IMG/VR virus record: IMGVR_UViG_3300024520_000228
Location: 1 to 37,158 of that record
Length of the DNA stretch: 37,158 nucleotides
Direction: 5' to 3' (one strand)
Source: a virus
Shown: positions 1-37,158 of the stretch, piece by piece
Layout of the letters: each line of letters begins with the position of its first letter
Position numbering within the stretch: position 1 is the stretch's first letter
Translations under genes and position numbers: made by a program
The notes under the pieces: model-generated
The model's database searches: none
What the model was told of the DNA's origin: nothing
The model's input: only the letters and a program-made list of their open reading frames with translations

Positions 1-46
1 TCGCCGGGCTTCTGTCCGGTTGGGCTAACAACACACAGGAGGGGAT

Positions 47-256
47 ATGAGAGCTGCACACGAACAGCAGGGAATGGGCCAGGACGAGCAGGATACCGTC
101 CTCAAGTGCGAGGGTAGTTTTTGCGATACGCTCATCGGCTGTCTCAATATGACGGTACTGAATGACAAGGCATATTGCCCGGACTGCGCAAGCTATCTGC
201 AGGATCTGGAGAACGACCCCAGCGTTTATAAGAGCTGGACATCGAGGAGTTTCTAA
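47..256 (+). CDS. Small zinc-finger-like protein, first gene of plus operon
   Basis: A 69-aa protein of unknown function. Four cysteines form a CEGSFC knuckle (about residues 21-26) and a YCPDC knuckle (about 43-47), which together look like a small zinc-binding module. The start ATG is preceded by a strong Shine-Dalgarno, AGGAGGGG at 37-44. Its TAA stop overlaps the ATG of the next gene (TAATG), so the two are translationally coupled. It is the first gene after the divergent control region if the molecule is circular, the position where phages often carry host-takeover proteins; that role is inference only. It could equally be a structural Zn-ribbon protein with no DNA contact. Confidence 0.75.
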   Translation: MRAAHEQQGMGQDEQDTVLKCEGSFCDTLIGCLNMTVLNDKAYCPDCASYLQDLENDPSVYKSWTSRSF

Positions 257-408
257 TGACCACAGCAGACGCAACCCAGGCTTTTCGCAACGGCCAGATG
301 GACGAGGACACCTACGCGGCTATCGTGGCGCTCAACCCGCCCCTCGGGGCAACGCCACCGTCCGCCGCCAAGCTGGCTGAACTCCGAAGATACAAGGACG
401 AAAGATAA
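256..408 (+). CDS. Hypothetical 50-aa protein
   Basis: A short gene, MTTADATQAF at the N-terminus and a charged RRYKDER C-terminus. It starts inside the TAATG overlap with the upstream gene and ends in another TAATG overlap with the downstream gene, so it is locked into a coupled three-gene string. The middle has a Pro/Gly-rich linker (NPPLGATPPSAAK) between two short predicted helices. I recognise no family. The case for it being real is the overlap architecture at both ends, not the sequence content. Confidence 0.6.
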   Translation: MTTADATQAFRNGQMDEDTYAAIVALNPPLGATPPSAAKLAELRRYKDER

Positions 409-665
409 TGGAATACGTACTACCCTGCAAGACTTACCGAGTTTTTGATCTGGGCGGAGAGCGCACCATAGTGACACACGGCGGACTGTCTTTTTCCCGC
501 GTAGTGGACAAGGACATTAGCAACGTCGGCTACCGGTACCTGGGGCTGATACACGGGCAGTCCGGCATGACTACGACGCTACGCATAACATCCGAGCGAC
601 TGGTGTTGCACTACTGGCATTGCCCCGAGGACGGCGGCGAGGCCATCGAGCAGATCTCATATTAA
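408..665 (+). CDS. Hypothetical 85-aa protein
   Basis: No family recognised. The sequence alternates hydrophobic and polar residues (for example RTIVTHGGLSF and TTLRITSERLVLHYW), suggesting a small all-beta fold, with an acidic PEDGGE turn near the C-terminus. Start codon overlaps the TAA of the preceding gene (TAATG). It is followed by a 27-base gap with a new strong ribosome-binding site, so it appears to end the first coupled string. Confidence 0.65.
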   Translation: MEYVLPCKTYRVFDLGGERTIVTHGGLSFSRVVDKDISNVGYRYLGLIHGQSGMTTTLRITSERLVLHYWHCPEDGGEAIEQISY

Positions 666-692
666 TTAAACTAGGGGGAGGGGATCTTACAA

Positions 693-1421
693 ATGCCAAC
701 GTACTACAAGGTGTTGAACGAAGACGGGACTCCATGCTGGGGCGGCAGTGGACAGTGGCACCTACCGACCGACAATGAGCCCGGTGCGTGGATGCCGCGA
801 ATAGAGGACATCCAGATGTGCGCCTGTGGCTATCACGTTATCACCAGCGACCATCTCATGGCCTGGCTCGGCCCTGCTATCTGGACGGTCGAGGTTGCCG
901 GGGACGGCATACTAGATAACGATAAGTCCTGCTGGCACGAAGCTCGATTGCTACGCCGGCTCAATTGGGATGACAAACAAGCTAGGCTCTTTGCGGCAGA
1001 CTGTGCCGAACGTGTGCTGCCTTTATTTGAAAATATGCATCCTGATGACCCCCGCCCGCGGCTAGCTATAGCTGCCGCTCGTAATTCTGCCAACGGCAAC
1101 ATCGGGGCTGCTGCCTGGGCTGCTGCCAGGGATGCTGCCGCGGCTGCTGCCAGGGATGCTGCCAGGGATGCTGCCGCGGCTGCTGCCAGGGATGCTGCCG
1201 GGGCTGCTGCCAGGGCTGCTGCCTGGGAGGCTGCCGGGGCTGCTGCCGCGGCTGCTGCCAGGGCTGCTGCCTGGGAGGCTGCCAGGGCTGCTGCCGGGGA
1301 GGCTGCCAGGGCTGCTGCCGGGGAGGCTGCCGGGGCTGCTGCCTGGGCTGCTGCCTGGGAGGCTGCCGGGGAGGCTGAGAGGCAGTGGCAAACAGGCCGC
1401 CTCTTATATTATCTCGGTTAA
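693..1421 (+). CDS. DUF7666/Imm5-like protein with long Ala-rich repeat tail
   Basis: A 242-aa protein. Residues 1-100 contain the pattern CGYHVIT...LMAWLGPAIW...EARLLRRL...W, followed by FAADCAERVLPLFE and DDPRPRLAIAAAR. This resembles a protein type common in phages and actinobacteria that has been annotated as DUF7666 plus an Imm5-like putative immunity domain; its biochemical role is unknown. From about residue 138 the chain becomes an almost pure Ala helix with a four-residue period (x-A-A-x; variable positions Ala/Asp/Glu/Gly and Arg/Trp/Gly/Ala), ending in ERQWQTGRLLYYLG. The family normally carries a short Ala-rich stretch, so the length here suggests repeat expansion. RBS AGGGGGAGGGG lies about 10 bases upstream. 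Long antisense and out-of-frame reading frames over this gene are by-products of the repeat. Confidence 0.7.
   Translation: MPTYYKVLNEDGTPCWGGSGQWHLPTDNEPGAWMPRIEDIQMCACGYHVITSDHLMAWLGPAIWTVEVAGDGILDNDKSCWHEARLLRRLNWDDKQARLFAADCAERVLPLFENMHPDDPRPRLAIAAARNSANGNIGAAAWAAARDAAAAAARDAARDAAAAAARDAAGAAARAAAWEAAGAAAAAAARAAAWEAARAAAGEAARAAAGEAAGAAAWAAAWEAAGEAERQWQTGRLLYYLG
1108..1378 (+). repeat. Imperfect 12-bp tandem repeat coding for Ala-rich helix
   Basis: About 22 imperfect copies of a 12-base unit, roughly GNN-GCT-GCC-NGG, where the last codon is AGG, GGG, TGG or GCG. The repeat lies entirely in one frame of the Ala-rich protein. Because the unit is a multiple of three and lacks stops on either strand, it holds several other frames open (Leu-Pro-Gly, Pro-Gly-Ser and Gln-Pro-Arg polymers); these should not be annotated. 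Such an array is prone to slippage and length variation. Confidence 0.85.
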
Positions 1422-1544
1422 CCCAGCGCAGGGGCATCGAGCCGCCCCGACGGGCCATGACCGGCTGGCTACTGGCCGGAACGAAAAGCCTGGACGCACG
1501 AACCTCCGGCTCGGTGCCTCTGCCAAACAGGGAAGGAACACACG

Positions 1545-1724
1545 ATGATACAAACGATTATCACCGCCATTTATCTAGTTGGGTTTTTCCCCGCGCTACT
1601 CTTTAACCTGTTCATCGGTTGGCAGGAGTACCCTTGGTACGGGTTCCTGATATTCGGTATTGGTGAGGCGGGATTCTGGGCCAGCATCTGGCCGATACAG
1701 GCGGTCGTCATAGCGCTATCATAG
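1545..1724 (+). CDS. Small two-TM membrane protein
   Basis: A 59-aa protein starting MIQTIITAIY. Two hydrophobic segments are visible, about residues 3-24 and 32-58, separated by a short polar turn GWQEYPW. RBS GGAAGGAA (1531-1538) is well placed. Eight bases separate its stop from the next gene. A short protein with two TM segments in a phage could be a holin-type or superinfection-related inner-membrane protein, but nothing in the sequence decides this. It is rich in Trp, Phe and Ile and has no charged residue within the segments apart from one Glu (EAGFW). Confidence 0.65.
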   Translation: MIQTIITAIYLVGFFPALLFNLFIGWQEYPWYGFLIFGIGEAGFWASIWPIQAVVIALS

Positions 1725-1732
1725 GAACGGAC

Positions 1733-2179
1733 ATGATAACCCTCACCGAACTCAAGGAACGACTCACCGGCAGCAACGAAGCGTTGCCGTCTGAGCGTAC
1801 CGTTACCGAGAGCCAGCTCCGGGATATGACCGACCTGGAGCGGCTGGTTGTCTCCAAAACAGAAGCGCACCGGGATTGGTGCGACGCCAAGAAAGTGTCC
1901 GACGGGATCAAGGCCGCATATAAACCCTGGTTGGCGCAACTGGGCGCGGATATCCGCAGCGCCCATGCCGCCGGTAACAAGACCATAAGCGCCGCCGCTC
2001 TTGAGCAGGAGGCGAGCTCCCGCCCGGAAGTAATCGACTACATTGTCGGTATGACAGAGGCGGACCGGCAGACCAACCGACTGCGCGCCCGATTCGAGGG
2101 ATTGAAGGACATGTGGGAGAGCGCACGAACCGATCACGCCGACAAGCGGCAGAGTCATCACGAGCAAGGAGTTTTCTAA
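1733..2179 (+). CDS. Hypothetical 148-aa helical protein upstream of SSB-like gene
   Basis: Almost wholly alpha-helical and highly charged, with no TM segment. Sequences such as SQLRDMTDLERLVVSKTEAH and MTEADRQTNRLRARFEGLKD suggest coiled-coil or helical-bundle packing. The start has AGGA about 10 bases upstream and the stop overlaps the ATG of the SSB-like gene (TAATG). Coupling with SSB-like and exonuclease genes makes a role in recombination or DNA metabolism possible, but I do not recognise a family. Confidence 0.65.
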   Translation: MITLTELKERLTGSNEALPSERTVTESQLRDMTDLERLVVSKTEAHRDWCDAKKVSDGIKAAYKPWLAQLGADIRSAHAAGNKTISAAALEQEASSRPEVIDYIVGMTEADRQTNRLRARFEGLKDMWESARTDHADKRQSHHEQGVF

Positions 2180-2769
2180 TGCCAACAGCAAAAGTCAGCA
2201 GACAAGGAAAGACCGACACTATCAAAGGTGGGCAGTATGCCGGGTTACCCAAGACCGGCGTCCAATTCGAGGGCAAGGGCGACCAGTGGTACGACCTGCT
2301 CGGCGAGTACGCCTACAGCCAGTTAATGGGCAAGGATATCACGTTCGATATCGTGCAGGAGAACGACGGCAGGGACGGGCGGAAGTTCTACACCTTGAAA
2401 CTATCCGGCGACCCGCCCCCCAAACCAGCCAGTGGAGGCGGCGGAGCGCGCGGGTACGGCGGCAGGCCCGCCCCGGTAGCCAAGCCGTGGGCCGACCTGG
2501 AGCGTGTCGTTATCGCCGCCGCCGCCCTGGCAACCGACTTCCTTGGTGATGACGGGGACTCCAACGGGCGGTTTATCAATACTGTGGTTATGGCATTTGC
2601 CCGTGGGGAAGTGGCCGCACCCCAGAATACCGCCACTGACGCCCGAGAATCGCCACAGACGCACGTTTCCCCCGAAGCCAGCCCAGCAGACGCAGCGGAC
2701 ATGTTCGGGGCTCCGGGGCCATCTGACGAGGATGCGCTGCCAGACGATCTCAGATTATTTGCGACGTAG
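2179..2769 (+). CDS. Putative single-stranded DNA-binding (OB-fold-like) protein
   Basis: A 196-aa protein. Residues 1-76 look like an OB-fold core (GVQFEGKGDQWYDLL, KDITFDIVQENDGRDGRKFYTLKL). Then comes a Gly/Pro-rich linker (80-102), a helical segment (103-145), a disordered Ser/Pro/Ala stretch and an acidic tail ending PDDLRLFAT. An acidic, aromatic-ending tail after a flexible linker is typical of SSB-like proteins, where it recruits partners. The start at 2179 is chosen over the in-frame ATG at 2113 because it lies in a TAATG overlap with the upstream stop. A PD-(D/E)XK nuclease sits downstream in the same operon. This is inferred from composition and layout, not from a definite family signature. 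Confidence 0.5.
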   Translation: MPTAKVSRQGKTDTIKGGQYAGLPKTGVQFEGKGDQWYDLLGEYAYSQLMGKDITFDIVQENDGRDGRKFYTLKLSGDPPPKPASGGGGARGYGGRPAPVAKPWADLERVVIAAAALATDFLGDDGDSNGRFINTVVMAFARGEVAAPQNTATDARESPQTHVSPEASPADAADMFGAPGPSDEDALPDDLRLFAT

Positions 2770-2809
2770 TTATGTCAACTTTGGAGTTCTTTGTAAGGAT
2801 TAACCAGTT

Positions 2810-2875
2810 CGTGCCGGGGCCGCGATTATAGCGTTCTCATATTTGGTAATGGACAGAACGTGCGGTTCCGGCACG
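2810..2875 (+). other. Inverted repeat in 124-base intergenic gap
   Basis: Between the SSB-like gene and the next small gene, an 8-bp arm CGTGCCGG (2810-2817) pairs with CCGGCACG (2868-2875). An inner CCGC/GCGG pairing follows after two unpaired bases on each side, leaving a loop of about 38 bases. No T-tract follows, so it is not a classical terminator. It could be an RNA structure that partially insulates the recombination genes from the small-gene array, or a protein-binding palindrome. Confidence 0.5.
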
Positions 2876-2893
2876 GGAGAAAAGGAGCAAAAC

Positions 2894-3010
2894 ATGAGCA
2901 CAAAGCAGAGCGCGGAGGAGTTCCTACAGGCAGAAGGCCAATTTGATCCGTACGCTAATACTATTTGCTGGTGCCATGCTCGCCTGGATGGGCGTACCTG
3001 CTCTGGCTGA
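2894..3010 (+). CDS. Hypothetical 38-aa protein, MSTKQ family member
   Basis: A tiny gene beginning MSTKQSAEEFL and ending with a Cys-rich stretch CWCHARLDGRTCSG that could bind metal. RBS AAAGGAG (2881-2887). Its first 29 bases match the first 29 bases of the 108-aa gene at 3972 at 27 positions, so the two share ancestry at least at their 5' ends. An in-frame ATG at 2849 exists but has no RBS and overlaps the inverted repeat. Function unknown. Confidence 0.55.
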   Translation: MSTKQSAEEFLQAEGQFDPYANTICWCHARLDGRTCSG

Positions 3011-3037
3011 ACAACCGAGTCTGGTAAAGGGGACATT

Positions 3038-3295
3038 ATGAGGAGCGAGGATACATCATTAAACTCTCAAATATACAGGATAACGGTTACAAGTCCGGGC
3101 GCATCAGCACAGCCTATTGAGGTCCTGGTGTACAGCAATTTCAGCGACACCGAGAAAGAGAGAGAGCAACGAGCGGAGATGCTCGACACAGCCAATGTCT
3201 CGGGGTGGATTTGGTTTGACGACACGGCGACCGTTGACAAGGTCCGTGAGGTAATAAGCGAGGCCATCCTCTCTTATTTGGAAGGGCTATCATGA
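3038..3295 (+). CDS. Hypothetical 85-aa protein
   Basis: No family recognised. The N-terminal half is probably beta-stranded (IYRITVTSPG, IEVLVYSNF). The C-terminal half is helical and acidic (TVDKVREVISEAILSYLEGL). It starts behind an extended Shine-Dalgarno AAAGGGGACA that recurs before several genes in the window. Its stop overlaps the next start as ATGA, which begins the run of ATGA-coupled genes that extends to 5,381. Confidence 0.65.
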   Translation: MRSEDTSLNSQIYRITVTSPGASAQPIEVLVYSNFSDTEKEREQRAEMLDTANVSGWIWFDDTATVDKVREVISEAILSYLEGLS

Positions 3296-3411
3296 GCATA
3301 GTTGCGGCTACAGTAATACAGTGGCTCGGATCTAACGTGGGAATGTCGTTTCTTGAGGAGTCGTTGGGTTCGTGTGGCTACAGAATAAAGGCAGAAGGGG
3401 GCGGGGGATGA
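3292..3411 (+). CDS. Hypothetical 39-aa protein ending in EGGGG
   Basis: A very short gene (MSIVAATVIQWLG start) that begins in an ATGA overlap. It ends with codons for KAEGGGG directly before TGA, and its last 24 bases form the first copy of the junction cassette described for 3388-4298. The N-terminal third is hydrophobic but too short to call a TM segment with confidence. It could be a degenerate remnant kept because its end supplies the ribosome-binding site of the next gene. Confidence 0.5.
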   Translation: MSIVAATVIQWLGSNVGMSFLEESLGSCGYRIKAEGGGG

Positions 3412-3569
3412 GTCCACAACACGCACGAAGTATAGCGGAGGCGTTGATGTCAGATTTAAATGGCCGCAGCGGTTTTGATTTGGATATTGACGATCAGGTT
3501 CGCAAGGAATGGCTTGGTGAATGGGTCGTTATTATCATGTCCACCAAGCCAGAAGGGGGCGAGGAATGA
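3408..3569 (+). CDS. Hypothetical 53-aa protein ending in PEGGEE
   Basis: Starts MSPQHARSIAEALM at the ATGA overlap behind the GAAGGGGGCGGGGG ribosome-binding site. It is acidic (DLDIDDQ) with a hydrophobic WLGEWVVIIM stretch before the shared tail. I recognise no family. An in-frame ATG further upstream (3372) lies inside the previous gene and has no ribosome-binding site. Confidence 0.55.
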   Translation: MSPQHARSIAEALMSDLNGRSGFDLDIDDQVRKEWLGEWVVIIMSTKPEGGEE

Positions 3570-3721
3570 AGGGCCGCAAGAAACTGACCATACTGAGTAC
3601 GGCGGAACTGTGGGCGTTGATCGTTGTTCCGCCTCGACTGAGCAAGCGCAACCGGCAGATCCGGAAGGACGCGAAAATATACTGCCAGTTACTAGCCAAG
3701 GCCGAAGGGAGCGAGGGATGA
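3566..3721 (+). CDS. Hypothetical 51-aa basic protein ending in AEGSEG
   Basis: Strongly basic (MKGRKKLTIL; PPRLSKRNRQIRKDAK), which fits nucleic-acid contact, and ends in the shared junction tail. ATGA start overlap. The 5' end TILSTAELWALIVV may form one amphipathic helix. No family recognised. Confidence 0.55.
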   Translation: MKGRKKLTILSTAELWALIVVPPRLSKRNRQIRKDAKIYCQLLAKAEGSEG

Positions 3722-3975
3722 GTGACAAAACAGCAGATGATTGGATGCGACATCACCGACAATGGAATGATATGTGTTACATGATCCACGCCAGTCAAAC
3801 TGATGTCGAAAACTACGGCGACAGGCGAGTCGCAGAAGCAGAGCAACACCCGCGCCATGTGGGCACAAAGCACACTCACGAGGCCGACCATAGCGATCCG
3901 TTGTTCCGGCGCTGCCTGCGTTGCGGCAAGGACTTGCTCGACGATGCCCATATGCCAGAAGGAGGCGAGGGATGA
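3718..3975 (+). CDS. Hypothetical 85-aa His/Cys-containing protein ending in PEGGEG
   Basis: Starts MSDKTADDWMRHH at an ATGA overlap. It is rich in His (HPRHVGTKHTHEADH) and has a CLRCGK knuckle near the C-terminus, so a zinc site built from His and Cys is plausible. The segment ENYGDRRVAEAEQ aligns with ETYGDMRAQEER in the next gene, and the underlying 22 bases (3808-3829 versus 4068-4089) match at 20 positions. The two genes are probably diverged duplicates. Function unknown. Confidence 0.6.
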   Translation: MSDKTADDWMRHHRQWNDMCYMIHASQTDVENYGDRRVAEAEQHPRHVGTKHTHEADHSDPLFRRCLRCGKDLLDDAHMPEGGEG

Positions 3976-4298
3976 GCACAAAGCAGGGCGCGGAAGAGTG
4001 GTTGAATGGGCGGGTTGGAGCATCTTGGCGTTACGAGGGAGGTGGCGTCGTAACCCGTGGCGACGCTGAAACCTACGGCGACATGCGAGCGCAGGAGGAG
4101 CGGGAGCGGATACGGAAGGTGGTGATGCCAGCCGCCAGGGACATCGAAGAATGGGTGCAGTTGGCAATAGCGAACCGGGGGCGAAGCAGCGATCCTAGCC
4201 ACGATCCCGCCTGTGCAACTGAGTGCGAAATTGAAAGATCCCGCCGCATTGTGCGAGATGTAACGCTAGCTACCAAGGCAGAAGGGGGCGAGGGATGA
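3972..4298 (+). CDS. Hypothetical 108-aa protein, paralogue of neighbours
   Basis: Starts MSTKQGAEEWLNGR, matching the start of the 38-aa gene at 2894 (27 of 29 bases), and carries the YGD segment shared with the preceding gene. It therefore looks like a mosaic of two neighbours, or their common template. The middle is helical and charged (RAQEERERIRKVVMPAARDI); the C-terminal third has two Cys (ACATEC). It ends in the shared KAEGGEG tail and is ATGA-coupled on both sides. Function unknown. Confidence 0.65.
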   Translation: MSTKQGAEEWLNGRVGASWRYEGGGVVTRGDAETYGDMRAQEERERIRKVVMPAARDIEEWVQLAIANRGRSSDPSHDPACATECEIERSRRIVRDVTLATKAEGGEG

Positions 4299-4513
4299 TC
4301 GACACTGGAGTATTAAATGAGCGCGTCCTGGCGATAGCCAGGGGGCATGGAGCCCGGAACCGGGGCGCAGGGCTGCCGGAATGGGATGTCAAGCAGGGGA
4401 CGCTCGACTGGCTGACCCGCTACGCCGTGCAGGAGTTCCAGGCAGAGGCCCTGCGCGGCTGGAGGGAGGCCAACGAACGAATCAATCTCGAGGAATCAAG
4501 GGGGACACAATGA
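4295..4513 (+). CDS. Hypothetical 72-aa protein upstream of nuclease
   Basis: The last member of the ATGA-coupled string before the nuclease and the first not to end in the EGGEG tail; it ends NLEESRGTQ. The body contains RGHGARNRGAGLPEWDVKQG and a helix LTRYAVQEFQAEALRGW. Its stop overlaps the nuclease start (ATGA), behind AAGGGGGACACA. No family recognised. The coupling suggests co-production with the nuclease. Confidence 0.65.
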   Translation: MIDTGVLNERVLAIARGHGARNRGAGLPEWDVKQGTLDWLTRYAVQEFQAEALRGWREANERINLEESRGTQ

Positions 4514-5229
4514 GCAAAAGAGAACGAAAGCATTATTCGATATCGCCGTCGAGCCTGGCCTTCCTTTACGAAGAATGCCCGGCCTGCTGGCGACGGGGAG
4601 TAGTGGGTCATCCACTGGCTCGCCCATTCAGCCCGTTTCCCTCGATCTTTGGCCGTATCGACAAGGGTATCAAACAACACTTCGTCGGTCGTCCGGGAGG
4701 TGAGATTGCGCCCGCTCTGGCCGACGGTACCGTCGTCCCCATCAAGGAGCAGACCCTACAGTCCGCCCCGGTCGGCGAATATCGCGGCCTGCCCATTGTT
4801 ATACGCGGGAAGCTCGACTCCCTGATAGAAGGCGCCGGCGGGGATTTCGCGATAGTGGATTACAAAACCAGCAATCCCAGGGAAGACCTCATCGGTCGCT
4901 ACGCCCGGCAGCTCCACTGCTACCAGTACATCCTGGAGAACCCGGGACCAACACACACTCACCGTGTCGTCGAACGCCTGGGTTTGTTCTGCTTCGAGCC
5001 GTATGAAACAGCCAGCTTTACCGTAGCGCGTGGCGACTTCGCCAACTTCGGCGGCACCATGACCTACCACTCCATCGAGCCGGACCGCGACACGTTCACC
5101 TACGAGACACTGCCCGAGATCGTGGCTACCCTGACCGGCGACCCGAAACCGGGCGCCAAGTGCGGCTACTGCGAGCGCGAGCAAACCATGATCGAATACT
5201 TGAAGCAGGGGCTGGACAACTTCTCATGA
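4510..5229 (+). CDS. Cas4/RecB-like PD-(D/E)XK nuclease
   Basis: A 239-aa member of the PD-(D/E)XK nuclease superfamily. Visible catalytic pattern: GKLD (Asp103), then VDYK (Asp117, Lys119), then a QLHCYQYIL helix (134-142) typical of RecB/Cas4-like folds. Cys23 and Cys26 (CPAC) near the N-terminus and Cys218 and Cys221 (CGYC) near the C-terminus could hold an Fe-S cluster or zinc, as in Cas4/AddB-type enzymes, though those usually have one N-terminal and three C-terminal Cys. The expected activity is a DNA exonuclease used in recombination or end processing. The start is the ATGA overlap at 4510; a longer in-frame reading from 4381 has no ribosome-binding site. With the upstream SSB-like gene it forms a probable recombination module. 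Confidence 0.8.
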   Translation: MSKRERKHYSISPSSLAFLYEECPACWRRGVVGHPLARPFSPFPSIFGRIDKGIKQHFVGRPGGEIAPALADGTVVPIKEQTLQSAPVGEYRGLPIVIRGKLDSLIEGAGGDFAIVDYKTSNPREDLIGRYARQLHCYQYILENPGPTHTHRVVERLGLFCFEPYETASFTVARGDFANFGGTMTYHSIEPDRDTFTYETLPEIVATLTGDPKPGAKCGYCEREQTMIEYLKQGLDNFS

Positions 5230-5381
5230 CCCCCAGCCAACAGACCGCCGCCGATATTCTGGCCTTGCCCGAGTCGGTGTTAGGGGTTTATACTACCCCC
5301 GAAATTGCGGCAAAGCTGCTGATTTGGGCTAGAAATAACGTGTCCGATGAGACTGTCCAGAATTTCATGACGGTAGTGTAA
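5226..5381 (+). CDS. Hypothetical 51-aa protein coupled to nuclease
   Basis: Starts MTPSQQTAADILALPESVLG in an ATGA overlap with the nuclease stop. It has two predicted helices (QTAADILALP; PEIAAKLLIWARNNV) and no TM segment, Cys or catalytic-looking motif. Direct coupling hints at a partner or modulator of the nuclease; that is inference. Confidence 0.6.
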   Translation: MTPSQQTAADILALPESVLGVYTTPEIAAKLLIWARNNVSDETVQNFMTVV

Positions 5382-5404
5382 GAAACTGGACTACACGGAG
5401 AGCG

Positions 5405-5821
5405 ATGGCTATGTCGGTGCAGCTCACGAACTCCTTTAAAATTGGGGTGACAATGCGTATGGTGGGCCTGTGGATACGGAACCTGGCCCGCCAGCGCATC
5501 ACCATGAACGTCACAATTCTATCTCTGCTGGTTAGTTCGTTTCTGGGAGTGAGTGGGTACGTGGCATGGCAGACAATGGACAACGCCAAGACCGCCGCCG
5601 CCACCGAGATCCACATGCAGCATGTCCAGACCAACCTGGAGCAGCTCGTTACCAGCGTGGCGAATATCCAGTTGCGGCTGGCCGAGGTGACTCACCTGCC
5701 GCAGCAGGTCGCCGCCTTGTCGGATCGGGTAGATGCACGGGCCAACCGCATCGACGGCTGGCGCAACGTGCAGACTATCAAGCTCGAGAAGATGGCGGAA
5801 CGACTAGAAAGGGGACAATGA
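5405..5821 (+). CDS. Membrane-anchored coiled-coil protein (spanin-like candidate)
   Basis: A 138-aa protein with a basic N-terminus, one TM segment (about residues 34-56) and a long charged coiled coil (about 60-138). This topology, cytoplasmic N-terminus and extended outer domain, is that of inner-membrane spanins and of some tail-assembly or holin partners. Without a recognisable endolysin nearby the lysis assignment is only a candidate. GGAG lies close to the first ATG (5405). In-frame ATGs at 5411 and at 5453 (behind GGGGTGA) are alternatives. It is the last plus-strand gene. Its stop overlaps an ATG that opens only a three-codon frame before the convergent minus-strand operon. Confidence 0.6.
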   Translation: MAMSVQLTNSFKIGVTMRMVGLWIRNLARQRITMNVTILSLLVSSFLGVSGYVAWQTMDNAKTAAATEIHMQHVQTNLEQLVTSVANIQLRLAEVTHLPQQVAALSDRVDARANRIDGWRNVQTIKLEKMAERLERGQ

Positions 5822-5850
5822 CCTTATGACTCTCTCACAAAACCGAATGC

Positions 5851-8382
5851 TTAGTCGGCCTCCGCCATCTCGGGCAGCCGCTCCGGTGTCAGCTCGCCCG
5901 GCTCCCAGTAGAACTCGCGACCAGTCTCGCGCCGCATCTTCGTAGCCATCCGCCTGAAGCTGGAGTTGGCCTTTGGGTCCGCAACCTTCTGCAACTGGTC
6001 CCAGAACAGCCGCTGTAGTGCGAGCCTCGTGTACCACATGTTAGTCCCAGGCGTGTACCGCTTGGCGAACCGCACCGCTTCCTTCGAGAACTCTGGCACC
6101 TCGCCCTCAAGGGCATCACCGCCCATGCGATACAGCGCCCCCGCCACGTCCGATCCCAGCGACCAAACCGGCCCTAGCAATGTCTCAAGTGGCCCCTTGC
6201 CGTAGCGAGACTCGCCGGACGTTAGCAGGTCCGCCCAGATGCCCGCACCACCACCGCGCAGAAACCCGGACATCCACGTCTTGCCAGCGAACGGATCCTT
6301 GATGTCGCGACCGTTCGCCACGTCGTAGGCCATCTCACTGATTACGCCCATTGTCGTCAGGCCCACCGCATGGGCCATCAGGTAACGCGTTCTGTTGAAC
6401 TTCCCGCCGCTGTACGTCTCATGATACAGCCCGCGCATTAGCTGGTTCTGCACCATCGACAGGCTGAAGGATTTGTATGCGAAGAACGCCCGCGACAACT
6501 CGCCAACCCCCGTACCCCTCGCACTGCCCGCGCCGGTCACTACCGCTCTGACTCCAGCCTCCGGCTCGACAACACCGCGGGTCATCTCGCTGATGATCAT
6601 CTCTTGATAGCGATTCGCGGCGTCCTGCTGGAATGACAACTCGGCTTGCAGCTTCGTAACCTTGGACCGTGCCGCCGCCAGTCTGCGCCCCAGTGCCGCC
6701 GGCCTGCTACCCCGGAGACCGGCCTCCGCTTCTTGGGCCTCCCCGGCCTCCTTGAGCGCCTTTGCCATTGCCTCGGTAATGCCGCCCGCCCGGTGCATCA
6801 CCTGTGTCGGTGCCAGGATCGGGACGCCGTTTATCTCATCGGGGGCCGCTGCCCGTATCACGTCCCAGTGGGCAGGAGTGATGCCGTTACGCCGTAACAG
6901 GTTTTTGTTAGCCGTCGTCAAACTGTCGAACTTCCTGCCCGTCAGCGAACCGAAGTGCGTCACCATCGACATGCCAATATGGCGCTTGTGGCCCTCGGTC
7001 CACGCTTCCAGCCCCGACGCCCGGATCAGTGTTTGAAACACCGTGCCGATCCTGCTGGTACCCGACATCTCGCCCCACCGGAGCGCCGCCTGCGTTCCCT
7101 GGATCGAGGCGTCCATACCCAGTGCGATCCTACCCGCCGCCATCCGGTCCGCCTTCGACTTCGTAAACCGCTTCAAATGCTCGAACGCGTATCGGTACGC
7201 CGGGATTCCCTGCGCGGTAAGGGTCATTCTTGTGGTCCAAGGGTCGCCCATGCTCGACAGCAACGCCGAGTTCAACTGTGCCGAACCCAGCCACATGCGG
7301 GCGCCCGTACTCAGGTTGTCGAGAAACTCGTTGGCCGACTGATTCACCCGCGACGTTACCACGTTGTAGGCAGCCTCCGGAGTTGCGATGATCTCCTTCG
7401 CCCTCGCCAGTGGTCCGGTAGCGCCCGCCTGGAGCGCCCGGTTATTGAGCGCCTGAAACACCTGGTCGGGCTTGGGGCCGAGGATTTCCATTACGCCGGT
7501 GCGCCGGCTCAAGTCTTCCAGATCGCCAATCACCGAACCGTAAATGTCGGGATCGCCGAACTCGTTGTTGGCCTCGAACCAGGCTTGCGCATTCTCGAAC
7601 GTCAGGCGACGGTGCTGCGAGATCCTCTTCATTCCCCGCGGGATGTCCTTCACCTTGACCGCCGCATCCGCCACGAACTCACCGTGCAGAGCTTCGACAA
7701 ACTCGCGCACCTCGGTACTGTTCAGCACCCGCGAGCCGTCCTCGCTGTAGATGCCGCCCCGCTTGAGCTTCGGCAGAATGAAGTCCCGCCACTGCTCCAT
7801 CGGCACCTTGGCGATTCTGCGCGGGTCCCAGTGCAATGTGAGCCCATAGTCCTTCCGCTTGGCTATGTTGCCCCCAGCGGCATTGTGGCGCATCCTGATG
7901 GTCTCTTGAGCGTCTGCCACCTGCCGGGCGTACCGCTGTATGGCCGCATCCTCGACCGGCTCATTGAACAGAGCGCGCACGAGCTTCCGCGACTCATCGA
8001 CCTGTGGGCTCAAACCCAGCTTCTTGGCCTTCAAGGCCTCTGCCGCCTCCGCCATGTGCGACATCGTGTCGGCAAACACCGCACGAGCGCGGAAGTCCGC
8101 ATTCGAGAATTCCGCCCAGCCCTTGGGATCACGGCGCAGTAGGGCCATTACCCCATCCCAGTCACCGCCACGGTATGCATCGACATCGGCCATGCGGTTT
8201 TTCATCGCCAGCGTGTGCAGTGCGGTTGTCCGCCGTTGCTCCATCGCCGACTTGATCAGCGAGTCTACCGCGATAGTTTCCGATGCTCCTGCCGCGATGC
8301 GATCCTCCAGCGCCTTGGCCTGCCGCTGGGTGATCACGCCCGTCCGCAAGGCTTTTTTTAGGCACTCAGCAAGCGACCGCAT
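5851..8382 (-). CDS. Large internal virion protein (gp16-like position)
   Basis: An 843-aa protein from the start MRSLAECLKKAL at 8382, chosen because GAAGGAG lies seven bases upstream; a longer in-frame start at 8463 is not supported. It is the last gene of the late operon, where T7-morphology phages encode the largest internal core protein that is ejected with the DNA. The N-terminal half is helical and charged. The C-terminal half has Gly- and hydrophobic-rich stretches (LMAHAVGLTTMGVISEMAY; GFLRGGGAGIWADLL) suited to membrane insertion. I see no lytic transglycosylase or lysozyme motif, unlike T7 gp16. It ends 29 bases from the convergent plus-strand operon. Confidence 0.7.
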   Translation of the reverse strand: MRSLAECLKKALRTGVITQRQAKALEDRIAAGASETIAVDSLIKSAMEQRRTTALHTLAMKNRMADVDAYRGGDWDGVMALLRRDPKGWAEFSNADFRARAVFADTMSHMAEAAEALKAKKLGLSPQVDESRKLVRALFNEPVEDAAIQRYARQVADAQETIRMRHNAAGGNIAKRKDYGLTLHWDPRRIAKVPMEQWRDFILPKLKRGGIYSEDGSRVLNSTEVREFVEALHGEFVADAAVKVKDIPRGMKRISQHRRLTFENAQAWFEANNEFGDPDIYGSVIGDLEDLSRRTGVMEILGPKPDQVFQALNNRALQAGATGPLARAKEIIATPEAAYNVVTSRVNQSANEFLDNLSTGARMWLGSAQLNSALLSSMGDPWTTRMTLTAQGIPAYRYAFEHLKRFTKSKADRMAAGRIALGMDASIQGTQAALRWGEMSGTSRIGTVFQTLIRASGLEAWTEGHKRHIGMSMVTHFGSLTGRKFDSLTTANKNLLRRNGITPAHWDVIRAAAPDEINGVPILAPTQVMHRAGGITEAMAKALKEAGEAQEAEAGLRGSRPAALGRRLAAARSKVTKLQAELSFQQDAANRYQEMIISEMTRGVVEPEAGVRAVVTGAGSARGTGVGELSRAFFAYKSFSLSMVQNQLMRGLYHETYSGGKFNRTRYLMAHAVGLTTMGVISEMAYDVANGRDIKDPFAGKTWMSGFLRGGGAGIWADLLTSGESRYGKGPLETLLGPVWSLGSDVAGALYRMGGDALEGEVPEFSKEAVRFAKRYTPGTNMWYTRLALQRLFWDQLQKVADPKANSSFRRMATKMRRETGREFYWEPGELTPERLPEMAEAD

Positions 8383-8845
8383 AGCGACTCCTTCGGTTGT
8401 AGTTCTGCTCGCTCGGTGTTGACCACTTGCAGTTAGCCGGCTCGTAGTTCCCGTCATTGTCAATGCGGTCTATCGACTTGCCCTCGGGCCTCGGGCCTAC
8501 ATCTCGGTAGAACGCCTCAAAGGACCGCCGCCACTCATCGCAGATCGTGATTCCACGCCCCCCGTAGTGCTTATACCCACGCGCATTCGGTTTTGTGCAG
8601 CGATCCCGCATTGCGCTCCACGACCCATAAGTCCGCGTGTAAGACATCCCGTGCGTCTTCTTCCAAGTCCTCTGGTAGCACCCGCAACTTCGCGTCGCCC
8701 CGATCCGTAGCGACTGGCTCACCACCTCGCTGGTATTGCCGCATTCACACCGGCACCACCATCGCGCCTTCTTGTCCCGCAGTTCGCTAAAGCTCAACAC
8801 AAAGAGCTTACCGAACACTCGCCCTGTCAGGTCTATTCGTTCCAT
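8366..8845 (-). CDS. HNH homing-type endonuclease
   Basis: A 159-aa free-standing HNH endonuclease. The N-terminal zinc module is visible as CRCECG (31-36) and SCGC (54-57). It follows DLTGRVFGKLFVL, a start typical of phage HNH/AP2-like proteins. The C-terminal catalytic half has the family pattern YGSWSAMRDRC, YKHYGGRGITICDEW and SIDRIDNDGNYEPANCKW (124-141), with N-R pairs at the end. These enzymes nick or cut at a site in an unoccupied allele and spread by gene conversion. It lies between two internal virion genes, five bases after the upstream stop, and its last 17 bases overlap the downstream gene and hold that gene's ribosome-binding site, a tidy insertion that does not break either neighbour. 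Confidence 0.9.
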   Translation of the reverse strand: MERIDLTGRVFGKLFVLSFSELRDKKARWWCRCECGNTSEVVSQSLRIGATRSCGCYQRTWKKTHGMSYTRTYGSWSAMRDRCTKPNARGYKHYGGRGITICDEWRRSFEAFYRDVGPRPEGKSIDRIDNDGNYEPANCKWSTPSEQNYNRRSRYAVAC

Positions 8846-8849
8846 TGCA

Positions 8850-10475
8850 TCACCCCAGTAAGCAGTTTTTCAGGTTAACTGCGGCCTCAACGTCCATGTC
8901 CGCATTCCCCATCGCCTCACGAGCCGAGCCCATTCGCACGTCTACCTTGCCGTCAACGATCGTATCCTCGATCGGGATCTGCACGTCCTCGGCTTCTAGC
9001 TCACGGCTGGCCCGTAACGCCGCCTCATCCGGTGGTGGCAGATTGTCCCGGCCCGTCCACACGTCGAACTCCCGCTCGGCCTCCGCCCTGAGCTTTGCAT
9101 CCGCCGCTGACTCGGGCACGAACTCGGGAAGATCGTCCGCCCGGTCCATCGCCATCCTCGCCGCCTCCTCCTCTTTCATTTCAACGTAGGCGTTCAGCTC
9201 CCGGTCTATCTCAAGCTCTAGCGCCCGCTCCGCCCTGGTGCCCTGAATGGACGTTATCGGCTCGCCCTCCAGATCCCGCCGTAGTGCGTCCGCTAGTGTT
9301 GCCGGGTCGGTATCGTCGATGAACCCCGCGTCGAACGCTGCCTGCGCCATTGCGTCCGGCGAAGCGCCCGCCTTGGCCTTGACCACCCGCCTCGACTTGT
9401 CTCCTACCTCCCGCAGCGCCGCAAACTCGCCCCGTAGTGCGCCCGCCTGCGCTACCGACACGCCGCCCTCGGCCTTGACGAACCCACTGAGCCGCTGGTT
9501 TTCCGTACCTAGCCCCGTAACATCGCTACGCTCAACCGCTGGTGCCAGGCGCGCCCGGATGTCGTCCACGTTAACCGGCACGTCGTTGAACGTCTGGCCG
9601 ACCGCTCGTGTTACTGCTTCGTAGTGAGCCGCTGCCGCTGCCTCGCTCTTGAGATCGCCGGGGTTATCCTTGATAACGTCGAGCTGGTCCTGCATCACGT
9701 TGAGCGCGTCTTCTTGGGCAACCGTGCGGCTAGGTACGCGTTTGAGTCCCTCGATGCGCCCCACCAGCTTGGCTACCAACCCCACGGTTCCCGTCAGAAC
9801 ACCGGCACCACCGCCCGCTGCCAAGATGTTGGTCACCGCCTCGCTCAAACCGTACTCAACGCCCAACTTTGCCTTGTAGTTGGCCACCTGCGGCTGAATC
9901 GCCGTCTCTATGCCAGCCCCCAGCGCCGTCTCAATGCCCACCTTAGCTACGAGCCCAGCCTTGACCGGTGCCCCGAATAACAGCATTGCCGCGTTTATGG
10001 GATCCGTCAGCGATGCCCCCATCATGCCCACGAACGACCCGACATGCCCCATGGGAGCCTGCTGTCTTAACTCCCGGTCCCGGGTCTCCCGCAACACACG
10101 TGATTCCTCGATCACCTCAAGCTCTAGCTCGTCATCGGTCTTGACCTCGGGATAGCGCGCCGCCAGGTCCGCTATTCGTACCCTCTGAGCTTCCGCCGTA
10201 GATTCGGCGTCCGCCACTCCCCGAATCACCGCTGCTCTCGACCTGGGCGCCGGGGCTGGCTCTATCACAGTCTCGCCGAGCTCCCGGATAACCTCCGCCC
10301 GCTGCCTGAACTTCTCGGACATGTTGAGCGATTCGCTGGCCTGCCGGTCCTCTTGCTGAAAGACCTGGAAGTCCCGCGCCGTACTCTCGACGAAACCGGC
10401 AACGCCCGCCTTGGCGAACTCTTCGCCCTCGTAACCGCGAATCGCACCGCGGTAGCTATCGGCAAATACTGTCAT
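8850..10475 (-). CDS. Internal virion protein with hydrophobic Gly-rich centre
   Basis: A 541-aa protein. Residues 1-140 are charged and helical. About 145-265 is a long Gly/Ala-rich hydrophobic region (HVGSFVGMMGASLTDPINAA; TNILAAGGGAGVLTGTVGLV) of the kind found in podovirus internal core proteins thought to cross the host envelope. The rest is acidic and helical and ends VEAAVNLKNCLLG. It is coupled to the upstream internal protein by an ATGA overlap at 10472-10475. The assignment rests on position, size and this composition; no enzyme motif is seen. Confidence 0.65.
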   Translation of the reverse strand: MTVFADSYRGAIRGYEGEEFAKAGVAGFVESTARDFQVFQQEDRQASESLNMSEKFRQRAEVIRELGETVIEPAPAPRSRAAVIRGVADAESTAEAQRVRIADLAARYPEVKTDDELELEVIEESRVLRETRDRELRQQAPMGHVGSFVGMMGASLTDPINAAMLLFGAPVKAGLVAKVGIETALGAGIETAIQPQVANYKAKLGVEYGLSEAVTNILAAGGGAGVLTGTVGLVAKLVGRIEGLKRVPSRTVAQEDALNVMQDQLDVIKDNPGDLKSEAAAAAHYEAVTRAVGQTFNDVPVNVDDIRARLAPAVERSDVTGLGTENQRLSGFVKAEGGVSVAQAGALRGEFAALREVGDKSRRVVKAKAGASPDAMAQAAFDAGFIDDTDPATLADALRRDLEGEPITSIQGTRAERALELEIDRELNAYVEMKEEEAARMAMDRADDLPEFVPESAADAKLRAEAEREFDVWTGRDNLPPPDEAALRASRELEAEDVQIPIEDTIVDGKVDVRMGSAREAMGNADMDVEAAVNLKNCLLG

Positions 10476-12391
10476 TGCGTTGCCCCGCCCAACTGCAATA
10501 CAAACCGTTGGCCGGGTCGGCTCTTGGACTCTACCGGCAGCACGCCGACGCGAATAAGATAACGTCCATTGCCGAGCGACTCCGGCACCCCTGTGCCCAG
10601 AATGTCCTCACGGCTCACGCCTGCCGCATCCGAGTAGTCACCGATCTTCATCGCCTCCAGAAACTGATCTTCCGTTTGGCCTGGGTACGCCGGCTGGACC
10701 GTGTAGTCCCGGCTCATTCCCCAATTATCCACCGCTATCAAGCCGCCCGTCACCGAATCTATCGAGCGCGTGAGCAATCCCGGTTTGACCTCCCCCAGGT
10801 CGCCCGTATCCCACAACTGCTTCGCGTAGTACGCCGTCACCGCCTGTGTGGTTGCCGCCAACGCCTCCGGGCTATGCCGGTATGCCTGGTGCAACTGCCC
10901 GACTATGGACTGCTCCAGACCCTTACGGTCCTGTCCCTGCGGCAGTATCGCGCTCTTGGACTCCTTCAGCAGGTTCAGCCCCTCCAGCACGGTCACCGCC
11001 GCCGCCGACTGGTCAACGCTCATGCCCATGGTCAGCCCCAGGACACCGCTATGCTTCTTGCTCACCGACTCGGCCACCGCAAACAACTGATCGTTGCCGA
11101 ACCCCTCCGCCATGCGCTGAAACGTGTTCACCTTCGCCTGTGGGGTCTGGGCATCGAGCGCCATCGTTAGCGACTGCACCTCGCCCGATGTCAACGGCGA
11201 TACCGCGGGCACCCCGTATGCATTTGCCGTTACCTTGGCGTTGTGCGCCTTTGACGCCATCAGTGCCGGGTCCGGCTGCGCCCAGTTTACCGGTGGCGTC
11301 CCTTCTACGAGCCCTTGCCGCTCCGCATGCAAAAGCCCGTCACCATCGTCTAATGCCTTCGTAAGCGCCGTGTAGGACGTAGCCTTGGCCTTGTAGAGCT
11401 GCCCCTGCTCCCTGGTCAGCATCCCCGGCCCCGAGGGCGTGGCGCGTAACTCCGCTTCCTGCTGCCCTACCGTGCCGCCCACGAACCTTTGCACCTCCGC
11501 CTGGTGGACTACCGCGGCCTCGGTATCAGCCAACGTCTCGGTATCACCCGACGCCCTTGCCGCCGCCATCGCATCGTTAGGTGACACACGTGGCAGATAC
11601 CCCCGCAGCACGTCCCGCGTGTAATCCTGGGCAATGTCCGCCTGCGATCCTTGAAACGCCCGAGCTTCGGCTGATCCCTTCCGCTCCCGCCGCTGTATCT
11701 CGCTAACCGCTTGGCCTTCCATCGCCCGCCGCGCGTCCAGGGTCAGCCCTGAATATCGTCCCTCCCGCAAGCCCTCCAGCGTTCCGGCTGGGTCTTCCTC
11801 GATGCGCCGGCTAACGTCCAATTCGGCCAGGTCCGTCGCTAGTTGCCGCTTGAGTCCCGCCGCACCCTGTGCCGTCAGCAACCGACCCCCCACTGCCGTG
11901 TCGACTATCGTCTCGATGTCAAAGGCTCGCTCCAACCGCCTATCGGGGTCAAGCTCCGTTGCCAGGCCGGCTTTCTCGGTCTCCAGCGTAGAGAAAAGCT
12001 TCTCTTGCGCCGTTGTAATCCTGGCCTTATCGCTGACGTCGTAGGCTCGCTTATCGCGCTTTAGCTTCTCGGCGTCCCAGAAGACCGAGAGCGCACGCGC
12101 TACACCGGGCCGTGCCGTGGCCATGGACTCCTTGGCTAACGCTTTGCCATGCGTTTCTATCACCGACGCGTAATCCTCAGTCTGCGGCGTGTCCTGCTCC
12201 AGTTGGTCGAGCTGCCCCCGCAACGCCGAACGCCTGGAGTAGAAGTCCATCGTGTCTTCGCTGTCCCGTATCGCCAGCGCCGTGTCTGATATTTTCCCCA
12301 ACCCCTTCACCAGCTCGGTCATACCTATCTCCGTAGGGTGCTTGGGTATGGTTAGTCCCGGGATTGGGTTCAACTGTATTATCTTCGGCAT
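10472..12391 (-). CDS. Internal virion protein, 639 aa
   Basis: A long helical, charged, soluble-looking protein (MPKIIQLNPIPGLTIPKHP start) with many Ala/Glu/Arg-rich coiled segments in the first half and a beta-rich C-terminal end (NGRYLIRVGVLPVESKSRPG). It lies immediately downstream of the tail fibre gene and is ATGA-coupled to the next internal protein. In this phage type the genes after tail tubular B and the fibre encode the ejected internal proteins. No lysozyme, transglycosylase or protease motif is visible. A distant relation to T7 gp15 is possible, but I cannot show it from sequence. Confidence 0.6.
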   Translation of the reverse strand: MPKIIQLNPIPGLTIPKHPTEIGMTELVKGLGKISDTALAIRDSEDTMDFYSRRSALRGQLDQLEQDTPQTEDYASVIETHGKALAKESMATARPGVARALSVFWDAEKLKRDKRAYDVSDKARITTAQEKLFSTLETEKAGLATELDPDRRLERAFDIETIVDTAVGGRLLTAQGAAGLKRQLATDLAELDVSRRIEEDPAGTLEGLREGRYSGLTLDARRAMEGQAVSEIQRRERKGSAEARAFQGSQADIAQDYTRDVLRGYLPRVSPNDAMAAARASGDTETLADTEAAVVHQAEVQRFVGGTVGQQEAELRATPSGPGMLTREQGQLYKAKATSYTALTKALDDGDGLLHAERQGLVEGTPPVNWAQPDPALMASKAHNAKVTANAYGVPAVSPLTSGEVQSLTMALDAQTPQAKVNTFQRMAEGFGNDQLFAVAESVSKKHSGVLGLTMGMSVDQSAAAVTVLEGLNLLKESKSAILPQGQDRKGLEQSIVGQLHQAYRHSPEALAATTQAVTAYYAKQLWDTGDLGEVKPGLLTRSIDSVTGGLIAVDNWGMSRDYTVQPAYPGQTEDQFLEAMKIGDYSDAAGVSREDILGTGVPESLGNGRYLIRVGVLPVESKSRPGQRFVLQLGGATQ

Positions 12392-12399
12392 GGCTACGG

Positions 12400-14526
12400 C
12401 TAAAACCTCGTTAGAATATCTATGTCATACAGGTAGTTTGGCGTACCTGCGTCGGGCGTCGGCGTGAACGTAATTGTTCCGATCCCAAACGACACTGCTA
12501 CCGTGACGCCGGCTTCGGAAATGACGGTGTTGGCGATAAGCCCCGCGTTGCTGGCGTTAATCGCCCGAAAGGAGATCTCCCTGTAACTATGGAGAGTGTT
12601 GGCGCCGTTATTCTCGACGCCCGCCATCCGGAACTTGGCCAGATACGCCTGCCAACTCCCTACTGTAGCCACCTCTAGCGTGACCGGAAGCGTTGATCGC
12701 ATCACGAAGTTTTTAGAACTCGGCCAGGTGTCGCGGATTTCCCCAAGCGGGCCGCGGTTCTCCCAGAACATATTACCCACCGCGCCGTTATTCTCGTCTA
12801 TGTAATTACCAGCCGTACCCTTGATGAGCCTGTTTCGGAAAGCTCCATTGTTGGTAGCCCCGACGTTGAAGAACCGGACAATAGCGATCTGTGCCCCAGA
12901 TGGCTCTGTGCTCAATCGGTTATCGAAGATGGTACAGTCGGGATTATTGTCAACGATGATTGCGTATATTCCCGAACTAACGATAGTGTTGTTTCTGACA
13001 ACGCACCGTGGAAACTTCAACTGTATACCGCTCCCGGTGGCATAGATCAGGTTGTCGAACAGTTCCACTGCCCCTTGAGTAAACTGCCAACTCCCAGTGG
13101 CGTCGGGCTCGCATTGATTGTTAAATATCCGCACCGGCCCAACTGCCGGCGCCGTGCCACTATGGATGATCCCGTTGCTCGTGGCGCCGGCTAGTGTGTT
13201 CCCCGATACGTTGACATTACCGATCATGCCCACCAGCTCAACCCATGCGTTACTACAGTCCTCGATATGGTTGCCGACCACATCTACATCCGTCAGGCTG
13301 TCGGCGGCTGAAAGGCTCACCCCCATACCGTGTGCGATGCCGCCGGTGTTCATGATGATGTTGTCATGGATTTTGACTTTGGTAACACTCTCCCCAGACC
13401 CCGTCTGCGTCACGAGTTCGATACCCATTCGGCCTTGCGCATCTACGCGATTGTGATCAATCTCTACATTAGCCACCTTACCGTTCAAGTGGCCCTTGAT
13501 CCCGACCAGATTTTGCCCGTGATTCGGGCAATTGCTGGAGATGTGGTGTATGCGCCCGTTATTCGACGGCGTTGTCGTCGAGTCGATATCGATAAACCCG
13601 CCCACCGAATTCGCTGTGGTACGGGAGCTGATGATACGAAAATACCCCAGGTCCCAGTTGTCGCCCGCTATTCTAAACCGGAGGTCATCCGCACCAGCAT
13701 CGAGAATAGACTCGTCCCCGTAGCCTCGAATCTTCTTATCCGTGCCGACCCCTACCGTCGTAGACCACAGCCATGTGCCTGGTGGAATGATAGCCACATT
13801 CCCAATGGCATGAGCTGCCGTTATTGCTGGCCCTACGTCTACGCCGGGTACGGCGCCGGTCAGCCTAATGTCTACCTCTTCGCTGAACAGGTAGTCGGCG
13901 ACTCGCGTCCAGCCTGCGCCGTCGTAATACCAGATCCCCTCGACTCCATCACTTTGCTCGACCAAGGTGCCGACACCTACGGTCAATGCTTCTCTCTGTG
14001 CCTGAGTGAGCACCTGAAGCGTCCCGACCGGCGTTTCCGTTGTTAATAGTTCAAGGTTTTGCAGGCCCGTCAGATCTGGCTTCCACGACAGTATATTGCC
14101 GGCCACCGGGTCGGGTACCGTCAGGTCCGTAAGCGTGGAGTCCAGGTCCAGTTTAAGCGCCCTGTTTATCTCCTCCGCCTGCATCTGGTCGATCATCACG
14201 CCCTTATCGAAATCGTCTTCGATCCGGTCTGCGATATGGGCAGGGAGCCCGTCGTTGGGAATGTACTCCGATAATTGGCTGACCGGCTGATTCCTGAGAA
14301 ACAACACCGCTACGTTCGCAGCCGGGGCTGTCGTAAACGTGACGTTCCCGCCATTCGCCGACCCCAGCCCGTCCACCGTGTAGTCGGTATCCACGATCTT
14401 GAGCGCATCGTCTACGTAGACCGCGATATCCCCCTTGGCGAATATCTTGAACGTATAACCATAGATAGCCAGGCTTCCGTTGCCTACGTACTCGTCCCGC
14501 GCGCTATTGGGTGCGACTGTTGGCAT
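12400..14526 (-). CDS. Tail fibre / tailspike with T7-type N-terminus and beta-helix
   Basis: A 708-aa protein. The N-terminal ~130 residues match the T7 tail fibre N-terminal domain pattern (FKIFAKGDIAVYVDDALKIV, DYTVDGLGSANGGNVTFTTA, QPVSQLSEYIPNDGLPAHIADRIEDDFDK), which attaches the fibre to the tail tube. From about 230 to 580 come repeated short strands with Asn- and Gly-rich turns (NVEIDHNRVDAQGRMG, KVKIHDNIIMNTGG, VDVVGNHIEDCSN, VNVSGNTLAG), a right-handed parallel beta-helix as in pectate-lyase-like tailspikes. The C-terminal ~110 residues form a separate beta-rich domain. It is the likely receptor-binding, possibly polysaccharide-cleaving, protein. It overlaps the upstream gene by 23 bases. 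Confidence 0.85.
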   Translation of the reverse strand: MPTVAPNSARDEYVGNGSLAIYGYTFKIFAKGDIAVYVDDALKIVDTDYTVDGLGSANGGNVTFTTAPAANVAVLFLRNQPVSQLSEYIPNDGLPAHIADRIEDDFDKGVMIDQMQAEEINRALKLDLDSTLTDLTVPDPVAGNILSWKPDLTGLQNLELLTTETPVGTLQVLTQAQREALTVGVGTLVEQSDGVEGIWYYDGAGWTRVADYLFSEEVDIRLTGAVPGVDVGPAITAAHAIGNVAIIPPGTWLWSTTVGVGTDKKIRGYGDESILDAGADDLRFRIAGDNWDLGYFRIISSRTTANSVGGFIDIDSTTTPSNNGRIHHISSNCPNHGQNLVGIKGHLNGKVANVEIDHNRVDAQGRMGIELVTQTGSGESVTKVKIHDNIIMNTGGIAHGMGVSLSAADSLTDVDVVGNHIEDCSNAWVELVGMIGNVNVSGNTLAGATSNGIIHSGTAPAVGPVRIFNNQCEPDATGSWQFTQGAVELFDNLIYATGSGIQLKFPRCVVRNNTIVSSGIYAIIVDNNPDCTIFDNRLSTEPSGAQIAIVRFFNVGATNNGAFRNRLIKGTAGNYIDENNGAVGNMFWENRGPLGEIRDTWPSSKNFVMRSTLPVTLEVATVGSWQAYLAKFRMAGVENNGANTLHSYREISFRAINASNAGLIANTVISEAGVTVAVSFGIGTITFTPTPDAGTPNYLYDIDILTRF

Positions 14527-15265
14527 TGCGTCCTCGCAGTCTGCTTTTTAAAATGCTGTTAACCCCGGTCGATATTCCCGTCGAGATAGCCTGGCCCGCT
14601 GCTGCCCTGCCCCCCGCCTTGACAGCCGCGGAATTGAGCGCCCCCTGCTTCTTGATCCCCAAGGCGCCAATCTCCGCCTGCCGGCGGTTCTCCAGTTCCA
14701 TCAACAACGGTGAGCCCGACCCCGGGTCCACTCCCGCCGCTCCCGCCGTGGCCGCCCCTTTTGCAATCGCCAACTCACTCTGCCGGCGCGTTTGCTTTTC
14801 TTTCAGCTTGGCCGCTTGCTTTATCTGCTCGGATTCTTTATCCGCCTGCTTCTTTGCCAGACCGCCCTGGACGCCTCCCGCCACTATCCCGGCATCGGCT
14901 GCCAAGGCGGACGCCGCTTCTGCCCCCGTGATACCGGCCTCGACTGCGCCGGTTGCCAAGGGCATGGCGGCCCCGGTCGCTGCATTGACGGGCGCGAGCA
15001 CAGTGCCTGCCCCGACCGCTCCTGTGGTCGCTGGGGCTATCACGCCCGACGTCCCGGCAACAGCCCCCGGCAACGCGCCCAATGTGCCCGCGGCGGCTGC
15101 GTTTGCAGCAGCAGCTCCGGCTGCTAATCCCCCGGCTGCTCCAGCTCCCGCAGCCCCGGCACCTGCGGCCAAACCTGCTCCGGCTCCAGCCGCCCCTGCA
15201 CCTGCGGCTGCGCCCGTACCCAACATGCTGCCCAACAGAGGGGCGAGCAACGCGAGAAACGCCAT
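14504..15265 (-). CDS. Ala/Gly-rich internal virion protein (gp14-like)
   Basis: A 253-aa protein from MAFLALLAPLLG, with GGGAGG just upstream and the start one base after the preceding TAA. The first third is an extreme Ala/Gly low-complexity hydrophobic region able to insert in membranes. It is followed by a charged helix (KKQADKESEQIKQAAKLKEK) and a pattern common in podovirus gp14-like internal proteins: GAATAGAAGVDPGSGSPLLM then ELENRRQAEIGALGIKKQG. Such proteins help form the ejection channel. In-frame ATGs further upstream are rejected because they lie inside the GNAT gene without a ribosome-binding site. Confidence 0.7.
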   Translation of the reverse strand: MAFLALLAPLLGSMLGTGAAAGAGAAGAGAGLAAGAGAAGAGAAGGLAAGAAAANAAAAGTLGALPGAVAGTSGVIAPATTGAVGAGTVLAPVNAATGAAMPLATGAVEAGITGAEAASALAADAGIVAGGVQGGLAKKQADKESEQIKQAAKLKEKQTRRQSELAIAKGAATAGAAGVDPGSGSPLLMELENRRQAEIGALGIKKQGALNSAAVKAGGRAAAGQAISTGISTGVNSILKSRLRGRNANSRTQ

Positions 15266-15267
15266 AA

Positions 15268-15708
15268 TTAATCCTCCCTTACCCATGCGAACCTCAATGC
15301 ATCTATGCGTTCGCTCGTGAATTGTCGCGATACGCCCTCGAAGACGAAACCGAACCGCTCGAGCCATCGCTGATTAGTATCGTAATTCCCCACCACCGCC
15401 GCCTCTATCCGGTGCAGGTCATGGCCGTCTATCGCTTCCCGCAATACCCCAGCCACTACCTTTGTCAACCATATGCCGTATCGCCCCACTACCTCGGTCA
15501 GGTTCAGCCAGGCATAACCCACGCCCGGATGCGTGACTATCACGCCGCCTGCCCCGACAATCGCTTCCCCCAACACCATGGTATAGGCCGGGCCCGCTGT
15601 TGCCTTGGCTATCAGCATGGCCTGATCCTCGTCGTTCACCTGCCCGTCATCACGGTTTACCAGCCCCCCGTTATGCTCGGGCTTGAATGGTATCAGGCTA
15701 GGGGTCAT
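15268..15708 (-). CDS. GNAT-family acetyltransferase-like protein
   Basis: A 146-aa protein (start MTPSLIPFKPEH at 15708 behind GGAGGGGACT). Features of the GNAT fold are present: a central LTEVVGRYGIWLTKVVAG strand-helix and the C-terminal HRIEAAVVGNYDTNQRWLER followed by FGFVFEGVSRQF, the classic arrangement of strand, Asn-containing turn and helix. The acetyl-CoA loop (Q/R-x-x-G-x-G/A) is poorly conserved, so it may be inactive or structural. GNAT-like proteins are found at this site, after tail tubular protein B, in several podoviruses; substrate unknown. It overlaps the end of the tail tubular B gene by 11 bases. Confidence 0.7.
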   Translation of the reverse strand: MTPSLIPFKPEHNGGLVNRDDGQVNDEDQAMLIAKATAGPAYTMVLGEAIVGAGGVIVTHPGVGYAWLNLTEVVGRYGIWLTKVVAGVLREAIDGHDLHRIEAAVVGNYDTNQRWLERFGFVFEGVSRQFTSERIDALRFAWVRED

Positions 15709-17956
15709 AGTCCCCTCCCATACGGTCGCCGTAGGACAACTCACCGGCAAACATGACCACCGACATCGGATACGCCTGATCCTGGCGGATTTCCACATAC
15801 CCGTCGCGGCTCCAGCCTATCCCCTCGACCAGCAGATTCCCCGTGAATAATCCATCTTTCGAATACGACAGAGCTTCCCCGTTGAGAGTCCCGCCCTTGG
15901 TATCCTGCACCCGCAGCAATACTTTGTCCCACGAGCGCGGCACTCCCTCGATGCTTGTACCCTCCACGCCTGGTCGCATCGTCTCCACCACCATCGTATA
16001 CCGCAGCCCCAACTCCACCGTGGACCCGCCCTCCAGCGTGTCGTCCAAGGTGACCGTCCCGCCGCTTACCGTCTTGTCGCCGCGGTCGTACCCGTCCTGC
16101 TTGATGCCTACCGTTTTGCCTTCCAGGTATTCGAGCCCCGTGATCACCGGGTCCGTCACTCCCGTCAGCAACGTGGCGCAGTCGAACTGCAGCCCCTGGT
16201 TCGATACCGGCTCACTCGCGTAGGCCGCCATCCTGTCCTCCACCACCTCTATATATCGCTTGGTTGCCCCATCGATGGTCCGGTTGACAATCAGCCAGAC
16301 CTGATCCCTGTCCCCGTCCGGATGCCTTTGCACCGCTACCGACTCGACCGCTCCGTCCGTGACCCAGCGCGCCCACGCACTGACTTCCTCCGATGGCCGA
16401 TACGTCAGCACCAGCAGCACCCCGTCTTCTCTGACCACATACACTTGATAATCCGGGTCTTGCGCGTAGGCCATACGCGTCTGTGCCACCGGCGTCGTAA
16501 ACAAGTGCTCCGACACCAGCGTCATGTCTTCCGGCAACTCCAGGTCGCCCCCCGTATGGCGCAGGGCACTTACCCGGCGGCGGGACTTCGAGATAAACAA
16601 GCTACCGTTCAGCACCTCCTGCGCCTGAATCGACGCTGCGCCCTCGTTCCCCGCTGGCCGCACCGCTGGTATTACGTCGCCCCCTAACGGCTCGTCTAGC
16701 CCTGCTCCTTTTGCCGTATGCTCGTTCTTCGCTGTACCCAGAAACAGAAACGTATCCGATATCATCCACTCCAACACGTTGACCTGCCTGGACGCTACCG
16801 TATAAAACACGGCGTCTGTCGCCAGCGGGCCCCGTGCGAAGTTCTCGAAATCGTCTGTCGAGGACAGCCACCAGGTTGTCGGCTCTAACCGGTTGCCGCC
16901 AAAGCCCAATCGCCCCTCATGAAACTCGATACACTCCGGCCAGCCGCGGGTCGTTGACCATGCGGGAATTTCCAACGTCCACGTACCCAACTCCGTCTGG
17001 GGCGGATTGTCTTTGTCTGAGTCGGTGAGTTCCGACAGGATCTGCCCGTTTACCTCCTGGTCGCTGATAAACTCGTTGATCTGGATAACGCCCCCGTACA
17101 CGATGAGATACTTTCCCACGTCATCGCTACGGAACGCGGCCACATTGGCCTGACACTTCGTAATAGTCTCGACCGGCCCCTTGTCCCGCACATCGAGCCT
17201 TGCCCTGGGGCTGCCCCGTAACGCCCAATCCCCTGCCGCTATCGGGTCCGTGTCGGCAAAATCGTCGATGATATCCGCCGTAACCACCGTATCCGATACC
17301 GTCGCCGTTATCACCGCCTTGGATACCCCCGAAATGATTTGCTTCCCCACGTCCGACGCCTCGTCGTTGGGCGTATTCGACAGAAACACCGCTGCCGAGG
17401 CCGTGAAGGTAACCCCGGTGCCCGTTGTCGCCCCGGGCGTTAGCGTAGCCGCGAACGTCTTGTCCTCTTCCACAGACGGGTACGGGCGGAAGTTCACCAG
17501 ATTGAAAAACCATTCGGTGTCCGACAGGCGCTGCAGCTTTCGGGGCTGGTGCAACGGCTGTGTGTGATACATCACGTCCGCCGACTGCCGCGTCTGAACA
17601 TCCGCCAGGTCCGCTACCGAATACGGCGTCACTACCTCGATCGGTGTTCCCGGCGGGTTCTCCAGTGCCGCCCCGTCCTTGAAAAACCGGGCGTAATCCT
17701 CCCCGTACTCCAGCATGTAGGCGTCCGTGACAGAAAACTGGAACGGCATCAGATACGCATTCTGAGTGCTGTCTTTGACCTCTTGCACCTTGCGAGTACC
17801 GAAACGCCGTGTAAAGCCACCCTGGGGCCAAATAACGGCATTCTGGACTTGTCGGGCTCCATTAAAGTAGGACGCCAGATCGGGGCGTCCTTCAAGCCTC
17901 GGGGACAGTTCGCCCGCGGTGAAGTTGGTTTGGAGCGGCTTGGTCTTCTGTGGCAT
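15698..17956 (-). CDS. Tail tubular protein B (nozzle)
   Basis: A 752-aa protein. The start MPQKTKPLQTNFTAGELSPR at 17956 is one base after the tail tubular A stop; the TNFTAGELSPRL...RPDLASYFNGA pattern and the following IWPQGGFTRRFGTRKV are diagnostic for podovirus tail tubular protein B/nozzle proteins. The body is beta-rich, as expected for the propeller-like nozzle. It would sit at the distal end of the short tail below tail tubular protein A and carry the fibres. It holds, in frame, one copy of a 24-base sequence (15947-15970, coding for GVEGTSIE) also found at 28077-28100 in an otherwise dissimilar protein. Confidence 0.9.
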   Translation of the reverse strand: MPQKTKPLQTNFTAGELSPRLEGRPDLASYFNGARQVQNAVIWPQGGFTRRFGTRKVQEVKDSTQNAYLMPFQFSVTDAYMLEYGEDYARFFKDGAALENPPGTPIEVVTPYSVADLADVQTRQSADVMYHTQPLHQPRKLQRLSDTEWFFNLVNFRPYPSVEEDKTFAATLTPGATTGTGVTFTASAAVFLSNTPNDEASDVGKQIISGVSKAVITATVSDTVVTADIIDDFADTDPIAAGDWALRGSPRARLDVRDKGPVETITKCQANVAAFRSDDVGKYLIVYGGVIQINEFISDQEVNGQILSELTDSDKDNPPQTELGTWTLEIPAWSTTRGWPECIEFHEGRLGFGGNRLEPTTWWLSSTDDFENFARGPLATDAVFYTVASRQVNVLEWMISDTFLFLGTAKNEHTAKGAGLDEPLGGDVIPAVRPAGNEGAASIQAQEVLNGSLFISKSRRRVSALRHTGGDLELPEDMTLVSEHLFTTPVAQTRMAYAQDPDYQVYVVREDGVLLVLTYRPSEEVSAWARWVTDGAVESVAVQRHPDGDRDQVWLIVNRTIDGATKRYIEVVEDRMAAYASEPVSNQGLQFDCATLLTGVTDPVITGLEYLEGKTVGIKQDGYDRGDKTVSGGTVTLDDTLEGGSTVELGLRYTMVVETMRPGVEGTSIEGVPRSWDKVLLRVQDTKGGTLNGEALSYSKDGLFTGNLLVEGIGWSRDGYVEIRQDQAYPMSVVMFAGELSYGDRMGGDYDP

Positions 17957-17957
17957 T

Positions 17958-18587
17958 CTATCGCACGTCCACCAGATCCTGAGCCAGGAAGGTATCGACA
18001 CTGCCTTCTTGCCCCGACACGCTGGCAGCATCCACCAGCAGGTCGAACGCCTCGGTTGCGAAGGCGACCCCCTTTTCCGTGTCCTTCGATATCGCGTTCG
18101 CCAGGTTGCTAGCCATCTTCTTGACCAGCGATTCCTCGAACATGCTATCCCACTCGGTCGAAGACTCCACGAGCTTGGTGTAGACGATAAACGCCTTGGC
18201 GTCGTAGCTATACAAGCGCCGGTCCGAATAAACCTTATAGGGATAACGACGATGACCGTAAAAAGGCCAGTTCTGGACGTACTGGTTTCCTTCGGAGTCC
18301 GTGCCGGTGGTGTTGGTCAGGTCGCCCATGTACGAGCGAATCATGATGTAATCGTCGGGAAGACGATACGAGAAGGTGAAGTTGAACAGGGGCGCCTCGG
18401 CTATCTGCGCCAGTTCTGCCTGCTCGCGGGCGAACGCCCAATTCGCAAACCGCAACGCCCGCTTCAGCGTCGGCTGATAGAACGTCTTGCAGTGCCGCGC
18501 CCTGGTATTGTCATCGTCCAGGCTGCCGATCCGTTGCTCACCAATCAGACCGAGCGCCTCATTGCATACATCAACCGGACTAGCCAT
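17958..18587 (-). CDS. Tail tubular protein A (gatekeeper)
   Basis: A 209-aa protein, the usual length for the family. Family pattern: VDVCNEALGLIGEQRIGSLDD, ARHCKTFYQPTLKRALRFANWAFA and FSYRLPDDYIMI. It forms the ring attached to the portal, the gatekeeper/adaptor of the short tail, and sits directly before the nozzle gene as in T7-like phages. Confidence 0.9.
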   Translation of the reverse strand: MASPVDVCNEALGLIGEQRIGSLDDDNTRARHCKTFYQPTLKRALRFANWAFAREQAELAQIAEAPLFNFTFSYRLPDDYIMIRSYMGDLTNTTGTDSEGNQYVQNWPFYGHRRYPYKVYSDRRLYSYDAKAFIVYTKLVESSTEWDSMFEESLVKKMASNLANAISKDTEKGVAFATEAFDLLVDAASVSGQEGSVDTFLAQDLVDVR

Positions 18588-18594
18588 CTCACCC

Positions 18595-18831
18595 CTACTC
18601 CGGCAATGGGCCCGCCGCTATGGTGGTGTCATCGTCGTACACCTTGACCCATGCGCCCCGGTTGCCTTGTGGCGCGCCGCCTGTGGCCATCGGTCGCTGG
18701 CACCGTGCCATCAGATTGGTTGTCGAGCCCGGCACCGAGTCGTATGCCGAGTGCCCGTTGATAATCTGCTTGTCGGCTATCCGGTCCCGTATCCACGCCT
18801 GGACAGCGCCCATGGTTAGAAAATCCGCCAT
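18595..18831 (-). CDS. Small hypothetical protein before tail tubular A
   Basis: A 78-aa protein using the start MADFLTMGAVQAW at 18831, supported by AAAGGGGG upstream. An in-frame start 48 bases earlier lacks a ribosome-binding site. It contains GGAPQGNRGAWVKVYDDDT and no TM segment. Position between a head protein and tail tubular A suggests a small virion or assembly protein. No family recognised. Confidence 0.55.
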   Translation of the reverse strand: MADFLTMGAVQAWIRDRIADKQIINGHSAYDSVPGSTTNLMARCQRPMATGGAPQGNRGAWVKVYDDDTTIAAGPLPE

Positions 18832-18921
18832 GTAGACCACCCCCTTTCGAAGGTTACCCCGACGAGCCGACCGCCTCATGCCATAAGGTTAAAGCCGCCT
18901 CGCCGGGGTTCGCATACTCAG

Positions 18922-19314
18922 TTAATGAGCCGCGAAGATAACGTGCCCTTGGACTACCTCGCCAGGCGCTACCGTGCCGGCCCATAACAAGTCAACCTTC
19001 GCCAGCTTGTCGACGGGCACATTGTAGGCAGCCGCCAGCACCGGAATATCGAGCGACTCCGAGGCCGCCGCGGCGACACTGGCCGAGATAGCCGTGCCGT
19101 TGACGCGCACCGTGAAAGTGCCTACCGCCGAGGCATTGATCGCCTTGATGGCGACCGGGGCGTAACCGCCGGGCACCGTGTTAACCACAGTATGGTCGGT
19201 CGCCACTTCGGTCGTAGTCGTCATACCGATCGACACGACAAACAGCGGGCCGCCCGCTTCCCTTGCCTGCACCGGGACAACTTGCCCCGCTACTCCTGCG
19301 ATAAATTCAGCCAT
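18922..19314 (-). CDS. Putative head decoration protein
   Basis: A 130-aa protein, Ala/Val/Thr-rich and free of Cys, with alternating hydrophobic pattern (FTVRVNGTAISASVAAA; EVVQGHVIFAAH) consistent with an all-beta domain. It starts 33 bases after the major capsid gene, the classic place for decoration proteins or head fibres. It could stabilise the shell during packaging. No definite family match. Confidence 0.55.
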   Translation of the reverse strand: MAEFIAGVAGQVVPVQAREAGGPLFVVSIGMTTTTEVATDHTVVNTVPGGYAPVAIKAINASAVGTFTVRVNGTAISASVAAAASESLDIPVLAAAYNVPVDKLAKVDLLWAGTVAPGEVVQGHVIFAAH

Positions 19315-19346
19315 TATTAATGGTTCTCCTTTCTACCCGCCGTGGG

Positions 19347-20360
19347 CTAAGTGGTTGAGCCTGCTGCGTCGATTCTCACAACCCCGCCTTCCCATACCCG
19401 CACGGCGGCTTGCATCATCAACGACCGGATCTGGATGCTGTTATTCAGATCAGGACGCTCGTTGATCTTGGTTGTGATATCTCTGCCGATGGACAAGCCC
19501 AACGCCGACTTGTGAATAGCCAGCAATGCCCTGGACCCGGCCTCCGCCGAGGGTAGCATGTTTTGCAGCTTCGACAGGTCCGGCGCCACTACGTCGGCGA
19601 TATTGACCCAGGTAAAGCCGTTCCACGGCACCTCGTTAATGGTGCCCTTGTCATAGATCATGCGCGCCGTGAAGTCGGAACTCGTGGCCTGCGTGATCGA
19701 CTTGATGTCTTCTTCCTGGGTCGGGTGGTAGAGCATACACCGCTCGCCCGCTCCCACCGGCACCGATGCCGCGCTCAACAGGCCGTGAGCCTTGTTGATG
19801 GTCGCGTTGTCGATTGCCGTAGTTGCCGTTCCCGGGTTAATGACATGCGACGCCGGTAACGCTACCGTGCCGTAGGTGATGACGCCGGTCCCCTCTGCTA
19901 CCGTGGCTGTGGTCGCCGGATTGGCAGCAGCGTTGATGCAATGCAGGTCCGCTCGGCGTCCCAACGCGAACACGATGGTCTGCGTGTACCCGTCCCCCGG
20001 CTCCACCATGGACCGCAGCGTATGCTCGTCCGATACCAGAACCGCAGCGTCGGATGACTGCAATGTCGCAGCCCGCCTCGAATGCTCCGGGTTCAGGATC
20101 TTGGTCTGACCAAACGGACTGACCGTATCGTTAGCGATGACATTGCCCAACCGCTCATGGTGGTCAATCGCCCCGCCTACGTTACGATGGACCATCATCG
20201 GGTCGATCTTGCCCTCGAGCAAGCTGCCCTGTTGCTGATACGTGAGATGTAACAGATCGTGGAACCGATAGACCCACGTTTGTTCGATGGTGACGTTTCC
20301 GGCCTCGCTCGCCAGCAGCCTGATGACTGTGGCAAGGAAGCCTTTTAGGATGGTGAACAT
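19347..20360 (-). CDS. Major capsid protein
   Basis: A 337-aa protein of the length and layout of podovirus HK97-fold capsid proteins of the BPP-1-like type: an N-terminal helix with QQQGSLLEGKI, then HERLGNVIANDTVSPFGQTK, and a C-terminal half with ERCMLYHPTQEEDIKSIT and WNGFTWVNIADVVAP. The central PSAEAGSRALLAIHKSALGL is typical of the A-domain strand and helix in this family. Coded downstream of scaffold and upstream of the decoration protein, in agreement with this role. Expected to be the most abundant virion protein. Its RBS is AGGAG just upstream of the ATG. Confidence 0.85.
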   Translation of the reverse strand: MFTILKGFLATVIRLLASEAGNVTIEQTWVYRFHDLLHLTYQQQGSLLEGKIDPMMVHRNVGGAIDHHERLGNVIANDTVSPFGQTKILNPEHSRRAATLQSSDAAVLVSDEHTLRSMVEPGDGYTQTIVFALGRRADLHCINAAANPATTATVAEGTGVITYGTVALPASHVINPGTATTAIDNATINKAHGLLSAASVPVGAGERCMLYHPTQEEDIKSITQATSSDFTARMIYDKGTINEVPWNGFTWVNIADVVAPDLSKLQNMLPSAEAGSRALLAIHKSALGLSIGRDITTKINERPDLNNSIQIRSLMMQAAVRVWEGGVVRIDAAGSTT

Positions 20361-20517
20361 AGGGTTCTCCTGTCAACGGTTATTGGATTAATTGTCTCTG
20401 GCGGCGAGATACCCGCACCCACTGCGGACTCCCCTTACTTGCGCGCCAGGACTCCCGTCGGGAGATACCCTGGACTGACCCTTTTGTTTTACTCCTGCCG
20501 TAAACGATTGTCTAGTC
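20361..20517 (-). other. 157-base leader before the major capsid gene
   Basis: The longest non-coding stretch in the morphogenesis region. It contains CTCCC-GTC-GGGAG (20453-20465), a small hairpin, and no T-tract, no long frame and no convincing sigma70 promoter. A long leader in front of a highly expressed capsid gene may control mRNA stability or processing, but nothing here proves it. Confidence 0.4.
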
Positions 20518-20616
20518 TTATCGTGCCCATAGCCCCCAGGCTACCTCCAGCCCTACCATGATAGCCACTGCCAGCATAAAGCCCCCGATTATGATTGCGC
20601 TCTTTGCCATCTCCAT
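20518..20616 (-). CDS. 32-aa single-TM protein
   Basis: MEMAKSAIIIGG start, one hydrophobic segment (about residues 6-29) and a basic end WAR. Ribosome-binding site AAGGGGGACAG immediately upstream, the same extended type found before other genes here. Too small for family assignment. In a phage without a recognised holin such proteins are lysis candidates, but it is equally possible that it is a minor virion membrane peptide. Confidence 0.5.
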   Translation of the reverse strand: MEMAKSAIIIGGFMLAVAIMVGLEVAWGLWAR

Positions 20617-20694
20617 CTGTCCCCCTTATTGCTGGGGACGCCGGGCACCGGAAAGGGGACACAGACCGGCGTTGCTCCCGACTTCCCCGTGTGG

Positions 20695-21372
20695 CTATTT
20701 CGTGCCGGCCTTCTTGAGTTCCGCGACCACTATGGGCACGATTGCGCTTATCAAGGATGCCATTTGGCTTTGAACCGCATCGGCATTTACCGACTGCCGC
20801 CCCTGACTGGTGGCGGCGTTGCTACCCACCAAAGCCCCGAACTCATTGGCAAGCGTCAAGGTGTTGTCCACGCCCTTCATCCCGATCATGTAACTCAGGG
20901 TCTGGGCATCGGCGTTCGCCCGGTTGCTGGCGGTCGCCCCGTCATTGGCAATCCGGTTCGCTACCGTCTGGGCGTCGGTCATCGCCTTCAGCCCGACCTG
21001 ATGAGCGTCATCGAGAAACTGCAGCGCCCGCTTATTCAGGTCGTCCATGTGCTGGACAGTCTGATCGTAAACTAACTTCCTGTTGGACATGAGCAACGAG
21101 CCCATATCGCTAGTGTCACATTCTTCCATAGCGTCCCCCTTCTCTGGTTCGGTAGGCTCCGGGCATGGCTCCGGACACGGGCCCGGCTCCACCGGAATCG
21201 CCGGCGGCTTTGTGATCGCCATCTTGCAGGCATCACACGCCGCATAATACTTGGCGTCGGCCAGCCCGATGGCGTCCCATTTCGCCTGGCTTGGGTCCTT
21301 CTGATACGCCGCCCGTGCTGCCTCGGTTTCCCTAAACAGCCTCCAGCACCATCGCCTACAGTCCGCTCTCAT
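20695..21372 (-). CDS. Cys/Pro-rich protein with second in-frame start
   Basis: A 225-aa protein. The N-terminal part has seven Cys and a proline-rich hinge (ITKPPAIPVEPGPCPEPCPE). The C-terminal part (about 95-225) is helical and ends SLISAIVPIVVAELKKAGTK. The start overlaps the upstream stop (ATGA) behind AGGGGACA. An in-frame Met82 at 21129 (MEECDTSDMGS) has its own AAGGGGGACG ribosome-binding site, so a 144-aa product is likely too. Function unknown; its place between zinc-ribbon and capsid genes suggests a virion-associated or lysis-related protein. Confidence 0.55.
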   Translation of the reverse strand: MRADCRRWCWRLFRETEAARAAYQKDPSQAKWDAIGLADAKYYAACDACKMAITKPPAIPVEPGPCPEPCPEPTEPEKGDAMEECDTSDMGSLLMSNRKLVYDQTVQHMDDLNKRALQFLDDAHQVGLKAMTDAQTVANRIANDGATASNRANADAQTLSYMIGMKGVDNTLTLANEFGALVGSNAATSQGRQSVNADAVQSQMASLISAIVPIVVAELKKAGTK

Positions 21373-21668
21373 CTCGGTGTCCCCTGTTCTTCGTGTCTAC
21401 GTCCCTCAACCCGTGCCGATAACCTGCCTATTCGCTCCTCCAACCCCTTCAGTTCGGCTTCTTGTTCAGCGTCTAACTTGATAGTCTCCAGCATGTGATC
21501 TCGTACTATGAAAAGAAAGTTCTGGATAACCGCCTTTGTCTCCTCTGCTCGTGCTCTCTCTGACTCTATCCACTGAACAAACAGCCAGGAGGTAGCCGCC
21601 ATAACGATAGAGATCGCCAATAGGGCTACGGGGATTATCCATTCTGGCGTCTTTCTCGATTCTGCCAA
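21369..21668 (-). CDS. TM plus coiled-coil protein (TTG start)
   Basis: A 99-aa protein with one TM segment (about residues 11-33) and a charged coiled coil (36-90). The start appears to be TTG at 21668, preceded by GAGAGGGG; a stop codon lies directly upstream in frame and the next Met is inside the TM segment. Topology recalls an i-spanin or a holin-associated protein, and the next gene overlaps by ATGA as spanin pairs often do, but that gene has no lipobox, so the assignment is open. Confidence 0.5.
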   Translation of the reverse strand: MAESRKTPEWIIPVALLAISIVMAATSWLFVQWIESERARAEETKAVIQNFLFIVRDHMLETIKLDAEQEAELKGLEERIGRLSARVEGRRHEEQGTPR

Positions 21669-21695
21669 TCACTAGGCCCCTCTCGGCACGTCACC

Positions 21696-22238
21696 CTATG
21701 CCAGTGCAATCCCTTCCGACACCCAGACCCAGCACTGGACGTATGCCCCCGGATCGTCACCCCGGGAGACCACAGCATTGGAGTCCACCTCCAGTACGCC
21801 GTATTCCTGTTTCGCCTCGGCTGCCGCTCGATACCCCTCGTCAGTGGGCTCTGCGTATGATTCAACATGCTGCCCTTGAGTACACCCTGGACAGTGCCCG
21901 TCCTCCTTGACGTCTGAAGCCTCCCAGATGTCCCCGCAATAGCCGCACTTGAAAAGTTCTGCCACGCACTGACCCTCATAACCGGTGGGGGTCGCTGGTG
22001 GACGGGGATTACGGCTCTGCCCTGTATCAACGTAGTTCTGGTGGCACCCACTGTGGGCACAGTGGGGGGGTGTCACTAGGCTCCTGATGTGCCTGAGGTG
22101 CTCCTCCATCTTCAGACACATTGCCAGCACCCGGTCTCGTTGGGACTCGCCTTCGGCGTGAAGTGCCATCTCCCTGATCGAAGCATTAAACTCCTGCAAC
22201 TGTGCCTCACAGACATTGCTGATTGTTTGGTCGGTCAT
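21696..22238 (-). CDS. Zinc-ribbon-containing hypothetical protein
   Basis: A 180-aa protein. N-terminal ~55 residues are helical. Then comes a Cys-rich part with C60 and C65 and a clear zinc ribbon CGYC (98-101) with CPGC (116-119). The C-terminal ~45 residues (EYGVLEVDSNAVVSRGDDPG, YVQCWVWVSE) are beta-stranded and recall small phage accessory proteins. It is placed inside the head gene cluster without obvious structural features, so it may be a moron-like insertion. Confidence 0.6.
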   Translation of the reverse strand: MTDQTISNVCEAQLQEFNASIREMALHAEGESQRDRVLAMCLKMEEHLRHIRSLVTPPHCAHSGCHQNYVDTGQSRNPRPPATPTGYEGQCVAELFKCGYCGDIWEASDVKEDGHCPGCTQGQHVESYAEPTDEGYRAAAEAKQEYGVLEVDSNAVVSRGDDPGAYVQCWVWVSEGIALA

Positions 22239-22267
22239 GGCATCCTCCTTTTCAGCCCTGCTAGGCC

Positions 22268-23176
22268 CTAGCTGATGTTAACGAGTCGCCTGGACTCCTC
22301 TGCCGGCTCCAGCGGCTTATACAACGCCTCCTGCCACTGTTGCCACTTCTTCGTGTTCTTCTTGAACTCTTCGAACATCTCGTGCTTCGGGTCGGACATC
22401 GCGCGCCCCACCTCTTCCCGTACATCCTCCCGGCTCATTGCCGCCGACTCCAGCCCCAGGTCTTTCAGATACGAACTGTCCCCTTGTGCCGCCTTGCCCA
22501 TTTTCATGAACACGCCCAACAGCCGCGGGTCATCTCCCAACCCCAGATACGACATGAGTTCCTGCGTTTCCTTGGGAACAAACTGGTCCCGCAACCGCGC
22601 CGCCCCTTCCAGCCTGTCGTTAAAATCGTCGGGAAACTCCGCCTTGAGCGCCGATAGGGTTTCTTCCCGCTGTGCCTCCGTAATCGACAACCCCGGCAAC
22701 TGCGCCTTGATTGACTCCATCGTCTGCCCCATCAACTCCGCCTGCACCCCCGCCATCTCCGCCAAGGCCTCCGCCGGCACCCCGTGCTTGAGTGCTATTT
22801 CGCCAAACCTGCCCGCCAACTCGGGGCTAATCTCCATCCCCTCGGGTAAGCCCTCGACCGAGGACAATGCCTCCGTATACCCGGACGCGTCCTGGGGCAG
22901 GTTGGGCATGTAGCCCCGCTCCCGTAACTCGGTGCGGAACTTGACGGCTTCCTCTTCGTTCCCCTCGTTCGGCCAGCGCACCCGCCCACCTAACTCCCTC
23001 TCCATCTCCAGTTGCCGTTTTACCAGCCCCGGGATGTCCTTGGGCAGGCTTTCGAACGCCTTGGCGGATCGTAGCGCCTCCTGGCTGCCTTCCGGCCCGT
23101 ACATGGCATCCTCGGGCACAAGCGCCTGATAGCCCCCGTGCTCTTCCAGCCCCGCGGTGAGTTCGTCAATCTCCAT
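22268..23176 (-). CDS. Scaffold protein
   Basis: A 302-aa highly charged (Glu/Lys-rich), almost fully helical protein coded between portal and major capsid genes, the standard place of the scaffold. Long amphipathic stretches (PGLVKRQLEMERELGGRVRW; EEFKKNTKKWQQWQEALYKP near the C-terminus) fit the coiled-coil assembly core and the basic capsid-binding C-terminus. It overlaps the upstream small gene by 11 bases. Confidence 0.75.
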   Translation of the reverse strand: MEIDELTAGLEEHGGYQALVPEDAMYGPEGSQEALRSAKAFESLPKDIPGLVKRQLEMERELGGRVRWPNEGNEEEAVKFRTELRERGYMPNLPQDASGYTEALSSVEGLPEGMEISPELAGRFGEIALKHGVPAEALAEMAGVQAELMGQTMESIKAQLPGLSITEAQREETLSALKAEFPDDFNDRLEGAARLRDQFVPKETQELMSYLGLGDDPRLLGVFMKMGKAAQGDSSYLKDLGLESAAMSREDVREEVGRAMSDPKHEMFEEFKKNTKKWQQWQEALYKPLEPAEESRRLVNIS

Positions 23177-23450
23177 CGTTGCCCCCTTCTGTCTCCGGCC
23201 CTGCGTACTTGGCCGGATTGTCCGATCTGTCTATCGCGTCCAGTATGCTATGCACTACCGCCCTGCCCCCGCCGTGCTGCGCCATCGCTATCGGGTCCGT
23301 GCCTTCGTAAAGCGTACAATACACACGATCCATCAAGTCCTGTAAGCACCTGCGCCCCTGCTCCGTCGAGAACGTCGCCTGGTAGTCATAGATGAGGACC
23401 TCGCTAACGGGCTGCCACTTCTGCAGCAGCCACTCGTCCCGCCTAGCCAC
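23166..23450 (-). CDS. Bbp19-like small phage protein
   Basis: A 94-aa protein resembling the Bbp19-type family found next to portal genes in BPP-1-like podoviruses: GRRCLQDLMDRVYCTLYEGT, then DPIAMAQHGGGRAVVHSILD. The start is GTG, six bases before the last base of the portal stop in overlapping arrangement. The family is conserved in position but its role is unknown, probably head assembly. Confidence 0.6.
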   Translation of the reverse strand: MARRDEWLLQKWQPVSEVLIYDYQATFSTEQGRRCLQDLMDRVYCTLYEGTDPIAMAQHGGGRAVVHSILDAIDRSDNPAKYAGPETEGGNDGD

Positions 23451-25113
23451 CTACACCTGCATCACTCAACGCACTAACCATCGGGGCGGTTTTATTCAGC
23501 CCCTCGGCTACTGCCCCCGCCTCGGCCATCATCTGCTGCTCCTGGGCTTGCTGGGCACGTTGCTGCCGTATCTGTGCCACCTCGTCCTCCCCGCGCTGTG
23601 CCTTGGCAGGGACGCCACGGACATCGAAGATCGTATCGACCAGCCCGTCCATATCCAGCCTGTCGAAGATCGACGGGTCAATCTCCGCTAGCGGCGCCAT
23701 GTCGTTGATAGCCAACTGTATAGCCTCCACGTCCCCGGCTTTCTGTGCGCGTGCTATCGGGTTATTGAACTCGACCTCGATAGTCCCGTCTGTCTCGTAT
23801 ATCTCTTCCGGTGGATCTGAGAACAAACCGCCTTCCATCCCTACCTGCCAGGCGATATCCACCACCTCGCCCAGAAACGAGTGCTCGAAGTTGGCATACA
23901 CCGGCCCCAGGATCCGAAACAGAAGCTCTATCTTTTTGGCGTACTCGAAGGCGGTCATCTCCGTTTTCTGCACTTCCATCAAGGCTATCAACTGGTCCAC
24001 GTAGAACGCCCGGTTGATACCCGCCCGGATGTCCGCCATCATGATCTGGCTCACCTCGGGATGCGAACCCGTCTGGAACGCCTGCACCGAGTCCGAAGGC
24101 GGCCCGCCCACCGTCCTGACCGACGTGTTTCCACCCGGCACCAGCCGCAGGCTACCGATCACGCTATCATGCCGTGTCAGCACCGGGGGCCGGATCTTGA
24201 GTGACCAGTCCTCGAACGACATCTGCATCGCCCGGTTGCCCGTTCTCGTGTCTGGGAACGCTATCTCACCCCGCCCACGCCCGTACACCTCGCCCGGCGT
24301 CTTGCGGTAACGGCTGTTGGCACTAGGAAACCGCGAGTAGCCGCCCTCCTTGACCACATGCTTCGACTCACGCTCTACCCACGCGGACGTTATCGGCATC
24401 GACTTCGCCAGGCTACCCCGGCGTTGCTCCCCCATGGGGCGCGGCTCGATGGCGTGGATCATGTCCATAAACCGGTCGCCACCCTGATTGGCTATCTGCG
24501 CCCGGACCCCATCGCTCATGTTCTCCAGCCCGAACCGAGCCGCAAACGTGCGCGCCGCCCCGCGAAACAGCCGGTAGTTCGTGTCCACCATCCCGTCCGG
24601 CCCTTCGCTAATAGCAAACCTGCCGATCCTGTCGGCATGCCAGTAGTAGCCCCGAAAGCCCCCTTTGTCCTGATTCGGTAGTGCCGGCGCCTCCTCCCCG
24701 ATTAACGAGTGAGTGCCAAACACCAGATAATCAATCATCGACTCCGACGCCTCGGCGTAATACAACGAATTGGCTAACTGTGCCATCATCCGGTCCCGCG
24801 ACTCCTCGAGCCACTCGGCCACCGCATCCTTGCGCCGCTTCCCGTTTGCGTCCGACATGTACGGGTCAAACCACATAGTCGCCGGGTTCATCGTGTTCCC
24901 GGTAATGAAATTCGCCGCCAAGTCCCCGGCATAGATCGCCGTCGAGTCGTACACCCCCGCCGTTTGCTTTTCGCCCGGTGAACGGAGAGTACGCACCCCA
25001 TAACGCGTCGGTGCCATAAACCGCGCCATCAAGTCCCATCTCTCCTCAAATTGGTATCTGTCCCTCCTAAGTGCTGCATATCGTTGAACTACATCCGTGC
25101 CTATTAATGCCAT
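23443..25113 (-). CDS. Portal protein (head-tail connector)
   Basis: A 556-aa protein of the podovirus head-tail connector family. Characteristic segments: RYAALRRDRYQFEERWDLMA, the early RYGVRTL, then ANFITGNTMNPATMWFDPY, and the central LEWLEE-like helix, EVYGRGRGEIAFPDT, plus the C-terminal FEHSFLGEVVDIAWQVGM. The last ~60 residues are Gln/Ala-rich (QIRQQRAQQAQEQQMMAEAG), the barrel-like helix. It forms the dodecameric ring through which terminase pumps DNA. Ribosome-binding site AAGAAGGGG. Confidence 0.9.
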   Translation of the reverse strand: MALIGTDVVQRYAALRRDRYQFEERWDLMARFMAPTRYGVRTLRSPGEKQTAGVYDSTAIYAGDLAANFITGNTMNPATMWFDPYMSDANGKRRKDAVAEWLEESRDRMMAQLANSLYYAEASESMIDYLVFGTHSLIGEEAPALPNQDKGGFRGYYWHADRIGRFAISEGPDGMVDTNYRLFRGAARTFAARFGLENMSDGVRAQIANQGGDRFMDMIHAIEPRPMGEQRRGSLAKSMPITSAWVERESKHVVKEGGYSRFPSANSRYRKTPGEVYGRGRGEIAFPDTRTGNRAMQMSFEDWSLKIRPPVLTRHDSVIGSLRLVPGGNTSVRTVGGPPSDSVQAFQTGSHPEVSQIMMADIRAGINRAFYVDQLIALMEVQKTEMTAFEYAKKIELLFRILGPVYANFEHSFLGEVVDIAWQVGMEGGLFSDPPEEIYETDGTIEVEFNNPIARAQKAGDVEAIQLAINDMAPLAEIDPSIFDRLDMDGLVDTIFDVRGVPAKAQRGEDEVAQIRQQRAQQAQEQQMMAEAGAVAEGLNKTAPMVSALSDAGVGG

Positions 25114-25187
25114 GAATACCCCTTCTTGCTGGCTGGAGCGTTCGTGACGCCCTGACTATCCCTGTTGCCCGTCGCAAGCATTGACAT
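25104..25187 (-). CDS. Possible 27-aa leader peptide before portal
   Basis: A minute frame (MSMLATGNRDSQ start) beginning directly after the stop of the 24-aa TM peptide and overlapping the first ten bases of the portal gene. It has a GGGGGA about 12 bases upstream. It may be chance; if translated, it would couple ribosomes into the portal start. Confidence 0.25.
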   Translation of the reverse strand: MSMLATGNRDSQGVTNAPASKKGYSWH

Positions 25188-25262
25188 TCACATTCCCCCA
25201 TACATCAGGACCACCCCTATCGTGATCAACGCCAGCCCCATCGCGACCGCCATAACCCCCAT
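25188..25262 (-). CDS. 24-aa single-TM micro-protein
   Basis: MGVMAVAMGLALITI start; nearly every residue is hydrophobic (one TM helix) and it begins two bases after the stop of the upstream gene, with GAGG at the right distance. Extremely hydrophobic micro-proteins in phage morphogenesis clusters are often missed. It could be a pore-forming or lysis peptide. Confidence is limited by size. Confidence 0.4.
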   Translation of the reverse strand: MGVMAVAMGLALITIGVVLMYGGM

Positions 25263-25264
25263 CC

Positions 25265-25606
25265 TCAGTGAACCCGCTGGATAATCCCGCCGTCACGCTC
25301 TTCCTCGCTCAAGAAGATAGCGTCCTGCGGTGAGTCTACCCATACCGTGCCCAACATCGACGAGGGCGAGAAATGCCCCGGCTCCGCCTGGAACGTCCAG
25401 TCTCCCGTCGCCTTGGCGCGCTCCATCTCGATATGATAGCCCGCACCATCATACGTCAGGTATTCCTCGGACGTTGCCTCGTCCCAGCCATGAGAAATAG
25501 CATGGACCGGCACCCCGTGACGCCGCATCAAACGATCAATACAGCTATGCACTATCATCTGATGCGCCCGGATACACGCTCGCATCCTCTGTTCAGCTGC
25601 CTGCAT
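25265..25606 (-). CDS. Hypothetical 113-aa protein
   Basis: The start overlaps the previous stop (TAATG). The first 40 residues are helical with His and Cys (MRACIRAHQMIVHSCIDRLM); the rest is mixed alpha/beta with several Trp (GDWTFQAEPGHF; LGTVWVDSP). No family recognised. It sits in the packaging block between terminase and portal. Confidence 0.6.
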   Translation of the reverse strand: MQAAEQRMRACIRAHQMIVHSCIDRLMRRHGVPVHAISHGWDEATSEEYLTYDGAGYHIEMERAKATGDWTFQAEPGHFSPSSMLGTVWVDSPQDAIFLSEEERDGGIIQRVH

Positions 25607-25770
25607 TACTCCCCCATCTTCGTCTTAGGCCCGGCTGTCCCCCTCGACATGCGATTCAAGATAGTGTCATGATATCCCGTCGCCCGTAGCCGCCGCCGCT
25701 TGGCCGACGCCTTGGCCTTCTCGCTTGCCTTCATGCCGGACGGTGCCGGCGACCCGCTGGATTTGCCCAT
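25606..25770 (-). CDS. Small basic protein in packaging block
   Basis: A 54-aa highly basic protein (MKASEKAKASAKRRRLRATG), with Ser/Lys/Arg dominating and no hydrophobic core, suggesting nucleic-acid or capsid-interior binding. It begins directly after the TAA of the upstream gene and its TAA overlaps the next ATG (TAATG), so it is firmly tied into the operon. Confidence 0.55.
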   Translation of the reverse strand: MGKSSGSPAPSGMKASEKAKASAKRRRLRATGYHDTILNRMSRGTAGPKTKMGE

Positions 25771-26001
25771 TTAAGCCGCCTCCTTGCCGCTCGAGGGCTT
25801 CTTTGACTGCTTCCCCTCGTATAGGGCTGCAAATGCCATTTCAAGAGCGTCCACGCGCCCTATCAGTTGCCCCAGTATATCGTCCAGCAATACGCCCACC
25901 CCGGCTAAATCCCCGGTCGGTCGCTTGCGCTTGAGCAACACCAGCTTATCCCTGAGCTCATCCGCCTTGCTCTGCCCTTCGGTACTCATCTCTATGCTCA
26001 T
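25771..26001 (-). CDS. Hypothetical 76-aa helical protein
   Basis: A charged N-terminal helix (KADELRDKLVLLKRKRPTGD) followed by a hydrophobic helix (LLDDILGQLIGRVDALEMAF) and a basic tail. It follows the large terminase gene by four bases. Possible role in packaging or assembly from position only; no family recognised. Confidence 0.55.
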   Translation of the reverse strand: MSIEMSTEGQSKADELRDKLVLLKRKRPTGDLAGVGVLLDDILGQLIGRVDALEMAFAALYEGKQSKKPSSGKEAA

Positions 26002-26005
26002 GTCG

Positions 26006-27439
26006 TTACTCCCATATCGTGTATTCCGCCGGCTTGTACGGGCTATCCTCTATCATGTCCCCCATCGGGTCAAACGCCATCTCCACCTTGAGCGGCGCGG
26101 TCGACTTGGCCGCCCCCGGTCGCATTCCCGCCAGCATGTAGATCAGCGCATCCCCGAAATCCTCCCACGGGTGGTTCGGCTTCTTGGGCTTGTCCTTGCT
26201 CACGTTCCCCAGCCGGTCCTCCGGGTAATGCCACTGCCCCTTCAAAGCCTCAATCAGGTCGGCGTTCCCCTCCCCGTCCGCCGCTATCACAATGCCATTT
26301 ATTCGCCCCAGGTTGCTTATGAGCAACTCTTCGCGTCCCACCCAAGGCACCGGCCCCGGCTCCATCGCACCACCTAGTGTCTGGTAGATTATCTCCACCG
26401 GGTTAGTATCAATGTCCGCCTGCTCTGCCGTGTTGAGTGCCGGGTCGTAGCAATGACGCAGCATCTGCCAGTCGTTAAACACCCATTTGGCGTGATTGAC
26501 CAGCCACTGACGCACCTTGCCCTCGGCTAGCTGCTTCGTCCCCGCCCGTTGCTCCGACAATGCCGCGAGAACCTGCATCCGCCCGCGCCATTCCTGCCCG
26601 ATGATACATACCGGCGTATGCCCGCCGTCCCATCCCAGGTGCAACGGCTCGTGTGGATGCGCCGCCATCTCACCCGGCTCGACGTGGATGTCAGGTCGGA
26701 AGTTATGCGCCACCGGCGGTCCCATGTAGACCGATGCCGGCTCACCCGTCAATAATCGCTGTTGCAGGTCCGGGCGCCCCGCTGTCGCATCTATCCAGCG
26801 TTGCCGGTCTTCCTCCGATGCCAACTCGCCCGGTGGTACGCGGAACGCCATCGAGCCCGCGACTGGATCCAGGTCTTGACGCCTGTCACCGAAAAACCGT
26901 TTCCACGTCCAGTGGCTTGCCGCCGGGTAGTTTAACGTCATGATTGCGGGGTTATAATACGATGGGATGCGGAGGGAGGTGATAGCCGTGAGCCAGGATA
27001 CTTCGTTGACACCGGACGAGGCGTAACCCGCCGGCGCTGGCTCCTCGAACCATACCCCGCAGGACTCACGCCGTACCCGGTTCATGGCCGACTGATCCTC
27101 GATACCGAATAGCGACATGTGGACCGCCTCCACGCCGCCGATAGTGGCGACCGCCAGGTGATCCTGCTCCCGCTGCGTCCATATTCCTTGCCATAGCGGG
27201 TTATTCATGGACGGGACCGTCTTCTCTTTGTGGGACTGGTGGGTATCGGTGACTCCCATCCATTGCACCGGCAACGGATAGCCCTTCTCCTGGTGCTGCT
27301 TGGCATGGCAGATCGTAGCCAACAGGGCACCTATCGTCTTGCCATCGCCCCGAGTGCCGAAACACGCCATCTCCGGCGCGGTGCCGTTAATGACCGCCTT
27401 CACAAAGCGCGAGACCATCGGCTGGAGTTCAATCTCCAT
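26006..27439 (-). CDS. Terminase large subunit
   Basis: A 477-aa packaging motor. Walker A GTRGDGKT (28-35), Walker B GVWFEE (128-133), and an RNase H-like nuclease domain with Asp271 (LGWDGGHTPVCIIG), a YDPAL motif (Asp332) and HPWEDFGDALIYML (Asp430). It would cut and translocate phage DNA through the portal. It overlaps the small subunit by 11 bases. Which packaging strategy it uses (terminal repeats, headful or cos) cannot be decided from the sequence; the probable circular permutation of the window is compatible with headful packaging or just with assembly of a repeated end. Confidence 0.9.
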   Translation of the reverse strand: MEIELQPMVSRFVKAVINGTAPEMACFGTRGDGKTIGALLATICHAKQHQEKGYPLPVQWMGVTDTHQSHKEKTVPSMNNPLWQGIWTQREQDHLAVATIGGVEAVHMSLFGIEDQSAMNRVRRESCGVWFEEPAPAGYASSGVNEVSWLTAITSLRIPSYYNPAIMTLNYPAASHWTWKRFFGDRRQDLDPVAGSMAFRVPPGELASEEDRQRWIDATAGRPDLQQRLLTGEPASVYMGPPVAHNFRPDIHVEPGEMAAHPHEPLHLGWDGGHTPVCIIGQEWRGRMQVLAALSEQRAGTKQLAEGKVRQWLVNHAKWVFNDWQMLRHCYDPALNTAEQADIDTNPVEIIYQTLGGAMEPGPVPWVGREELLISNLGRINGIVIAADGEGNADLIEALKGQWHYPEDRLGNVSKDKPKKPNHPWEDFGDALIYMLAGMRPGAAKSTAPLKVEMAFDPMGDMIEDSPYKPAEYTIWE

Positions 27440-27857
27440 GCTTCCCCTTGCCGTTCTCCACTATCTCAGGCCAATCCGTTGGCGTCTCTGGCTCCATGTT
27501 GATCTCTATCGGGTCTGTGCCATCCTTGAACGTTATCGCCAGACTGCTAGGTAGTGAGTCGTCTGTGATCTCCAGCTTCTGTGAGGGCTGGCCCCAGCAA
27601 TAGGCCATTACCGTCTTAGCTGCTGACAACGCATCACTCACAGACGGCAGACACGGGAGTTTCCTGTTCTTCCCGTCCTCACCCATAACCCACCTGGGCT
27701 CACAGACGCGGTTCTCCAAGATCGCAACGCACAGGGCGAACGCCTTCCTGCCGTACTTATCGCGCACCTTTCGCGGTAGTCCCTTCGGCCTTCCCGAAGG
27801 ATTGCCCGACATCCCCGGCTTCCATAACCATGGCTTATCTCGTGTCGATGCTTCCAT
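27429..27857 (-). CDS. Terminase small subunit-like protein (DUF5681 type)
   Basis: A 142-aa protein whose N-terminus carries the WKPGMSGNPSGRPKG pattern (about residues 12-26), characteristic of DUF5681 proteins next to large terminases. It is followed by a helical DNA-binding-like part and an acidic C-terminus (EINMEPETPTDWPEIVENGK). It would recognise the packaging site and recruit the large subunit, whose start lies inside its 3' end. Confidence 0.75.
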   Translation of the reverse strand: MEASTRDKPWLWKPGMSGNPSGRPKGLPRKVRDKYGRKAFALCVAILENRVCEPRWVMGEDGKNRKLPCLPSVSDALSAAKTVMAYCWGQPSQKLEITDDSLPSSLAITFKDGTDPIEINMEPETPTDWPEIVENGKGKHGD

Positions 27858-27887
27858 GTGCTATATCCTACTGATACCTGACCTGAC

Positions 27888-29633
27888 CTACGTCGCTTCC
27901 CCAGCGACAAACAAACTCATGGCTATCACGTCGATAACGTTGGCGATAGTGCTCTTGATAAACACGCTGATCTGATCGCCCGGCACCAACGACGTCGCTT
28001 TGGGAATGGTAACCACCAGGTTCTGCACCAGGTCCGCCGTTGGATTGGCACTAGATCCCGAGACAGCCTTGATCAACTCGATGCTTGTACCCTCCACGCC
28101 GTTAAGCCCAAACCCTACCGATACATCCTGAGACTTTGCGGGGATCCGGATTGATGCATTGATCACCAGGGCATTTTGGAGCACCGAACCCGGCGTATCC
28201 AGCGTCAGCCTGCCCGCCGCATAGCTCGTGCCAGAGAGTTGGGTAGTCACCGCCACCCCTGGAACATACTCCTCCCACACGTTAGGCGCGGCTACCGTAT
28301 GTGTATCAGCCGCGTTGATGGCATAGGCTCCGTTAAACTCCACTCCCGCGCCGGTGTTCCCGCCACCGCCCGCGGACGATGCCAACAGGTCCCAGTCTGG
28401 GCTGACGGTAAAACCGTTGCCCCGGAGGTCCACGCCGTACGCGTCATCGTCGAGCGGGATCGTGGCCAGGTTGTCAGTCACAAACCCCTTGACATCGACA
28501 TCCGGCGTTACAGCACCGATCCAGTGATTGGCGATGTTGTTGTATATCGTATCCGCTCCACCAGCAGCAAAACCACTGATAGTGACGCCCGTGCCTGACC
28601 GGATTGCACTGCCCTGAGAGGTGACCGTGACCGGGAACGTGTAATATGTGCCGTTGTCTACCGGAGTGCCGGCTATCCTATAATTCTCGAACCTGGCCGG
28701 CGTCGCCGTCTCCACCAAATCCAGCCTGTCGCCGTCTGCTAGGGTAGCTAGATCCGCCGATGCGTCTGCCACGTTTGAATCTGTCTTGGAAATGTAGAGG
28801 TTGAGTTGGGCCGCGTCCCGCTCGTAGTTGCCGCTGCCTGGATCTACATCGATACCGATGCCCTGAAAGGCCCACGGGCGCGTGAAGCTGGTCTCGCCCA
28901 CGGTTTTCTCGGCTATCAGGGTTATTCTAAGCTTCGCCCCTACAGCATACAGCGCTGGCGGCAGGTTGATGCCAAACCACCCTACAGTGCCCACCGGGAC
29001 TTCTGCCGAGCCCAACAGTATGGGGAACGCCGGGTCGGTAATGTCCTGAGCGGCCAAGACGTACGCGATATCGGTAGTTTCAGGTCGCCAGCACCGGACG
29101 CCGTCGATAAATATCAGCCCGGTTATAGTGTACTCGTGCCCACTATAGACCGCGCCCGCCTGATTGGGGGTTATCCATAACGGCACGTCTGGGAGCGTCC
29201 AGCCAGGAGCGCCATCCGCTACTGGGGCCGGCTTGTCCGTGGTGGTCTTGTTGGCCACCATCGTATAGCCGCCGTCGATCACCATGTCGCCCACGTTGTA
29301 GGTGCCAGATGCCCAGATGTCTCGCCAGTCCACAGGTACCGCGAAAGGCACCCCGAGGCGATGGGCATAATCCGCTGAATACGTGCCGTCATTCGCCAGT
29401 ACGCTAGAGCCATCCCCAGTATCCTGATACATGGTGCCCGTGGAGACTATCGACACCCCGTCGGGACCGTACAGGATGAACTCGCCCGGAGTGGCCGGCT
29501 CCCCGACCAAGGCCCCGTCATTCGCGTTGGCATCGAGCCCCGGTACCGTCATGCGCTTGCCCGTAGTGGCGCGCACCTTGCCAGAAAGGAAGTCGACACG
29601 CTTGACACGCTCTTTCTGGCGGATGTTTCTCAT
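27888..29633 (-). CDS. Virion-surface-like protein (putative appendage)
   Basis: A 581-aa protein that looks structural. It is Thr/Val/Gly-rich, nearly without Cys, with beta-repeat character. The first part has VGDMVIDGGYTMVANKTTTD, a motif seen in phage fibre/appendage proteins with small carbohydrate-binding-like modules; the middle has NYRIAGTPVDNGTYYTFPVT; the C-terminal ~130 residues look like a beta-sandwich. It precedes the terminase genes, an unusual place for a fibre, and holds the second copy of a 24-base sequence (28077-28100) also in tail tubular B. A head fibre, spike or second receptor-binding protein are the options. Confidence 0.55.
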   Translation of the reverse strand: MRNIRQKERVKRVDFLSGKVRATTGKRMTVPGLDANANDGALVGEPATPGEFILYGPDGVSIVSTGTMYQDTGDGSSVLANDGTYSADYAHRLGVPFAVPVDWRDIWASGTYNVGDMVIDGGYTMVANKTTTDKPAPVADGAPGWTLPDVPLWITPNQAGAVYSGHEYTITGLIFIDGVRCWRPETTDIAYVLAAQDITDPAFPILLGSAEVPVGTVGWFGINLPPALYAVGAKLRITLIAEKTVGETSFTRPWAFQGIGIDVDPGSGNYERDAAQLNLYISKTDSNVADASADLATLADGDRLDLVETATPARFENYRIAGTPVDNGTYYTFPVTVTSQGSAIRSGTGVTISGFAAGGADTIYNNIANHWIGAVTPDVDVKGFVTDNLATIPLDDDAYGVDLRGNGFTVSPDWDLLASSAGGGGNTGAGVEFNGAYAINAADTHTVAAPNVWEEYVPGVAVTTQLSGTSYAAGRLTLDTPGSVLQNALVINASIRIPAKSQDVSVGFGLNGVEGTSIELIKAVSGSSANPTADLVQNLVVTIPKATSLVPGDQISVFIKSTIANVIDVIAMSLFVAGEAT

Positions 29634-29641
29634 TACCTAAC

Positions 29642-29671
29642 CATTTACGCTGGTTGCGGGACTGTCGTCAA
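29642..29671 (-). promoter_or_regulatory. Possible promoter for the virion block
   Basis: On the minus strand TTGACG (29671-29666) is separated by 18 bases from TAAATG (29647-29642), just upstream of the 581-aa gene. The -35 is good and the -10 weak. It is in the only gap between the DNA-metabolism genes and the virion genes, which is where a late promoter would be expected. Confidence 0.3.
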
Positions 29672-29680
29672 GCTAAAACC

Positions 29681-29998
29681 TTATCCCCATAGCCGCTCCT
29701 TCGGGCTCCCCGCCTGCAACGCCAAACACCCGTATATCTCCTCGGCACTGGTCGCTATCATGTACGCCCCAGTCCACGAGTCGCAGAATGCCTGCTCGTC
29801 CGGCGTCAGCTTGCGCGCCGACGGTGGCCGGTCCGGGTCCTTGAGCTCTACCAGGATAGTCACCCCACGCCAGCCTACTACCAGATCCGGGAACCCGCCC
29901 CCGACCATGTGCGTCGGAAATACCGATACGCCCGGTATCTGGCGCAGCTCGCGCACTACCTGGGATTGATTTGTGTCCACCTTTGCCGCCCTTCTCAC
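29681..29998 (-). CDS. VRR-NUC domain nuclease
   Basis: A 105-aa single-domain VRR-NUC protein, a PD-(D/E)XK-fold nuclease. The pattern GGGFPDLVVGW (Pro37-Asp38) followed by ILVELKD (Glu51, Lys53) and LTPDEQAFCDSW is diagnostic. Phage VRR-NUC proteins act on structured DNA such as Holliday junctions or flaps. The GTG start is part of a four-base overlap (GTGA) with the upstream gene. Confidence 0.85.
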   Translation of the reverse strand: MRRAAKVDTNQSQVVRELRQIPGVSVFPTHMVGGGFPDLVVGWRGVTILVELKDPDRPPSARKLTPDEQAFCDSWTGAYMIATSAEEIYGCLALQAGSPKERLWG

Positions 29999-30342
29999 CG
30001 CCGCCTCCAGACCTTGAGTTCCCGACTGTGATTCGTTACCCGAGCCGACTTTCTCCGCTCCCCCGTGAAATACCAGCCGCCCCCCTTGAACATACTCCCC
30101 GCTGCTGGCCCCGGGTTCGCCATATAGCCACGTTTCGCCAGCTCCAGGCCTATGTCGTCGCTGGTGAGCCCCTCCGGGTAATCTGGGGCAATTTCGAGCG
30201 CTATGCGACGCGCCACGTCCAGCGAGTAGGGCCGGTTGTCCTTCGCGAGCTTCATGCCCTTCTCTTTCTGGTAGTTGGCCTCCGCCGCATCGAACATGTC
30301 AGGCTGATAGGGTTTCCCTTGACTCTTCTGTGCTTTTGCCAT
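29995..30342 (-). CDS. Small winged-helix-like protein with clamp-binding motif
   Basis: A 115-aa protein of a type common in phage DNA-metabolism modules. C-terminal part GLTSDDIGLELAKRGY, then PAAGSMFKGGGWYFTGERRK and HSRELKVWRR, a pattern I recognise from uncharacterised phage proteins. Near the N-terminus QPDMF (13-17) fits the bacterial beta-clamp-binding consensus QL(S/D)LF. GGAAGGAAGGG serves as RBS. It overlaps the VRR-NUC start and so probably works with it in replication or repair. Confidence 0.6.
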   Translation of the reverse strand: MAKAQKSQGKPYQPDMFDAAEANYQKEKGMKLAKDNRPYSLDVARRIALEIAPDYPEGLTSDDIGLELAKRGYMANPGPAAGSMFKGGGWYFTGERRKSARVTNHSRELKVWRRR

Positions 30343-30420
30343 ATCGTAGCCCTTCCTTCCGGTGTCGTCGTTGTGCAGTCAGCGCCCGTCAGGTTGTTAG
30401 CTTGGCAGGCGTTGCTGTGT

Positions 30421-31020
30421 CTACTCGCAGATCGCCTGCCTTGCCAATTCCTTCTGATCGTCCTCTAGTTTGCTGTAGGCGTTAAACACCTTCTGCCAGG
30501 GCTGGAGGCGCTTGTCCTTTACAATCCCCGCTTCCCTGGCTGCCGCCTGCATGGAGGGGTAGTCCTCCAGCTTCTCGAAGACCTCCGGTGCATCCCGCAT
30601 GATTCGAGCAGCCAGATAGTTGAGATCATCCCCCTGTAAAACCATTATATTTTCTATTTTATTATGGTTTTTTTCCTTACTTGGCCTTCCTTGTGATCGC
30701 CTCTCCGGTGCCTTCGCCTTCGCTTCCGCCAGCGAGAGTTGCTCACCTTCTGGCCTATCGGCGAATCTCTCTTCCGCCTCAATCAGCCATTGTACTTTAT
30801 CGGGATTGACTCCCATCCCGTCCCAACAACACGCCTCCCAGGATACAAAGCCAGCCTTGCTCCATCCTTGGTCTACCTGCAACATATGACACGCCTTCAC
30901 GAATGGGCGGATATCCCGGTCTAGGAACTCATGGGAGCGCATCGCATGAACAACGATCTGTTGCCACCACTGCGGCGTCCCCTCCCTCAATGCTGCCGGT
31001 TCTACGATAGTGGTAGCCAT
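30421..31020 (-). CDS. Conserved phage protein (GRPSKEK...YLAARIMRD type)
   Basis: A 199-aa protein. The C-terminal half QGRPSKEKNHNKI, then DDLNYLAARIMRDAPEVFEK and QAAAREAGIV matches a family found in phages and cyanobacterial genomes whose function is unknown. The N-terminal half is helical with several Trp and Cys (WEACCWDGMG). It overlaps the helicase gene end by 19 bases. An AT-rich patch at about 30640-30672 codes for the NHNKIENI segment. Confidence 0.6.
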   Translation of the reverse strand: MATTIVEPAALREGTPQWWQQIVVHAMRSHEFLDRDIRPFVKACHMLQVDQGWSKAGFVSWEACCWDGMGVNPDKVQWLIEAEERFADRPEGEQLSLAEAKAKAPERRSQGRPSKEKNHNKIENIMVLQGDDLNYLAARIMRDAPEVFEKLEDYPSMQAAAREAGIVKDKRLQPWQKVFNAYSKLEDDQKELARQAICE

Positions 31021-32825
31021 AGCGGTACCTCCTTCGTTTTCGCGATCCGGTTATTGAGTTCTTGCAGCCAATCATATTTTCTCTTGTAGTCGCCTGACAC
31101 CATGTTGTCGTGATTCAAGCGGCTATTCATCACCCACTTCCGGTTGACCGCCTTCTTGATATCCCCTGCCACCCCTGTATCACCCGACTTGAGTTTCTTC
31201 GCCTTAAAGATATTACTCACCAATGTTCGGGTCGCTATCTTCACCTCCCCTTGCCACATATCGAGCAGGCTACTCTCCGACATTTCTGTGTTAATCGTGC
31301 TTGCTGGTGGGGCTTCCGAATCCATCACACCAAGCGACTGCCTCACTATCTCGCCCACCCTACCTTCATCCACGTCTGGATAAAGCCCCTTGACTCCCTC
31401 AACTATGCTCTCAACCTTGGTTGTATCTCCCGGTGACACTCGCTCCGTCCTGTACCATTCAACATCGACAATATGAGAATCCGGCAACTCTATCATCGGT
31501 GCCTGCCCGTCATCGGTCTCTTGTTGCGGCTCGTAGTCCTTCAAATCCCGCTGCATCGCCGCCTCTAGCTCATCTATCACTCGCGCCACTGCCGTATCTC
31601 TGCCGGCGAACACATCACAATAACGCTGATTCTTATACTCGACCTTAGGTATCAGTCGCTGGCCACGACCGATTTGCTGCAATAGCTTGGTAGGGGCTTT
31701 AGTAAGATGCAAAAACGCCAATACCGACACGTTTGGATGATCGTACCCAATCCCCATCATGTCGATCACACAAACACACTCCAGCTCCCCCTTCCTGAAT
31801 CTCGCCTTGATCTCCTCGTTCTCAAAATCCGGACGATCCACGCCAACCCAGTCACTGAACCCATCGCCCGCAATCCGATTCAACTGCCGATTTACCGACT
31901 TTGCATGGTCGTTTGACATACAAAACACCATCATCCGATGACGCTTCGCCTCATCCCTGACAAATTGGTTTTTTTGCGCCAGTCTTGCAATTGCATGGGT
32001 CAGCAATGGCGCGGTGTATTTCTCGATATATCGAAGTCGCCGCTTCTGCTCAAACTTCTGAAAGTCCTCATCTACGTCTGGCCCGAGATCCCCCGCCGTC
32101 AACCGGGTAGGATCACTATCACCGTTGACCGTTACGTCAATGTAATAGTCTTCGATATGGCCCGTCGGTTGTCGAATCGCCTGCTCTTCTATCCCCTCAG
32201 TGATACCGACGTGGGTCCGCGTACTTCCCTTAGCCACCGTCTTGAGCCCATCACTTCGTATGGGGGTAGCTGTTGTAAACATCTGAAATGCAGCATTTAA
32301 TGCCCCGAGCCCACCCCACGACTTGCCCGCCGCTACCTTGTGCGACTCGTCATAGCCAACAAACCATCTGTGGTCGGGATGGACCCGTAACAGTGAATCC
32401 ACAAACTCGTTTGCCACCCCCTGTTGATAGGTTGCTATAAACACCTCGATCTGACCTTCCGTTACATACCGCAACTCACGTGTTTTCTTCGTTATTCGTA
32501 CACTGCCGCCAATGGTAACACCCCATTCTTTCGCAAACGGGATTACAACGCCATCGGTCTGTGTGCGGAGGTCGTCCGTAGGCACCAAAATCAACATCCG
32601 GTTACACAGCTTACGTTCACGCAAGACTACGTATCCACCAAGCAGGACCGAGGTCTTGCCGTATCCGGTCGGGAAGTTGATTTCGTGTTTTGTTTCGGTA
32701 GTCTCAGCGAGCGCGAGGAGCGCCCTTAATTGGCCGGGTCTGAATTTCGAGAGATTGTCTCCGAAGATTCCCATGAGGAACTCTTCCGAAGATTGCACGT
32801 CTTGCACAGTGCTCTTAGATTGCAT
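31002..32825 (-). CDS. SF2 DEAD/H-like helicase (ResIII type)
   Basis: A 607-aa superfamily 2 helicase. Motif I FPTGYGKTSVL (Lys57), motif II YDESH (159-162, a DESH variant), motif III TATP (185-188) and motif VI QQIGRGQR (383-390). The C-terminal ~170 residues are not helicase core and have no recognised domain. It may act at the phage origin or in recombination. The first 100 bases overlap the HNH gene in another frame. A later in-frame Met18 would still overlap. Confidence 0.85.
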   Translation of the reverse strand: MQSKSTVQDVQSSEEFLMGIFGDNLSKFRPGQLRALLALAETTETKHEINFPTGYGKTSVLLGGYVVLRERKLCNRMLILVPTDDLRTQTDGVVIPFAKEWGVTIGGSVRITKKTRELRYVTEGQIEVFIATYQQGVANEFVDSLLRVHPDHRWFVGYDESHKVAAGKSWGGLGALNAAFQMFTTATPIRSDGLKTVAKGSTRTHVGITEGIEEQAIRQPTGHIEDYYIDVTVNGDSDPTRLTAGDLGPDVDEDFQKFEQKRRLRYIEKYTAPLLTHAIARLAQKNQFVRDEAKRHRMMVFCMSNDHAKSVNRQLNRIAGDGFSDWVGVDRPDFENEEIKARFRKGELECVCVIDMMGIGYDHPNVSVLAFLHLTKAPTKLLQQIGRGQRLIPKVEYKNQRYCDVFAGRDTAVARVIDELEAAMQRDLKDYEPQQETDDGQAPMIELPDSHIVDVEWYRTERVSPGDTTKVESIVEGVKGLYPDVDEGRVGEIVRQSLGVMDSEAPPASTINTEMSESSLLDMWQGEVKIATRTLVSNIFKAKKLKSGDTGVAGDIKKAVNRKWVMNSRLNHDNMVSGDYKRKYDWLQELNNRIAKTKEVPLWLPLS

Positions 32826-32977
32826 AATTCCGTTACTCCTTCTTTTGAGTATGGTTTTATATGGTCAACGTGGAAGTCGTCCGTTAGGTCCGCTCCACAG
32901 TTTTCGCATTTGCCGTTTGATAACAGCCATGCGCGCCATCGTTGAGTTCTCGTAGCTAGTCTTCTTATATAAACCAC
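32726..32977 (-). CDS. HNH endonuclease, short
   Basis: An 83-aa HNH domain: CENCG (24-28), FHVDHIKPYSKEG with the catalytic DH, then NLRALCKTCN, the two Cys pairs binding zinc. The start codon is apparently GTG at 32977, directly behind a run of seven G; a well-placed ATG at 32991 is one base out of frame. The gene overlaps the helicase by 100 bases. Options are a homing enzyme, a packaging-associated nicking enzyme, or a restriction-like partner of the helicase. Confidence 0.75.
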   Translation of the reverse strand: MVYIRRLATRTQRWRAWLLSNGKCENCGADLTDDFHVDHIKPYSKEGVTELCNLRALCKTCNLRKSSSWESSETISRNSDPAN

Positions 32978-33027
32978 CCCCCCTCTTTCATCCCCTTCTA
33001 CTCCTACGCCCCTATCCTGTCAAGTTT

Positions 33028-33699
33028 TTACAAGCCCTTCGCCTTTCTCTTCTCCTCCTCCATCCACGCCGGCAGCCCATCGTAAGCCCGCCGCTCCCGC
33101 TTACTGGCCGTCACCCCCGGCTTCTGCGTCTTATCCACCGGTTTGGCACCGTGGAAACTCACGTCCTTGCGTACCCACGTCCGAAATGCCGCCGTCCAGT
33201 CCTTGTGGGTAGTCCCATTCGCCTTGGCATGGTCCTCGAAATGCTCTGCCAACTCCTCCACCGGGCGAGTTGTCTGTGCCGCTGTCCACTCCTTCACGTC
33301 CGGGTCCAGCCATTCAGATCTGGGTGGGAGGGCGCTAGCCCGTCTCCCCTTTTCTTTATCTGAGTTTAAAGATCCGGATATCTTAGTTTGTAGCCCATTT
33401 TGGCCTGGGCCAATTTGGCCTGGGGTCAGCCCATTTTGGCCTGGGTAGGTTGGCAACGAATAGCGGTTTGTCGAACCCTTCACGGCTTCTATCTTGACCA
33501 GCCCGCACTCCACCAGATTGGCAATGGTGCGCTTCAGGGTATTGAGTGAGACGTTGACATTGGTCGCCATTCGGGGATGTCCAGCCCAGGCATAACCAAA
33601 GGCATCGTTCCACCCATCCGCAATCTCGCAGAGCACCAGCTTCTCGGTTGGATTCAGATTTGTCTGGGACCAGGCCCAATGGAAAGCACGTAATGACAT
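33028..33699 (-). CDS. Replication initiation protein, winged-helix and DnaT/DnaD-like tail
   Basis: A 223-aa protein. N-terminal winged helix (about 14-75: NPTEKLVLCEIADGWNDAFG, NVNVSLNTLKRTIANLVECG). A central Pro/Gly/Gln linker holds three PGQ(N/I)G units (about 86-106). The C-terminal part has EHFEDHAKANGTTHKDWTAA and FRTWVRK, the pattern of phage primosomal/helicase-loader proteins that follow DnaT/DnaD/lambda O-type domains. It would bind the origin and recruit the host replicative helicase. The linker DNA carries iteron-like repeats next to an AT-rich stretch, a probable origin. RBS GGGAGGTGA, start 1 base after the upstream stop. Confidence 0.75.
   Translation of the reverse strand: MSLRAFHWAWSQTNLNPTEKLVLCEIADGWNDAFGYAWAGHPRMATNVNVSLNTLKRTIANLVECGLVKIEAVKGSTNRYSLPTYPGQNGLTPGQIGPGQNGLQTKISGSLNSDKEKGRRASALPPRSEWLDPDVKEWTAAQTTRPVEELAEHFEDHAKANGTTHKDWTAAFRTWVRKDVSFHGAKPVDKTQKPGVTASKRERRAYDGLPAWMEEEKRKAKGL
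33351..33445. other. Candidate replication origin inside the initiator gene
   Basis: Three iteron-like copies sit in the initiator gene: two exact 18-base copies at 33392-33409 and 33428-33445, and an imperfect one between them (33410-33424, sharing the core TTGGCCTGGG). Next to them, 33351-33392 is about 70% A+T in an otherwise GC-rich genome and includes the ATCCGGAT palindrome. Iterons plus an adjacent AT-rich unwinding region inside the initiator gene is the layout of the lambda origin in gene O. Confidence 0.6.
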
Positions 33700-33963
33700 T
33701 CACTCACCTCCCTGGGAACAGTTAGACCGTTCCCGTACCGCTGCATTATCTAACGAACAGGCCAGCCTTATCGCCACCGCTGCGACCTGTAGCGCCTCCT
33801 TGACGATGCCGTCCATGTCGTTGCGATGAATCGCCTCGATAAGTTCGGTGTATTCCTCGGTGAGTACGCCGAGCCCCTCATGCGTCGATTGAAAATCCCC
33901 GTACTTTATCGCAGCCGTCAGCCGCTCGCTGTCTATGATGTCCTGGTATTCGTCACATATCAT
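33700..33963 (-). CDS. MazG-like nucleotide pyrophosphohydrolase
   Basis: An 87-aa helical protein with VLTEEYTELIEAIHRNDMDG followed by VKEALQVAAVAIRLA, the pattern of the short MazG-like all-alpha NTP pyrophosphatases (first acidic helix EExxE, second E-x-x-Q in place of the usual E-x-x-D). It may remove nucleotides or alarmone-like signals. Its ATG overlaps the TGA of the helicase-methyltransferase gene (ATGA). Confidence 0.6.
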   Translation of the reverse strand: MICDEYQDIIDSERLTAAIKYGDFQSTHEGLGVLTEEYTELIEAIHRNDMDGIVKEALQVAAVAIRLACSLDNAAVRERSNCSQGGE

Positions 33964-36131
33964 TTGAACATATCCATCTGGTTTTCTGAGTCCACTTGAA
34001 CACCCAAGTTGCTAACAGCCTGGTCGAAATATGACCGTTTGAGCTCTATGCCTACGAACTTTCGTCCCCACTTGAGAGACTCCACCCCCTCGCTCGCTAT
34101 CCCGGCGAATGGCGACAACACCATATCCTCCGGAGCTGACCATAGCGCCAGACAACGCTTGATAACCTCGAGCTGAAGCGGACAAATATGCCGTTCGTCC
34201 TCAGACTCACGCGCGCTCATGTACTGGAGCGTGTCGCTTGGTTTGATATCTGTCCATATAGGCGACGCCCACCGTTGCCATAGCGACACTGGAAACACGT
34301 CCCCATCGTGGCTAATCGGCTTTGTGTTTTCGCCGGGTTTCCGAAATGTTACGACGTAATCCGGTATCCCCTGCCGACTCATCGCCGAATCCTTCCGGAT
34401 CTGCTTGTGTAGCAATCCCACCGCCTTGGTTCTCTGCATCGCCATCACCGGGTCTTTCCATATCACCACCTCGCTATGGTGAATGAACCCCACCGCCGCC
34501 ATTGCCCGGATGATATCGCCGCGGAAGTCCATCAGGCCGATAACTCCATCCCGCGCCTTGAGCGTCGGCAGCAACATGCAATGAACACTCACCAATCGCC
34601 CCGAACGAATGACCCGGAATAGCTGATTCGCCAAAAACCCGTAATGCTCCATGAACTGTTCATGATTCGTCGAGTTGCCCATGTCCGCCAGATGGTTAGA
34701 GTACGTGTATAACGAGGAGAACGGCGGCGAAAAGATAGCATAATCAACGCTCTCCGCATCCATTGTCTGCATCACCTTAACGCAGTCCCCGTTATGCATC
34801 GTCCACCCCGCCCCCTCTTTTTTCTCGTGCATCGTAGTCCCCATTGTCCTCGCCTTCTGGACTCGTTCCGCTATCGCGCCGAGCCTTGCCTGCATATCTT
34901 TGTGGTTCGCCTCTTTGCGGAGTACGTTTTTCAACGTGAATATGTCTTGATCCGTAGTCACGATATGTGCCGTGACGTCTTCTGTTTGCCCAAACCGCCA
35001 GCACCGACGAGTCGCCTGATATAACGCCTCGTAAGAGTCCGACAGCCCCACGAAAACCATGTTGTGGCAGTTCTGCCAGTTCATACCGAACCCTGCTATT
35101 TTGGGCTTTGTGACCAATACCCGAACCTTCCCATCCGCAAATCCCAGCATCGACTTCCGCTTGTGTTCGTCGCTATCCCCGCCCTTAACCTCGACCGCGC
35201 CTGGCACCGCCCGCGCCACCGCTGCCGATTCGTCATTGAGCTCACACCAGACTATCCATTGCCCAGGTTGCGATGCGAGGTCTATCGCTTTCGCGCACCG
35301 GTCCGCGATTGAACTCCGCTGTAGTTGCCGCTTTTCGTTCAGGTCCAGATTGCTGACCGGCAGCAACTGGCTCCCCTTGAACTCGGTACTCACTCGATTC
35401 GTTACATATCGCAGTTCTGGCAAATCAAACCCATCGTCGGAAAACCCCACTTGAGAGGGTCGTTGAATCATCACCGACCATGACAGTACCCAATTCCAAA
35501 ACTCATCGACCGCATGCCCCTTAATCCGCCAGTTCTGCGTCGAGCCACCATCGTGAACAAAGAACATCGAGAGCATTTCGGTTCGCGTCATGGCCCCGAC
35601 AAACTCCGCATGATTGCCCAACTCCATAAAATCGTTCGGCGATGGCGTAGCCGTACATGCCAGCTTGTATTTGTGCTGGGCCGTTGACTCGATAATCTTG
35701 GTACGGAATACGCCAGTGTAGGATTTGAGAATGGAACTCTCGTCGAGAACTATCCCGACGAACTCATCTAAATCGAAGTGGTCTATCTTCTCGTAGTTGG
35801 TTATGGAGACTTGGCTTCTGACATCGGCCTGCGTATCGACCTCACTGCAGTCGATTCCGAATCTCTGCGCCTCCCGAACGGTCTGGGCCCTTACTGCCAA
35901 CGGTGCGAATATCAGCACCGGACCAGGTATCCGCTCCGCCCACGATAATTGCATAAGCGTTTTTCCCAGACCGCAATCGGCAAAGATACAATACCGGCCA
36001 ACCTCAAGGGCTCGCTCCGTTATCGCTCGCTGGAATCCATATAGGTGAGGATTCAGGTCACCATGTGAAACACCCTCAGACTCGAACCTCAAAACCTTTG
36101 ACTCTAAAAACTGATCGTATTTTTCTGACAC
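33960..36131 (-). CDS. SF2 helicase fused to DNA methyltransferase
   Basis: A 723-aa fusion. Residues 1-430 are a SNF2-like helicase: GLGKT (54-58), VLDESS (128-133), TATPSPN (160-166) and QATRRCWRFGQ (372-382). Residues 440-715 are a beta-class DNA methyltransferase: SPPF (468-471, N4-cytosine or N6-adenine type motif IV) and, later, SPFAG (673-677, SAM-binding motif I), with GIELKRSYF. The chain ends QMDMFK; QMDMF (718-722) fits the beta-clamp-binding consensus. It starts at GTG behind AAGGGGG. It probably methylates newly copied phage DNA to evade restriction while remodelling proteins or strands; the target sequence cannot be read. Confidence 0.85.
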   Translation of the reverse strand: MSEKYDQFLESKVLRFESEGVSHGDLNPHLYGFQRAITERALEVGRYCIFADCGLGKTLMQLSWAERIPGPVLIFAPLAVRAQTVREAQRFGIDCSEVDTQADVRSQVSITNYEKIDHFDLDEFVGIVLDESSILKSYTGVFRTKIIESTAQHKYKLACTATPSPNDFMELGNHAEFVGAMTRTEMLSMFFVHDGGSTQNWRIKGHAVDEFWNWVLSWSVMIQRPSQVGFSDDGFDLPELRYVTNRVSTEFKGSQLLPVSNLDLNEKRQLQRSSIADRCAKAIDLASQPGQWIVWCELNDESAAVARAVPGAVEVKGGDSDEHKRKSMLGFADGKVRVLVTKPKIAGFGMNWQNCHNMVFVGLSDSYEALYQATRRCWRFGQTEDVTAHIVTTDQDIFTLKNVLRKEANHKDMQARLGAIAERVQKARTMGTTMHEKKEGAGWTMHNGDCVKVMQTMDAESVDYAIFSPPFSSLYTYSNHLADMGNSTNHEQFMEHYGFLANQLFRVIRSGRLVSVHCMLLPTLKARDGVIGLMDFRGDIIRAMAAVGFIHHSEVVIWKDPVMAMQRTKAVGLLHKQIRKDSAMSRQGIPDYVVTFRKPGENTKPISHDGDVFPVSLWQRWASPIWTDIKPSDTLQYMSARESEDERHICPLQLEVIKRCLALWSAPEDMVLSPFAGIASEGVESLKWGRKFVGIELKRSYFDQAVSNLGVQVDSENQMDMFK

Positions 36132-36267
36132 TAGACACCCCCTTCTAAGGTATTGGTGAGTGGCTAAAGGCCCCCCGGTGTAGAAGGCACCGGAGACTTA
36201 CGACGGGCGATCAACCCGTACCTCTAACCAAAGTGAAAGCTACCATTACTCTCGCACGACCGAAACG
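36132..36267 (-). other. Leader with two hairpins before helicase-methyltransferase
   Basis: A 136-base gap. One hairpin is CCGGTG (36175-36180) with CACCGG (36188-36193), seven-base loop; the other is ACGGG (36203-36207) with CCCGT (36215-36219). Neither is followed by a U-tract on the minus strand, so they look more like leader structures or a protein target than terminators. Confidence 0.4.
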
Positions 36268-36351
36268 TCAAGGTTTATTCTGCATCTTCCGCCAGCACCG
36301 CTGCCCACACCCCACAAAGTCACAGTGATAGCGACAGGTGACGCGCTTCAT
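36268..36351 (-). CDS. 27-aa Cys4 mini-protein
   Basis: MKRVTCRYHCDFVGCGQRCW start: four Cys at residues 6, 10, 15 and 19 (C-x3-C-x4-C-x3-C) in a basic chain, consistent with one zinc site. The start overlaps the lipoprotein stop (ATGA), so it would be translated by the same ribosomes. Function unknown. Confidence 0.5.
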   Translation of the reverse strand: MKRVTCRYHCDFVGCGQRCWRKMQNKP

Positions 36352-36668
36352 TTGCCCGGCGCCCGCTTGGCGGCGGCCCCGAGAAACTGCACCGCTTTGT
36401 CTAGTGTTTCGCCCTGCGCCTTCAGCCTGGCGTCGTAGGAGTCGAACGCCCTCGCGTTGGTGGTGGACTCCAGCCGCCACGAGCCGTCCGCGTTCTGCAC
36501 CGCGAGCACGTCCTTGCCGCTCTCGTACCGCAGCTCCTTCCCCTTGCCGTCCTCATATCGGACTTTCGTAAACGAGCTCGGCACCTCACTGCACCCGACT
36601 ATCAGCACCAAGGCCCAGATAGCCGCGCCCCCTGCGATCCCGTTGGCTACGCCTTTAAACTCTCGCAT
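36348..36668 (-). CDS. Small lipoprotein
   Basis: A 106-aa protein from the ATG at 36668 (RBS GAAGGGGACA; a TTG 15 bases upstream is unlikely). Signal peptide with hydrophobic AIWALVLIVG ending in a lipobox VGC, Cys26 being the expected lipidated residue. The mature part is charged and helical at the end. Early-expressed phage lipoproteins often block superinfection or act as outer-membrane spanins. It is expressed next to the regulator, as lysogenic-conversion genes are, but this is inference. Confidence 0.7.
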   Translation of the reverse strand: MREFKGVANGIAGGAAIWALVLIVGCSEVPSSFTKVRYEDGKGKELRYESGKDVLAVQNADGSWRLESTTNARAFDSYDARLKAQGETLDKAVQFLGAAAKRAPGK

Positions 36669-36759
36669 TATTGTCCCCTTCAATAGCCCGTTGAATCGCG
36701 CCCGGCAATCGCCAATCTGTTTCGGTCATGCCTTCAACAAACAACGCCTGCTGTTCCAT
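36655..36759 (-). CDS. 34-aa protein coupled to repressor
   Basis: MEQQALFVEGMTETDWRLPG start. It begins in a TAATG overlap with the regulator stop behind GGAGGAAGG and overlaps the lipoprotein start by 14 bases. Acidic, without TM segment or Cys. A tiny partner or anti-repressor-like function is conceivable but unsupported. Confidence 0.5.
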   Translation of the reverse strand: MEQQALFVEGMTETDWRLPGAIQRAIEGDNNARV

Positions 36760-36965
36760 TATCCTTCCTCCAGCCAGGCGGCGGCGACAGCAATCGTGCT
36801 GACCCCCATCCCGCCGGCCAGTTTAAACACGGTGTCCCGCGTGATCTCAGTTTTCACGCCCCGCTCAAGCTCCGACAGGTAGCTGGCCGACAGCCCGCAC
36901 TCGTCAGACATCTCGCGCAGTGAGCGCAACCCTCGATTCCGTTTCAACAGCTCTGGTAAAGTCAT
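36759..36965 (-). CDS. Cro/CI-type HTH transcriptional regulator
   Basis: A 68-aa single-domain helix-turn-helix protein of the Cro/C1 (HTH_3) family. Helix-turn-helix at about residues 16-36 (LREMSDECGLSASYLSELER). No cleavage or oligomerisation domain, so it resembles Cro or a short repressor. It is the first gene of the minus transcript and borders a divergent region with two operator-like sequences. There is no Shine-Dalgarno before the ATG. The -10 (36977-36972) lies so close that the transcript would start at the ATG itself, a leaderless mRNA as for lambda cI from PRM. Confidence 0.85.
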   Translation of the reverse strand: MTLPELLKRNRGLRSLREMSDECGLSASYLSELERGVKTEITRDTVFKLAGGMGVSTIAVAAAWLEEG

Positions 36966-36971
36966 GCCGCC

Positions 36972-37001
36972 ACATTACCATGCACCGATGATAGCTGTCA
37001 A
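36972..37001 (-). promoter_or_regulatory. Minus-strand promoter for regulator operon
   Basis: Sigma70-like: TTGACA (37001-36996), an 18-base spacer, TAATGT (36977-36972). The predicted start of transcription falls on or within a base or two of the regulator ATG at 36965. An operator-like sequence (37000-37011) overlaps its -35. Confidence 0.6.
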
Positions 37002-37015
37002 CGCTAGTGGCACGT
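37000..37015. promoter_or_regulatory. Operator-like half-site O2
   Basis: AACGCTAGTGGC at 37000-37011 differs in one base from AACGCTATTGGC in the palindrome at 37065-37081, but its right arm is degenerate. It overlaps the -35 of the regulator promoter and could give autoregulation. Confidence 0.45.
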
Positions 37016-37056
37016 ATTTATTTTCACGGTATGGTGTTTTTTATTGGATAATGGCC

Positions 37057-37085
37057 TTGACACCTAACGCTATTGGCGTTATGGT
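37057..37085 (+). promoter_or_regulatory. Plus-strand promoter toward the left-end operon
   Basis: Sigma70-like: TTGACA (37057-37062), a 17-base spacer, TATGGT (37080-37085). It points out of the window; if the molecule is circular it drives the genes beginning at 47, with a leader of about 110 bases. The palindrome 37065-37081 fills the spacer and overlaps the -10. Confidence 0.65.
37065..37081. promoter_or_regulatory. Operator palindrome O1
   Basis: TAACGC-TATTG-GCGTTA, a perfect 6-bp inverted repeat with a 5-bp centre, placed between -35 and -10 of the plus promoter. Binding there by the neighbouring HTH regulator would occlude RNA polymerase and silence the plus operon. Confidence 0.6.
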
Positions 37086-37119
37086 ACTCAAACAATGAGC
37101 ACTTGAACACAACGCATAG

Positions 37120-37156
37120 CCGGCCCCCGAAGACGGGATAAGCACCATAGGGCCGG
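37120..37156. other. Inverted repeat in plus-operon leader
   Basis: CCGGCCC (37120-37126) pairs with GGGCCGG (37150-37156), with a small CCCG-AAGA-CGGG hairpin at its base. It lies in the predicted untranslated leader of the plus operon at the window end. No T-tract is visible. Confidence 0.4.
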
Positions 37157-37158
37157 TC

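Follow-up and report, generated by a model that had tools for sequence, protein, structure and literature searches.

The window analysed here, a stretch of 37,158 nucleotides of DNA from an uncultured phage, contains a run of short, overlapping genes in which five consecutive members end in a near-identical sequence of 24 bases (Table 1). With up to three mismatches allowed, AAGGCAGAAGGGGGCGAGGGATGA occurs five times in the record, always within positions 3388-4298, the successive copies differing from it at 1, 2, 2, 3 and 0 bases. No copy lies outside that interval anywhere in the 37,158-base record, and dinucleotide-shuffled sequence contains none, so that zero copies are expected against the five observed. 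Every copy comprises the C-terminal codons of the upstream gene, a Shine-Dalgarno (SD) sequence, the stop codon TGA and the start codon of the next gene, stop and start overlapping as ATGA, and the same short sequence thus stands at five consecutive gene boundaries. The central observation of a preliminary description of this DNA, namely a single stop/ribosome-binding site (RBS)/start unit closing five neighbouring genes, is borne out.

The genes that carry the unit differ in length (39 to 108 amino acids) and mostly in sequence, again as first described. With the tail removed, genes 1-3 are unrelated or only marginally similar to the other array genes; genes 4 and 5 have a patch in common (DVENYGDRRVAEAE and DAETYGDMRAQEER, respectively; 34 bases in the DNA) and have similar N-termini. 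In addition, the first 28 bases of gene 5 are 93% identical to the start of an ORF at 2894, the identity beginning at the start codon. This ORF is possibly a relic, or decayed cassette, and duplication and patchwise exchange both seem to have played a part in the array. Convincing family matches were found neither for genes 4, 5 and 6 (Pfam and PHROGs) nor for gene 1 (Pfam) or gene 2 (PHROGs).

Table 1. Genes and joints of the array and its flanks (positions in the window; tail, C-terminal residues encoded by the joint)
Feature	Position	Strand	Remarks
38-aa ORF	2894..3010	+	Opens with 28 bases that match the start of gene 5; then AGGCAGAAGG, which resembles the start of the unit
Flanking gene	3038..3295	+	85 aa; ATGA joint to gene 1 without the unit (internal control)
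Array gene 1	3292..3411	+	39 aa; tail KAEGGGG; no match in Pfam scan
Joint copy 1, AAGGCAGAAGGGGGCGGGGGATGA	3388..3411	+	End of gene 1, SD, stop, start of gene 2; SD duplex -10.8 kcal/mol
Array gene 2	3408..3569	+	53 aa; tail KPEGGEE; no match in PHROG scan
Joint copy 2, AAGCCAGAAGGGGGCGAGGAATGA	3546..3569	+	SD duplex -10.8 kcal/mol
Array gene 3	3566..3721	+	51 aa; tail KAEGSEG
Joint copy 3, AAGGCCGAAGGGAGCGAGGGATGA	3698..3721	+	SD duplex -7.6 kcal/mol
Array gene 4	3718..3975	+	85 aa; tail MPEGGEG; E.YGD.R..E patch in common with gene 5
Joint copy 4, ATGCCAGAAGGAGGCGAGGGATGA	3952..3975	+	SD duplex -11.7 kcal/mol
Array gene 5	3972..4298	+	108 aa; tail KAEGGEG; contains EERERIRKVV
Joint copy 5, AAGGCAGAAGGGGGCGAGGGATGA	4275..4298	+	Identical to the consensus; SD duplex -10.8 kcal/mol
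Gene 6	4295..4513	+	72 aa; starts at the last joint, without the tail; own ATGA joint at 4510 with a different SD region
Flanking PD-(D/E)XK nuclease	4510..5229	+	Pfam PDDEXK_1, E 2.7e-9; phage exonuclease PHROGs

The preliminary description also stressed that the phase of the unit is identical in all copies. This is true at all five joints, but it adds no evidence of its own, since the phase follows from an ATGA overlap combined with normal SD spacing. The real signal is the near-identity of about 20 bases 5' of ATGA. The five joints agree on average at 17.0 of the 20 bases upstream of ATGA, whereas five strong-SD joints drawn each from a different locus agree at 6.6 +- 0.8 of 20, with a maximum of 10.7 in 20,000 draws; the pool for this null consisted of 495 ATGA or GTGA joints from 141 other loci with an SD duplex of -7.5 kcal/mol or better, unit-like joints being excluded. 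Even the best five unit-free joints within one locus reach at most 13.0 of 20 (39 other loci). Identity among the joints falls to background right after ATGA and has its 5' limit at about -20 to -24, so that the sequence conserved at the RBS, directly 5' of the starts, exceeds what an SD needs. The two ATGA joints that border the array, with starts at 3292 and 4510, show ordinary SD regions unlike the unit. Considering this difference and the lack of other copies in the record, the suggestion that the unit might simply be the genome-wide RBS consensus is rejected.

What, then, is conserved in the joints? All five combine the ATGA overlap with an intragenic SD at usable spacing, and their SD duplexes average -10.3 kcal/mol, against -8.0 for other forward genes and -6.9 for reverse-strand genes of the window, the latter two means being rough because the comparison starts were hand-picked from the ORF list. 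The claim that the five proteins carry the same EGGEG tail holds in the sense that all end in EG(G/S)(E/G)(G/E), but the exact tail varies (EGGGG, EGGEE, EGSEG, EGGEG and EGGEG in genes 1-5). Four differences occur among the copies in the core tract, all of them A/G exchanges, and three of the four alter the protein. Since purines are kept while the tail varies, it is the RNA or DNA, and not the peptide, that looks selected, a pattern consistent with selection on an RNA signal rich in purines. Within the purine-rich unit no palindrome or self-complementarity was found, and the joints fold no better than shuffled sequences (z from -0.7 to 1.4). An integron-type cassette array is rejected on these grounds, as there is no palindromic attC-like site and the joints fold like shuffles.

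Similar joints exist in other viruses. A scan of viral contigs with GAAGGRRGCGRGGRATGA returned 117 stretches, mostly with single copies and a few of them with arrays. One such case is a 60.5-kb record (L060) with eight joints, TCGAAGGGAGCGAGGAGTGA and variants, that agree at 18.2 of 20 bases and encode tails such as IIEGSEE and AIEGSEE; its array genes are mostly different from one another, with some partial paralogues that carry an ERxRIKKA motif. Runs of small genes that overlap at EGSEE or EGREE joints are found in L008, L022, L037, L075, L081, L117, L158, L188 and others. The arrays of L060, L008, L075, L158, L188 and L022 resemble that of the window in having GAAGGGAGCGAGGARTGA-type joints, EGSEE-like tails, small accessory genes and ATGA or GTGA overlaps; they differ in belonging to other, likewise uncultured viruses with other genes and another G+C content (0.59 in L060, 0.46 in L158 and L022), and, as these loci are a biased sample gathered by searching for the unit, the resemblance among units is partly a product of the search and not proof of common origin. 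The lower-G+C phages (L008, L022, L158 and the like) are presumably of a gut type, judging from a rumen genome (L149) that carries their genes. A scan of a genome collection for a similar unit gave 22 places, nearly all of them single chromosomal occurrences, with two copies only in L149. The host RBS consensus is rejected as the source of the gut-phage unit, which was present in just one of 383 genomes of the family of the L149 rumen bacterium; a protein search of the same 383 genomes gave 0 matches and was uninformative.

Two further features were seen in these loci. A second joint type, GGAGGTGCGGAATGA, with the tail DGGAE or EGGAE, is mixed with EGSEE joints in L015 (at 1710 and 3240) and L022, and L158, L188 and L168 contain the variants EGSET, EGSETE and EGSEK of the EGSEE joint, as if the end of the unit slips while the ATGA overlap is kept.

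In the gut-type phages, DNA identity switches at the unit. L158 and L188 are identical at 16 of 70 bases upstream, 24 of 24 within the unit and 112 of 116 downstream; for L022 and L037 the corresponding values are 16/70, 22/24 and 112/116, and the switch runs in the opposite direction between L037 and L081 (67/70, 24/24 and 32/116). Gene order is permuted as well: a gene beginning MNQKRCRSCQ is preceded by three different genes in three records, which were retrieved by the gene and not by the unit, and it stands before a gene beginning MSDTN in L075 and after a gene with the same C-terminus as MSDTN in L188.

Is such turnover more frequent at the unit than at other overlaps? The raw pairs gave a mixed picture: the downstream gene had been replaced in 54 of 67 cases at unit joints versus 60 of 166 elsewhere, and the upstream gene in 15 of 34 versus 64 of 163. 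A count per family, devised after the raw counts had been seen and meant to stop near-identical loci from counting repeatedly, gave a downstream neighbour replaced at least once in 13 of 15 families at unit joints versus 38 of 75 at other ATGA joints (one-sided Fisher p 0.009), and an upstream neighbour replaced at least once in 8 of 11 families versus 31 of 67 (p 0.10). The excess of neighbour replacement at unit joints is suggestive only, because these loci had themselves been found through the unit. At ATGA joints that lack it, turnover is frequent too, at about 45%. The earlier proposal that the joint is a recombination-friendly cassette boundary therefore stands in part: exchange does occur at similar units in other viruses, as the identity switches and permuted orders attest, but recombination-friendliness as such is suggested and not proven, given that unit-free ATGA joints turn over too.

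For the phage of the window itself, exchange at these joints is something that we infer. Portal proteins related to its own occur at about 50% identity in L123-L125 and at about 30% in Pelagibacter and other podophage records; two larger portal-related records lack the unit and have only structural genes in common with the window. Searches for relatives of the left arm, with the nuclease, the gene at 2179, array genes 4 and 5 and the array DNA as queries, found none in the collections searched, the single match at 38% identity and E 0.08 not being meaningful, and BLAST of single joints against cultured phages gave chance-level matches only.

We favor the view, at a probability of roughly 0.58, that the unit is a lineage-specific composite RBS joint that has been copied or exchanged together with small genes and is kept for translational coupling. 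The joint would combine the last codons of a small gene, a strong SD at normal spacing and the overlapping stop and start. Its five copies would descend from a single sequence and would have spread as small accessory genes were duplicated or acquired together with it, while recombination across the 20-24 shared bases would leave frame, stop, RBS and start intact. Coupled translation, whether by termination-reinitiation or by strong SD-driven initiation, may then select for the purine-rich core while the genes around it change. As part of the same explanation, the EGGEG-like tail would be a by-product of the joint. Since genes have been swapped at very similar joints in unrelated viruses, the unit is probably a plug-and-play connector for accessory genes. 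A broader proposal, which is possible but should be taken as tentative, is that some phage lineages keep a private adaptor of 20-24 bases (stop, RBS and start) that gives accessory genes standard ends and so allows whole small genes to be gained, dropped or reordered as interchangeable parts of a coupled operon; this phage and the virus with eight joints would be examples.

The alternative already raised in the preliminary description is that one gene was tandemly duplicated with its RBS, and that the coding part then diverged strongly while selection held the RBS, stop and start, with no exchange between genomes. Duplication probably did contribute, as the patch and similar N-termini of genes 4 and 5, the 28 bases shared by gene 5 and the ORF at 2894, and the partial paralogues in the eight-joint array of L060 all suggest. 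As a complete account, however, it is rather doubtful: genes 1, 2 and 3 do not convincingly resemble the others when the tail is left out, the genes encode anything from 39 to 108 amino acids, and in other viruses plainly unrelated genes stand in permuted order at similar joints. Conservation that reaches 5' beyond the SD core, as far as about -20 to -24, would also be expected if the unit were a lineage-specific start-associated control element, in which the block beyond the SD is bound by a phage or host factor or a small RNA, the genes are co-regulated at translation, and exchange is incidental. There is precedent in the start-associated sequences of Cluster K and EF phages, which have been suggested to act in translation (PMC3203893, PMC7302621). 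The conserved part of the unit, however, amounts to an ordinary purine-rich SD region that lacks a palindrome or RNA structure, no copies lie elsewhere in the genome, and no candidate factor is known, all of which makes such an element unlikely.

Two simpler ideas fare worse. If the tail served as a peptide tag, say in binding or degradation, the common ending of all five proteins would be accounted for; yet three of the four core-tract differences change that ending while all four keep purines, and gene 6 in the same run lacks it, so that we consider a tag very improbable. Least credible is the idea that the ATGA overlaps converged on a strong SD independently. The overlap and the SD spacing do fix phase and purine content, but convergent SDs alone are rejected by the null from the 495 strong-SD joints (17.0 of 20 bases against 6.6, and 10.7 at most in 20,000 draws), and the ATGA joints that border the array in the same operon look unlike the unit. 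The composite joint thus remains the preferred reading. It would explain why small proteins that are not related can have a common C-terminus and yet no common function, and such tails should not be taken for homology in annotation.

It is an old question how small accessory genes enter and leave phage genomes while the operons stay intact, and runs of identical composite joints, together with permuted gene order in some viruses, offer a concrete case that can be tested. The notion of short conserved sequences at the boundaries of exchangeable phage modules is not new (Susskind and Botstein 1978 and Clark et al. 2001, as cited in PMC3029335). In the open-access literature, the closest single event is that in mycobacteriophage Island3, where an inserted gene (68) shares its last 18 residues, and the corresponding DNA, with the upstream gene 67, which was read as recombination between sequences of about 50 bp (PMC3029335). 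Relaxed recombination by phage recombinases is also established (PMC3945230). Like the boundary sequences, the window's joint is a short sequence at gene boundaries and a proposed place of recombination that keeps genes intact; it differs in that five consecutive copies stand in a single genome and that each is itself the stop, SD and start, and exchange is seen in other viruses with a similar unit. Judged against the open-access literature, the joint is best read as a variant of these known boundary sequences.

The closest repeated RBS elements in that literature are the start-associated sequences (SAS/ESAS) of Cluster K mycobacteriophages and Cluster EF Microbacterium phages, which are conserved at the RBS position, in one orientation, before non-structural genes of different families (PMC3203893, PMC7302621). 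The SAS consensus is GGGATAGGAGCCC in Cluster K and GGGAAAGGACCCC in Cluster EF, and the elements lie mostly in intergenic gaps, of more than 50 bp in Cluster K (PMC3203893, PMC7302621). The window's unit likewise occupies the RBS position, is conserved beyond what an RBS needs and is repeated in one orientation. SAS, however, is another sequence, of 13 bp, scattered over half a genome 5' of genes, whereas the unit does not match the SAS consensus and lies inside the coding end of the upstream gene, at consecutive joints with 4-base overlaps. Termination-reinitiation at overlapping gene pairs, finally, has been shown for 13 of 14 tested pairs of cellular genes (PMC6728339). Those pairs have the same stop/start overlap, and their intragenic SD likewise limits how the upstream protein can end. 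We know of no termination-reinitiation pairs in which a single near-identical joint is common to a run of genes.

Several minor observations were made along the way. An ERxRI(R/K)K-like motif occurs both in small proteins of the L060 array (reverse strand, about 4100-6500) and in gene 5 of the window. Elsewhere in the record, the ORF at 693-1421 contains a 12-base tandem repeat (1043-1426) that encodes an alanine-rich stretch of AARDAA/AAWEAA type, and its Pfam match to Imm5_like (E 3e-11) overlaps the repeat and may therefore be compositional. At 33960-36131 lies a gene for a 723-amino acid protein with an SNF2/helicase-like part and an N6/N4 DNA methylase part (Pfam E 5e-10), adjoined by a DEAD/ResIII helicase gene at 31002-32825.
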